From contig JAFSXS010000070.1 in the NCBI GenBank assembly GCA_017443945.1, positions 1-45,359 of the forward strand: a stretch of 45,359 nt of DNA, read 5' to 3'. A program made the position numbers and the translations under genes. Under the pieces are notes generated by a model, which saw only the letters and a program-made list of their open reading frames with translations, had not been told where the DNA came from and did not search any database. Each line of letters opens with the position of its first letter. The stretch's first letter is position 1. This DNA comes from Synergistaceae bacterium (GTDB lineage: Bacteria > Synergistota > Synergistia > Synergistales > Aminobacteriaceae). Shown here piece by piece: positions 1-45,359 of the stretch.

Positions 1-9
1 ATTCTTTCT

Positions 10-53
10 CCCCCCTCGGGGTTGGGAGGGGGGCCGGGGGGGTGGGGCGGGGG
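10..53. repeat. G-rich hairpin / G-quadruplex-capable element
   Basis: CCCCCCTC (10-17) and GAGGGGGG (26-33) are perfect inverted repeats around an 8-base loop. They are followed by G-tracts of 7, 4 and 5 (36-53) separated by single bases. This is far richer in G+C than the surrounding genes. It lies directly upstream of holA and could be the terminator region of the gene before the window, or one of a family of GC-rich intergenic elements also seen near 20270 and 41813. It is also close to the window edge, where low-complexity sequence can be an assembly artefact. Confidence 0.5.
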
Positions 54-72
54 TTAGCGGGATGGATGAACA

Positions 73-990
73 ATGCCGCATTTAATCGCAATAGAGTCAA
101 GTGAGTCTCAGCGCAGGCAGTTACGCGAAGAAATAAATAAACTCGCACAAAACGGGTGGCCTTTAACTAGCAGAGTCGAAGCCGCTAATTTTGATTCATG
201 GGAAAAACTTTTTGAGAATACAGCGACTCCAGGTTTATTTGCGACTCGTGAATTAATAGTAGTAGAGAGTGCCGACTCACTTGGAAATTTCCCGGACTCT
301 CTTGCAAATTATCTTGAGGACGATAAAGCAGACTGCATTATAATTCTTGTGCTGAACGGAGACTCAAAAATTTTTAAGCCAGTCAAAGACTTAATCACGA
401 TAATCAAGCCCGAAGCTCAAATAAAGCCGTGGGATCGTCCGAAATGGCTTATGACTCTTGCAAAAATTTCACACGACGCAGCCCAGTTATTAGCAGACAG
501 CATTGACTCGCAGGAAGAATTACGCAGCGAAATTAATAAACTTTCAGAATACGCAGAAGGCCGCGAAATAAATATTAACGATGTTCAAAATCTTTCGTTT
601 GATGAAGGAGGACGCGCGCAGATAATTTTTCTTGACTCAGTTTGCGACAACAAGCCCGCACAAGCCGCACGAGCATTGAAATATTTAAAATCGGGGCCGT
701 TATTGCCTGTATTAGCTGCGATTTGTAATAGATTGCGTCCTGCTATGATAATTGCAATTTTTCCCGGAAAGAGTCAAGATTCTGCGTTGAAAGCTGTCGG
801 GATTGACACGGCGAAAAAATATAATTATGCTTTAATAAAGGCTAAGAACGCGCTAAAAAATTTCGGTGCGGAAGCGATAAAAAAATTTATGGCAAATTCC
901 GCGAGACTCTCATATTTAGAGAAAACTAACATGTCAGAAAATTGGCAGGGGTTCGAATTAATTTTATGGGAGTTAATCGCAAAAATCTAG
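73..990 (+). CDS. holA: DNA polymerase III subunit delta (HolA-like)
   Basis: 305 residues, the usual size for the clamp-loader delta subunit, which opens the sliding clamp during replication. The middle segment GLFATRELIVVESADSL matches the family block where the nucleotide-binding-like domain ends. 'LRSEINKLSEYA' (about residues 152-163) matches the conserved 'E-KL--Y' block before the regulatory 'IxxxDV' segment. The C-terminal half is helical, as expected for the collar domain. Sequence conservation in HolA is always weak, so the call rests on the order of blocks and on length. ATG at 73 is the first possible start, because an in-frame TGA lies at 67-69; no good ribosome binding site is visible. 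The next gene starts 32 bases downstream with its own strong ribosome binding site. Confidence 0.75.
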   Translation: MPHLIAIESSESQRRQLREEINKLAQNGWPLTSRVEAANFDSWEKLFENTATPGLFATRELIVVESADSLGNFPDSLANYLEDDKADCIIILVLNGDSKIFKPVKDLITIIKPEAQIKPWDRPKWLMTLAKISHDAAQLLADSIDSQEELRSEINKLSEYAEGREININDVQNLSFDEGGRAQIIFLDSVCDNKPAQAARALKYLKSGPLLPVLAAICNRLRPAMIIAIFPGKSQDSALKAVGIDTAKKYNYALIKAKNALKNFGAEAIKKFMANSARLSYLEKTNMSENWQGFELILWELIAKI

Positions 991-1022
991 TATAATATTC
1001 TATTACAAGGAGGTGTATTATT

Positions 1023-1937
1023 ATGCAGGTTACGTCAATGCTTTCAGCCGGGTATCTTGAGCCGGTTCAAAATATATCGAGAGTCCAGAATACAGAAAGC
1101 GTAAACAAGAATGACGAGTCAAAACAGGCTAAGGAACAGGAAATTTTAGCGGAAGAACAAAGCCTCAAAGCCAAGCTCGGAAGTTCTGCGCAGGTTCACA
1201 CAGTTTATCATTATTCTATGGGTTCAGACGGACGGCGTTACATTGTCGGTGCGTCAGTTACAATGAAGGGCAGCGAGGAAGATTTAAACCGTGTCAGCGG
1301 AGGTCTTACAACTGAAGATTTGCAGAGTAAGAAGCAGGAAGCACAGGAAGCCCTCAAGAAAGAAGCCCAGAAAACTGAAGACACCCAGAATATAATTAAA
1401 TCTGAAGCAGATAAACGCGAAGCAGCTAGAGACAAGGACAAGGCCGACGAAGAAAAACGCGCGCATGTTGACGAACTTGAGCAGATTCAACGCGAAGTAA
1501 TTTCTCATGAGGCAGCACATCAGGCAGCAGCAGGTGAATTAGGCGGCGGAGTCAGTTACTCCTACACAGAAGGCCCCGACGGAAAAAGTTATATTACAGG
1601 CGGAGAAGTCCCGATTAAATTTAAACAGGGCAGCACACCCGAAGAGACTCTACGCAATATGCAGCAAATTCAACGTGCAGCAACAGCACCGGCAGATCCT
1701 TCGAGTCAGGATAGACAGGTCGCAGCAAAAGCAGCAGCCCTCGCATCACGTGCAAGAACTGAAATTACGCGCGAAAATAGCAATGACTCACACACTACAG
1801 AAGTTGCAAGAGGTACGCCCATAATTGAGAATATCAGCAGGCAGGACGAAAATTTAGATCCGGAAAAAAACGGCGTTCTCTCTGTGCTTGCGACTGTGAA
1901 AGAATTGCAGCTGCAAAATTTGTTGCCGGCCGCATAA
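1023..1937 (+). CDS. SprA-related / CJM1_0395-type putative metalloprotease
   Basis: 304 residues with a zinc-protease-like HEAAH (H162, E163, H166) inside 'EVISHEAAHQAAAGELGGG', followed by 'SYTEGPDGKSYITGGEVPI'. This block is typical of the SprA-related family (putative metalloprotease CJM1_0395 family). N-terminal to it is a long Glu/Lys/Ala-rich helical stretch (about residues 85-155), likely coiled coil. Earlier still, 'VYHYSMGSDGRRYIVGAS' echoes the 'YTEGPDGKSYITGGE' segment, so the protein seems to contain two copies of a small 'Y-x-GxDGxxYxxG' unit. No signal peptide is seen. The start is well fixed by AAGGAGGTG about 7 bases before ATG. The activity and substrate of this family are not established to my knowledge; proteolysis is inferred from the HExxH-like motif. 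Confidence 0.75.
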   Translation: MQVTSMLSAGYLEPVQNISRVQNTESVNKNDESKQAKEQEILAEEQSLKAKLGSSAQVHTVYHYSMGSDGRRYIVGASVTMKGSEEDLNRVSGGLTTEDLQSKKQEAQEALKKEAQKTEDTQNIIKSEADKREAARDKDKADEEKRAHVDELEQIQREVISHEAAHQAAAGELGGGVSYSYTEGPDGKSYITGGEVPIKFKQGSTPEETLRNMQQIQRAATAPADPSSQDRQVAAKAAALASRARTEITRENSNDSHTTEVARGTPIIENISRQDENLDPEKNGVLSVLATVKELQLQNLLPAA

Positions 1938-1975
1938 TTTGTGAAATGAGACGAATAATTTTATACCAGTGAATA

Positions 1976-2014
1976 CCCCCCGGCTATGCTGCGTAAACCG
2001 GAGGGACTTTTTTA
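1976..2014 (+). terminator. Rho-independent terminator after the SprA-like gene
   Basis: CCCCCCGG (1976-1983) pairs with CCGGAGGG (1998-2005) with one mismatch, followed by a run of Ts (2008-2013). It lies between the SprA-like gene and the adenosine deaminase. Confidence 0.75.
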
Positions 2015-2031
2015 TCAGGGGGGAATATTTT

Positions 2032-3078
2032 ATGAAGAAATTAAAATTTTTTGTGCTTCTTATTGCTTTATTGCTAGTTAGTAATGACTCATTTGCCGCG
2101 AATAAATATATTGATTTACATTTGCATTTGGACGGAGCTTTGACTCTTGATATTGCGAAAAAATTAGCTGTCCTGCAAAATATTAATTTGCCCGTCTCTA
2201 GTGATTCAGAGCTTGAAAAATTGTTATTCGTTCCGCCGGATTGCGAGAGTCTAAATGATTTCTTGAAGTGTTTTGCTTTGCCGTTATCGTTAATGCAGAC
2301 TCCTGAAGGTTTGCGCGAAAGTGTAAGGCTCGTTCTTGAAAATATAAAGTCTCAAGGTGTGATTTATGCTGAGATTCGTTTTGCTCCGCAGTTGCATAAT
2401 CATAAAGGAATGACTCAGGAGGAAGCAATAAAAGCAGCTCTTGAAGGCCTGAAGGAATCGAGTCTCAAGGCAAATTTAATTTTGTGCTTAATGCGCGGTG
2501 AAGGCAACGAAGCGGCGAATCGTGAGACGGTCGAACTTGCGCGAAAATATTTAGTGAAGGACGGCGGAGTCGTAGCTATTGACTTGGCCGGGGCTGAAGC
2601 TCTTTTCCCGACGAGTAATTATGCAGACATTTTCGCCCTTGCAAGAAAATATAATATCCCGTTCACTATTCATGCAGGAGAGGCAGACGGCGCGCAAAGT
2701 GTAAGGGACGCTATAAATTTCGGTGCATTACGAATCGGACATGGAGTCAGAAGTTATGAGTCTGCTGATGTTACAGCGTTAATCAAGGAAAAAGGAATAT
2801 TTCTCGAAATGTGCCCGACCAGCAATAAAATGACTCATGCAATAGAAAATATGAACGATTACCCGTTTATGAAATTCTTGCATGACGGAATAAGAGTAAC
2901 GCTTAACACTGATGATATGGGAATCGAGAATATAAATTTAGCTCATGAATATAAATATATGCGTGAAAATTTCGGACTTACTTCAGAAGATGAGCGAATA
3001 ATATTAAATAATGCCATTGACGCAGCTTTTACTACTGAAGACGTGAAGAAATCTTTGCGTGAAATCATAAATTTTTAA
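2032..3078 (+). CDS. add: Exported adenosine deaminase
   Basis: Hydrolytic deamination of adenosine (or a related purine) to inosine and ammonia. Family motifs are in order: zinc ligands in HLHLDGA (H30, H32), HAGEADG (zinc His and catalytic Glu region), IGHGVR, LEMCPTSN and LNTDDMG (zinc Asp). The reading frame is open further upstream (to 1969), but that stretch lies inside the terminator hairpin. The ATG at 2032 is preceded by CAGGGGGGA and begins a clear signal peptide (MKKLKFFVLLIALLLV... cut near SFA|AN). That gives 348 residues, normal for the family. The signal peptide is the odd point: most bacterial adenosine deaminases are cytoplasmic, so this one probably works in the periplasm or outside the cell. 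It is followed 12 bases later by an AEC-family transporter, probably in the same operon. Confidence 0.9.
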   Translation: MKKLKFFVLLIALLLVSNDSFAANKYIDLHLHLDGALTLDIAKKLAVLQNINLPVSSDSELEKLLFVPPDCESLNDFLKCFALPLSLMQTPEGLRESVRLVLENIKSQGVIYAEIRFAPQLHNHKGMTQEEAIKAALEGLKESSLKANLILCLMRGEGNEAANRETVELARKYLVKDGGVVAIDLAGAEALFPTSNYADIFALARKYNIPFTIHAGEADGAQSVRDAINFGALRIGHGVRSYESADVTALIKEKGIFLEMCPTSNKMTHAIENMNDYPFMKFLHDGIRVTLNTDDMGIENINLAHEYKYMRENFGLTSEDERIILNNAIDAAFTTEDVKKSLREIINF

Positions 3079-3090
3079 GGAGCTTCAATC

Positions 3091-4002
3091 ATGACAGTAT
3101 TTGAACGTATGCTGAATACTCAGGCTTTAATGTTTATTTATGTAGTAACGGGGATAATAATGGCCCGCACAAAAATTTTGAAGCATGAAGGCCGGTCAAG
3201 TTTTATAAGGTTGCTGCTTGATATAACATTGCCGTGTATGATTCTGCATTCGTTCGAGATTGACGCGGGAATAAAAGAATTAATTGCGGCTGGTGAGATT
3301 ATGATTATCTCGTCTGGCTGCTTTTTTCTTGCGTGGGTGTCGGGAAAAATATTTTGGCGGCGTTCGAATCCTGCGCGTAAAGCTGTATTAGAATTTGCTA
3401 CGATGTTTTCGAATGCCGGTAATGCGGGTTTGCCGATTGTTGCTTCAGTTTTTGGTCTTGAAGGAATATTTTACACGTCATTTTATTTGCTGCCTGCTAG
3501 AGTTTTAATTTGGACAGTGGGATTATCTTTATTTGTTGAGGGAGCAAATTTTCGCGAGAAATTAAAAATTTTGCTGAAGACTCCGAGTCTTGATGTAGTA
3601 TTTATAGGTCTGATATTGATGTTCTTTCACGTTAGACTGCCGGGCGTTTTATCGAATGCAATAAACAATATAGGGAGCATGACCGGCCCTCTTTCGATGA
3701 TGATAATCGGTGCAGCATTGGGAGAGTCAAATTTGCGTGATGCTCTTGATGTTGACGCGTTTAAATTAACGTTTGTTAGACTAGTTGTGCAGCCTTTAAT
3801 GTTTATGATTATATTGCGGTTACTGGGAGTGCAAAATATTTTGTGGCAGGTTACAGTAGTGTTGACTGCGATGCCAGCTGCTGCGAATACAGAAATTATT
3901 GCGGAAATGTACGGCAAAGATTATGAATTTGCTGCACGTTGTGTAGTAGTCTCAACTGTAATATCACTTGTGAGCGTGCCAATTTTGACTCTGTTATTCT
4001 GA
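3091..4002 (+). CDS. AEC-family (auxin efflux carrier-like) transporter
   Basis: 303 residues with about ten hydrophobic membrane segments split by a hydrophilic middle, the layout of bacterial AEC permeases. The segment 'FATMFSNAGNAGLPIVASVFG' (about residues 104-124) is the conserved N-[AG]-x-x-G-x-P block of the family, and 'MPAAANTEIIAEMYG' near the C terminus matches the second conserved crossing. AEC proteins move organic anions or other small solutes; the substrate here is unknown. AAGGAGC precedes the ATG. Twelve bases separate it from the exported adenosine deaminase, suggesting it could move a product of purine nucleoside breakdown, but that link is inference from position only. It converges with polA. 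Confidence 0.8.
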   Translation: MTVFERMLNTQALMFIYVVTGIIMARTKILKHEGRSSFIRLLLDITLPCMILHSFEIDAGIKELIAAGEIMIISSGCFFLAWVSGKIFWRRSNPARKAVLEFATMFSNAGNAGLPIVASVFGLEGIFYTSFYLLPARVLIWTVGLSLFVEGANFREKLKILLKTPSLDVVFIGLILMFFHVRLPGVLSNAINNIGSMTGPLSMMIIGAALGESNLRDALDVDAFKLTFVRLVVQPLMFMIILRLLGVQNILWQVTVVLTAMPAAANTEIIAEMYGKDYEFAARCVVVSTVISLVSVPILTLLF

Positions 4003-4006
4003 AGTG

Positions 4007-6373
4007 TTATACAGCAGCTAAAGTTTTTCCGCACTTGGTCTCGACTTCAAGATTTGTTATTTCTCCGCCTGAAGATTTCATAATTTCGCGTAACATTTGT
4101 GAGACTTCCTGTGACTCTGACTCTTTGCATTCACACACTAACGAGTCATGAACCTGCAAAAATAGTTCTCCTTCGCAATTTATCATAGCTTTTCTTGCAA
4201 TATCTGCGGCTGTTCCCTGAATCGGCGAGTTAATTATTGCACGGTCGATAGCTGTTTTTTTCGCGGGAATTTCTTTAACCGGCCTGATTCGTCCTGCTAG
4301 AGTCTTTGTAAATCCGCGCGCTTTTGCCTCAAAAATTAATTTATCAATGAAAGTTTTTACACCGGGCACTGCGTCAAAATATTTATTCATGATTTCTTTT
4401 GCTTCTTGCCGTGAAATATCTAATCTTTCAGCGAGTCCGAATGAGCTCATACCATAAATAAGACCGAAATTTATCATCTTTGCAGCTCTTCGCAATTCAG
4501 GAGTAACAAGCTCAGGCATTACAGCAAATACCCATGAGGCTGTCTCTGTGTGAATGTCGCGATTATTATTGAATGCCTCGATTAATTTTGACTCGCCGGA
4601 CAAGTGAGCGAGGATTCTTAATTCAACTTGCGAATAATCAGCGCTGACAAAAATTTTTTCAGGATTTACGGGGACTAAGCCGGATTTTATTTCATTTGCC
4701 CAATGTCCGAACGCCGGAATATTTTGCAAATTAGGATCTCTGCTGCTGAGTCGTCCTGTGCCGGTTAAAGCTGGTTCAAATGTTGTGTGAATTATCCCGT
4801 TTGAGTCTGCTGCCTTCTGAAATGGTATAACAAAACTTGTCAGCATCTTTGTTAGCTCTCTATGTTCGAGAATCAATCTCGGAATTTCAGCACCGGGCAA
4901 TTTCGCGAGTTTTTCGAGGACTCCTGCGTCGGTTGAGTAAGAATTTCCGCTTTTCGTCATGCCTTCAGGGGTAAATGCTAATCTCTCGAACAACAGCCAA
5001 GACACTTGTTGCGGAGAATTTAAATTTATTCTGATTCCTGCTGCGTTAGTTATGCTTGACTCTATTTCAGTTATGCGCGACTCTAATTCAGATTGAAGGC
5101 TTGTAAATTTTTCGTGATTGATTCTGACTCCGTGAGACTCCATTTTTGTCAAGACGGGAATTAACGGCAGGTCTATATCATTCATTACGTGTTTAAGATT
5201 CTGATATTCTTCTATTTCTGACTCATAATTTCCGGCCAGTTCATAAAGAGTCTTAGCTGGGTTATCGCTTTCTTTGACGAGTGAAATAATTTCCGGAAAT
5301 CTTTTCGCGCATTCGTCCGGATGAAGCAAATAATAAGCCGTCTTCAAGTCCCAAATATTTTGTGAATCATTAAATAATTCCGGGTGAGTCTTGAAATCTG
5401 CTTTATAGTCAAGAGTCAAAATTTCTGCGCTGGGCATGACAAATTTTACGTTTGACTCGTTTTCTTCGTTGTAATCGATTCTTATGGGCGGGGTCTTAGT
5501 GCTTCCGATTCGATTTAATACTCTTGTGAGGCCGAGTCGTAGTGCTAAATTTTCTGCTTGGTCAAAGTCTAATTTATGATTCACGCATTGAGTCAACAAA
5601 TCTGTATCGCCCGAAAAAATATCTTCCTTCAACTTAATTATATTATCGCGGGTCCATTTTACTTGTTCGAGTCCGCAATCCTGAAATTTTTTGCGCTGAC
5701 CTTTGGAAAATTTATCGAGTGAGTCAAATATTTCTTCTAAATGCGGGTAAACGGCCAAGATTTTTTTTGCTCCGACATCGCCGACTCCTGCAACGCCTTT
5801 GACGTTATCGGCCTTATCACCTGTTATAGCGAGATAATCAGCAAATGAATCAGGCATAAAACCGTATTCTTTCACGAATGCATTAACGTCATAAATTTCT
5901 GCGCCTGAGATACCGTTTTTTATGGGTCTCATCATTTTTACGCCAGTTCCGACGAGCTGTAACAAATCTTTATCTGACGAGAGCAGCATTACTTCATAAC
6001 CGTTAGATTGTGCGAGTCTTGCAAACGACGCTGCAACATCATCGGCCTCGACTCCTTCGCGGATAAGAACGTTACAGCCAATAAAATTTAATAACTCCTG
6101 CAAAATCGGAATTTGTATTCTTAAATCATATTCAGGCGGCTGGCGGTTTGCTTTATAATTGCTTAAAAGTTTGTGTCTGAAAGTTTTTCCGCCCGCGTCA
6201 AACACTGTTACGATATAATCCGGCATTAAATCATCTTGAACGCGATAAAGCATGTTCATGAATCCTACAATCATTCCTGTAGGAGTGCCGTCGGGAGCAG
6301 TAAGTTTCATCGGTAAAGCGTGATAACCTCTGTGCGCCAAGCTATGGCCGTCAATAATTAAGAATCGTTTTAT
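4007..6373 (-). CDS. polA: DNA polymerase I (apparent ATA start)
   Basis: Replication and repair polymerase with a 5' nuclease domain. Domains in order: 5'-3' nuclease/FEN (about residues 1-290), a shortened and decayed 3'-5' exonuclease region (about 300-390, where 'WDLKTAYYLLHP' survives but the exo active-site acids do not), and the family A polymerase. Motif A is SADYSQVELR, motif B is RRAAKMINFGLIYG, and motif C reads HDS (D743, S744) where most family members have HDE. The first standard start codon is TTG at 6340, but that would remove KRFLIIDGHSLA, including the metal-binding Asp of the nuclease. The frame stays open up to a TGA at 6382-6380. GAGGTG sits seven bases before an ATA codon at 6373-6371, giving a 788-residue protein. 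I therefore place the start at ATA. Confidence 0.88.
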   Translation of the reverse strand: MKRFLIIDGHSLAHRGYHALPMKLTAPDGTPTGMIVGFMNMLYRVQDDLMPDYIVTVFDAGGKTFRHKLLSNYKANRQPPEYDLRIQIPILQELLNFIGCNVLIREGVEADDVAASFARLAQSNGYEVMLLSSDKDLLQLVGTGVKMMRPIKNGISGAEIYDVNAFVKEYGFMPDSFADYLAITGDKADNVKGVAGVGDVGAKKILAVYPHLEEIFDSLDKFSKGQRKKFQDCGLEQVKWTRDNIIKLKEDIFSGDTDLLTQCVNHKLDFDQAENLALRLGLTRVLNRIGSTKTPPIRIDYNEENESNVKFVMPSAEILTLDYKADFKTHPELFNDSQNIWDLKTAYYLLHPDECAKRFPEIISLVKESDNPAKTLYELAGNYESEIEEYQNLKHVMNDIDLPLIPVLTKMESHGVRINHEKFTSLQSELESRITEIESSITNAAGIRINLNSPQQVSWLLFERLAFTPEGMTKSGNSYSTDAGVLEKLAKLPGAEIPRLILEHRELTKMLTSFVIPFQKAADSNGIIHTTFEPALTGTGRLSSRDPNLQNIPAFGHWANEIKSGLVPVNPEKIFVSADYSQVELRILAHLSGESKLIEAFNNNRDIHTETASWVFAVMPELVTPELRRAAKMINFGLIYGMSSFGLAERLDISRQEAKEIMNKYFDAVPGVKTFIDKLIFEAKARGFTKTLAGRIRPVKEIPAKKTAIDRAIINSPIQGTAADIARKAMINCEGELFLQVHDSLVCECKESESQEVSQMLREIMKSSGGEITNLEVETKCGKTLAAV

Positions 6374-6893
6374 TGTAATTCACCTCATTTGCATTTATAA
6401 TATTTTAGCAAAAAAGTTTTCCAGATTTCACACAAAGACTCAGAGAAAAATATTTTACAACTACATTTGCGACTACAAAAATATTAATTTATGTGTGTTA
6501 TTGCAAATATTTGCAGCGAAAAAAAATTTTTTATTGTGCTAAATTATTTTCATGCAAAAATTTTTGTAGATATTGTCAGCACACTTTAATCACAGTAAAA
6601 ACTTTTGCATGTCGGAGCTACCCATTTAATTCGGGTGGGTTGGCAGAACAAATTATATAAGCGCGATAAATTATTTGCATTGTATCTGGATATAACAAAT
6701 TAAGTGCGTTGACTATAAAACTTGAATATTTACAAAAAATTTGTTGTATATGTGCGACTCGTTTTTTCCCGCCCGTAATTATAAATGCACGTTTTCGAAA
6801 GACTTTATGCATTATGGCAATTTTTATGATAGCTAATTAACGCGAACTTGATATAATTTCACGCAAGAATTTATCAACGAGGCAAAATTTATT
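6374..6893. other. 520-base intergenic region between divergent polA and alaX-like gene
   Basis: Very AT-rich. It holds the polA leader (a four-codon frame, ATG-CAA-ATG-AGG-TGA, ending seven bases before the proposed ATA start), a perfect 14-base palindrome TGCAAATATTTGCA at 6502-6515, a 12-base palindrome CAAAAATTTTTG near 6555-6566, an ACCCA/TGGGT hairpin near 6619-6641, and the alaX-side promoter near 6849. A 64-codon minus-strand frame at 6618-6812 has no ribosome binding site and no recognisable product. I see no RNA gene. Confidence 0.5.
6849..6857 (+). promoter_or_regulatory. Extended -10 promoter for the alanyl-tRNA editing gene
   Basis: TGATATAAT is a perfect extended -10 (TGnTATAAT). 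No good -35 lies upstream, as is usual for extended -10 promoters. Predicted transcription start is near 6864, leaving about 30 bases of leader before ATG 6894. Confidence 0.5.
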
Positions 6894-8084
6894 ATGACAG
6901 AAAAATTATATTACGAAAATTTATATTCACGCGAATTTGACGCAGAAATCACAAGCATTCAGGGAAATAATATCACTCTTGACCGGACATTATTTTATCC
7001 GTCGGGAGGAGGCCAGCCCTGCGACACCGGCTTTATTGACAATATAGAAGTTCTTGACGTTCACGAGAAAAACGGCGAAATTATTCACGTCTTGGCCGAA
7101 CCCATAAGCGAATATAAACAAGTTCACGGGGTCATAAACTGGGACAAAAGATTTGAGCTCATGCAGCAGCATTTAGGCGAACACATTTTTGCGGGAGAAT
7201 TATATAACCTTCATGGACTTCACACCGCGAGAATGCGAATCGAAGGCGATAATGTCTCTATTGACGTTGATACACCAGTCAGCGAAAAAATTATACTTGA
7301 GGCCGAGTCCCTCGCAAATGAAGCAGTCTATAAAAATATTCCCGTCGAAATTATTTATCCCGACATGAACGAAATTAAAGCACTCGCACGAAAATTACCG
7401 CCCGCAAATCCTTCCGAACCTGTAAGAATCGTAAAGATTCCCGGCGTTGATTATGTACCTTGCTGCGGACTTCATGTAAGTTCAACGGGTCAAGTTGGGC
7501 TCATAAAGATTACTTCATCAGAGAATCACAAAGGAGGCACAAGAATTTATCTCAAGAGCGGCCGGGCTGCTTATAGATGGTTGGACTCGCTTTATCATGA
7601 AGTCAGGCAGGCAGAGTCAGAACTTGTTTGCGGCTATATGGGAATAAACGAGAAAATTTTAAATCTCAAGTCGCAAATTGACTCTCTCAAATCACAAAAC
7701 GAGAATAATATTTTGCACTATTTAAGGCCTCTCGCAGAAAAATTAATTAATAACGCGCAGGAAAACGAAAAATTTAAACTCGTCAAGCACATAATAAAAG
7801 ACTCGAGTCAGGACGAAATCAAACATTTGTTCAGGCTCATAACGGAAAACGAGAAAAATTTAATCGCGCTCTTAGCTGGCATAAATCACGACGAAATATT
7901 TATAATGTTCGGTTGTAATCGTGAAAGCAAAAATTTTGATGTCAGACCGGCATTCAGGAAAGCAATAAATATTTTAGGGGGCAAGGGCGGCGGAAGTTAT
8001 TTCAGCTGTCAAGGCTCAGGGAAAAATTTAGAGTCATTAAATAACGCGCTGGACTCTGCAATTAATGAACTAATAAATCATTAG
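6894..8084 (+). CDS. Alanyl-tRNA editing protein, AlaX-L type
   Basis: Stand-alone trans-editing factor that hydrolyses mischarged (Ser/Gly) tRNA-Ala. 396 residues, the size of the long AlaX form. The N-terminal part is the barrel shared with alanyl-tRNA synthetase ('LFYPSGGGQPCDTG', residues 33-46). The editing site is present as QQHLGEH (H93, H97) and CCGLH (C190, H194), the four zinc ligands of the HxxxH/CxxxH type. The C-terminal DHHA1 domain ends in 'ILGGKGGGSYFSCQGSG'. The Thr usual after the first His in many relatives is Leu94 here. The ribosome binding site is modest (GAGG about 12 bases upstream). The glycosyltransferase gene starts about 20 bases downstream and may share the transcript. 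Confidence 0.9.
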   Translation: MTEKLYYENLYSREFDAEITSIQGNNITLDRTLFYPSGGGQPCDTGFIDNIEVLDVHEKNGEIIHVLAEPISEYKQVHGVINWDKRFELMQQHLGEHIFAGELYNLHGLHTARMRIEGDNVSIDVDTPVSEKIILEAESLANEAVYKNIPVEIIYPDMNEIKALARKLPPANPSEPVRIVKIPGVDYVPCCGLHVSSTGQVGLIKITSSENHKGGTRIYLKSGRAAYRWLDSLYHEVRQAESELVCGYMGINEKILNLKSQIDSLKSQNENNILHYLRPLAEKLINNAQENEKFKLVKHIIKDSSQDEIKHLFRLITENEKNLIALLAGINHDEIFIMFGCNRESKNFDVRPAFRKAINILGGKGGGSYFSCQGSGKNLESLNNALDSAINELINH

Positions 8085-8092
8085 AAAACGGG

Positions 8093-8125
8093 TTGACAAA
8101 AAATGAATGACGATAAAATTATAAT
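8093..8125 (+). promoter_or_regulatory. Possible promoter with long spacer before glycosyltransferase
   Basis: TTGACA (8093-8098) and TATAAT (8120-8125) are perfect hexamers but 21 bases apart, longer than the usual 16-18. An alternative -10, TAAAAT at 8114-8119, has a 15-base spacer. If TATAAT were used, transcription would start inside the heptamer repeat. Read-through from the upstream gene is equally possible. Confidence 0.3.
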
Positions 8126-9249
8126 AATGGAGTCAGGAGTCAGGAGTCAGGCCTGTCGTATCGTTCTGCATACCTGTATATAATAATGCAGAGGCAGCTT
8201 TAAAACTTGTAAATTATTTGCTTGACTCAGACGATAAACGCTTTGAGGTCGTAATCAGTGATGACGCTTCGAGCGATAACACGCAGGAATTATTGTCAGC
8301 GATTCATGATTCTAGATTCAGATATTACCGCAATGATAAAAATTTGGGTGTTCATAAAAATTGGGAACGTTCTTTATCATTAGGGCGCGGGGAATGGCTT
8401 TATTTCTCGATGGGGCGCGAGGTTCTTCACGGTGATAAAATGTGCAGATTGTTTGAATTTCTCGATTTTGCCCGCGAAAATAATATAACTTACATGAAAG
8501 ACGGCTATTATACGCAAGAAAGTCTAAAAGTTTTCAGCGGAATTAATGCTATGTCTACATTTTTAAGAGTTACTCATCCTACAGCAGATATTTACAACGG
8601 GGAAATTTTTAGAGATATTCCGAATAGAAGACATTATTTCGAGATTTCTGACATGTTCCCGGAAAATTATATTAGACGCGATATGCTCATGAAGGGTAAC
8701 GGGGCATTTATTAACAGTGAAATATATATACGCCACGAGTCATTTACACATGATAAAATGGCGGTAAAATCTACTGTTGAACATGACAAAAATATATATG
8801 ATATGTATTTTGCGCCCCGTAGGCTTATCGTCCAGCATAAAGAATTAATTGACATGATCCTGAAAGATTCATCAGAAAAATTTAGTAAATCCGAGCTTGA
8901 TAAATATTTCGCTAAAAAATTTTACGAGCTTGTAAATCACGTTTCACGAGCATGGAAAAGCTGGTGCAGAAATGATTCAATGTCAATGCATTACGGTTAT
9001 AAAATGAAACACGTTAGCCGGCTGGAAATGCTGTTAAATATTCTCAAGGCATATCGCGCTGTAAAATCGCATTTAAAGCAGCATAAAATTTATTCACTGC
9101 GCAGACAAATTATAATGTACCGCATTCTAGTGAAAATATTTATAGAGCAAACTGGTCAATTAGCGAAAAAATTTGCAAAGATTCTGCTTGAGCCGCTCGG
9201 TATCTGGAAAATTCTTAAAGCTATAAAAAATTTCCCCCGTTCACATTAA
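8103..9249 (+). CDS. Family 2 glycosyltransferase, out of frame at a heptamer repeat
   Basis: Likely transfers a sugar to a surface polysaccharide or lipid. The body (frame of 8161-9249) reads SFCIPVYNN...VVISDDASSDNT...NLGVHKNWERSL, the GT2 nucleotide-sugar fold. The usual DxD after it is replaced by 'YFSMGREVLHGDKM', so the metal-binding site is atypical. The C-terminal ~70 residues are basic and amphipathic and could sit on the membrane. The body has no ATG/GTG in frame before TTG 8218, which would cut off the first strand of the fold. ATGs at 8103 and 8127 lie in another frame, just ahead of three GGAGTCA copies (8129-8149), and run into TAA at 8181. With two copies the frame would join to give 379 residues starting MNDDKIIIMESGVRPVVSFCIPVY. 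So this copy appears to be in an OFF state or is a recent frameshift. Confidence 0.75.
8129..8151 (+). repeat. Heptanucleotide tandem repeat (GGAGTCA)x3
   Basis: Three exact copies of GGAGTCA (8129-8135, 8136-8142, 8143-8149) plus GG. It sits immediately after an ATG (8127) at the start of the glycosyltransferase. Because 7 is not a multiple of 3, each gain or loss of a copy changes the reading frame. The repeat unit contains the pentamer GAGTC that is over-used across the whole window. Confidence 0.9.
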
Positions 9250-9257
9250 GCCGGGGG
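9225..9257 (-). terminator. Bidirectional terminator between glycosyltransferase and DtxR gene
   Basis: CCCCCG (9234-9239) pairs with CGGGGG (9252-9257). On the minus strand the stem is followed by a T-run (the A-run at about 9225-9230 on the plus strand), ending the DtxR-type gene. On the plus strand the following sequence is only moderately T-rich. Confidence 0.65.
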
Positions 9258-9270
9258 AGTGAGCGTTTAT

Positions 9271-9942
9271 TTATTTTGCCTGCTGTTGAATCCAGATCGT
9301 AGCAGCTTCATTCAACGGCAGATTTATTAAATTTTTGCCAAGTTTGCAGGTGAAAATATTTTCTTGTGAGTCAATGGCGGTTAATTTAACTTTTGCTCCC
9401 GTAACGAATCCCATTTCAATTAATTTTTTCCGCAAAGGGTCTTCGGCTGTGTGGCGCAAAATTGCCCCCTCTGAATTTATTTCACAAAGAGTCAACGGCA
9501 CAGGCACAATTAAAATCGGCTTCTCTATCGCTATAAAAATTTCGTCAACCCATGGCTGATGTTCGGCTCTTGCTTTCCTGAAGAACTCTAACAAAGCATA
9601 TAATCTCTCTTCGGTCGTTGTGTCTACATAATGTTCCATTGAGCAGGCCATTTCTGACGAGTGATCGCGATCTAAACCGAGTAACTCATGAAAGAACGCG
9701 CGAAAACCTTCATGACGGCGAAAAACTGTCATGCCCTTGCGCCTTCCTGCGTCTGTTAAATGCAATTTGCTGTAACGTTCATGAGTCAAAAATTCAAGCT
9801 CGACTAATTTCTGCACGGTTGCTGTAACAGTCCCCTTTGTGATCTTGAGTCTTTCGGCCAAGTCAGTAACAGTAACGCTGCGGCCAGTACTCTCAAGCAA
9901 AAATAATTCCTCAAGATAATCTTCTATTCTGGGAGTAATCAT
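9271..9942 (-). CDS. DtxR/MntR-family metal-dependent repressor with FeoA domain
   Basis: 223 residues. The N-terminal winged helix is 'IEDYLEELFLL...VTVTDLAERLKITKGTVTATVQKL'. It is followed by the metal-binding and dimerisation domain ('FRRHEGFRAFFHELLGL...EMACSMEHYV'), with the His/Glu/Cys pattern of Fe/Mn-sensing DtxR proteins. The C-terminal SH3-like FeoA domain (about residues 150-220, 'LRKKLIEMGFVTGAKVKL') follows. It probably represses metal uptake genes when Fe(II) or Mn(II) is abundant; no transport gene is adjacent, so it acts in trans or on itself. The start at ATG 9942 is supported by AGAGGTG upstream. Its own promoter overlaps an imperfect palindrome at 9974-9988, which suggests autoregulation. 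Metal specificity cannot be told from sequence alone. Confidence 0.88.
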   Translation of the reverse strand: MITPRIEDYLEELFLLESTGRSVTVTDLAERLKITKGTVTATVQKLVELEFLTHERYSKLHLTDAGRRKGMTVFRRHEGFRAFFHELLGLDRDHSSEMACSMEHYVDTTTEERLYALLEFFRKARAEHQPWVDEIFIAIEKPILIVPVPLTLCEINSEGAILRHTAEDPLRKKLIEMGFVTGAKVKLTAIDSQENIFTCKLGKNLINLPLNEAATIWIQQQAK

Positions 9943-9973
9943 AAATTTTCACCTCTAAAATTTCGTAATATAC

Positions 9974-9988
9974 ATGAATAATAATCAT
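9974..9988. promoter_or_regulatory. Candidate operator of the DtxR-type repressor
   Basis: ATGAATAATAATCAT is an imperfect palindrome (12 of 15 positions symmetric) about 32 bases upstream of the repressor start. It lies next to a TATATT that could be its -10. Position and symmetry fit an autoregulatory site; AT-rich palindromes also arise by chance. Confidence 0.35.
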
Positions 9989-10084
9989 ATCAGAAAATTT
10001 TTGTTCAGACGCATATTAGCATGAGAGCCGTAAAATTTTTTCAACCAATGAGCTAATGACTCGCAAATTTTTTCGTGCATGTAA

Positions 10085-10090
10085 TATAAT
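10085..10090 (+). promoter_or_regulatory. -10 box upstream of purC
   Basis: Perfect TATAAT inside 'TGTAATATAAT'. No convincing -35 is seen. It would start transcription near 10097, about 30 bases before the purC ATG. This also argues against a longer purC frame starting at 10056. Confidence 0.4.
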
Positions 10091-10127
10091 TTGTCATAGA
10101 TTTTCAGGAAAGGAAAATTTTTTATAC

Positions 10128-10844
10128 ATGAACGACATTAAGAAATTAGATCAAATCTACGAGGGCAAAGCGAAAAAAGTTTTTGCAACATCAAGCCCCG
10201 ATTACTATATAGTCGAATATAAGGACGACGCTACAGCATTTAACGGCCTCAAGCACGGCACAATAACCGGCAAAGGCATAATAAATAATAAAATGAGCAA
10301 TGCAATGTTTCAATTACTAGAGAAAAACGGCGTGAAGACACATTTTGCAGAACAGTTAAGCGACCGGGAGACTCTCGTCAAAGCTGTAAAAATTGTACCC
10401 CTCGAAATAATTATACGCAACGTCGCAGCAGGTTCATTCTCAAAACGTTACGGAGTCGCAGAAGGTACACCGCTGAAAATTTCTACTCTTGAGTTCTCGT
10501 TAAAAGATGATGCACTCAATGACCCGTTAATAAATGACTCTCACATTATAGCATTAGGAGTCGCAACTGAGCAGGAATTATCGCAAATTAGCGCAATGGC
10601 CTACAAGGTTAATGACGTGCTTAAAAACTTTTTCGCAGGAATCGGCATTAAATTAATAGATTTCAAGATCGAGGCCGGAAGACTTCCAAACGGTGAAATA
10701 ATTTTAGCTGATGAAATTTCGCCGGACACTTGCAGATTTTGGGACGCAAAAACTAATGAGAAGCTCGACAAAGACAGATTCAGGCGCGATATGGGCGGAG
10801 TCGAAGAAGCCTATCAGGAAATTTTTGCACGAATCAACGGCTAA
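10128..10844 (+). CDS. purC: Phosphoribosylaminoimidazole-succinocarboxamide synthase
   Basis: SAICAR synthase: ATP-dependent joining of aspartate to CAIR in de novo purine synthesis. 238 residues, the standard bacterial length. Motifs: 'YEGKAKKVF' at the N terminus (ATP-binding lobe), '[15 protein letters not shown]' (phosphoribosyl/CAIR site), '[10 protein letters not shown]' and '[14 protein letters not shown]' (catalytic and metal region). The frame is open up to 10056, but the upstream 24 residues are not family-like. ATG 10128 has AGGAAAGGAAAA upstream and starts the conserved N terminus. purF follows after six bases, so the two genes form an operon feeding IMP synthesis. Confidence 0.95.
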
Positions 10845-10850
10845 TAAAAA

Positions 10851-12227
10851 ATGTCAAGCGAACTTCACGAGGAATGCGGCGTGATTGGTGTATATCGTAA
10901 CGACGAGAGCAAAAACGCAGCTCATTTAGTGTATTACGGGCTGTATGCTCTTCAACATAGAGGACAGGAAAGCGCGGGGATTGCTGCAAATAACTGCGGG
11001 TCTATGGAGTTGCGCAAAGGTTTGGGACTCGCCGGAGAAGTCTTCAGGGGTGAAACTTTTGCGAATTTTCCCGGAAATATAGCTATTGGTCATGTAAGAT
11101 ATTCTACTGCAGGTGATGAAAGCGTCAGGAGTGCCCAGCCTCTTGCAGCAAGTTGCAGACTCGGTGAAATTGCATTAGCTCATAATGGGAATCTCGTAAA
11201 CGCTGACTCATTGCGCGAAATGTTGACTGATGAAGGCGTAATTTTTCACACGACCAGCGACTCAGAGTCAATATTAAATCTCATCTGCCAGCATGGAACG
11301 AGAGGAATTTTGTCCGGCATACAAAACGCTATGAGTCTCATCAAAGGCGCATACGTTCTCGTTATAACAATCGGCGATAAATTAATCGGAGTGAGAGACC
11401 CTTACGGCCTGCACCCTTTATGTATCGGGACTCTTGCGAATAATTCCGGCTATGTTCTTGCGTCTGAGACCTGCGCACTTGAAGCTCTTGACGCTGAATT
11501 TTTGCGCGACGTTACGCCCGGTGAGATTGTCATAATCGATAAAAATGGTCTGCAAAGTATTGAACCTTCACGATGGTGCAAGAAAAATTTATGTGTCTTC
11601 GAGATGGTATATTTTGCGCGTCCTGATAGTATCGTTGACGGAGTTAGCGTTTATGAATTTCGGCGCAAATGCGGAATGAAGCTCGCCCAGCAGAAAAAAA
11701 TTGATGCTGACGTTGTTATGGCTGTTCCTGATTCGGGGATTCCTGCGGCGATTGGTTATGCTGAAGCGTCAGGGATTCCATACGGCGAAGGCTTAATCAA
11801 GAATAAATATATGGGACGGACATTTATTTTGCCCGTTCAAGAACAGAGAGAGGACGCAGTAAGAATCAAATTAGCAACAATCCGGCATAATATCGAGGGC
11901 AAGCGGTTAATTATAATTGATGACTCAATAGTTAGGGGCACGACATTAAAGCGAATCGTCAATCATTTGCGCGAGGCAGGAGCTAAAGAAATTCATGTTT
12001 GTGCCGCGTCTCCTGAAGTAAAATTTTCGTGTTATTTCGGAATTGATACGCCTCACAGAGAAAAATTAATTGCCGTTCAGAAATCTCTTGACGAAATCTG
12101 CAATTATATCGGAGCTGACTCAGTTACTTATTTGAGTGAGGAAAGTTTACAGGAAGTCTGCGGCCAAGATGTTTATTGCAAGGCGTGCTTTAACGGAAAT
12201 TACCCGATGGAAGTGCCGATAAATTAA
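10851..12227 (+). CDS. purF: Amidophosphoribosyltransferase
   Basis: First committed step of purine synthesis: PRPP plus glutamine to phosphoribosylamine. 458 residues. It has a short propeptide (MSSELHEE) before the N-terminal nucleophile C9 ('CGVIGVY'), so self-processing is expected. The glutaminase domain continues to about residue 235. The phosphoribosyltransferase domain carries the PRPP loop 'IIIDDSIVRGTT'. C248, C394, C443 and C446 match the four [4Fe-4S] ligands of the Bacillus subtilis type, so this is the oxygen-sensitive, iron-sulfur form, consistent with an anaerobe. There is no clear ribosome binding site; with only six bases from purC it is probably translated by coupling. Confidence 0.96.
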   Translation: MSSELHEECGVIGVYRNDESKNAAHLVYYGLYALQHRGQESAGIAANNCGSMELRKGLGLAGEVFRGETFANFPGNIAIGHVRYSTAGDESVRSAQPLAASCRLGEIALAHNGNLVNADSLREMLTDEGVIFHTTSDSESILNLICQHGTRGILSGIQNAMSLIKGAYVLVITIGDKLIGVRDPYGLHPLCIGTLANNSGYVLASETCALEALDAEFLRDVTPGEIVIIDKNGLQSIEPSRWCKKNLCVFEMVYFARPDSIVDGVSVYEFRRKCGMKLAQQKKIDADVVMAVPDSGIPAAIGYAEASGIPYGEGLIKNKYMGRTFILPVQEQREDAVRIKLATIRHNIEGKRLIIIDDSIVRGTTLKRIVNHLREAGAKEIHVCAASPEVKFSCYFGIDTPHREKLIAVQKSLDEICNYIGADSVTYLSEESLQEVCGQDVYCKACFNGNYPMEVPIN

Positions 12228-12263
12228 CAAAACATGCTAAAATATTAGCGTTGTGATTTTTTC

Positions 12264-12343
12264 GCGGGGGTGGCGGAATGGTAGACGCGCTAGACTTAGG
12301 ATCTAGTGTCTATGACGTAGGGGTTCAAGTCCCCTCCTCCGCA
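12264..12343 (+). tRNA. tRNA-Leu (anticodon UAG)
   Basis: Acceptor stem GCGGGGG (12264-12270) pairs with CCTCCGC (12336-12342), with A12343 as discriminator. Anticodon stem CTAGA/TCTAG flanks the loop CTTAGGA, giving anticodon TAG (12297-12299), which reads CUN leucine codons. T arm AGGGG-TTCAAGT-CCCCT. A long variable arm marks it as a class II tRNA. The 3' CCA is not encoded. Confidence 0.95.
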
Positions 12344-12374
12344 TCATAAAAATTTTCAGGAGGCTTCACACGTT

Positions 12375-13265
12375 ATGAAGGGCATAGTTTTAGCAGGAGG
12401 CAGCGGCACTCGTTTATATCCCCTTACGCTTGTAACGTCAAAGCAGTTATTACCGGTCTATGATAAGCCTATGATTTATTATCCCATTTCTATATTAATG
12501 CAGGCTCGAATACGCGAGATTTTGATTATTTCGACTCCTGATGATTTGCCGAGATTCGAAAAATTATTAGGCAGCGGCGAAAGATTCGGAGTGAAATTTT
12601 CTTATGCGGAACAGCCTTCACCAGACGGACTCGCGCAGGCATTTATTATCGGTAAAAAATTTATAGGTTCTGACACTGTAGCAATGATTCTCGGCGATAA
12701 CATTTTTTCAGGTCAGGGATTAGTTAAAAGACTCCGAGCAGCAGCAAAGAACGCCGAGTCAGGAAAAGGCGCAACAATTTTCGGATATTATGTCGATGAC
12801 CCTGAAAGATTCGGAATTGTAGAATTTGACTCAGACGGTCATGCAATATCAATCGAGGAGAAGCCCGAACACCCCAAGAGCAATTATTGTGTAACAGGTC
12901 TATATTTTTATGACAATCGCGTAATAGAATTTGCAGAAAATCTCAAGCCTTCAAAGAGGGGAGAACTCGAAATTACAGATCTTAACCGCATATATCTTGA
13001 ATTAAATCAATTAAATGTAGAGCTGCTCGGACAGGGATTCACGTGGCTTGATACCGGGACTCATGAGAGCCTAGCCGACGCAACAAATTTCGTGAAGACA
13101 GTCGAGACCCATCAGCACAGAAAAATTGCATGTCTTGAAGAAATTGCATATCTCAATAAATGGATTACACGCGATGATGTTATGAAAGTTTATGAGGTCT
13201 TACGCAAGAATCAATACGGGCAGTACTTGAAAGACGTTTTAGAGGGGAAATATATAGATGTCTAA
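12375..13265 (+). CDS. rmlA: Glucose-1-phosphate thymidylyltransferase
   Basis: Makes dTDP-glucose from glucose-1-phosphate and dTTP, step one of dTDP-L-rhamnose synthesis. 296 residues, typical. Nucleotide-binding signature '[16 protein letters not shown]' at residues 3-18, then '[15 protein letters not shown]', 'GDNIFSG' (metal Asp), 'EEKP' and '[10 protein letters not shown]' near the C terminus. AGGAGG precedes the ATG. First gene of the rmlA-rmlD-rmlC-rmlB run; it overlaps rmlD by eight bases. It starts 31 bases after tRNA-Leu with no terminator between, so it may be transcribed from the tRNA promoter. Confidence 0.96.
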
Positions 13266-14163
13266 AATTTTTATAACCGGTGCAAATGGGCAGTTAGGGC
13301 GAGACTTAATCACCGAGCTTACATCGCGAAATATTGAGTGCACAGCGTCTGATATTCAGGAAAATTTTTCGGGTTCTGAGTCATGCAGATATATAAAACT
13401 TGACATCACTAATTATGAATCAGTAGAAAACGTGATAAAACTTGAACGTCCTGATAGATTAATTCATTGTGCAGCATGGACAGCCGTAGACTTGGCCGAA
13501 GACGAGAGCAATAAACAAAAAGTTTTCGCCGTAAATGTTACAGGAACAGAAAATATCGCGCGTGCCTGTGAAAAATTTAACGTGATTATGACTTACATCA
13601 GCACAGATTATATTTTCAACGGTGAGGGCGCTAAACCTTGGCAGCCTGACGACGAAGCATTTAAACCGGTCAATTATTACGGATTCACTAAGTTACAGGG
13701 AGAATTTGCCGTGAAAAAATTTTTGCGTAAATTCTTTATTGTCCGGATTGCGTGGGCGTTCGGGCCGAGAGGAAATAATTTCGTCAAAACAATGCTGAAA
13801 CTTTCAGATAATCACGAGTCTTTGCGTGTCGTTAATGATCAAATAGGTACGCCTACATACACGCCTGATTTAGCAAAATTATTAGCTGACATGAACGAGT
13901 CTGACAAGTTCGGGATTTATCATGCAACTAATGACGAGCAGAAAAATTTTATCAGCTGGTATGACTTTGCGTGCGAGATTTTCAAGCAGTCAGGAAAAAA
14001 AATAAATGTTATTCCCGTTTCAACGCTCGAATATGGACTCTCGAAAGCAAAAAGGCCGTATAATTCAAGATTGGACAAGAGCAAATTATTAGAGTCAGGA
14101 TTTAATTTATTGCCGGATTGGCGAGACGCTTTAAGGAGGTATTTATCAGCAAATGCAAATTAA
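13258..14163 (+). CDS. rmlD: dTDP-4-dehydrorhamnose reductase
   Basis: Last step to dTDP-L-rhamnose: NAD(P)H reduction of dTDP-4-keto-rhamnose. 301 residues. Rossmann motif '[13 protein letters not shown]' (GxxGxxG) at the N terminus, '[12 protein letters not shown]' and the catalytic '[10 protein letters not shown]' (YxxxK). '[18 protein letters not shown]' and '[14 protein letters not shown]' are family blocks. The start lies within the end of rmlA, with AGAGGGG as ribosome binding site. It overlaps rmlC by 11 bases, so all four genes are tightly coupled. Confidence 0.96.
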
Positions 14164-14707
14164 CGTAGATTACAACGTCGGAGGAATCGAAGGACTTTGT
14201 GTTATTACTCCCAAGATTCACGGGGACTCACGCGGTTACTTCATGGAAAGCTATAATTTAAACGATATGAAAGAGGCCGGCTTCAATATAAATTTCGTGC
14301 AGGACAACCAAAGCAGCAGCACAAAAGGAGTCTTGCGGGGACTTCACTATCAAATAAATTTTCCGCAATGTAAATTAGTTAGAGTTATAAGCGGCTCAGT
14401 ATTTGATGTTGCTGTAGATCTGCGCAAAAATAGCAAGACTTTCGGCAAATATTACGGTCTCGAACTCTCAAGCACTAACTGCAAACAATTTTTAATCCCG
14501 CGCGGCTTTGCACACGGCTTTATAGTTTTGTCGGACACAGCAGAATTTTGCTATAAATGCGACGATTTCTATCACCCTAACGACGAGGGCGGAATAATTT
14601 ATAACGATCCTGATATAAATATTTTATGGCCAAACGTAAATGCGCCGATTCTATTATCAGACAAAGATAAAAATTTGCCGTCATTGAAGGAGGTTATGTC
14701 AGCATGA
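14153..14707 (+). CDS. rmlC: dTDP-4-dehydrorhamnose 3,5-epimerase
   Basis: Epimerises dTDP-4-keto-6-deoxyglucose at C3 and C5. 184 residues, cupin fold. Motifs: 'DSRGYFMESYN', 'NQSSSTKGVLRGLHYQ' (catalytic His), 'SGSVFDVAVDLRK', 'LIPRGFAHGF' and 'CYKCDDFYHP' (catalytic Tyr region). AAGGAGG precedes the start within rmlD. Its TGA overlaps the rmlB ATG (ATGA arrangement). Confidence 0.96.
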   Translation: MQINVDYNVGGIEGLCVITPKIHGDSRGYFMESYNLNDMKEAGFNINFVQDNQSSSTKGVLRGLHYQINFPQCKLVRVISGSVFDVAVDLRKNSKTFGKYYGLELSSTNCKQFLIPRGFAHGFIVLSDTAEFCYKCDDFYHPNDEGGIIYNDPDINILWPNVNAPILLSDKDKNLPSLKEVMSA

Positions 14708-15690
14708 AAATTTTAATCACGGGCGGAGCAGGTTTTATCGGGAGCAACTTTATATTTCACATGTTAGAATCTCACCCCGATTATGAAATTATCTGCGTTG
14801 ACAAATTGACTTATGCAGGAAATATTAACACTCTCAAAGATTTAATTGCTGAAGGGAGAATAAATTTTTTCAGGCTCGACATTTGCGACAGAGAGAGAAT
14901 CTATAATTTATTTGACTCGGAACGTCCTGACATAGTCGTAAATTTTGCGGCAGAGTCTCACGTTGATAGATCCATAGAGTCGCCCGGAATATTTTTATTT
15001 ACGAATACGCTAGGAACAGGGGTATTACTTGACGCGAGCTTAAAATTTGGTGTCAAACGTTTTCATCAGGTCAGCACCGACGAAGTTTACGGAGATTTAC
15101 CGCTTGATAGGCCAGATTTATTTTTCTCGGAAAGTTCGCAGATAAAAGCGTCATCGCCGTATTCAGCGTCGAAGGCAAGTGCTGATTTATTGACTCTCTC
15201 GTATCACAGGACATTTAATTTGCCGGTCAGTATTTCGAGATGTTCAAATAATTATGGGCCTTATCATTTCCCGGAAAAATTGATTCCCCTCATGATAATT
15301 AATGCGCTTCATGATAAAGATTTGCCGGTCTATGGTCAGGGAATAAATGTAAGGGACTGGCTGTTTGTGCGGGATCACTGCCGGGCGATTGATTTAATTA
15401 TTCACGATGAAGGCTCGAACGGTGAAATTTATAATATCGGCGGACATAATGAAATGCGTAATATCGACATAGTAAAATTAATCTGTCATGAGTTAAATAA
15501 ACCTGAGAGTCTCATAAAATTTGTTACTGACAGAAAAGGCCATGACCTTAGATATGCTATTAATCCCGAAAAAATTTATCTGCGCTTAGGGTGGCTGCCT
15601 GAAACGAAATTTGCAGACGGAATAAAGCTCACAATTAAATGGTATCTCGAAAATAAATCGTGGTGGGAGCCGTTAATAAATTCACGATAA
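14704..15690 (+). CDS. rmlB: dTDP-glucose 4,6-dehydratase
   Basis: NAD-dependent dehydration of dTDP-glucose to the 4-keto-6-deoxy sugar. 328 residues. 'MKILITGGAGFIGSNF' binds NAD; 'STDEVYGDL' holds the catalytic Thr-Asp-Glu and 'YSASKAS' the YxxxK pair; 'RCSNNYGPYHFPEKLIPLMI' and 'YGQGINVRDWLFVRDH' are dTDP-sugar binding blocks. AAGGAGG precedes ATG, which overlaps the rmlC stop. Last of the rhamnose operon; a hairpin follows. dTDP-rhamnose presumably supplies surface polysaccharide made by glycosyltransferases such as the one at 8103. Confidence 0.97.
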   Translation: MKILITGGAGFIGSNFIFHMLESHPDYEIICVDKLTYAGNINTLKDLIAEGRINFFRLDICDRERIYNLFDSERPDIVVNFAAESHVDRSIESPGIFLFTNTLGTGVLLDASLKFGVKRFHQVSTDEVYGDLPLDRPDLFFSESSQIKASSPYSASKASADLLTLSYHRTFNLPVSISRCSNNYGPYHFPEKLIPLMIINALHDKDLPVYGQGINVRDWLFVRDHCRAIDLIIHDEGSNGEIYNIGGHNEMRNIDIVKLICHELNKPESLIKFVTDRKGHDLRYAINPEKIYLRLGWLPETKFADGIKLTIKWYLENKSWWEPLINSR

Positions 15691-15702
15691 ATTTTATTTC
15701 CC

Positions 15703-15742
15703 GCCCGTTCGTGTGTTGTGTAGCGGACAGGCAAAATTTTTA
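15703..15742 (+). terminator. Terminator-like hairpin after the rhamnose operon
   Basis: GCCCGTTCG (15703-15711) pairs with CGGACAGGC (15724-15732) with one mismatch and G-T pairs; it is followed by AAAATTTTTATT. The T-run is offset by four As, so efficiency is uncertain. Confidence 0.5.
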
Positions 15743-15872
15743 TTAATACACTCTATCGGGAGCTCTGGCTGCAAAAATAATAGCTGCTATAAATTCGTGA
15801 TAAATCGCGCATAATGTGATAGATTCTTGCATATTAACGTAAATTATAAATGGGAGTCTCGAGTCAATTAAT

Positions 15873-18800
15873 ATGACACTAGAAGAACAGCAGCAAGTAC
15901 AAAATTTAATCAACGCTAAAACACGTCTGCTAACTCAACAAATAAACAGTCAGCAGAATCATATTTATTCGCTCACTGAAGAAATTAGCGCGCGCAATGA
16001 CGAAATTAATTCACTCAACCGCAAAATAATCGCCCTTAATGATGAAATAATCGACAAACGCGAGGAAATAGAGTCCCTTAACAGCAAAATTGACTCTCTT
16101 CACGGAAAAATTAACGCGCTCAACACTGAAATTGACTCGAAAAAACGCGAAATCTCAAGCCTTCAGACGCAATTAAATGACTCTCACGCAGAAAATCAAA
16201 AATTGACGGCCTACATACAAAGCACCCCGCCGCCTGAAGAAATAAAATCTGAACCAGAAATTAAGCCCGAACCTGTGCAAGCAGTCAAGCCCGTAAATAA
16301 TTATCTCGTTTCGTTATTACGTCAGCATTTCGGATTTGACTCATTCAAGCCCGGTCAGGAAGAAATTATCAATGCGCTATTGTCCGGACGTGATGTATTT
16401 TGTTCTATGCCAGATAATTACGGAAAAAGTATTTGTTATAGACTACCTGCTTTGTTGATGCCCGGTTTGACTCTTGTTATTGCTGATGAGAACGAAAATT
16501 TTAATATTGACTCACACTCGGCGCGGCTTGATAACTCGTTGAACTCTACACAAAAGCGTGAATTACTGCGCAGAATTAAAAGCGGTGCCTGCAAGATTCT
16601 TTACTCGGATTTAGAGCAGCTCAACGGGATTATAAATTTCTTGAACGGCGTAGAAATTTCGTTAATTGCCGTAATAATGCGCGAAAATTTAATAGCTTAC
16701 AGGGAATTTGCCGACTCCCTGAACTCTAAGCGCATACCGATAGCAATTTTTACAGGAGTAACAAGCCCCGAACAACGCGCGGAAATCATGAAGGACTTAC
16801 GCTCGCCCATGAGAGTTATTACAGGTTTTGAGCTGCAAAATTATTCGTTCGCAATTATTAAATCAGAGAATAAAAACGCGTCAATAAATGAAATTCTCAC
16901 TCAGCACAAAGACTCTAACGGGATTATTTACACGTCAAAGCCGCAGGATTTTATCAAGTTTGCAGGAAGGAACGCACTAATTTTATCGCAGCTTTCACAG
17001 GAAGACGCAAGCAACGCAAATTTTATAGTTTACTCTGATTTTGCGGGCACTCTCGCAGAATTTTTCAAGTCCGCCATACCTGACAAAGATTTAATTATTC
17101 TGGTCTCGCAAAAAGATTTAAGGACTTCCGACGGCGCATTTATAATGTTCTGCAACTCCGACGACCCAATAAAAATTTTAGCAGGCTATATCGGCACGGA
17201 AGAGTCTCAAGTCAAACCCGATGAAGAAATTTCGCAGCCAATTGAATTAACTCCGGAAGATTTTGCAGACTTTGATTTTACTTCAGCAAACGAGTCCCAG
17301 AAAGAAGCAATCACTACTACAAACGGGCCATTATTGATTCTTGCAGGGCCGGGAACGGGAAAAACTTTCACATTAATTCAGCGCACAATATTTTTGATTC
17401 AGAAAAAACGACTCAAGCCCGAAAATATTTTAATCGCAACTTTCACGAACAGGGCAGCACATGAAATTTTGTCGAGAATGTCAGAAGAATTTAAAGCGCG
17501 CAATATTCAAGCAGACATCAACGAGCTTTATATCGGGACATTTCACTCACTTTGCGAAAAAATTTTACGGGGTTATGTTCAGTTTACGCGATTCAAGAAA
17601 AATTTTAGGATTCTTGACGACTTCGAACACAAATATTTATTAATGCGCAAAATTGAGAGATTCAACGATATTACAGCATTGACGAGTCCGGGCAAATGGG
17701 ACAGAGCCGAAGAATTATGCAATTACATCAATAAACTTTCTGAAGAGCTTGCAGACTCTCAAGAATTAATACGCGACTCAGATCCGTTAATTTCTTCACT
17801 TGGCCGTGCTATGCTGCTTCATGATGATTTATTGATTGACGATAACTCGTTGAGTTTTTCTGCTTTGCTGGTCGAGACTTATAAATTACTGCGCGACAAT
17901 CCCGAAATTTTAGAGAGCCTTCAATCACGCATAAAATATCTAATGGCCGACGAATATCAAGACACAAATTATATTCAGGAGCAAATTTTATTCTTGATAG
18001 CAGGTGAGAGCAAAAATATTTGTGTGGCCGGCGACGATGACCAGAGCTTATATAGATTTAGGGGTGCTGCTGTGAGAAATATTTTAGAGTTCCCTGAAAA
18101 ATTCGCGCGCAATGAGTGCAAAATCGTGAAATTATTGCTGAATTACAGATCTGACGCAAATATTATGAAGTTCTTTACTAGCTGGATAAATGACACGGGC
18201 AAATTCTTTAACTGGGAAAATTTTAGATATGATAAAAATCTTGAAGCCTTCAGGAATGAGTCAAAATCTGTGTTCAGGCTCGCTGGAGTGAATGACTCGG
18301 CGGAATGGCACGAAAAAATTTTAGCTCTCTTGAAGTCTCTTACTGACTCCGGCAAATTAAGCGATTACAATCAAGTTGCATTTCTCTTCAGGTCGGTGCG
18401 TGCTGCTCATGTGCAGGAGTTAGCGCAATTTTTAGAGAATCATAATATAAAAGTTTACTCGCCCCGTTCTGATATGTTCTTCAAGCGCGGGGAAATTCAT
18501 TTTGCGTTAGGCTGCTTTATATCGATGTTCCCGAAATATTTAAAGTCTCTTGAGTCAGGCGAATTTAAATTTAACGGCCATGAACCCGAAAATATTATTT
18601 ATTACAGAAATTGTCTGCGAACCGTCGCACGCTTTATCGACAAGCCCGGATATTTGCAGCTGAAAAAATGGCTCATGAAGAAACGCGATTTTCACGCAAA
18701 ATTAAACGGTTATGCAAATTATTCGTATTCGGATTTATTATATAATTTATTTGCGTTTATGCCGTTCAATAAAGCCCTTGACGCAGAAATCAACAGCGAC

Positions 18801-20168
18801 GTAAAAACTTTAAGGCCTGCACGTAATTTATCGCGTTTAATGCAGGTGATAAAAGATTTTGAGCACATCTCGAACATAAATAATATTCACTCGAAATATA
18901 TAGAATCTCAGACTATAAGACTATTCAATATTTATTTGCGTTTTTTGCTTGAGGGCGGCTTGAATGAGTACGAGTCAGAAGATCCCGCAGCACCTTCCGG
19001 CCACGTAGCTTTTATGACAATTCATCAGGCAAAGGGGCGTGAATTTCCTGTAGTGCTTGTTGACTCATTAAGCAATACTCCGAACATAGTATTTAATGAC
19101 GGGACTAATTCCGAAATTATGAATGCTGTAGAGTCAAAATATTTCAAGCGTCCGCCGTTCGAGCCTGAAGACATGATAAATTATTTCGATTTCTGGAGGT
19201 TGTATTACGTTGCATTTTCGCGGGCAAAAGATTTGTTAATTCTCACTTGCAGGGAGGACAGCACAACGCCGTCAAAATATTTCGAGGACTCTTATAATTC
19301 GCTTGATGATGCGGACGAGTCATTTAATCCGGAAAATATAAATATCAGCGAGTCAAATAATTCGAGTCTCAAGCAAATTTACTCGTTCACGTCTGATATT
19401 TTGCTTTATGAGTCATGCCCGGTGAAGTATAAATTTTATCGCGAGCTTGAATTTTCGCCGGTCAAGTCAAAGACTCAGTTAATCGGCATTCTTGTGCATT
19501 CAGTTATAGATGACATCAACAAAGCAGTAATCAACGGTCAGGAAAATTTAATCAACGAGCAGATAATTTCTAACTGGCTTGAATCTGATTATACGGAACT
19601 CGCAAAAACTGAACGGGCAGCACTCACAAAGGCAGATAGAGAAATAGCACTCGGACACGTCATAAGATATGTAATTTTGCGCGGTAATGACTGGTCGGGC
19701 ATAAAAGAATCTGAGTCCGAGCTTAAATTAATTCGTGATGATTATATAATTACTGGAAGGGCTGATTTAATTTGCTCTGATAACGGCCAAATCGATATAA
19801 TAGAGTTCAAGACAGGGACAAAGCCGAATATCAATATTAATCATGACCGCGCGAGACTTGAGACTCACAAGAGGCAGTTAAATATTTATGCGTACATTTT
19901 TTCGCAGACTACCGGACAAAAAGTTAATAGACTCAGATTATATTACATGTTTGACGGCAGTACATCGCCCGAAATTGTTTATGATTATAACGAGTCAGAA
20001 GCTCAAGAATTTATTAACGGTTTTGACGAAATAGTACAGGAGATTCGCAATAAAGATTTTTCCCGCAGAACTGATAATCACGAAACTTGCAGAGAATGCG
20101 AATTTAGATTTTACTGCGGGCGTGAGGAATCTATAGAAAATATCTTAGCGCAGGCCATGAAAGAATAA
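15873..20168 (+). CDS. Coiled-coil / RecQ-like / UvrD helicase / Fe-S PD-(D/E)XK nuclease fusion
   Basis: 1431 residues. Residues 1-120 are a heptad-rich coiled coil. Then comes a RecQ-like ATPase half: 'FGFDSFKPGQEEII' (RecQ Q-motif), a Walker A remnant ending GKSICYRLPAL (G184, K185, S186), but MREN where DEAH/DEVH should be, so it is probably inactive. A complete UvrD/Rep superfamily 1 helicase follows: GPGTGKT (G492-T498), DEYQDT (from D693), GDDDQSLYRFRG, TIHQAKG (from about 1049), YVAFSRAKDLL. The C terminus is a nuclease: H1209, D1298 (GRADL), E1311 and K1313 (EFK), with C1182, C1406, C1409 and C1415 in the C...CxxCx5C pattern of AddB/Cas4-type [4Fe-4S] nucleases. It probably processes DNA ends in recombination repair, as a one-chain analogue of AddAB, or possibly defends against foreign DNA. 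It stands alone, with GGGAG before ATG. Confidence 0.85.
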   Translation: MTLEEQQQVQNLINAKTRLLTQQINSQQNHIYSLTEEISARNDEINSLNRKIIALNDEIIDKREEIESLNSKIDSLHGKINALNTEIDSKKREISSLQTQLNDSHAENQKLTAYIQSTPPPEEIKSEPEIKPEPVQAVKPVNNYLVSLLRQHFGFDSFKPGQEEIINALLSGRDVFCSMPDNYGKSICYRLPALLMPGLTLVIADENENFNIDSHSARLDNSLNSTQKRELLRRIKSGACKILYSDLEQLNGIINFLNGVEISLIAVIMRENLIAYREFADSLNSKRIPIAIFTGVTSPEQRAEIMKDLRSPMRVITGFELQNYSFAIIKSENKNASINEILTQHKDSNGIIYTSKPQDFIKFAGRNALILSQLSQEDASNANFIVYSDFAGTLAEFFKSAIPDKDLIILVSQKDLRTSDGAFIMFCNSDDPIKILAGYIGTEESQVKPDEEISQPIELTPEDFADFDFTSANESQKEAITTTNGPLLILAGPGTGKTFTLIQRTIFLIQKKRLKPENILIATFTNRAAHEILSRMSEEFKARNIQADINELYIGTFHSLCEKILRGYVQFTRFKKNFRILDDFEHKYLLMRKIERFNDITALTSPGKWDRAEELCNYINKLSEELADSQELIRDSDPLISSLGRAMLLHDDLLIDDNSLSFSALLVETYKLLRDNPEILESLQSRIKYLMADEYQDTNYIQEQILFLIAGESKNICVAGDDDQSLYRFRGAAVRNILEFPEKFARNECKIVKLLLNYRSDANIMKFFTSWINDTGKFFNWENFRYDKNLEAFRNESKSVFRLAGVNDSAEWHEKILALLKSLTDSGKLSDYNQVAFLFRSVRAAHVQELAQFLENHNIKVYSPRSDMFFKRGEIHFALGCFISMFPKYLKSLESGEFKFNGHEPENIIYYRNCLRTVARFIDKPGYLQLKKWLMKKRDFHAKLNGYANYSYSDLLYNLFAFMPFNKALDAEINSDVKTLRPARNLSRLMQVIKDFEHISNINNIHSKYIESQTIRLFNIYLRFLLEGGLNEYESEDPAAPSGHVAFMTIHQAKGREFPVVLVDSLSNTPNIVFNDGTNSEIMNAVESKYFKRPPFEPEDMINYFDFWRLYYVAFSRAKDLLILTCREDSTTPSKYFEDSYNSLDDADESFNPENINISESNNSSLKQIYSFTSDILLYESCPVKYKFYRELEFSPVKSKTQLIGILVHSVIDDINKAVINGQENLINEQIISNWLESDYTELAKTERAALTKADREIALGHVIRYVILRGNDWSGIKESESELKLIRDDYIITGRADLICSDNGQIDIIEFKTGTKPNININHDRARLETHKRQLNIYAYIFSQTTGQKVNRLRLYYMFDGSTSPEIVYDYNESEAQEFINGFDEIVQEIRNKDFSRRTDNHETCRECEFRFYCGREESIENILAQAMKE

Positions 20169-20169
20169 C

Positions 20170-20192
20170 GGACAGAAATTTTACCTGTTCGC
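20170..20192 (+). terminator. Hairpin after the helicase-nuclease gene
   Basis: CGGACAG (20170-20176) pairs with CTGTTCG (20186-20192). No T-run follows, so it may be an RNA stabiliser or a factor-dependent end. Confidence 0.3.
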
Positions 20193-20265
20193 ACTGCAAA
20201 TGATTTATAATGAAGCAAAATTTATCAACTGACATATTTGCGCGAATAAAGTATATTCCGCGAAA

Positions 20266-20309
20266 GGCCGCCGCCTCGCCCCACCCGCCCACCCTGCTCG
20301 GCGGCGGAA
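20266..20309. repeat. GC-rich inverted repeat with C-tracts (G-quadruplex on minus strand)
   Basis: CCGCCGCC and GGCGGCGG form an inverted repeat enclosing CCCC-A-CCC-G-CCC-A-CCC (20279-20294). On the minus strand the interior is GGGTGGGCGGGTGGGG, a canonical four-tract quadruplex. The flanking intergenic DNA is very AT-rich. It lies between the helicase-nuclease and the SurA-like gene. Confidence 0.6.
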
Positions 20310-20430
20310 AAAGCAAAACACGCCGTAATGTGTAAAAATAGCTGCTATATGCTAAAATTTAAGCTCGTAGAAATTACGTAATTAGCAATAATTAAATTTA
20401 TTAAATATATGAGAGAGGGTTTTATCTATC

Positions 20431-22053
20431 ATGAATTTCCTGCGTAAACAAATGAAATGGGTAATGGCTATAATAGTAGTAGCTTTCTTGCTTTCTACTT
20501 TCCTGATGTACGAGGGCAGAAGCACTAGACGCACACCTACAAGAAACGCAGACGGCACTATGTCAGATTATGAAGTCGCACAAATTAACGGCAGATCCCT
20601 TATGCGTTCAGAACTTGAGCGCGCAGTAAGAAATTATCTCGCAAATAATTACAGCACTAGAAATCTTGCATCGCTCGACATGCCCGCAATTTATCAAACT
20701 GTGTTGGATCAAGCAATATTAGACTCACAGCTCGCTAAAGAAGTTCAGGAAAAGGGAATCACTGTAACTGACGCTGAAGCCGATAGAGTCATGAAAAATT
20801 ATGCTGATACATACTTCCCGACAAGAGAAGCATTTTATCAGGTTCTCGCGCAAAACGGACTCAAGGTTGACGACTATAAACGCACTATCGCACGTCAAAT
20901 CGCAACTGAAAGATTAGTACGTGAGGCAATCGGAACTATCACAGCAAGCGAGGATCAAGCCGTAGAATTTTATGACACAATGAAGGGATTAGTTTACACG
21001 ACTCCAGAAGGCTTTATGATTCACGCGGCACAATTTAACACGAGTGCAGACGCAGAAAATTTCAGAGCTAGACTCGTAAACGGCGAGGAATGGACAGCAA
21101 TTTTATCAAGCGACTCATTTGACTCTAAGGACGTAATAAATATCACTCAGCAGCCTATTTCTATGCCGGCCAGCGCACTCACAAGCGGAGTATTAAGCAT
21201 TCTCGCTTCACTCGATATAAAGCAGCCCAGCCCCGTTTTCTCAATGTCAAGCGATGATTTCACGGTCGCAATGAAGACAGAACACTATGACACGAGCGTA
21301 AGGCCTTATAACGAGGTCAGCGGCGATATTAAAGCACTCTTAATACAGCAGGAAGAACGACGCAGACTCAACGATTATCAGACTTCATTACGCAGCAAAG
21401 CACAAGTTGTAATCAATGACGAGTCTTTATTTGCACGTCCTGTAGTATCAGAGGACAATACGCCCGCATTAGATTATGATATAAGCGTTGAAGAAGTCAG
21501 CGAAGATTTAGAATTGCAGTCAAGCGAGCCCACACCGGACGCAAAACCGGAAGAGTCTCCAGCAAGTGAGCCCGTAAAAATTGAATCACCTGAAGTAAAG
21601 CCGCAAGAAATTACAGAACCGGCAAAATCTGAAGACGTAAAAGCTCCTGAAGTCGTATCAAGCGAAGTTAAACCGGTAGAATCTGAGTCAGTCGACGTAA
21701 TAACGCCTGAAGAAATTAAATCAGATGATATTACGCCCGTAAAAGCTCCTGAAGTCGTATCAAGTGAAGTCAAACCGGTAGAAATCGCAGAACCGGCAAA
21801 ATCTGAATCAGCAGACGTAATAACGCCCGAAGAAATTAAATCAGAAGATATTACACCGGTAAAAGCTCCTGAAGTCGTATCAAGTGAAGTTAAACCGGTA
21901 GAAATCGCAGAACCGGCAAAATCTGAGTCAGCCGACATTACAGCAGCAGTCGAAAATATTAAATCTGTTGACATTCAAGAGTCAGTAGATGAAGCAGTGA
22001 AGGAAATTACAGAAAAAGTTGAGGAAATTATTATTTCGTCAGACAAGCAATAA
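20431..22053 (+). CDS. SurA_N/PpiD-like membrane-anchored chaperone with repeat tail
   Basis: 540 residues. A short cytoplasmic start (MNFLRKQMKW) is followed by one membrane segment (about residues 11-27), placing the rest in the periplasm. Residues about 45-170 match the SurA N-terminal helical chaperone domain ('VAQINGRSLMRSELERAVRNYL', 'LDQAILDSQLAKEVQEKGITVTDAEADRVM'). A region to about residue 325 takes the place of the rotamase domain, but I do not see a convincing parvulin active site. The last ~190 residues are Glu/Pro/Lys/Ser-rich and low complexity, with repeats of 'VKAPEVVSSEVKPVE'. It probably helps fold outer-membrane or secreted proteins, as PpiD/SurA do. GAGAGAGGG lies about 10 bases before ATG. 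carB follows after 24 bases, an unrelated partner. Confidence 0.75.
   Translation: MNFLRKQMKWVMAIIVVAFLLSTFLMYEGRSTRRTPTRNADGTMSDYEVAQINGRSLMRSELERAVRNYLANNYSTRNLASLDMPAIYQTVLDQAILDSQLAKEVQEKGITVTDAEADRVMKNYADTYFPTREAFYQVLAQNGLKVDDYKRTIARQIATERLVREAIGTITASEDQAVEFYDTMKGLVYTTPEGFMIHAAQFNTSADAENFRARLVNGEEWTAILSSDSFDSKDVINITQQPISMPASALTSGVLSILASLDIKQPSPVFSMSSDDFTVAMKTEHYDTSVRPYNEVSGDIKALLIQQEERRRLNDYQTSLRSKAQVVINDESLFARPVVSEDNTPALDYDISVEEVSEDLELQSSEPTPDAKPEESPASEPVKIESPEVKPQEITEPAKSEDVKAPEVVSSEVKPVESESVDVITPEEIKSDDITPVKAPEVVSSEVKPVEIAEPAKSESADVITPEEIKSEDITPVKAPEVVSSEVKPVEIAEPAKSESADITAAVENIKSVDIQESVDEAVKEITEKVEEIIISSDKQ
21639..21950 (+). repeat. Tandem repeats in the C-terminal tail (102/120-base period)
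   Basis: Three units begin at 21639, 21741 and 21861 with nearly identical text (GTAAAAGCTCCTGAAGTCGT...), spaced 102 and 120 bases. The first unit lacks six codons (IAEPAK segment) found in the later two. They encode acidic Pro/Glu/Lys/Ser repeats. The minus strand is also open here for 166 codons, a by-product of the repeats. Confidence 0.85.
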
Positions 22054-22077
22054 AGCAGTACAGGAAGTGAAATTTAT

Positions 22078-25000
22078 ATGGGTCAAAAAGTTTTAATCAT
22101 TGGCTCAGGTCCCATTATAATAGGTCAGGCTTGCGAGTTCGATTATTCGGGCACGCAGGCTTGTAAGGCCTTAAAATCTCTGGGCTATGAAATTGTATTA
22201 GTCAACTCCAACCCCGCAACAATAATGACAGATCCCGAAATGGCAGACATAACTTATATTGAACCGCTGAATCTTGATAGACTCGAGGCAATTATCGCGC
22301 GTGAAAAGCCTGATTATTTATTGCCAAATCTCGGCGGACAGTCAGGTTTGAATCTCTGCGCAGAATTGAACAAGGCCGGAATACTCGCAAAATATAATGT
22401 TCAAGTCATCGGAGTTCAGGCAGACGCAATCGAACGCGGCGAGGACAGAGTCGAATTTAAGCGCACAATGCAGCAATTAGGAATCGATATGGCACGCTCT
22501 GAAGTTGCATACTCGGTCGATGAAGCACTAAATATCGCAGAAAAATTAAATTATCCCGTTGTATTAAGACCTGCTTACACGATGGGCGGTGCAGGAGGCG
22601 GACTCGTTTATAACCGCGAAGAATTAAAAACGGTTTGTGAGCGGGGCTTGCAGGCCAGCATTGTTCATCAGGTTTTAGTTGAGGAGTCCGTCTTAGGCTG
22701 GGAAGAGTTAGAGCTCGAAGTCGTGCGCGATAAAGATAATAACATGATAACAGTATGCTTTATCGAAAATGTTGACCCTATGGGAGTTCACACTGGCGAC
22801 TCGTTTTGTGTTGCACCTATGCTGACTATCTCGCAGGAACTTCAAGCAAAGTTACAGGAGCAGGCATATAAAATCGTTGAGCATATCGGAGTCATCGGCG
22901 GGACAAACGTACAATTTGCGCATAATCCTAAAACGGGCCGAGTAATCGTAATTGAGATTAATCCGAGAACGTCAAGATCTTCTGCTCTTGCGTCAAAGGC
23001 TACAGGTTTCCCGATCGCTTTAATTTCTGCAAAGTTAGCGGCCGGTCTTGCGTTGAGTGATATTAAATGCGGAAAATTCGGCACCCTCGACAAATATAAA
23101 CCTGGCGGAGATTATGTCGTTGTAAAATTTGCTCGTTGGGCGTTCGAAAAATTTAAGGGCGTTCAGGATAAATTAGGGACTCAAATGCGCGCGGTCGGTG
23201 AAGTCATGAGCATAGGACGAAATTTCAAGGAGGCATTACAGAAAGCTGTTAGATCCCTTGAGAAGGATAGATTCGGACTCGGTTTCGCGAAAAATTTTCA
23301 TGAGCTTACTGAATCTGATTTGCTGTCAATGCTTGAATATCCCACTAGCGAGCGTTATTTTATTATTTATGAGGCATTACGCAAGGGCGCGGCGGTTGAC
23401 GAGATTCATAATTTGACTCACGTAAAAAAATATTTCCTCGAGCAGATTCAAGAATTAGTCAACGAGGAAGAAAAAATTTTATCAGCCGGGACTCTTTCTG
23501 ATGATGATTTAATCACGGCCAAGCGCGACGGATTCGCCGATAAATATTTAGCGAAATTATTAAACGTCCCCGAACATGAAATCAGAAATAGGCGCGAAAA
23601 ATTGAATATCTGCCAGACTTGGGACTCTATTCATGTGAGCGGCACTGAAAACGGAGCTTATTACTACTCGACATATAACAAGCCTGATGGAGTAAATAAT
23701 ATTTCCGGCAGCAAAAAAATTATGATTCTCGGAGGCGGCCCCAACAGAATCGGTCAGGGCATTGAATTTGATTATTGCTGTGTTCATGCTGCAAAGAGTC
23801 TAAAGCGTTTGGGATTCGAGACAATAATTGTAAATTGCAACCCTGAAACGGTCTCTACAGATTATGATACGTCAGACAAATTATATTTCGAGCCTTTGAC
23901 TCTTGAGGACGTATTAAGCATTTACAGAGCAGAACACCCCGCCGGAGTAATCGCGCAGTTCGGTGGTCAGACTCCTTTAAATTTAGCAAGCGAACTAGAG
24001 AAAAACGGCGTAAAAATTTTAGGCACTTCACCAGAAATTATTGACTTGGCCGAAGATCGCGGAAGATTTAAAAATGTTATGGACTCGTTAAATATTCCCA
24101 TGCCTGAGTCAGGAATGGCCGCAAATTTAGAGCAGGCGCGCGAAGTTGCAAATAAAATCGGTTTCCCCGTCATGGTGAGACCTTCTTACGTTCTCGGAGG
24201 GCGCGGAATGGAAATCGTTTATGACTCTGAAAGCCTCGACAATTACGTAAATGCAGCAGTAGGAGTTACACCGGATCGGCCTATATTAATAGATAGATTC
24301 TTGAATCACGCGCTAGAGTGTGAAGCAGATGCAATTTGCGACGGGACTCACGCTTATGTACCCGCAGTAATGGAGCATATCGAATTAGCCGGCATTCATT
24401 CAGGGGATTCAGCTTGTATAATTCCTTCACGACACATAACGCCGGAAGCACTTGCAACGATAAAAGATTACACGCGGAAAATTGCCGAAGCTATGCACGT
24501 TGTAGGACTCATGAATATTCAATATGCGATCGAGAATGACAAAGTTTTTGTACTCGAAGCGAATCCCAGAGCCTCGCGCACAGTCCCGTTAGTGTCGAAA
24601 GTCTGCGGGATTCAAATGGTGCCTTTAGCTGTTGAAGCAATGACTCACGATTTAACAGGACTCGAGTCGCCTCTGAAAAATTTAACTGAACGAGTCATCC
24701 CTTATTGGGGCGTAAAAGAGTCAGTCTTCCCGTTTAACATGTTCCAAGAAGTAGACCCGTTGTTAGGGCCTGAAATGCGTTCAACCGGTGAAGTGCTTGG
24801 GATCGCGAAAGAGGCCGGCGAAGCGTTTTACAAGGCGGAAGAGGCAGCAAATTCAAAATTGCCGTTATCTGGAAATGTTTTAATTGCTGTGAGTGATTCG
24901 GACAAGAAAAATATTGCTCCCATTGCGAAAAAGTATATTGACGCAGGATTTAATATTTTTGCGACAGAAGGAACTTGCGACTCTCTAAGAAATTCCGGAA

Positions 25001-25269
25001 TTAACTGCGAAAAAATTTCCGGCCGGCCAGACGCAATTGACTACATAATAAACGGTAAAATCAGTCTCGTTATCAATACTCCTCGCGAGAAGGCATTTAC
25101 TCACACGGGAAGTGCATTGAGGCGCAGTGCAATAAAAGCTAGAGTCCCATATATAACGACTTTGGCCGGAGCTAATGCAGCTATTGAAGGAATTATCACG
25201 GTAAAAGCTCAAGACGGTAAATCAGACTCGTTATTGTCAATTAAAGAGTGGCACAAGATGATTCATTAG
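22078..25269 (+). CDS. carB: Carbamoyl-phosphate synthase large subunit
   Basis: Makes carbamoyl phosphate for pyrimidines and arginine from ammonia (via CarA), bicarbonate and two ATP. 1063 residues, full length. Two homologous synthase halves each start with a 'GSGP-IIGQ' / 'GGGPNRIGQGIEFDY' loop and have ATP-grasp blocks ('RPAYTMGGAGGG', 'RPSYVLGGRGME') and metal sites ('EINPRTSRSSALASKATG', 'EANPRASRTVPLVSK'). The C-terminal MGS-like allosteric domain includes 'ATEGTCDSLRNSG' and 'VINTPREKAFTHTGSALRRSA'. AGGAAGTGA precedes ATG. carA, normally just upstream, is absent; it must be elsewhere. A good terminator follows at 25287. Confidence 0.97.
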   Translation: MGQKVLIIGSGPIIIGQACEFDYSGTQACKALKSLGYEIVLVNSNPATIMTDPEMADITYIEPLNLDRLEAIIAREKPDYLLPNLGGQSGLNLCAELNKAGILAKYNVQVIGVQADAIERGEDRVEFKRTMQQLGIDMARSEVAYSVDEALNIAEKLNYPVVLRPAYTMGGAGGGLVYNREELKTVCERGLQASIVHQVLVEESVLGWEELELEVVRDKDNNMITVCFIENVDPMGVHTGDSFCVAPMLTISQELQAKLQEQAYKIVEHIGVIGGTNVQFAHNPKTGRVIVIEINPRTSRSSALASKATGFPIALISAKLAAGLALSDIKCGKFGTLDKYKPGGDYVVVKFARWAFEKFKGVQDKLGTQMRAVGEVMSIGRNFKEALQKAVRSLEKDRFGLGFAKNFHELTESDLLSMLEYPTSERYFIIYEALRKGAAVDEIHNLTHVKKYFLEQIQELVNEEEKILSAGTLSDDDLITAKRDGFADKYLAKLLNVPEHEIRNRREKLNICQTWDSIHVSGTENGAYYYSTYNKPDGVNNISGSKKIMILGGGPNRIGQGIEFDYCCVHAAKSLKRLGFETIIVNCNPETVSTDYDTSDKLYFEPLTLEDVLSIYRAEHPAGVIAQFGGQTPLNLASELEKNGVKILGTSPEIIDLAEDRGRFKNVMDSLNIPMPESGMAANLEQAREVANKIGFPVMVRPSYVLGGRGMEIVYDSESLDNYVNAAVGVTPDRPILIDRFLNHALECEADAICDGTHAYVPAVMEHIELAGIHSGDSACIIPSRHITPEALATIKDYTRKIAEAMHVVGLMNIQYAIENDKVFVLEANPRASRTVPLVSKVCGIQMVPLAVEAMTHDLTGLESPLKNLTERVIPYWGVKESVFPFNMFQEVDPLLGPEMRSTGEVLGIAKEAGEAFYKAEEAANSKLPLSGNVLIAVSDSDKKNIAPIAKKYIDAGFNIFATEGTCDSLRNSGINCEKISGRPDAIDYIINGKISLVINTPREKAFTHTGSALRRSAIKARVPYITTLAGANAAIEGIITVKAQDGKSDSLLSIKEWHKMIH

Positions 25270-25286
25270 ACTATAAGAAAATTTTT

Positions 25287-25322
25287 GCGGGTCTTGCGTT
25301 AATTCGCGGGACTCGTTTTTTA
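25287..25322 (+). terminator. Rho-independent terminator after carB
   Basis: GGGTCTTGCG (25289-25298) pairs fully (with G-U pairs) with CGCGGGACTC (25305-25314), loop TTAATT, then six Ts (25316-25321). Close in sequence to the terminator at 26442. Confidence 0.85.
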
Positions 25323-25450
25323 TGGGAATACGGGCAATTAATATTTTGACCCCCGGTTGCAAAAAAGTTTTGTCTTTGACTTTGCTGTTATCGATTTATA
25401 ATATGGTCGTGCAAATAAAATTTTTAATATTTCAATGGAGGTAGAATTTA

Positions 25451-26412
25451 ATGCTGCGGGATCGAAAATTTTTTAGCGTTTTGCTCGTATTGGCTGTGTT
25501 ATTGCTGTGATTATTTCAGGAGGCTGCGGCGGTGGGGGCGGCGGCGGAGGAGATCCATATTATGATGATTATTACCCGCCTGAAGACTATAATAACAGCT
25601 CATATTGGATTGATGTAGCAGATACTTCATGGTACAGGGCAGAATTAGAAAGTTTTACAATCACTACACCCTATGAACTTGCCGGGATCACAAGACTTGC
25701 ATATGATGGCGAAAATTTTGCAGGACAAATAATATATTTAGCGTCAAATATTTCGCTGGCCGGCAGAGAATGGACGCCCATAAAAAATTTTGCAGGGACT
25801 TTATACGGGCAGGGTTATACTATTTCCGGCGTTACAGTCAGTGAGTCAATGTCAGGCGAAAATCTTTACGGTTTCATTAAGAATCTTCAAGAGAACGCTT
25901 TAATCTCAGACGTAAAATTTACGGATTTATATGTTTACGCACCTGAAGCACAAAACGTCGGCGGTATTTCCGGAGCAAATGATCACGGAACTATTTATAA
26001 TTGTTCTGTCAACGGCGATGTTACAGGCTATATGGGCGTAGGTCTTATTGTCGGCGGTAATTATGGATATATTACGAATTGTATCGCAAACGGAGGCACT
26101 GTAAATTCTCATTATAGACTCGCAGGAGGTATCGCAGGTTCATCATATAGTACGGTTTCAGACTGCACGTCTTATGCTTATGTAAATGGAGATTATGAAG
26201 TCGGCGGTATTGTCGGAGAGAGTTGGACAGCAGGAGGAGTCCTCACAAATTGCGAGGCATACGGACAAGTCAGCGGAGGAAGTCCTGCAGGAGGAGTCGC
26301 CGGGAAAATATATTCAAGCAGCATAATAAGCGGAAATAAATTCTCAAGTTCAACCGGACAATATTACGGCATAGGCACAGGAAGCAACGAAGGCTGCGAA
26401 AAAATAAATTAA
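25451..26412 (+). CDS. GLUG-repeat exported protein, signal peptide out of frame
   Basis: GTAGAATTTA-ATG at 25451, preceded by ATGGAGG, starts a hydrophobic leader (MLRDRKFFSVLLVLAVLLL) that meets TGA at 25508. One base back, the frame from GTG 25507 continues as VIISGGC followed by a Gly run and 'DPYYDDYYPPEDY', then about 250 residues of beta-type repeats: 'NVGGISGAN...YNCSVNGDVTG', 'LAGGIAGSS...SDCTSYAYVNG', 'EVGGIVGES...TNCEAYGQVSG', 'PAGGVAGKI'. These are GLUG motifs of surface or secreted adhesin-like proteins. Restoring one base joins a classic signal peptide to a lipoprotein-like cysteine (IISGGC, a loose lipobox). So either one base is missing (mutation or assembly error), or translation restarts at the GTGA overlap and the product is not exported. 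Function is unknown beyond likely surface role. Confidence 0.65.
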
Positions 26413-26441
26413 TCGTCAGGCAGCATACACTTAAAAATTTT

Positions 26442-26476
26442 GCGGGTCTCGCGTTTGTCGTGAGGCTCGTTTTTTA
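26442..26476 (+). terminator. Rho-independent terminator after GLUG gene
   Basis: GGGTCTCGCG (26444-26453) pairs (with G-U pairs) with CGTGAGGCTC (26459-26468), then six Ts (26470-26475). Nearly the same design and text as the terminator at 25287. Confidence 0.8.
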
Positions 26477-26518
26477 TGTGATAAAATTTTCGTAAATTCA
26501 TGAAGGGGGTAATTTATC

Positions 26519-26890
26519 ATGAAATTCAAAATGGTACACGAGAATTATAACGTACAGGATTTAAGCAAGTCGCTTGAATTTTATTCGCAGGCGTTAGGAC
26601 TTCACGAAAAAAGGCGCAAGACAGCTGACGACGGCTCATTTGTAATTGTCTACATTGGCAACGAAGAGTCAGAATTTGAGCTTGAATTAACGTGGCTTAG
26701 AGATCACCCGCAAAAATATGACATCGGCGAAGAAGAATTTCATTTAGCTTTTCACGTTGATGATTTTAACGCGGCTCATGAGCTTCACTCAGAAATGGGC
26801 TGTATCTGCTTTGAGAATCACTCAATGGGAATATATTTTATTCAGGATCCCGACGGTTATTGGCTTGAAGTCATACCGGCAAAGAGATAA
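26519..26890 (+). CDS. VOC/glyoxalase I-family protein
   Basis: 123 residues, one vicinal-oxygen-chelate unit pair. 'MVHENYNVQDLSKSLEFYSQALGL' starts the first beta-alpha-beta-beta-beta module and 'HLAFHVDDFNAAHELHSEMGC' the second. 'FIQDPDGYWLEVIP' ends the fold as in lactoylglutathione lyase. Candidate metal ligands are H7, the Glu in 'ELELT', the His of 'FHVDD' and the Glu of 'WLEVIP', all at the expected places, so it is probably an active metalloenzyme. It may detoxify methylglyoxal, which sugar-phosphate overflow produces; the sugar operon starts about 200 bases downstream. Substrate is not certain. GAAGGGGGT precedes ATG; it is flanked by terminator and promoter, so it is a single-gene unit. 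Confidence 0.85.
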   Translation: MKFKMVHENYNVQDLSKSLEFYSQALGLHEKRRKTADDGSFVIVYIGNEESEFELELTWLRDHPQKYDIGEEEFHLAFHVDDFNAAHELHSEMGCICFENHSMGIYFIQDPDGYWLEVIPAKR

Positions 26891-27007
26891 TAATTTCAGC
26901 TCGTACTGTATTGATATAACTGAATGATATAGTGAATTATCAGAAAGTTTATAATTACATACGAGCAAAATTATATTATTTTTCGCTAATAATCATTAAT
27001 TCACGCA

Positions 27008-27036
27008 TTGAAATTTTTTAATTCATTCTATATATT
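27008..27036 (+). promoter_or_regulatory. Sigma-70-type promoter of the sugar operon
   Basis: TTGAAA (27008-27013), 17-base spacer, TATATT (27031-27036). Predicted start near 27043, 46 bases before the binding-protein ATG. The spacing is ideal. I see no clear operator palindrome next to it, and no regulator gene in the window. Confidence 0.65.
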
Positions 27037-27088
27037 ATATTCACCAAAAATTTTACACAATTAAATATTAGCAGGAGGTAATTTCGTA

Positions 27089-28027
27089 ATGAAAAAGTTA
27101 CTCGTTATTGCGTTATCAGCAGTTCTTGTTGTGTGCTTTGCAGTAAGTGCATTCGCTGCCGGAGGAATCATGTACATTATTACGCCTTCGACATCAAATC
27201 CGTTTTTCGGCACTGAACAGAGAGTCGGAGCAGCAAAGGCCGCCGCATTAGGTTATACTCCAAAATGTTTCTCACACGACGACGACGCAGCAAAACAACT
27301 TGAATTATTCGAGGCTGCAATCGCTGATAAGGCAATCGCTATTATTTGCGACAACGCCGGAGCAGACGCTTCAATCGAGGCCATTCGCAAAGCCAACGCC
27401 GCAAATATTCCCGTTTTCTTGATTGACCGTGAGATTAACGAGTCAGGACTCGCCCTCGCTCAAATCGTAGCAGACAACGCACAGGGAGCAGCAGCAATCG
27501 CAGAAAAATGGGTTGAAGCAATGGACTACGCCGGCCCTTATGCAGAATTACTCGGACGCGAGTCAGATACTAACTGCTGGGTACGTTCGCAAAATTATCA
27601 CTCTGTAATTAATGAATATCCCGATCTCAAAATGGTAGCTCAACAGACAGCTAACTGGGATCAGACAGAAGCATATTCAAAGACTGAAGCAATTTTGCAG
27701 GCTCATCCCGAAATTAAAGGCATTATCTGCGGAAATGACACAATGGCTTGCGGAGCGACTCAGGCATGTTTAGACGCAAAACGCCCTGACATAAAAATTA
27801 TCGGCCTTGATGGTTCAGATGACGCAGCAGCATACGTCGCAAAAGGTCAGATGGTCGGCACAGCGTTACAGCAGATCGCAAGAATTACAGAAATGGCAAT
27901 TGAGCAGGCTGACGAATTTATCAGAACAGGCAAGAAACCTGCGCAGGAAAAACAATTAGTCCCCTGCATCGCGATCACAAAGGATAATGTCGCAAATCTT
28001 TCACAGTTCGTCTACACAGAGAAATAA
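27089..28027 (+). CDS. Periplasmic sugar-binding protein (RbsB-like)
   Basis: 312 residues. Signal peptide MKKLLVIALSAVLVVCFAVSAFA|AGG. The rest is a type I periplasmic binding protein of the ribose/galactose family: 'MYIITPSTSNPFFGTEQRVG' at the start, 'DNAGADASIEAIRKANAANIPVFLIDREI', 'GIICGNDTMACGATQACLDA' and 'KIIGLDGSDDAAAYVAKGQMVGTALQQ'. It captures a sugar in the periplasm for the ABC transporter encoded downstream. Ligand specificity cannot be read from sequence; neighbours suggest a pentose or related small sugar. AGGAGGT precedes ATG. A hairpin right after the gene probably makes this the most abundant product of the operon, as is common for binding proteins. Confidence 0.92.
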   Translation: MKKLLVIALSAVLVVCFAVSAFAAGGIMYIITPSTSNPFFGTEQRVGAAKAAALGYTPKCFSHDDDAAKQLELFEAAIADKAIAIICDNAGADASIEAIRKANAANIPVFLIDREINESGLALAQIVADNAQGAAAIAEKWVEAMDYAGPYAELLGRESDTNCWVRSQNYHSVINEYPDLKMVAQQTANWDQTEAYSKTEAILQAHPEIKGIICGNDTMACGATQACLDAKRPDIKIIGLDGSDDAAAYVAKGQMVGTALQQIARITEMAIEQADEFIRTGKKPAQEKQLVPCIAITKDNVANLSQFVYTEK

Positions 28028-28042
28028 AATTTGAAGTTATTG

Positions 28043-28076
28043 CGGGGGAGAGCAAAATTTTCCCCCGTTTTTATTT
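28043..28076 (+). terminator. Intra-operon terminator/attenuator after binding protein
   Basis: CGGGGGA (28043-28049) pairs with TCCCCCG (28061-28067), then TTTTTATTT. Placed between the binding-protein gene and the rest of the operon, it should let only part of transcription through, or it protects the upstream mRNA. Confidence 0.8.
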
Positions 28077-28101
28077 ACGCAATGAAGGGAGAGACTCATA
28101 A

Positions 28102-28686
28102 TTGAAAGCTAAAATCTTCGCACTAATAATTATTATCGCCTTAGCTGCATTCGTGGCAAATTCCGCAAAAGTTATCGACAAGGGCACAGAAGGACAATAT
28201 ACGGGAGTCGTTGCATTTGACGCTGCTGCAAGTTCCGGAAGCGACTGGGCAAAAATTTCACAGGAAATCACAGCAAACGCCGCAGAAATTAACGCAATCG
28301 ATCTAAACGCGCTCGGAGCAGGAAAAGCAATCAAGATTAACGGCACTGTCAGCGATTTTACATCAAAGGCGGGAGGCAAGCGAAATTCTATAACTATCAC
28401 TCCTGAAAATTATTCCGGCAACATGATATTTACAGTTCAGTTAGGCAGCGTTTATACAGGCACATCAGTAAGGGACGCTCAGACAATAAAGAAATTCGGC
28501 GATTTCACGAATCAAACCGAGTGGAGCCAGTACGCAAAAGCCCTTAACACCCAGCTTGATAATGAAGTAGTCAAGCCCCTTGCAATAAATGACTCCGTGA
28601 AGGGCAAAAAAATAACTCTAATCGGTGCAGCAACTTCATCAGGGAATCAGGTAAATATTACGCCTGTCTCTATAGTTATCGAGTAA
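28102..28686 (+). CDS. DUF2291-family protein of sugar ABC transporter operon
   Basis: 194 residues beginning with TTG (28102-28104); GAAGGGAGAG lies about 8 bases upstream and no better start exists. A hydrophobic N-terminal segment (IFALIIIIALAAFVA) anchors or exports it. 'GSVYTGTSVRDAQTIKKFGDFTNQTEWSQYAKALN' is the conserved DUF2291 block. Members of this family regularly lie next to RbsB/RbsA/RbsC-type transporters, but their role is unknown; a periplasmic accessory or sensor function is possible. The ATPase gene follows after 15 bases. Confidence 0.85.
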   Translation: MKAKIFALIIIIALAAFVANSAKVIDKGTEGQYTGVVAFDAAASSGSDWAKISQEITANAAEINAIDLNALGAGKAIKINGTVSDFTSKAGGKRNSITITPENYSGNMIFTVQLGSVYTGTSVRDAQTIKKFGDFTNQTEWSQYAKALNTQLDNEVVKPLAINDSVKGKKITLIGAATSSGNQVNITPVSIVIE

Positions 28687-28701
28687 CGGAGGGATTGAAT
28701 A

Positions 28702-30243
28702 ATGTTCGATGATCCCAATGTTGTTTTACATTGCGAGAAAATAGACAAAATTTATCCCGGCACAAAAGCTCTTGACGGTGTCTCATTTGATTTACTCAAA
28801 GCAAAAGTTAATGTCTTAATCGGCGAAAACGGTGCAGGAAAATCTACCCTCATGAAAATGATCGCAGGAATCGAGCAGCCCTCAGCCGGTAAAATGTACA
28901 TGGACGGACAAGAAGTTTATTTCCGGGACATTAACGACGCTAAAGCAAAAGGAATCGGAATCATTCATCAGGAGTTAAGCCTGTTTCCAAATCTCACAGT
29001 TTATCAAAATATTTTCATGAATCACGAGCAGACTAATTTCGGCCTGTTAAATGACTCTGCACACATCGAGGGCGCAAAAAAAGTTTTAAAGCGTCTTGAA
29101 CACGAAATTGACCCTAATACTTTAGTTGGCGATCTAAGAGTCGGACAGCAGCAAATGGTTGAAATCGCAAGAAATCTCGTAAGCAGTGATTTACGGGTCT
29201 TAATCATGGACGAGCCGACAAGCTCATTATCTGCCGCAGAAGTAAAAGTTTTGTTCAAGATTATGCGTGAACTTCTCGAACAGGGAATATCAATTGTTTA
29301 TATCTCTCACAGACTCGAGGAAATTATGGAAATCGGCGACCACGTTACAATTTTGCGCGATGGGAAATATGTAGCCGACGCAGATATTAAGGATATAAAA
29401 CTTGAGTGGATAGTCGAGAATATGGTCGGAAAAAATACCCAGTATCACAGATTCACGCGTTCTATAGATCTCGACAAGGCCGAGAAAATTTTAGAGGTCA
29501 AAAATTTATATCTTCCCAAAACCGGCGGAGGCTGGCTGCTTGATGACGTAAATATGTATCTCAAGAAAGGCGAAGTACTCGGCATTTATGGACTCTTAGG
29601 TGCCGGGCGTAGTGAATTATTTGAGTGCTTGATGGGTATGCGTCCTGAACACAGCGGCGAAATTTTTTATAAGGGTCAAAAAATGAGAGTCGGCACAATC
29701 GCAGATCAGTTAAACGCGGGATTTGCTATCGTTCCTGAAGACAGACAAAGACAAGGACTCGTGCAAAGTTTAGACATCTGCAAAAACGCTTCTCTTGCAT
29801 CACTTGAAAATTTTGCGCATTTATGGTTAATGGACTATAACGCAGAAGGAAAAGCAGTCGACGACGAAATTAAAGAACTTCACATAAAAGTTGCTGATAA
29901 AACACTGCCGATTCTCTCGCTTTCAGGGGGCAATCAGCAAAAAGTTGTAATCGCAAAAGGTCTCATGACTAAACCTGAAATTTTGTTAATGGACGAACCT
30001 TCACGGGGAATAGACATCGGCGCAAAAACTGAAGTTTTCGAGATTATTCACGAGTTTTCAGAGCGCGGACTCTCAATTATCGTAATATCCTCCGAGCTTA
30101 AAGAAATTATGGCGATTGCAGACAGAATTTATGTATTGTCAAACGGGAAGTGCACAGCTGAATTAACCGGCCAGGACATAACAGAAGATAATCTTGTACG
30201 CGCTTCATATGCAGGACTCGGAACAGGTAAAAGCGCGGCATAA
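28702..30243 (+). CDS. Sugar ABC transporter ATP-binding protein (RbsA-like)
   Basis: 513 residues with two fused nucleotide-binding domains, as in RbsA/MglA/XylG. First half: Walker A 'GENGAGKST' (about residues 41-49), signature 'LRVGQQQMVEIA', Walker B 'LIMDEPTSSL'. Second half: degenerate Walker A 'GLLGAGRSE' as usual for the family, signature 'LSGGNQQKVVIAKGL', Walker B 'ILLMDEPSRGIDIGAK'. It powers import by the permease encoded next. CGGAGGG precedes ATG. Confidence 0.96.
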   Translation: MFDDPNVVLHCEKIDKIYPGTKALDGVSFDLLKAKVNVLIGENGAGKSTLMKMIAGIEQPSAGKMYMDGQEVYFRDINDAKAKGIGIIHQELSLFPNLTVYQNIFMNHEQTNFGLLNDSAHIEGAKKVLKRLEHEIDPNTLVGDLRVGQQQMVEIARNLVSSDLRVLIMDEPTSSLSAAEVKVLFKIMRELLEQGISIVYISHRLEEIMEIGDHVTILRDGKYVADADIKDIKLEWIVENMVGKNTQYHRFTRSIDLDKAEKILEVKNLYLPKTGGGWLLDDVNMYLKKGEVLGIYGLLGAGRSELFECLMGMRPEHSGEIFYKGQKMRVGTIADQLNAGFAIVPEDRQRQGLVQSLDICKNASLASLENFAHLWLMDYNAEGKAVDDEIKELHIKVADKTLPILSLSGGNQQKVVIAKGLMTKPEILLMDEPSRGIDIGAKTEVFEIIHEFSERGLSIIVISSELKEIMAIADRIYVLSNGKCTAELTGQDITEDNLVRASYAGLGTGKSAA

Positions 30244-30268
30244 TTTAAACGGGGTGAAATAATTTATC

Positions 30269-31297
30269 ATGAAAAAGGACAACAGCCAGCTAATTATGAC
30301 TCTCTTGAAGGGTCGTACATTTATAGTGTTGATATTGCTTGTAATATTCTTCAGTTTTGCGTCAAAATCTTTCTTATCGCTGAATACTTTAACGATGGTA
30401 GCAAAGCACGTCGCTTTATATGGTATTCTCGCGCTTGGAATGACGTTTGTTATTATAACGGGCGGAATTGATTTATCAGTCGGATCTGTCGTCGGTCTCG
30501 TTGGAATGTTAGCGGGCGGATTGATTCAAGAAGGACTCACAATTGGAGGCAAGACAATTTATTTTACTGTTCCTGCAATAATTGTGTTAATGCTTTGTAT
30601 CGGGTGCTTAATCGGACTCGTTAATGGACTCATAATCACGAAATTAAACGTAGCAGCCTTTATTACGACACTCGGCACAATGTATATTTGCAGGGGACTC
30701 GCGAATTTGCGTTCAGGTGGTGCGACTTTCCCGAATATCGGCGGCTTTGAAGGACTCGGCAATGTCGGATTAAAGGCTCTTGGCGCAAACTGGTTCGGGA
30801 TTCCTGCGGGCGTTTACGTTTTTGCAATACTTTCAATAATTGCTGCATTATTATTGAATCGCACTCCAACGGGCTGGCACTTATTAGCAGTAGGAGGCAA
30901 CGAGAAGAGCGCAAAACTTTCCGGAATCAAAGCAGACAGAGTCAAAATTTTAGCTTATGTTATTTCGGGATTCTGTGCGGCTTGGATCGGATTAATTAAC
31001 ACTGCTCAATTATCGGCGGCACATCCTGCATCGGGCGACGGCTGGGAAATGAACGCAATCGCAGCTACAGTTTTAGGCGGGACTTCAATGTCGGGCGGTT
31101 CAGGAACTATTATCGGGACAATCGTAGGCGCATTTGTTATCGGAGTAATCAATGACGGCATGACAATGTGCGGTGTCTCTGAATTTTGGCAGAAGATAAT
31201 TAGAGGTGCTGTAATAATTCTTGCAGTCATAATCGACCAGACTCAGAGAAATTTACAAGCGAAAATGGCTCTTCAGGCACGCAACGAGTCAAAGTAA
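30269..31297 (+). CDS. Sugar ABC transporter permease (RbsC-like)
   Basis: 342 residues with about nine to ten membrane segments. 'LALGMTFVIITGGIDLSVGSVVGL' (about residues 54-77) is the hallmark of the ribose/xylose/galactose permease family. 'NTAQLSAAHPASGDGWEMNAIAATVLGGTSMSGGSGTIIGTIVGA' holds the EAA-like cytoplasmic loop that contacts the ATPase. It forms the inner-membrane channel with the ATPase upstream. GGGGTGA precedes ATG. Confidence 0.96.
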   Translation: MKKDNSQLIMTLLKGRTFIVLILLVIFFSFASKSFLSLNTLTMVAKHVALYGILALGMTFVIITGGIDLSVGSVVGLVGMLAGGLIQEGLTIGGKTIYFTVPAIIVLMLCIGCLIGLVNGLIITKLNVAAFITTLGTMYICRGLANLRSGGATFPNIGGFEGLGNVGLKALGANWFGIPAGVYVFAILSIIAALLLNRTPTGWHLLAVGGNEKSAKLSGIKADRVKILAYVISGFCAAWIGLINTAQLSAAHPASGDGWEMNAIAATVLGGTSMSGGSGTIIGTIVGAFVIGVINDGMTMCGVSEFWQKIIRGAVIILAVIIDQTQRNLQAKMALQARNESK

Positions 31298-31321
31298 AAT
31301 TTTTACAGGGGGGATTTAATA

Positions 31322-32818
31322 ATGGCAGTAAAGAAAGCTGCAAAGGCTCCGGCAAAAGTTGACAAGAAATCAGCGGAGAAAGAAATTACTCACACGCCGG
31401 CAAAAATAAAAATCGGTTTTGCTCCTACAAGACGAGCGATTTTCTCTGCTCCTGCTGCTGTCGAATATAGGAAGCTCACGGCCGCAAGACTCAAGGAATT
31501 AAATATTGATTTCGTTGACATCGACGACGTTAACGAAGAAGGCTTATTATATGATGATGCCGGACTCGAAAAAATTTGCGCGAAATTCAAAGCTGAAAAT
31601 GTTGCAGGTTTATTTATTCCACATGCTAATTTCGGGACCGAGTACGAGTGCGCGAGACTTGCAAAAGAGTTAAACGTGCCTGTTTTATTATGGGGGCCCC
31701 GTGATGAGAGACCTGACAAAGAAGGAATGCGATTAAGAGACAGCCAGTGCGGTTTATTTGCTACGGGAAAAGTTTTAAGGCGCTTCAGAGTCCCATTTAC
31801 ATATATGAACAACTGCAATTTAACGGATCCAGAATTTGAGCGCGGTTTACGTGATTTTATTGCGGTCTGCAACGTCGTAAAAGTTTTCAGGCACACAAGA
31901 ATTTTGCAGATTGGCCCGCGTCCGTTCGATTTCTGGTCAACAATGTGCAACGAGGGCGAATTACTCGAAAAATTTAATATTCAATTATCGCCGATTCCCC
32001 TTCCTGAATTGTACGCAGAAATGAAAAAATGGCGCGCTGAGAAGAAAGAAGTTGCTAAAATCGTCAAGTACTGCAAAGATAACATGATTTGCAAGATAGA
32101 AGATGACTCGCTCGCTCACGTTGCCGAACTCAAAGCAGCAATGAAGAGTTTAGCGGAAAAATACGGCTGTAATGCAATAGCGATTCAATGCTGGAACGCC
32201 CTGCAGGACGAAATTAATATTATGCCGTGTGCTGCAAATAGTTTGTTGAATGAAGAAGGAATCCCCGTAGTTTGTGAGACAGATATTCACGGTACAATTT
32301 CGCAGTTAATCGCTGAAGCAGCCTCAATGAATGAACGCCGAGTCATGTTCTCTGACTGGACAGTTAGACACCCCGATAACGATAATGGCGAATTATTACA
32401 ACATTGCGGGCCATGGCCGATTTCTGTAGCGAAAGAAAAGCCGAGTATTTGTGTACCTGTTGCATTCCCTGAAAACGGCGCAGTTAGTGCAGAAGCTAAA
32501 CACGGATTAATGAGTCTTGTTAGATTCGATGGCGACGGCGGAGAATATTCTATTTTGTTAGGTCATGCACGGGGAATCGACGGGCCTTATACTCGCGGGA
32601 CTTATGTATGGATTGAGGTAAATAATTTAAAGCGTCTCGAAGCAAAAGTTGTCGAGGGGCCTTATATTCATCATGTTGCAGCAATTCACGGCGATATTGT
32701 GCCGATTGTTTATGAAGCCTGCAAGTACATAGGAGTCAAGCCAGATTTATATGATCCTATCGAGGACAAAGTAAAAGCGTATCTTCACGGCGAAGACGTA
32801 AAATTTGACGAGGTGTAA
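31322..32818 (+). CDS. L-fucose/L-arabinose isomerase-family protein
   Basis: 498 residues. Probably an aldose-ketose isomerase acting on the imported sugar. The core starts at 'KIGFAPTRR' (about residue 30). 'AIQCWNALQDEINIMPCAANSLLNEEGIPVVCETDIHGTISQLIAEAAS' is the metal-binding region of the FucI/AraA C-terminal half, with Glu and Asp ligands, and 'HHVAAIHGD' near the end supplies His. An N-terminal extension of about 28 residues (MAVKKAAKAPAKVDKKSAEK...) is Lys/Ala/Pro-rich and unlike enzymes of this family. The start is nevertheless firm, since GGGGGG sits eight bases before ATG. Exact substrate unknown (fucose, arabinose, apiose or a sulfo-sugar are all open). The stop is three bases before the transketolase gene. 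Confidence 0.82.
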   Translation: MAVKKAAKAPAKVDKKSAEKEITHTPAKIKIGFAPTRRAIFSAPAAVEYRKLTAARLKELNIDFVDIDDVNEEGLLYDDAGLEKICAKFKAENVAGLFIPHANFGTEYECARLAKELNVPVLLWGPRDERPDKEGMRLRDSQCGLFATGKVLRRFRVPFTYMNNCNLTDPEFERGLRDFIAVCNVVKVFRHTRILQIGPRPFDFWSTMCNEGELLEKFNIQLSPIPLPELYAEMKKWRAEKKEVAKIVKYCKDNMICKIEDDSLAHVAELKAAMKSLAEKYGCNAIAIQCWNALQDEINIMPCAANSLLNEEGIPVVCETDIHGTISQLIAEAASMNERRVMFSDWTVRHPDNDNGELLQHCGPWPISVAKEKPSICVPVAFPENGAVSAEAKHGLMSLVRFDGDGGEYSILLGHARGIDGPYTRGTYVWIEVNNLKRLEAKVVEGPYIHHVAAIHGDIVPIVYEACKYIGVKPDLYDPIEDKVKAYLHGEDVKFDEV

Positions 32819-32821
32819 ATT

Positions 32822-33670
32822 ATGCGCAAAATTAAGAACGTTAAAGAATTAAGCATTAAAGCATTCGACATCAGGCGCGATGCACTTGATATTATTATGG
32901 CCGGCGGAGGAGGTCATATCGGCGGAGACATGAGCGAACCCGAAATTTTATTGACTCTCTATGAACGCATGAACGTAACACCGGAGACTCAAGACAGCCC
33001 CGACCGTGATAGATTCGTGCTAAGTAAAGGCCATTGCGTAGAGACTCTTTATGCTGTGCTAAGTTACGAAGGTTTTATGAATCTTGATGAAGTGAAAGCA
33101 AAATTTTCTAAGTTCGGATCTGAATATATCGGCCACCCTCATAACACTTTGCCGGGCATAGAAATGAATTCCGGTTCGCTTGGTCATGGCTTATCAGTAA
33201 GTGTCGGAATGGCTCTAGCGGGAAAAATGGACAAGAAAAATTATCGCGTTTATACGTTAATGGGTGATGGTGAGCTTGCAGAGGGTTCTGTCTGGGAAGG
33301 TGCAGCAGCTGCCGGGCATTACAGACTCGATAATTTATGCGCGTTCGTTGATCATAATCATTTGCAGATTTCCGGGAATGTTGACGACGTTTTATCGCCG
33401 GGTAATATTGCGTTAAGATTCGAGGCTTCCGGCTGGAATGTTATAACCATCATGAATGGCAATGATATTCAGCAAATTAGCGACGCTCTTGATGTAGCAG
33501 AACGCACAAAAGGTTGTCCGACAGTAATAATTGCCGAGACTCTGAAGGGTAAAGCATCGCCCTTAATCGAGAATAAAGCGAATTGGCATCACAAATTACC
33601 CACTCAGGAAGAATATAATCAAATTGCCGCAGATATAGCAGCATATAAGGAGGCTTTAATCAATGGCTAA
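32822..33670 (+). CDS. Transketolase, N-terminal subunit
   Basis: 282 residues, the thiamine-diphosphate-binding half of a two-gene transketolase. 'GGGGHIGGDMSEPEILLTLYERM' and 'SKGHCVETLYAVL' are N-domain blocks. 'MGDGELAEGSVWEGAAAAGHYRLDNLCAFVDHNHLQISG' is the GDGx(about 25)N cofactor motif with the expected Glu. It pairs with the next gene, which overlaps it by eight bases. Two-subunit transketolases occur in general pentose use and in special pathways such as apulose-4-phosphate transketolase (AptA/AptB) and sulfofructose transketolase, so the substrate could be unusual. GAGGTG at the end of the isomerase gene serves as ribosome binding site. Confidence 0.93.
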   Translation: MRKIKNVKELSIKAFDIRRDALDIIMAGGGGHIGGDMSEPEILLTLYERMNVTPETQDSPDRDRFVLSKGHCVETLYAVLSYEGFMNLDEVKAKFSKFGSEYIGHPHNTLPGIEMNSGSLGHGLSVSVGMALAGKMDKKNYRVYTLMGDGELAEGSVWEGAAAAGHYRLDNLCAFVDHNHLQISGNVDDVLSPGNIALRFEASGWNVITIMNGNDIQQISDALDVAERTKGCPTVIIAETLKGKASPLIENKANWHHKLPTQEEYNQIAADIAAYKEALING

Positions 33671-34598
33671 TAAAATTGCGAATCGTGCTGTAATGTGTGA
33701 AGTCTTGAAAGAGGCCGCCGCCCGTGATAAAAATGTAGTTGTCCTTTGCAGTGACTCGCGCGGGTCTGCTTCTTTGTCGTCGTTTGCTGATGAGTTCCCC
33801 GCCCAGTTTGTTGAAGTGGGTATAGCTGAACAAAATTTAGTGAGCATTGCTGCCGGTCTTGCCTCGTGCGGTAAGAAATCATTTGCGGTTTCTCCTGCAT
33901 CATTTATTTCGACTCGTAGTTATGAACAGTGTAAAGTTGATTGCGCTTATTCTGATACGAACGTTAAATTAATCGGGATTTCCGGCGGAGTCAGTTATGG
34001 CGCGTTAGGGATGACTCACCATTCCTGCCAAGATATAGCTGCTATGAGTGCAATTCCTAATATGCGCGTTTATTTGCCGAGTGATAGATTTCAGACTCGG
34101 TGCTTATTTGAGGCGTTATTAACGGACAACAAGACCGCTTATGTGAGAATCGGCCGTAATCCTGTTGAAGACGTTTACAGCGAAAATAATGTACCGTTTG
34201 TGATGGACAAGGCTGTAACTTTAGCTGAAGGTTCGGACGTGTTAATAGTTGCTTGCGGTGAACTTGTGAAGGCTGCGAAAGATTCAGCGGAATTATTGAA
34301 GGCGCAGGGAATTTCGGCGGGAGTTCTTGACATGTACTGTATAAAGCCTCTTGACTGCGAGACACTTTTAAACGCTGCTAAGGGTAAAAAATTAATTCTC
34401 ACTGTTGAAGAGCATTCGCCGTTTGGTGGACTTGGGAGTATGGTCGCACAAGTTATCAGCGCGAACGATCCTAAACGCGTAATAAATCTTTCATTGCCTG
34501 ATGAGCCAGTAATAACCGGTAAATCGCAGGAAGTTTTTGCGTACTATGGAATGAATGCAGAAGGAATCGCAAAGAAAGTCAGCGAACTGCTTAAATAA
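33663..34598 (+). CDS. Transketolase, C-terminal subunit
   Basis: 311 residues, pyrimidine-binding and C-terminal domains of the two-gene transketolase. 'FVEVGIAEQNLVSIAAGLASCGKK' contains the Glu that activates thiamine diphosphate. 'GVSYGALGMTHHSCQDIAAMSAIPNMRVYLPSD' matches the pyrimidine domain, and 'VLDMYCIKPLDCETLL...EEHSPFGGLGSMVA' the C-terminal fold. It overlaps the N-subunit gene by eight bases. A terminator-like hairpin follows. Confidence 0.93.
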   Translation: MANKIANRAVMCEVLKEAAARDKNVVVLCSDSRGSASLSSFADEFPAQFVEVGIAEQNLVSIAAGLASCGKKSFAVSPASFISTRSYEQCKVDCAYSDTNVKLIGISGGVSYGALGMTHHSCQDIAAMSAIPNMRVYLPSDRFQTRCLFEALLTDNKTAYVRIGRNPVEDVYSENNVPFVMDKAVTLAEGSDVLIVACGELVKAAKDSAELLKAQGISAGVLDMYCIKPLDCETLLNAAKGKKLILTVEEHSPFGGLGSMVAQVISANDPKRVINLSLPDEPVITGKSQEVFAYYGMNAEGIAKKVSELLK

Positions 34599-34605
34599 AA
34601 TTTAT

Positions 34606-34642
34606 GGCCTCCGTATCAAATCGGGGGCTGTTTATTTCTTTA
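34606..34642 (+). terminator. Intra-operon terminator-like hairpin
   Basis: GCCTCCG (34607-34613) pairs with CGGGGGC (34622-34628), one G-T pair, then TGTTTATTTCTTT. It separates the first part of the sugar operon from the kinase/transketolase part; the two parts may be expressed at different levels. Confidence 0.6.
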
Positions 34643-34657
34643 CAAAGAGGGCATTAA

Positions 34658-36118
34658 ATGAGTAAATATATTCTTGCAATAGATCAAAGCACACAGGGTA
34701 CTAAAGCATTATTATTTGATGACAAAGGGGTCTTGCTCTGCCGTACTGATAAAGCTCATAAGCAGATAATAAATAATTTCGGCTGGGTCGAACATGATTT
34801 ACGGGAAATTTACGCTAATACACTTGAGGTCGTAAAAAATTTAGTCGCTAAATCCGGCATTGATAAATCAGAAATTTACGCACTCGGAATCAGCAATCAG
34901 CGCGAGACTTCAGCATGTTGGGACAAGACGACGGGTGAGCCTCTTTATAACGCTATTGTCTGGCAGTGTTCGAGGGGTGCTGCAATCTGTGAGGAAATCG
35001 CAAAGCAGGGACATTCGCAAATTATTCATGATAAAACCGGGATTCAATTATCGCCGTATTTTCCTGCTGCAAAATTAGCTTGGATATTTCAAAATGTAGA
35101 AGGCGCACGGGAAAATAAAAATGTTGCTGTCGGAACGATTGACTCATGGCTCGTTTATAAATTAACCGGCGGTAAATGTCATAAGACAGATTACTCTAAC
35201 GCGTCGAGGACTCAATTATTTAATATTAAGACTCTCAAGTGGGACGATGAATTATTAAATATTTTCGGGCTTGATAAAAATTGTATGGCAGAAATTACGG
35301 ACTCTGACGGCGATTACGGCGAGACAGATTTTGACGGCTGGCTTGATAAAAAAATTCCTATTTGCGGCGTATTAGGTGACTCTCATGGTGCTTTATTTGG
35401 TCAGGGTTGTCTAACTCCAGGAATGATAAAAGCTACTTATGGCACTGGCTCATCTGTCATGATGAATATCGGTGAAAAAATTGCAATGAGCAGCAAAATC
35501 GTAACGAGTCTTGCATGGAAAATTAACGGCAAAATTAATTACGTCCTCGAAGGCAATATAAATTATACCGGTGCTGTTATAACGTGGCTCAAAGATGATT
35601 TAAAGCTGATTGATAACCCCGGCGAGACTGAGTCACTTGCCCGCAATGCAAATAAAGGCGACAAAACATATTTAGTCCCGGCATTTTCCGGACTGGGTGC
35701 GCCTTACTGGGAGAGTCACGCGAGCGCATGTATAGTCGGAATGACACGAGCAACCGGAAAAAATGAAATCGTTCGTGCTGCACTTGACTGCATAGCTTAT
35801 CAGATCACTGACATAATAGAGTCAATGCGTACAGATTCAGGAGTTCCCGTTAATGAATTACGAGTCGATGGAGGCCCTACAAGAAACAGTTATTTAATGC
35901 AATTTCAGAGCGATATATTAAATCTTCCCGTGCGAATCCCTGACTCAGAAGAATTATCCGGCATAGGTGCGGCTTATTGTGCTGGACTCTCTTGCGGACT
36001 CTATGATGATAAAATTTTTGCGAATCTAAAGCGCGTTAGTTATTCCCCTTCAATGTCTGACTCTGATAGAATAAATTTATATGACGGCTGGAAAAATGCC
36101 GTTAAGAAATCGCTATAA
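34658..36118 (+). CDS. FGGY carbohydrate kinase (glycerol-kinase-like)
   Basis: 486 residues. 'LAIDQSTQGTKALLFD' is the phosphate-1 loop. 'GISNQRETSACWDKTTGEPLYNAIVWQ', 'GTIDSWLVYKLTGG', 'TDYSNASRTQLFNIKTLKWDDELL' and 'LVPAFSGLGAPYW' are strikingly like glycerol kinase. However, the substrate block reads GDSHGALFGQ where glycerol kinase has GDQQAALFGQ, and WQCSR replaces WQDRRT. So the substrate is probably not glycerol but a ketose made by the upstream isomerase. Apulose kinase and other sugar kinases of this family are candidates. The catalytic Asp (GDS) is kept. AGAGG precedes ATG. Confidence 0.85.
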   Translation: MSKYILAIDQSTQGTKALLFDDKGVLLCRTDKAHKQIINNFGWVEHDLREIYANTLEVVKNLVAKSGIDKSEIYALGISNQRETSACWDKTTGEPLYNAIVWQCSRGAAICEEIAKQGHSQIIHDKTGIQLSPYFPAAKLAWIFQNVEGARENKNVAVGTIDSWLVYKLTGGKCHKTDYSNASRTQLFNIKTLKWDDELLNIFGLDKNCMAEITDSDGDYGETDFDGWLDKKIPICGVLGDSHGALFGQGCLTPGMIKATYGTGSSVMMNIGEKIAMSSKIVTSLAWKINGKINYVLEGNINYTGAVITWLKDDLKLIDNPGETESLARNANKGDKTYLVPAFSGLGAPYWESHASACIVGMTRATGKNEIVRAALDCIAYQITDIIESMRTDSGVPVNELRVDGGPTRNSYLMQFQSDILNLPVRIPDSEELSGIGAAYCAGLSCGLYDDKIFANLKRVSYSPSMSDSDRINLYDGWKNAVKKSL

Positions 36119-36147
36119 ACTTTACACGAAAGGAAGTAAAAATTTTC

Positions 36148-38061
36148 ATGTCATTACAGAAATTAACCGGCGAACACCTCTCAAATGAACAAATCAACGC
36201 ACTCAATGCCGCCGCCAAACGCGCAAGAGCAGCAGCCCTCACAATGGTAAGTGCAGCCAAATCAGGACACCCCGGCGGAGCTTTCTCAAGTATGGAAATG
36301 TTTTTATCTGTCTATGGAATCGCGAATTTAACTCCCGAAAATTGCAGCGATTTAAATCGTGATTATGTCGTAATTTCTCACGGTCATACAAGTGCGGGCG
36401 TTTATGCTGCTTTGTCTGAATGGGGCTTTATCGAGCGCGACGAAGCTATGGCACATTTCAGAAATTGCGGTTCAGCTTTTCAAGGCCACGTAACGCGCGA
36501 AGTTCCCGGAATCGACTGGGGCACAGGTAATTTAGGACAGGGACTCTCAGCCGGTGCAGGTTTCGCAATTGCACAACGAGCAAATAATTATAATGGTCAT
36601 GTTTATGTTCTCATGGGCGATGGAGGCCAGACAAAAGGACAGTTAGCAGAAGCAAGACGTATAGCAGTGAAAGAAAATTTAACGGGACTTGTTGCTCTCG
36701 TTGACTGGAATAATATACAAATTTCAGGTGATAGAAATAAAGTAATGCCGTGCGATTTAAAAGCGTTATGGGCTGCTGACGGCTGGGAAGTTGTAGAGGT
36801 TGACGGCCATTCATTTGCAGCAATTTATGACGCTCTCAAGAATGCAGGTTCACACGGAAAACCCAGCGTTTTGTTATGTCATACTGTAATCGGCAAAGAC
36901 GGCTTAAAAATGGAAGGTATACCCGATTATCACGGAAAACCAGTAACGCCCGAAATGTATGATGAAATTATGAAGCACTTAGGAGAAGACCCCGCGACTC
37001 TCGCAAAAGCAATCGAACGACGCAAGCAAGGGCCAAGCTATAAAGGACGCAAAATTGATTATCCTGCAGCACCCGTTATCGACACCGGCACACCGTTTAA
37101 TTATGAGGGCGCAAAAGTTATGGACAATCGAGGCGCATTCGGTAAGGCATTAGCTGATGTAGGCAAGTTAAATTATAAGAAACCGGGCAAGACTCCAATT
37201 TTAGTGTTTGACTGCGATTTGAAACCTTCAGTAATGACCGGCGGCTTTATGAATGAAGCTCCCGATAATTTCATTCAGTGCGGTATACAAGAACATTGCG
37301 TCGCTACTATGTCAGGAACTGCGAGTATTGCCGGTGTTGTCTCGTTATGGGCTGACTTTGGAGTCTTTGGAATCGACGAAGTATTTAATCAGCAGAGACT
37401 CAATGATATTAACCATGCAGGAAATAAAACAGTTTTGACTCACGTCGGACTTGATGTCGGCGAGGACGGGAAGACTCATCAATGCATTGATTATGTAGGC
37501 TTGCTTAATAATACTTTCGGCTGGAAATTAGTTGTACCCGCTGACCCGAATCAGACTGACAGGGCGACCCGCTGGATGTTAGCTACTTCCGGTGATATTT
37601 GTCTTGCAGTTGGACGCAGCAAAATTGACGGTCTTAAAGAATTTTCCGGCGATTATAAATTTGAGTACGGCAAAGCTGTTAAATTACGTGATGGCAAAGA
37701 CGGCTCTATTTTCGCACTCGGTTATATGGCGCAAATCGCATTGAAGGCCGCTGATATTCTTGCAAGTGAGAAAAATTTAAACGTTTCTGTCTATGCTGTG
37801 TCTTGTCCGTTAGATCCTGATATGAACGCAATTAAGGAAGCAGCTAATAACGGGCCTATTATCACCGTTGAAGATCATCACGTTAATACAGGAATGGGCG
37901 CAATTATGATTCTTGAGGCAGCACGCGCAGGAATCACACTCCCGAAAATTAAAACTCTCGGCGTAAATCATTATGGAGCGTCGGGAACTTCTGACCAAGT
38001 ACGAGTCGAAATGGGCATTAACGCAGAGTCAATCGCAAATGAATTTTTGCAGGTGAAATAA
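36148..38061 (+). CDS. Transketolase (single-chain)
   Basis: 637 residues, full length. 'AKSGHPGGAFSSMEMFLSVYG', 'ISHGHTSAGVYAALSEWGF' and 'GNLGQGLSAGAGFAIAQR' are N-domain blocks. The cofactor motif reads 'MGDGGQTKGQLAEARRIAVKENLTGLVALVDWNN', with Gly-Gln where most transketolases have Glu/Cys after GDG. 'CGIQEHCVATMSGTASIAG' keeps the catalytic Glu, and 'EDHHVNTGMGAIMILEAAR' is the C-terminal block. This is the second transketolase in the same operon and clearly diverged from the split one, so the two likely have different substrates. AAAGGAAGT precedes ATG; the next gene starts right after the stop. Confidence 0.9.
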   Translation: MSLQKLTGEHLSNEQINALNAAAKRARAAALTMVSAAKSGHPGGAFSSMEMFLSVYGIANLTPENCSDLNRDYVVISHGHTSAGVYAALSEWGFIERDEAMAHFRNCGSAFQGHVTREVPGIDWGTGNLGQGLSAGAGFAIAQRANNYNGHVYVLMGDGGQTKGQLAEARRIAVKENLTGLVALVDWNNIQISGDRNKVMPCDLKALWAADGWEVVEVDGHSFAAIYDALKNAGSHGKPSVLLCHTVIGKDGLKMEGIPDYHGKPVTPEMYDEIMKHLGEDPATLAKAIERRKQGPSYKGRKIDYPAAPVIDTGTPFNYEGAKVMDNRGAFGKALADVGKLNYKKPGKTPILVFDCDLKPSVMTGGFMNEAPDNFIQCGIQEHCVATMSGTASIAGVVSLWADFGVFGIDEVFNQQRLNDINHAGNKTVLTHVGLDVGEDGKTHQCIDYVGLLNNTFGWKLVVPADPNQTDRATRWMLATSGDICLAVGRSKIDGLKEFSGDYKFEYGKAVKLRDGKDGSIFALGYMAQIALKAADILASEKNLNVSVYAVSCPLDPDMNAIKEAANNGPIITVEDHHVNTGMGAIMILEAARAGITLPKIKTLGVNHYGASGTSDQVRVEMGINAESIANEFLQVK

Positions 38062-39657
38062 ATGGACGCTAAAGAATTAATTTTATCCGCGAAAACTGCA
38101 TTAGGAATCGAATTTGGTTCAACGCGTATAAAAGCTATCTTAATCGACTATGACGGCCATGTGTTAGCGTCGGGTTCTCACGAGTGGGAAAATAAATTAA
38201 TCAATAATATTTGGACGTATGATCTTGCAGACGTTGACGCGGGATTAAAGTCCTGTTACTCGTCATTACGCAAAGACATAGAGTCAAAATATGGCATTAC
38301 CCCCAAAAAATTTGGTGCTATAGGAATTAGCGCAATGATGCACGGTTATATCGCGTTAGATTCTCAAGATAAGCAGCTTGCACCATTTCAGACTTGGCGA
38401 AACACTAACACGACTGAAGCAGCCGATATTCTCACAGAATTATTTGATTTCAATATCCCGTTAAGATGGTCAGTAGCGCATTTGTATCAACGCATATTAG
38501 ACGGTGAGTCCCACGTTAAAAATATTGCTGGAGTCTTTACTCTTGCTGCCTACATGCACTATAAATTAACCGGTCAAAAAGTTATAGGCATTGGCGACGC
38601 TGCCGGAATGTTCCCGATCGATTCTGAAAAATTAGATTACGACGAGTCAATGATTACAAAATTTGACGCGTTATTAAATAAATCTGGTCATGATTTCAAG
38701 TTACGTGAGATTTTCCCGCGAGTTCTAGTTGCTGGTGATGAGGCAGGAAATTTGACTCCTGAAGGCGCAAAGTTACTCGATGAAACCGGAAATTTAGAGC
38801 CAGGGATTCCTTTGTGTCCTCCTGAAGGCGACGCAGGAACAGGAATGACCGCAACAAATTCTGTAGCTCCTCGAACCGGCAATTTATCAGCAGGCACAAG
38901 CACATTCGCAATGATAGTCCTTGAACATAAACTCTCGAAATTACACAGAGAAATTGACATGGTAACAACTCCGTCCGGATTTCCCTGCGCAATGTCTCAC
39001 GCTAATAACGGAACAAGTGATTTAAATGCTTGGATTGAAATTTTCAGCGAGTTTTGCGGTCTCATGGGCATAAAAGCTGATACCGGTGAATTATTCAACA
39101 AATTATATACTCACGCGCTTAAAGGCGATAAAGACTGCGGGGGCCTGCTTGCTTACGGTTATTATTCAGGCGAAAATATTACGTTCATCAATGAAGGCAG
39201 ACCATTATTTGCAAGAATGCCCGGAAGTAAATTTAATCTTGCTAATTTCATGCTCGTAAATTTATATACGTCTCTCGGTGCTGTAAAATTAGGAATGGAC
39301 ATTTTACTGAAAGATGAAGGCGTTAAACTTGATAAAATTATGGGACATGGCGGACTCTTTAAGACCCCTTTGGTAATGCAGAAAATTTTAGCTGCTGCCG
39401 TAAATTCTCCCGTAAGTGTTTTATCAACTGCAAGTGAGGGAGGAGCTTGGGGCATTGCTTTATTAGCTGCTTACATGGTCGACGGCAAAAATAGCGGCAA
39501 ACTCGAAAATTATCTTGACTCGCGCATATTTAAAGGCTTGACGGGTGAAGCTGTGAGTCCGACTCCTGAAGAAGCAGCAGGCTTTGAGGAGTTCACAAGG
39601 CATTATTTAGCAGGTCTTGAAATCGAGAAGGCCGCAATAAATTCTATGAAATGGTAG
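38062..39657 (+). CDS. FGGY-family carbohydrate kinase (xylulokinase-like)
   Basis: 531 residues, larger than most xylulokinases. 'ALGIEFGSTRIKAILIDYDG' (about residues 13-32) is the phosphate loop of the sugar kinase/actin fold; 'GISAMMHGYIALD', 'PEGDAGTGMTATNSVAPRTGNLSAGTSTFAMIV' (catalytic Asp region and adenosine loop) and 'GHGGLFKTPLVMQKILAAAVNSPV' follow. It starts on the base after the transketolase stop, with AGGTGA in the last codons of that gene. It is a different subfamily from the kinase at 34658. It may phosphorylate a pentulose so that transketolase and transaldolase can use it. Exact substrate unknown. Confidence 0.85.
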   Translation: MDAKELILSAKTALGIEFGSTRIKAILIDYDGHVLASGSHEWENKLINNIWTYDLADVDAGLKSCYSSLRKDIESKYGITPKKFGAIGISAMMHGYIALDSQDKQLAPFQTWRNTNTTEAADILTELFDFNIPLRWSVAHLYQRILDGESHVKNIAGVFTLAAYMHYKLTGQKVIGIGDAAGMFPIDSEKLDYDESMITKFDALLNKSGHDFKLREIFPRVLVAGDEAGNLTPEGAKLLDETGNLEPGIPLCPPEGDAGTGMTATNSVAPRTGNLSAGTSTFAMIVLEHKLSKLHREIDMVTTPSGFPCAMSHANNGTSDLNAWIEIFSEFCGLMGIKADTGELFNKLYTHALKGDKDCGGLLAYGYYSGENITFINEGRPLFARMPGSKFNLANFMLVNLYTSLGAVKLGMDILLKDEGVKLDKIMGHGGLFKTPLVMQKILAAAVNSPVSVLSTASEGGAWGIALLAAYMVDGKNSGKLENYLDSRIFKGLTGEAVSPTPEEAAGFEEFTRHYLAGLEIEKAAINSMKW

Positions 39658-39669
39658 GAGATTATTTAC

Positions 39670-40710
39670 ATGAAAACTAGTATTCATGAAGCATTTGATT
39701 TAGGGCAAAGCATTTGGCTTGATTACATAAGCCGTGATTTAATTGCGTCGGGCGGTCTTAAAAGCTGGATCGATAAAGGCGTTGTCGGCGTTACTACAAA
39801 TCCGTCAATCTTTGAGAACGCAATCGCAAAGACTCAAGACTATGACGAAGAAATTAAGACTCTCGCGAAATCAGGCAAAACAAGCGCGGAAATTTACGAG
39901 ATTTTAACCCTTCAAGAAGTCGGAGCAGCTGCAGATATTTTACGTCCGGTCTATGACGCTACACAAGGCAAAGACGGTTATGTGAGTCTCGAAGTCAACC
40001 CGTTAATCGCGTCAGACAAAGATACAACAGTCAGCGAGGCCAAGAGATTATTTGCTTTGTTGAATCGTCCTAATGTGATGATAAAGATTCCGGCAACTCC
40101 TGAAGGCATAGAAGCACTTAAAGAATGCATTGCAAGCGGCGTAAACGTAAATTCAACGCTTATTTTCTCGCAGGAACAATATATTAACGTCGCAAAAGCA
40201 TATATCGCAGGCGCAAAGGACATCGATAAATATATTGCGTCAGTCGCTTCTGTGTTCGTGTCGCGCGTTGATACAGCAGTCGATAAATTATTAGCAGAGA
40301 AAAACGAGACTTCTTTAACGGGAAAAATCGCCGTCGACGGAATTAGACTCATGTATCAGGCATTCAAGACACTTTTTAACGGCGAAGAATTTATACAGCG
40401 TCCATTATGGGCAAGCACAGGCACAAAGAATAAATCATATTCTGACGTGAAATATGTTGAAGACTTAATCGGCCCTGACACTGTTAATACCGTACCGCCC
40501 GCGACTCTTGACGCATTTGTTGATCATGGCAAAGCAGCACTCACACTCGAAAGCAAATTAGATGAAGCCGAGTCAGACATGAAAAAATTAGCGTCCCTCG
40601 GCATTGATATTAAATCTGTCTGCGCAAAATTACTCGAAGACGGCCTTAAATCTTTTAACGCAGCTTTTGAGTCATTAATGGCAGCTATCGAGGCTAAAGC
40701 AAAAATTTAA
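39670..40710 (+). CDS. tal: Transaldolase
   Basis: Transfers a dihydroxyacetone unit in the non-oxidative pentose phosphate pathway. 346 residues, the long bacterial form. 'QSIWLDYISRDLI', 'GVVGVTTNPSIFENAI' (conserved Asn/Thr), 'LEVNPLIASDKDTTVSEAKRL', 'VMIKIPATPEGIEAL' with Schiff-base K139, 'VNVNSTLIFSQEQY' and 'RPLWASTGTKNKSYSD' are family blocks. GTAGGAG precedes ATG. It converges with the aldose epimerase gene and their stop codons overlap within TTAA. Last gene of the sugar operon. Confidence 0.96.
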   Translation: MKTSIHEAFDLGQSIWLDYISRDLIASGGLKSWIDKGVVGVTTNPSIFENAIAKTQDYDEEIKTLAKSGKTSAEIYEILTLQEVGAAADILRPVYDATQGKDGYVSLEVNPLIASDKDTTVSEAKRLFALLNRPNVMIKIPATPEGIEALKECIASGVNVNSTLIFSQEQYINVAKAYIAGAKDIDKYIASVASVFVSRVDTAVDKLLAEKNETSLTGKIAVDGIRLMYQAFKTLFNGEEFIQRPLWASTGTKNKSYSDVKYVEDLIGPDTVNTVPPATLDAFVDHGKAALTLESKLDEAESDMKKLASLGIDIKSVCAKLLEDGLKSFNAAFESLMAAIEAKAKI

Positions 40711-41735
40711 CACGCAAATTTATACGCAATAAAATATTTCACGAGCTGTCCTGCTTTGATTATTACATCAGGGAAGGACGGCTCATTTACTGCATTAGGG
40801 AACTGCTGGCACTCTAGCGCAAAACCGTCATGATCGTTGTAATAAGCTCCATTTTTGCCGAAAGTGTGTCCGATTGAGTTTCCCGAATAAAATTGCAATG
40901 CCGGCATGTCTGAACAAACTTCAAGAGTTATCCCCGTTTTATCGCCTGTAATAATTGCGGCGGGTTTATCCTGATTCAAGATTTCAAAGCAGTGATCATA
41001 ACCTCCCTTAGCGTATATTAATTCGGGCGAATAAGTGAATATCCCATCAATAATTTTGCGCGGGTGAGTGAAGTCAAACGCTGTATTTGCAACACTTACA
41101 GGCGGAGCAAGTGCGATTAATTCATTGTTGGCCCTGCAGTATTTATCAGCATTGATGAAAAGCGAATGATTTAATATGCTGCCTTGTCCGTGTCCGTTGA
41201 GGTTGAAATAATTGTGATTCGTAATGCTTGCAGGAGTGTCTTTGTCGCAGGAGTATTCATATTGCATGGTCAAAGCTCCGTCAACGAATGAAATTTTTGC
41301 AGTCAATACGAAATTTCCAGGAAAACCGTTATCAAGGTCGGGGGACTCTAGCTTAAATTCTACGCAGTCATCGCAGATTTTGCCGGAAAATAATTTTTTC
41401 CCGAAGCCCTCAAAGCCTCCGTGCAAAGTGTTTCGGCCGTTATTTTGCGGTAAATGGTAAGTTACGCCGTTGAGTGTGAATTTTGCGCCCTCGATTCGAT
41501 TTGCATAGCGTCCGATTGTTGCGCCGAAATTTCTTGTGTCGTGCAAGTATTCATTTAGCGTGTCATAGCCGAGTGTTACATCGTAAAATTTCCCGTCCTG
41601 AGCTAAAATTTTTGTCTCGATTATTGCGCAGGCATACTCAGATATAGTTACGCTTTGGCCGTGAGAGTCTATAAATGTGTAATTATAAACTTTTTGTCCG
41701 TCGGGCATTGTGCCGAATAGTGATTTATTTATCAT
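40707..41735 (-). CDS. galM: Aldose 1-epimerase (mutarotase)
   Basis: Interconverts alpha and beta anomers of aldoses. 342 residues. 'GRYANRIEGAKFTLNGVTYHLPQNNGRNTLHGG' binds sugar. 'TNHNYFNLNG' holds the catalytic His, and 'DGFALECQQFPNAVNEPSFP' the catalytic Glu. No signal peptide, so it works in the cytoplasm on newly imported sugar. AGGAGGCG lies eight bases before ATG. It converges with transaldolase, and serves the same pathway by position. A G-quadruplex motif lies about 80 bases upstream. Confidence 0.94.
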   Translation of the reverse strand: MINKSLFGTMPDGQKVYNYTFIDSHGQSVTISEYACAIIETKILAQDGKFYDVTLGYDTLNEYLHDTRNFGATIGRYANRIEGAKFTLNGVTYHLPQNNGRNTLHGGFEGFGKKLFSGKICDDCVEFKLESPDLDNGFPGNFVLTAKISFVDGALTMQYEYSCDKDTPASITNHNYFNLNGHGQGSILNHSLFINADKYCRANNELIALAPPVSVANTAFDFTHPRKIIDGIFTYSPELIYAKGGYDHCFEILNQDKPAAIITGDKTGITLEVCSDMPALQFYSGNSIGHTFGKNGAYYNDHDGFALECQQFPNAVNEPSFPDVIIKAGQLVKYFIAYKFAC

Positions 41736-41812
41736 AAATTTTCGCCTCCTATGTAAATATTATCATATTTGCACGATAAAGCCCCATTCATCGCGCGGAA
41801 TACACGTTAAAC

Positions 41813-41827
41813 GGGTGGGTGGGTGGG
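41813..41827 (+). repeat. G-quadruplex motif (GGGT)3GGG
   Basis: GGGTGGGTGGGTGGG, four G-triplets with single-T loops, the classic very stable parallel quadruplex. It lies in the 168-base gap between galM and the type III restriction gene. In that position it is on the template strand side for minus-strand galM transcription from upstream. Confidence 0.85.
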
Positions 41828-41903
41828 AACTACTCGGCCCGTGCGTGGAATATCTTAACTCTTGAATATCTACACAAATAAAGTCAATGGCACAGAAACA
41901 TAA

Positions 41904-44810
41904 TTATTTATCTTCATGAATGAGCCTCAATAAATCGCTGTATTGTGTTACTTCATGATAAATAACGCCCTGACTTGACAAACTATCAAATAATTTCTTC
42001 GCGCACTCTATTTTTGCAGACTCTATCGGCTTTAACTGCAGGCTCGATAAATCCCCCTTTGTCTCGGCAATAAAATAAATTTCCCGCTTCTCTCCTTCAT
42101 TAAAGACTATCGCCCAATCTGGTGAATAATTTCCCATAGGAGTCGGAATCTTAAATCCTCTCGGTAACTTCGCATAAACGCTGACTTCTTCTGACACGTC
42201 TAAATCTTTCGTCATGTCCTGTTCAACTTTGCTGTCAGGAAAAATAAACGTCTGAACATTTTTACGCGTTCTACATGCGCGCGGTGATTCAGAAAATTTC
42301 TGCTCCGTGAAAATCGCAATGTCATGAATATTATCTGTCCTGCTGTAAGTTACCTGCTCGATAATTATTGCTGCCCTCTGTTCGTTGATGAGAGTTATAA
42401 TTTTCTTGATGAACTCTTCAGGATTTTGCGTGAACATAGAAAATTTTTCACGTTCAATGCCTGATAAAATCTTTGCTGCTGTCCTGCGAGTTAAATTCGT
42501 GCCTCTTGCTATATCGCCGAGAAAATCATATTTTACGCTGCTATGTCTTGAAATATTCATTTGTTCCGTGTGAGTCTTGGCCGTGTCAAATTCCGTTAAA
42601 TCTCCCTGCGTTCCTGTCGTTATCGTGATAGTTACTTGACTCACTGATAAATTTTTATTGATTGAAGCTATAGATTTCGTGATTAATTCTTCGCTGTCAA
42701 ATTCTGCCCGATAAACGTATTTGTGATTTATGAGACTCCATAGGCGCTGAAATTCTTCACGGTAAAAATTTTTATTTAACGGGTTGCCTTCAACTTTTGC
42801 TGCTCTGCCGTCCTGAATCATTGAATTTACGTCAAATATCGCCTGAATCACTGTATGAACGCCGTCATTTATTCCATCAGGTAAGGGCGCAAAATTATTT
42901 TTCTCGCGGTCATCATGATATTTTTGCGTGATATTGTCGTCCAAATCTATATAATCATTCTTGAGCAAATAATTATGAATCTTTCTTGCTTGATGTTCGC
43001 TTATAATAAATTCTTGGCCGTCATAAATAAATTTTTTACCCTTGAAATATTCTATGTCCGCTTTCACTGGCCTGTTATACAAATCTTCTATTATGCCCTT
43101 CTGAAGTCCTGACACAAAATCTTTATAACCTTCTGAAGCTATAACAGTTAATTTGTTCAGGTCATAATCTGACTCGCGCGAACCGTCCTGATTAACACAC
43201 AAACGCAAGCCACGCCCTACTTCCTGACGCTTTGCAATGTATGACTCTCCACCGTGCTTTAACGTGCATATCTGAAATATATTCGGATTGTCCCAGCCCT
43301 CACGCAATGCAGAATGTGAAAATATAAACCTCACCGGCTCAGTTAGACTCAATAAACGCTCCTTATCGCGCAAAATTAAATCATAGTCTGATACATTGCT
43401 GCTCTCGTCCTGAATCTTTCGGCCCTTCTTGTCAATTGCAAAATATCCCGCGTGAGTCCTCTTTGCGTCAATGCCCTGCAAATATTTGCTGTAAAGTGTG
43501 CCGTCATTTATGTATTCTTTCACGAGCAAATTATATTCTGATTCAAAAATTTCGGCGTACTCCGCGTTTTCTCCGCGATATTTAGCTACTTCATCAATAA
43601 AGAATAACGACAGGCATTTAATACCGCGCTCAAATAAAATTTTTTCCTTCTCTAAATGCGCCCTTATTGTCTCGCGGATTTGAAGTCTTCGCAAATAACT
43701 TTCTGAAATATCCCCAATCGCCTCACCGACATGAATTATTTTCCCGTTCGTGAATGTCATAATATTTTGAGTCGGGTCAATATCGCTGACTCGAAAGCCG
43801 CTGTACTGATTCATTTCTCCCGACAACGCAAATAAATCATCTCCAGCTGAAATTATGCGCGTGATTCTTTTGCCGTTCTTCTCAAATTCAAGTCTCGCCT
43901 TAGGTGCACTGCTCGGAGAAATTATTATATCGCTCAGGTACATATAATTATAACTTCCGGGCAGATTCTTCACGTCAAAGCATGTAACTTCTATTTTCTT
44001 GACTAATTTTTGCTTATATGCCTCGTAAGCGTCCAACACGTAAATTAAATTATGGTGCTGCTTGTGAGTCGCTGAATAGTTCAGGCAGAATAACGGATTA
44101 AATTTTTTTATGCCGGCAAGAGTCTTAGCTCCTCCCATTTTTTGAGGTTCATCAAGAATTATTACCGGCCTGTTTTCGGCGATTACGTCAATTGGTCTGC
44201 GGCTCCCGAAGTCGTCCCGTTCTGAATTTATTATACGCGCTGATTTAGTATTTTTTCCGGCCTCGCTGGCGTTGAATGCCTGAATATTTATTATCATCAC
44301 GTTGATTCTTGAGTCGCTGCTGAACTCGTCTATCTCGTGCAAATTATCAGAATCATATACGAACGTCCGCGCCTTTTTCCCGTAAATTTCCATGAAGTGA
44401 GACTCCGTTATCTCAAAACTTTTGCGCACTCCTTCACGTATTGCAATGCTGGGAACTATCACGATAAATTTGCTCCAGCCGTAAATTTTATTCAGCTCAA
44501 AAATTGTCTTGATGTACGTATAAGTCTTGCCCGTCCCTGTCTCCATTTCTATATCAAGCACGCACGCGCCGAAATCCTTATTTAGCGAGTCAGAGAGCTT
44601 TATATTATTCTGAGTCTGAATGCGCCTTATGTTGTGCAGTAATTGACTGTCTGACAAAAAAATTTTCCCGTTCGCATAACCGGTGTAAAAAATGTCTCCT
44701 ACTGCCTGACCAGTTATATTAGCAGCGTTATAGCCCTGGCCGGCAAAAATTTCTGTTACGCTCTCTACTGCCCTCGTTTGGAAATCTTGAAGCGCAAATT
44801 TCAGACGCAA
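41904..44810 (-). CDS. res: Type III restriction enzyme, Res subunit
   Basis: 968 residues. Superfamily 2 translocase: 'DIEMETGTGKTYTYIKTIFEL' (Walker A), 'VIILDEPQKMGG' (DEPQ box), 'LNYSATHKQHHNLIYVLDAYEAYKQ', 'FIFSHSALREGWDNPNIFQICTLK' and 'RQEVGRGLRL' (motif VI). The C-terminal nuclease is PD-(D/E)XK: 'YSPDWAIVF' and 'FIAETKG'. It cuts DNA with head-to-head unmodified sites, working with Mod. The start is TTG (44810-44808), directly after the mod TAA; AGGAGGGTG inside the last mod codons is an ideal ribosome binding site, and the N terminus MRLKFALQDFQ is family-like. All active-site motifs look intact. Confidence 0.93.
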   Translation of the reverse strand: MRLKFALQDFQTRAVESVTEIFAGQGYNAANITGQAVGDIFYTGYANGKIFLSDSQLLHNIRRIQTQNNIKLSDSLNKDFGACVLDIEMETGTGKTYTYIKTIFELNKIYGWSKFIVIVPSIAIREGVRKSFEITESHFMEIYGKKARTFVYDSDNLHEIDEFSSDSRINVMIINIQAFNASEAGKNTKSARIINSERDDFGSRRPIDVIAENRPVIILDEPQKMGGAKTLAGIKKFNPLFCLNYSATHKQHHNLIYVLDAYEAYKQKLVKKIEVTCFDVKNLPGSYNYMYLSDIIISPSSAPKARLEFEKNGKRITRIISAGDDLFALSGEMNQYSGFRVSDIDPTQNIMTFTNGKIIHVGEAIGDISESYLRRLQIRETIRAHLEKEKILFERGIKCLSLFFIDEVAKYRGENAEYAEIFESEYNLLVKEYINDGTLYSKYLQGIDAKRTHAGYFAIDKKGRKIQDESSNVSDYDLILRDKERLLSLTEPVRFIFSHSALREGWDNPNIFQICTLKHGGESYIAKRQEVGRGLRLCVNQDGSRESDYDLNKLTVIASEGYKDFVSGLQKGIIEDLYNRPVKADIEYFKGKKFIYDGQEFIISEHQARKIHNYLLKNDYIDLDDNITQKYHDDREKNNFAPLPDGINDGVHTVIQAIFDVNSMIQDGRAAKVEGNPLNKNFYREEFQRLWSLINHKYVYRAEFDSEELITKSIASINKNLSVSQVTITITTGTQGDLTEFDTAKTHTEQMNISRHSSVKYDFLGDIARGTNLTRRTAAKILSGIEREKFSMFTQNPEEFIKKIITLINEQRAAIIIEQVTYSRTDNIHDIAIFTEQKFSESPRACRTRKNVQTFIFPDSKVEQDMTKDLDVSEEVSVYAKLPRGFKIPTPMGNYSPDWAIVFNEGEKREIYFIAETKGDLSSLQLKPIESAKIECAKKLFDSLSSQGVIYHEVTQYSDLLRLIHEDK

Positions 44811-45359
44811 TTAAATCACCCTCCTTATAGTATCATGGCTGTACGTGTTAAATATCTGATCGAAATTTGTCATGAGTGAGTCGCTGATTATTCCATTATC
44901 GCGAAAAATTGCGTAAATGGGCTTGAGCTTGGCTATCTCGGTTATAACGTCTTCATTGAGATTTTCATCAAAGCAGGCGGTTATGTAAACGGGCGAGTCA
45001 TCATGTTCAACGAGATAAATTTTTTTCCCGAACACAAATTTTTTCGTGATAGCTGCTGAAAGAGGCACACCTAATCGCAGCATTGAATTAATTAACAAAT
45101 CATCGGGCGTTCGGTCGGGCTTTATATTGTCTGCTAAGAGTTCTAGAGTCTCCTGCTTGAATTGATCGGGGTATAAATAAACGTCTTTAATGTTGCTTGA
45201 GTCGACTTTGAAAGCTCGGAAGCCTGTATCAAGTTCTGAAGTTGTCAGCGGGAAATCATCACGAATTTTGCGGGCTGCACGTTTGATTCGTTCTTGGCCG
45301 ATGTCGCATATAGTTTTGTAACCGGCTTTGAATGCTTCGGAATTTTCCGGAGTTGATTC
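44811..45359 (-). CDS. mod: Type III DNA methyltransferase (Mod), C-terminal part, cut by window edge
   Basis: 183 codons are visible and the frame is open through the window end, so the gene begins outside. The visible part starts 'ESTPENSEAFKAGYKTICDIGQERIKRAARKI', continues with 'SNIKDVYLYPDQFKQETLELLADNIKPDRTPDDLLINSMLRLGVPL', and ends 'EIAKLKPIYAIFRDNGIISDSLMTNFDQIF'. These match the C-terminal region of type III Mod proteins. Catalytic DPPY and FxGxG motifs and the target-recognition domain, which would tell the DNA site, lie outside the window. It is followed at once by res, so the system is mod-res in one operon. Confidence 0.9.
   Translation of the reverse strand, partial: ESTPENSEAFKAGYKTICDIGQERIKRAARKIRDDFPLTTSELDTGFRAFKVDSSNIKDVYLYPDQFKQETLELLADNIKPDRTPDDLLINSMLRLGVPLSAAITKKFVFGKKIYLVEHDDSPVYITACFDENLNEDVITEIAKLKPIYAIFRDNGIISDSLMTNFDQIFNTYSHDTIRRVI

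Follow-up and report, generated by a model that had tools for sequence, protein, structure and literature searches.

The fused gene and its carriers

The window, that is, the whole stretch of 45,359 nucleotides analyzed here (contig JAFSXS010000070.1 of the Synergistaceae assembly GCA_017443945.1), carries a long gene on its forward strand in which a RecQ-like region precedes a helicase-nuclease. The gene, its parts and its upstream neighbors are listed below, with residue numbers of the 1431-aa product.

12375..15690, + strand: rfbA-rfbD-rfbC-rfbB (dTDP-rhamnose) genes, just upstream, a frequent neighbor
15873..20168, + strand: fused helicase-nuclease gene, ATG start, 1431-aa open reading frame
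15873..16217, + strand: N-terminal coiled coil, residues 1-115 (coiled-coil family matches, periodicity, alignment)
15873..15953, + strand: conserved N-terminal peptide M-T-x-E-E-x-x-Q-V-Q ... L-L, residues 1-27 (alignment)
16302..17207, + strand: degenerate RecQ core, with RecA1, RecA2 and a Zn-domain stub, residues 144-445 (TIGR01389, AlphaFold model, motif alignment)
16407..16430, + strand: remnant RecQ Walker A MPDNYGKS, residues 179-186 (Lys in 18/27 relatives)
16671..16676, + strand: site of the DEAHC deletion (RecQ Walker B), around residues 267-268 (5-residue gap versus intact RecQs)
17271..19322, + strand: UvrD/PcrA-type SF1A helicase, residues 467-1150 (Pfam, AlphaFold model)
17346..17366, + strand: UvrD Walker A GPGTGKT, residues 492-498 (invariant in 19/19 aligned relatives)
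19386..20126, + strand: iron-staple RecB/Cas4-type PD-(D/E)XK nuclease, residues 1172-1418 (PF12705, 7e-22; cas4 TIGR00372, 5.7e-12)

Pfam matches comprise a DEAD fragment (residues 160-194), UvrD-helicase (473-744, E 5.5e-70), UvrD_C (978-1126) and PDDEXK_1 (1176-1415, 7e-22), and the NCBIfam RecQ model TIGR01389 matches residues 147-356 (1.9e-29). Together they bear out the one-chain architecture proposed in an earlier, sequence-only reading of this DNA, in the order N-terminal coiled coil, RecQ-like half, UvrD helicase and Cas4/AddB-type Fe-S PD-(D/E)XK nuclease. The coiled coil of that reading is likewise supported, by coiled-coil family matches and by a hydrophobic periodicity of 3.5 residues over the N-terminal ~115 aa (permutation p = 0.04 for the maximum). 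Its length differs between species, the window copy being ~35-49 residues longer. M1, T2, E4, E5, Q8, V9, Q10, L19, L20 and Q27 are invariant in 19 aligned sequences, and the conserved residues 1-27 are a possible docking or oligomerization signature. A description of the coiled coil-RecQ-UvrD-nuclease architecture was not found in the literature searched, which covered subscription papers to a limited extent.

The search covered first 61 relatives and then, within the phylum Synergistota, 188 genomes. The fused gene was found in 30 of the 43 genomes of the window's genus, with some copies cut by contig ends. A chance open reading frame or an assembly join was rejected, because the gene is shared by these 30 genomes and is a single uninterrupted frame in many of them. 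The base composition of the gene is the same as that of its surroundings. Within the searched Synergistota genomes, every fused form found belongs to this genus, and tblastn and pattern searches of plasmids, phages and viral contigs found none. A contig scan with two family-specific peptide patterns returned only Synergistales/Synergistaceae metagenome-assembled genomes and one Ruminococcus RecQ. Confinement to the genus therefore holds for the Synergistota genomes searched, and fused forms may also exist in other phyla. The genus is rumen-associated. According to the contig scan, the carriers are uncultured Synergistales/Synergistaceae, some of them labelled Fretibacterium, with isolate names that are almost all ruminant-derived.

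Unfused versions of 954-973 aa are present in G135, a genome of another family, and in G097, which belongs to the same genus, and a truncated unfused remnant was found in G018. For 12 genomes of the genus, the search turned up no fused gene and no complete unfused one.

The UvrD-nuclease half and the RecQ-like half

AlphaFold (AF2) models were built separately for the two halves. The UvrD-nuclease half begins at residue 467, the same point at which the unfused relatives start. Its motor motifs are intact in the window copy and invariant or nearly so in relatives. The nuclease residues H1209, D1298, E/D1311-x-K1313, Q1335 and Y1339 are retained in nearly all relatives, as are C1182, C1406, C1409 and C1415 (C1182...CxxCx5C), which are invariant in the 19-sequence alignment. 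The exceptions are K1313R in the deepest-branching member (L032) and a damaged active site in the copy of genome G009 (L033). The histidine, aspartate, glutamate, lysine and cysteine positions singled out in the sequence-only reading are all present and correctly numbered, as judged by the alignment and residue counts, and its description of the UvrD core and nuclease as intact agrees with the motifs of the window copy. The four cysteines, together with the H, D, E/D-x-K and QxxxY motifs, agree with iron-staple RecB nucleases, in which four cysteines span the domain (PMC7430649), and a 4Fe-4S cluster is predicted. The model of this half (pLDDT 85) best matches UvrD/PcrA (Z 34-35, ~455-466 residues, rmsd 2.5-2.8), followed in the PDB by AdnB, AddA and RecB. 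The damaged active site in G009 and the 12 genomes of the genus that have no full gene suggest that the fused gene is dispensable and that its duty is not essential.

The RecQ-like half is in a different state. Aligned with intact Synergistota RecQs, it contains RecA1, most of a shortened RecA2 and the Zn-domain stub (residues ~144-445) and stops before the winged helix, so that it lacks both the winged-helix and the HRDC domain. Motif 0 is retained, with F158 and Q162 in 27/27 relatives. The nine relatives that have lost the Walker A lysine have M, R, L or S in its place. Motifs Ia and III are lost (TAT mostly lost), motif V has been removed by deletion, and the Zn-binding cysteines are kept only in L032. 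Neither DEAH nor the GRAGR of motif VI (GRAGRDG) was found in any of the 27 relatives, and the motif VI arginines are lost. The sequence-only reading had already noted the decay of the RecQ half and had asked whether the RecQ Walker B is lost in all homologs; the answer is yes for all 27. It had also seen MREN in place of DEAH. DEAH is indeed missing, but the alignment points to a deletion of about five residues (DEAHC), common to all ten fused sequences aligned with intact RecQs, and not to a replacement. Residues required for ATP hydrolysis are thus lost in every species compared, and the RecQ half looks dead as an ATPase.

In spite of these losses, the RecQ catalytic-core fold is predicted to persist. 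The model of the RecQ half has a pLDDT of 81 and a pTM of 0.70, and RecQ cores rank at the top of its PDB comparison (Deinococcus RecQ 4q48_A, Z 26.3, 309 residues, rmsd 6.8; human RECQL5 8rl6, Z 25.6, 304 residues, rmsd 3.7). The dN/dS values of this half are mostly 0.12-0.21 (range 0.08-0.29), compared with 0.05-0.13 for the UvrD part, although divergent pairs with high dS give rough values. In most pairs, evolution is faster in the RecQ half than in the UvrD half; the dN/dS of the RecQ half is far below 1 in all pairs with usable dS. By this measure, it is under purifying selection. The combination of lost motifs and low dN/dS indicates a half that appears catalytically dead and is nevertheless selected. 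The predicted fold and the low dN/dS also support the non-catalytic platform suggested in the sequence-only reading. A tree for the donor of the RecQ half resolved no donor.

Origin, inheritance and coexistence with AddAB

A UvrD-Cas4-like (pfam12705) helicase-nuclease family and its type III Mod/Res context were described in 2017 by Hudaiberdiev et al. (PMC5704561), who also reported Dcm/Vsr neighbors and stand-alone genes and predicted a defense role. The C-terminal 965 aa of the fused protein are a member of this family (UvrD-like SF1 helicase plus PF12705 nuclease) and share 37-48% identity with unfused relatives over ~955 aa. In a maximum likelihood tree, in which the outgroups sit on long branches, 20/20 fused rows fall into one clade (100/100) that groups with four cassette members (100/99). 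The cassette in question is of a restriction type and consists of the helicase-nuclease, mostly as the first gene, an N4/N6 methyltransferase and a ResIII/TnsA-type protein. The latter two follow the unfused gene directly or nearly directly on Enterococcus, Vibrio, Nitrosomonas, Phaeobacter and Priestia plasmids, and the same order is found on most viral contigs and in G135 and G097. On a Spirosoma plasmid and an Acutalibacteraceae phage, one or two small open reading frames lie in between, and at two unfused loci, L077 and L144 (a cyanobacterial plasmid), the cassette partners are absent. The best reading of these sequences is that the UvrD-nuclease lineage derives from restriction-type cassettes, and that the RecQ core and the coiled coil were joined to it in a single fusion event.

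The surroundings of the fused gene are of another kind. The rfbADCB genes lie upstream in the same order in eight further loci (L124, L125, L126, L130, L132, L042, L043 and L045), and a small lipoprotein gene often lies beyond the fused gene at rfb loci. Other fused loci have recD2, his or other genes as neighbors; in G095, a sister species, recD2 follows the fused gene on the same strand after 49 nt. The rfb neighbors probably have no share in the function of the fused gene, and the rfb neighborhood is uninformative about DNA repair. No methyltransferase or Res gene directly adjoins the fused gene in the neighborhoods read; in one of them (L041), a DNA-methylase-like gene lies 2 kb upstream on the opposite strand. 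The sequence-only reading had proposed to look for homologs in defense islands. It is the unfused relatives that mostly lie in the restriction-type cassette, while the fused gene has no restriction partners beside it in the neighborhoods read.

Distances between pairs of fused proteins correlate with the corresponding AddA distances (21 genomes, r = 0.82, Mantel p = 0.0005), and the genomes without the fusion form one clade of seven in the AddA tree, plus G024. These data are best read as vertical inheritance of the fused gene, which in many species keeps a stable position on the chromosome. The AddA-correlated distances, the clade-wise absence and the shared chromosomal place do not fit a mobile defense cassette, and the shared locus without an adjoining methyltransferase or Res gene also argues against one. 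Vertical inheritance is compatible with a defense role.

The genome that contains the window encodes an AddA-like protein of 1153 aa, whose best NCBIfam model is addA_Gpos (283 bits, under the curated cut-off) and whose closest PDB match is AddA. It also encodes an AddB-like protein of 968 aa with a weak addB_Gpos match, no Walker A and iron-staple cysteines. AddA was found in 41 of the 43 genomes of the genus, regardless of the fusion, and PDDEXK_1 frames of both AddA and AddB sizes are present in most of them, with or without it.

Proposed function and comparison with known systems

UvrD family motors move 3'-5' on single-stranded DNA. By family resemblance, the motor of the fused protein would translocate in this direction with the Fe-S nuclease behind it, and would hand the nuclease the strand that it unwinds. 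Like the dead helicase cores of AddB and RecC, the dead RecQ core may clamp the DNA or read the substrate, and the coiled coil could dimerize the protein or dock a partner. The duty is likely the processing of ends or forks, in partial redundancy with AddAB. With somewhat better than even confidence, we regard the protein as an accessory, apparently housekeeping, ATP-driven single-chain helicase-nuclease of defense origin that is vertically inherited, acts on chromosomal DNA beside AddAB and carries its RecQ core as a dead platform.

A stand-alone anti-phage or anti-plasmid nuclease, which would have kept its ancestral defense job and would sense invading DNA through the dead RecQ half, appears rather unlikely to us. 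Restriction-type cassettes on plasmids, on chromosomes and on a phage do house the unfused relatives, a defense role was predicted for the family (PMC5704561), and PADLOC models for GajB and the DRT helicase match the UvrD part, although this amounts to general UvrD similarity. The fused form, however, was found on no plasmid, phage or viral contig, has a common chromosomal place in many species, diverges in step with AddA and, apart from the methylase-like gene 2 kb away in L041, has no methyltransferase or Res gene directly beside it in the neighborhoods read. Of the defense nuclease envisaged in the sequence-only reading, the descent from restriction-type cassettes (PMC5704561) therefore stands, but not a present-day cassette, given the chromosomal stability, the AddA-like divergence and the missing partners. 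That reading had also considered a single-polypeptide replacement for AddAB/RecBCD and had proposed a search for addA, addB and recBCD. All activity domains are indeed combined in one chain, a dead helicase half included. The search, though, found AddA-like and AddB-like genes in the same genome as the fused gene, the AddB-like one with the weak score mentioned above, and AddA is present throughout almost the whole genus. Replacement was accordingly rejected, and we consider it the least probable of the explanations.

The RecQ half might, alternatively, be a neutral passenger left by the fusion, as the lost ATPase motifs and the faster evolution in most pairs would allow. We hold this to be very improbable: dN/dS is well under 1 in every pair with usable dS, invariant residues and the predicted fold are retained over 25-27 species, and the N-terminal coiled coil, whose loss would also be expected, has been kept. 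A more specific role can be imagined for the RecQ half. The dead helicase cores of AddB and RecC bind Chi, an established case of DNA reading (PMC4824097). In a speculative extension, to which we give only little credence, the dead RecQ core would be a reader of sequence or structure that switches the UvrD-nuclease motor, and thus an independently evolved one-chain counterpart of AddB/RecC, built from an SF2 RecQ and drawn from a restriction cassette.

What is new here is the fusion of RecQ and a coiled coil onto an already known helicase-nuclease family. The fusion presents a case, across ~30 species, of a restriction-cassette helicase-nuclease turned into a vertically inherited chromosomal enzyme, and of a RecQ helicase turned into a conserved non-catalytic module, and its interest lies mainly in these two features. 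The best-known dead helicase cores are those of AddB and RecC, which read Chi; the RecQ example, if true, would mean that the same trick can arise in another superfamily and within one chain.

Among known systems, the UvrD-Cas4-like family is the closest. Its members share the order of SF1A UvrD helicase and Cas4-type Fe-S nuclease, and the fused clade groups with cassette members. The RecQ part and the coiled coil, both placed in front here, are absent from the main text of the family description (PMC5704561). Published members have Mod/Res or Dcm/Vsr beside them, whereas the fused gene has no restriction partner in the neighborhoods read; such a context is frequent in the family but not needed for membership. 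AddAB likewise pairs a working UvrD-type motor with a dead helicase core and has an iron-staple nuclease, but AddA and AddB are two proteins and the dead core is SF1, while here a single chain carries a dead RecQ (SF2) core. Mycobacterial AdnAB has a UvrD motor with a C-terminal nuclease, and AdnB matches the predicted model (Z 28, 603 residues, rmsd 3.5), but it consists of two subunits and has no RecQ part. RecQ helicases share the predicted fold and head the PDB comparison, but possess the Walker B, the motif VI arginines, motif V and the winged-helix and HRDC domains that are missing here. Finally, the bacterial DNA2-like helicase-nuclease Bad also unites an Fe-S RecB-family nuclease and an SF1 helicase in one protein, but its nuclease is N-terminal, its motor is a 5'-3' SF1B helicase, and it has no RecQ half (PMC7430649).

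Fused-gene copies in two relatives

L123 6331-8511 and 8560-12864 (-): recD2 and fused gene of G095
L033 1062-4814 (+): fused protein of G009 with damaged nuclease active site

In G095, the closest sister species, recD2 lies 49 nt downstream of the fused gene on the same strand, and the two possibly form a single transcript. The fused protein of genome G009 has neither the His nor the Asp/Glu-x-Lys motif of the nuclease active site. In the AddA tree, G009 branches as the sister of the clade that lacks the fusion, so this copy may represent a fused gene caught decaying ahead of loss.

Other RecQ-like proteins

L128 5572-7548 (-): RecQ-like protein
L129 6893-8920 (+): RecQ-like protein
C2:5263-6384 and C10:62490-63611: RecQ-like frame of G030

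Some genomes of the genus encode RecQ-like proteins of about 660-680 aa (L128, L129), each adjoined by an ORF of 300-350 aa. The L128 protein has the start of Walker A (RTGW); both are only weakly related to the fused protein's RecQ half. In genome G030, a 1137-aa RecQ-like frame contains an in-frame TAG and is found with identical scores on two contigs.

A restriction gene at the window end

Window 41904-45359 (-): type III restriction Res subunit and 182-aa ORF

Ahead of the Res subunit (968 aa; Pfam ResIII and RE_endonuc domains) lies a 182-aa ORF that is truncated where the window ends; it has no Pfam match but may be the Mod C-terminus. Lying 21 kb from the fused gene, the locus looks like a separate system.
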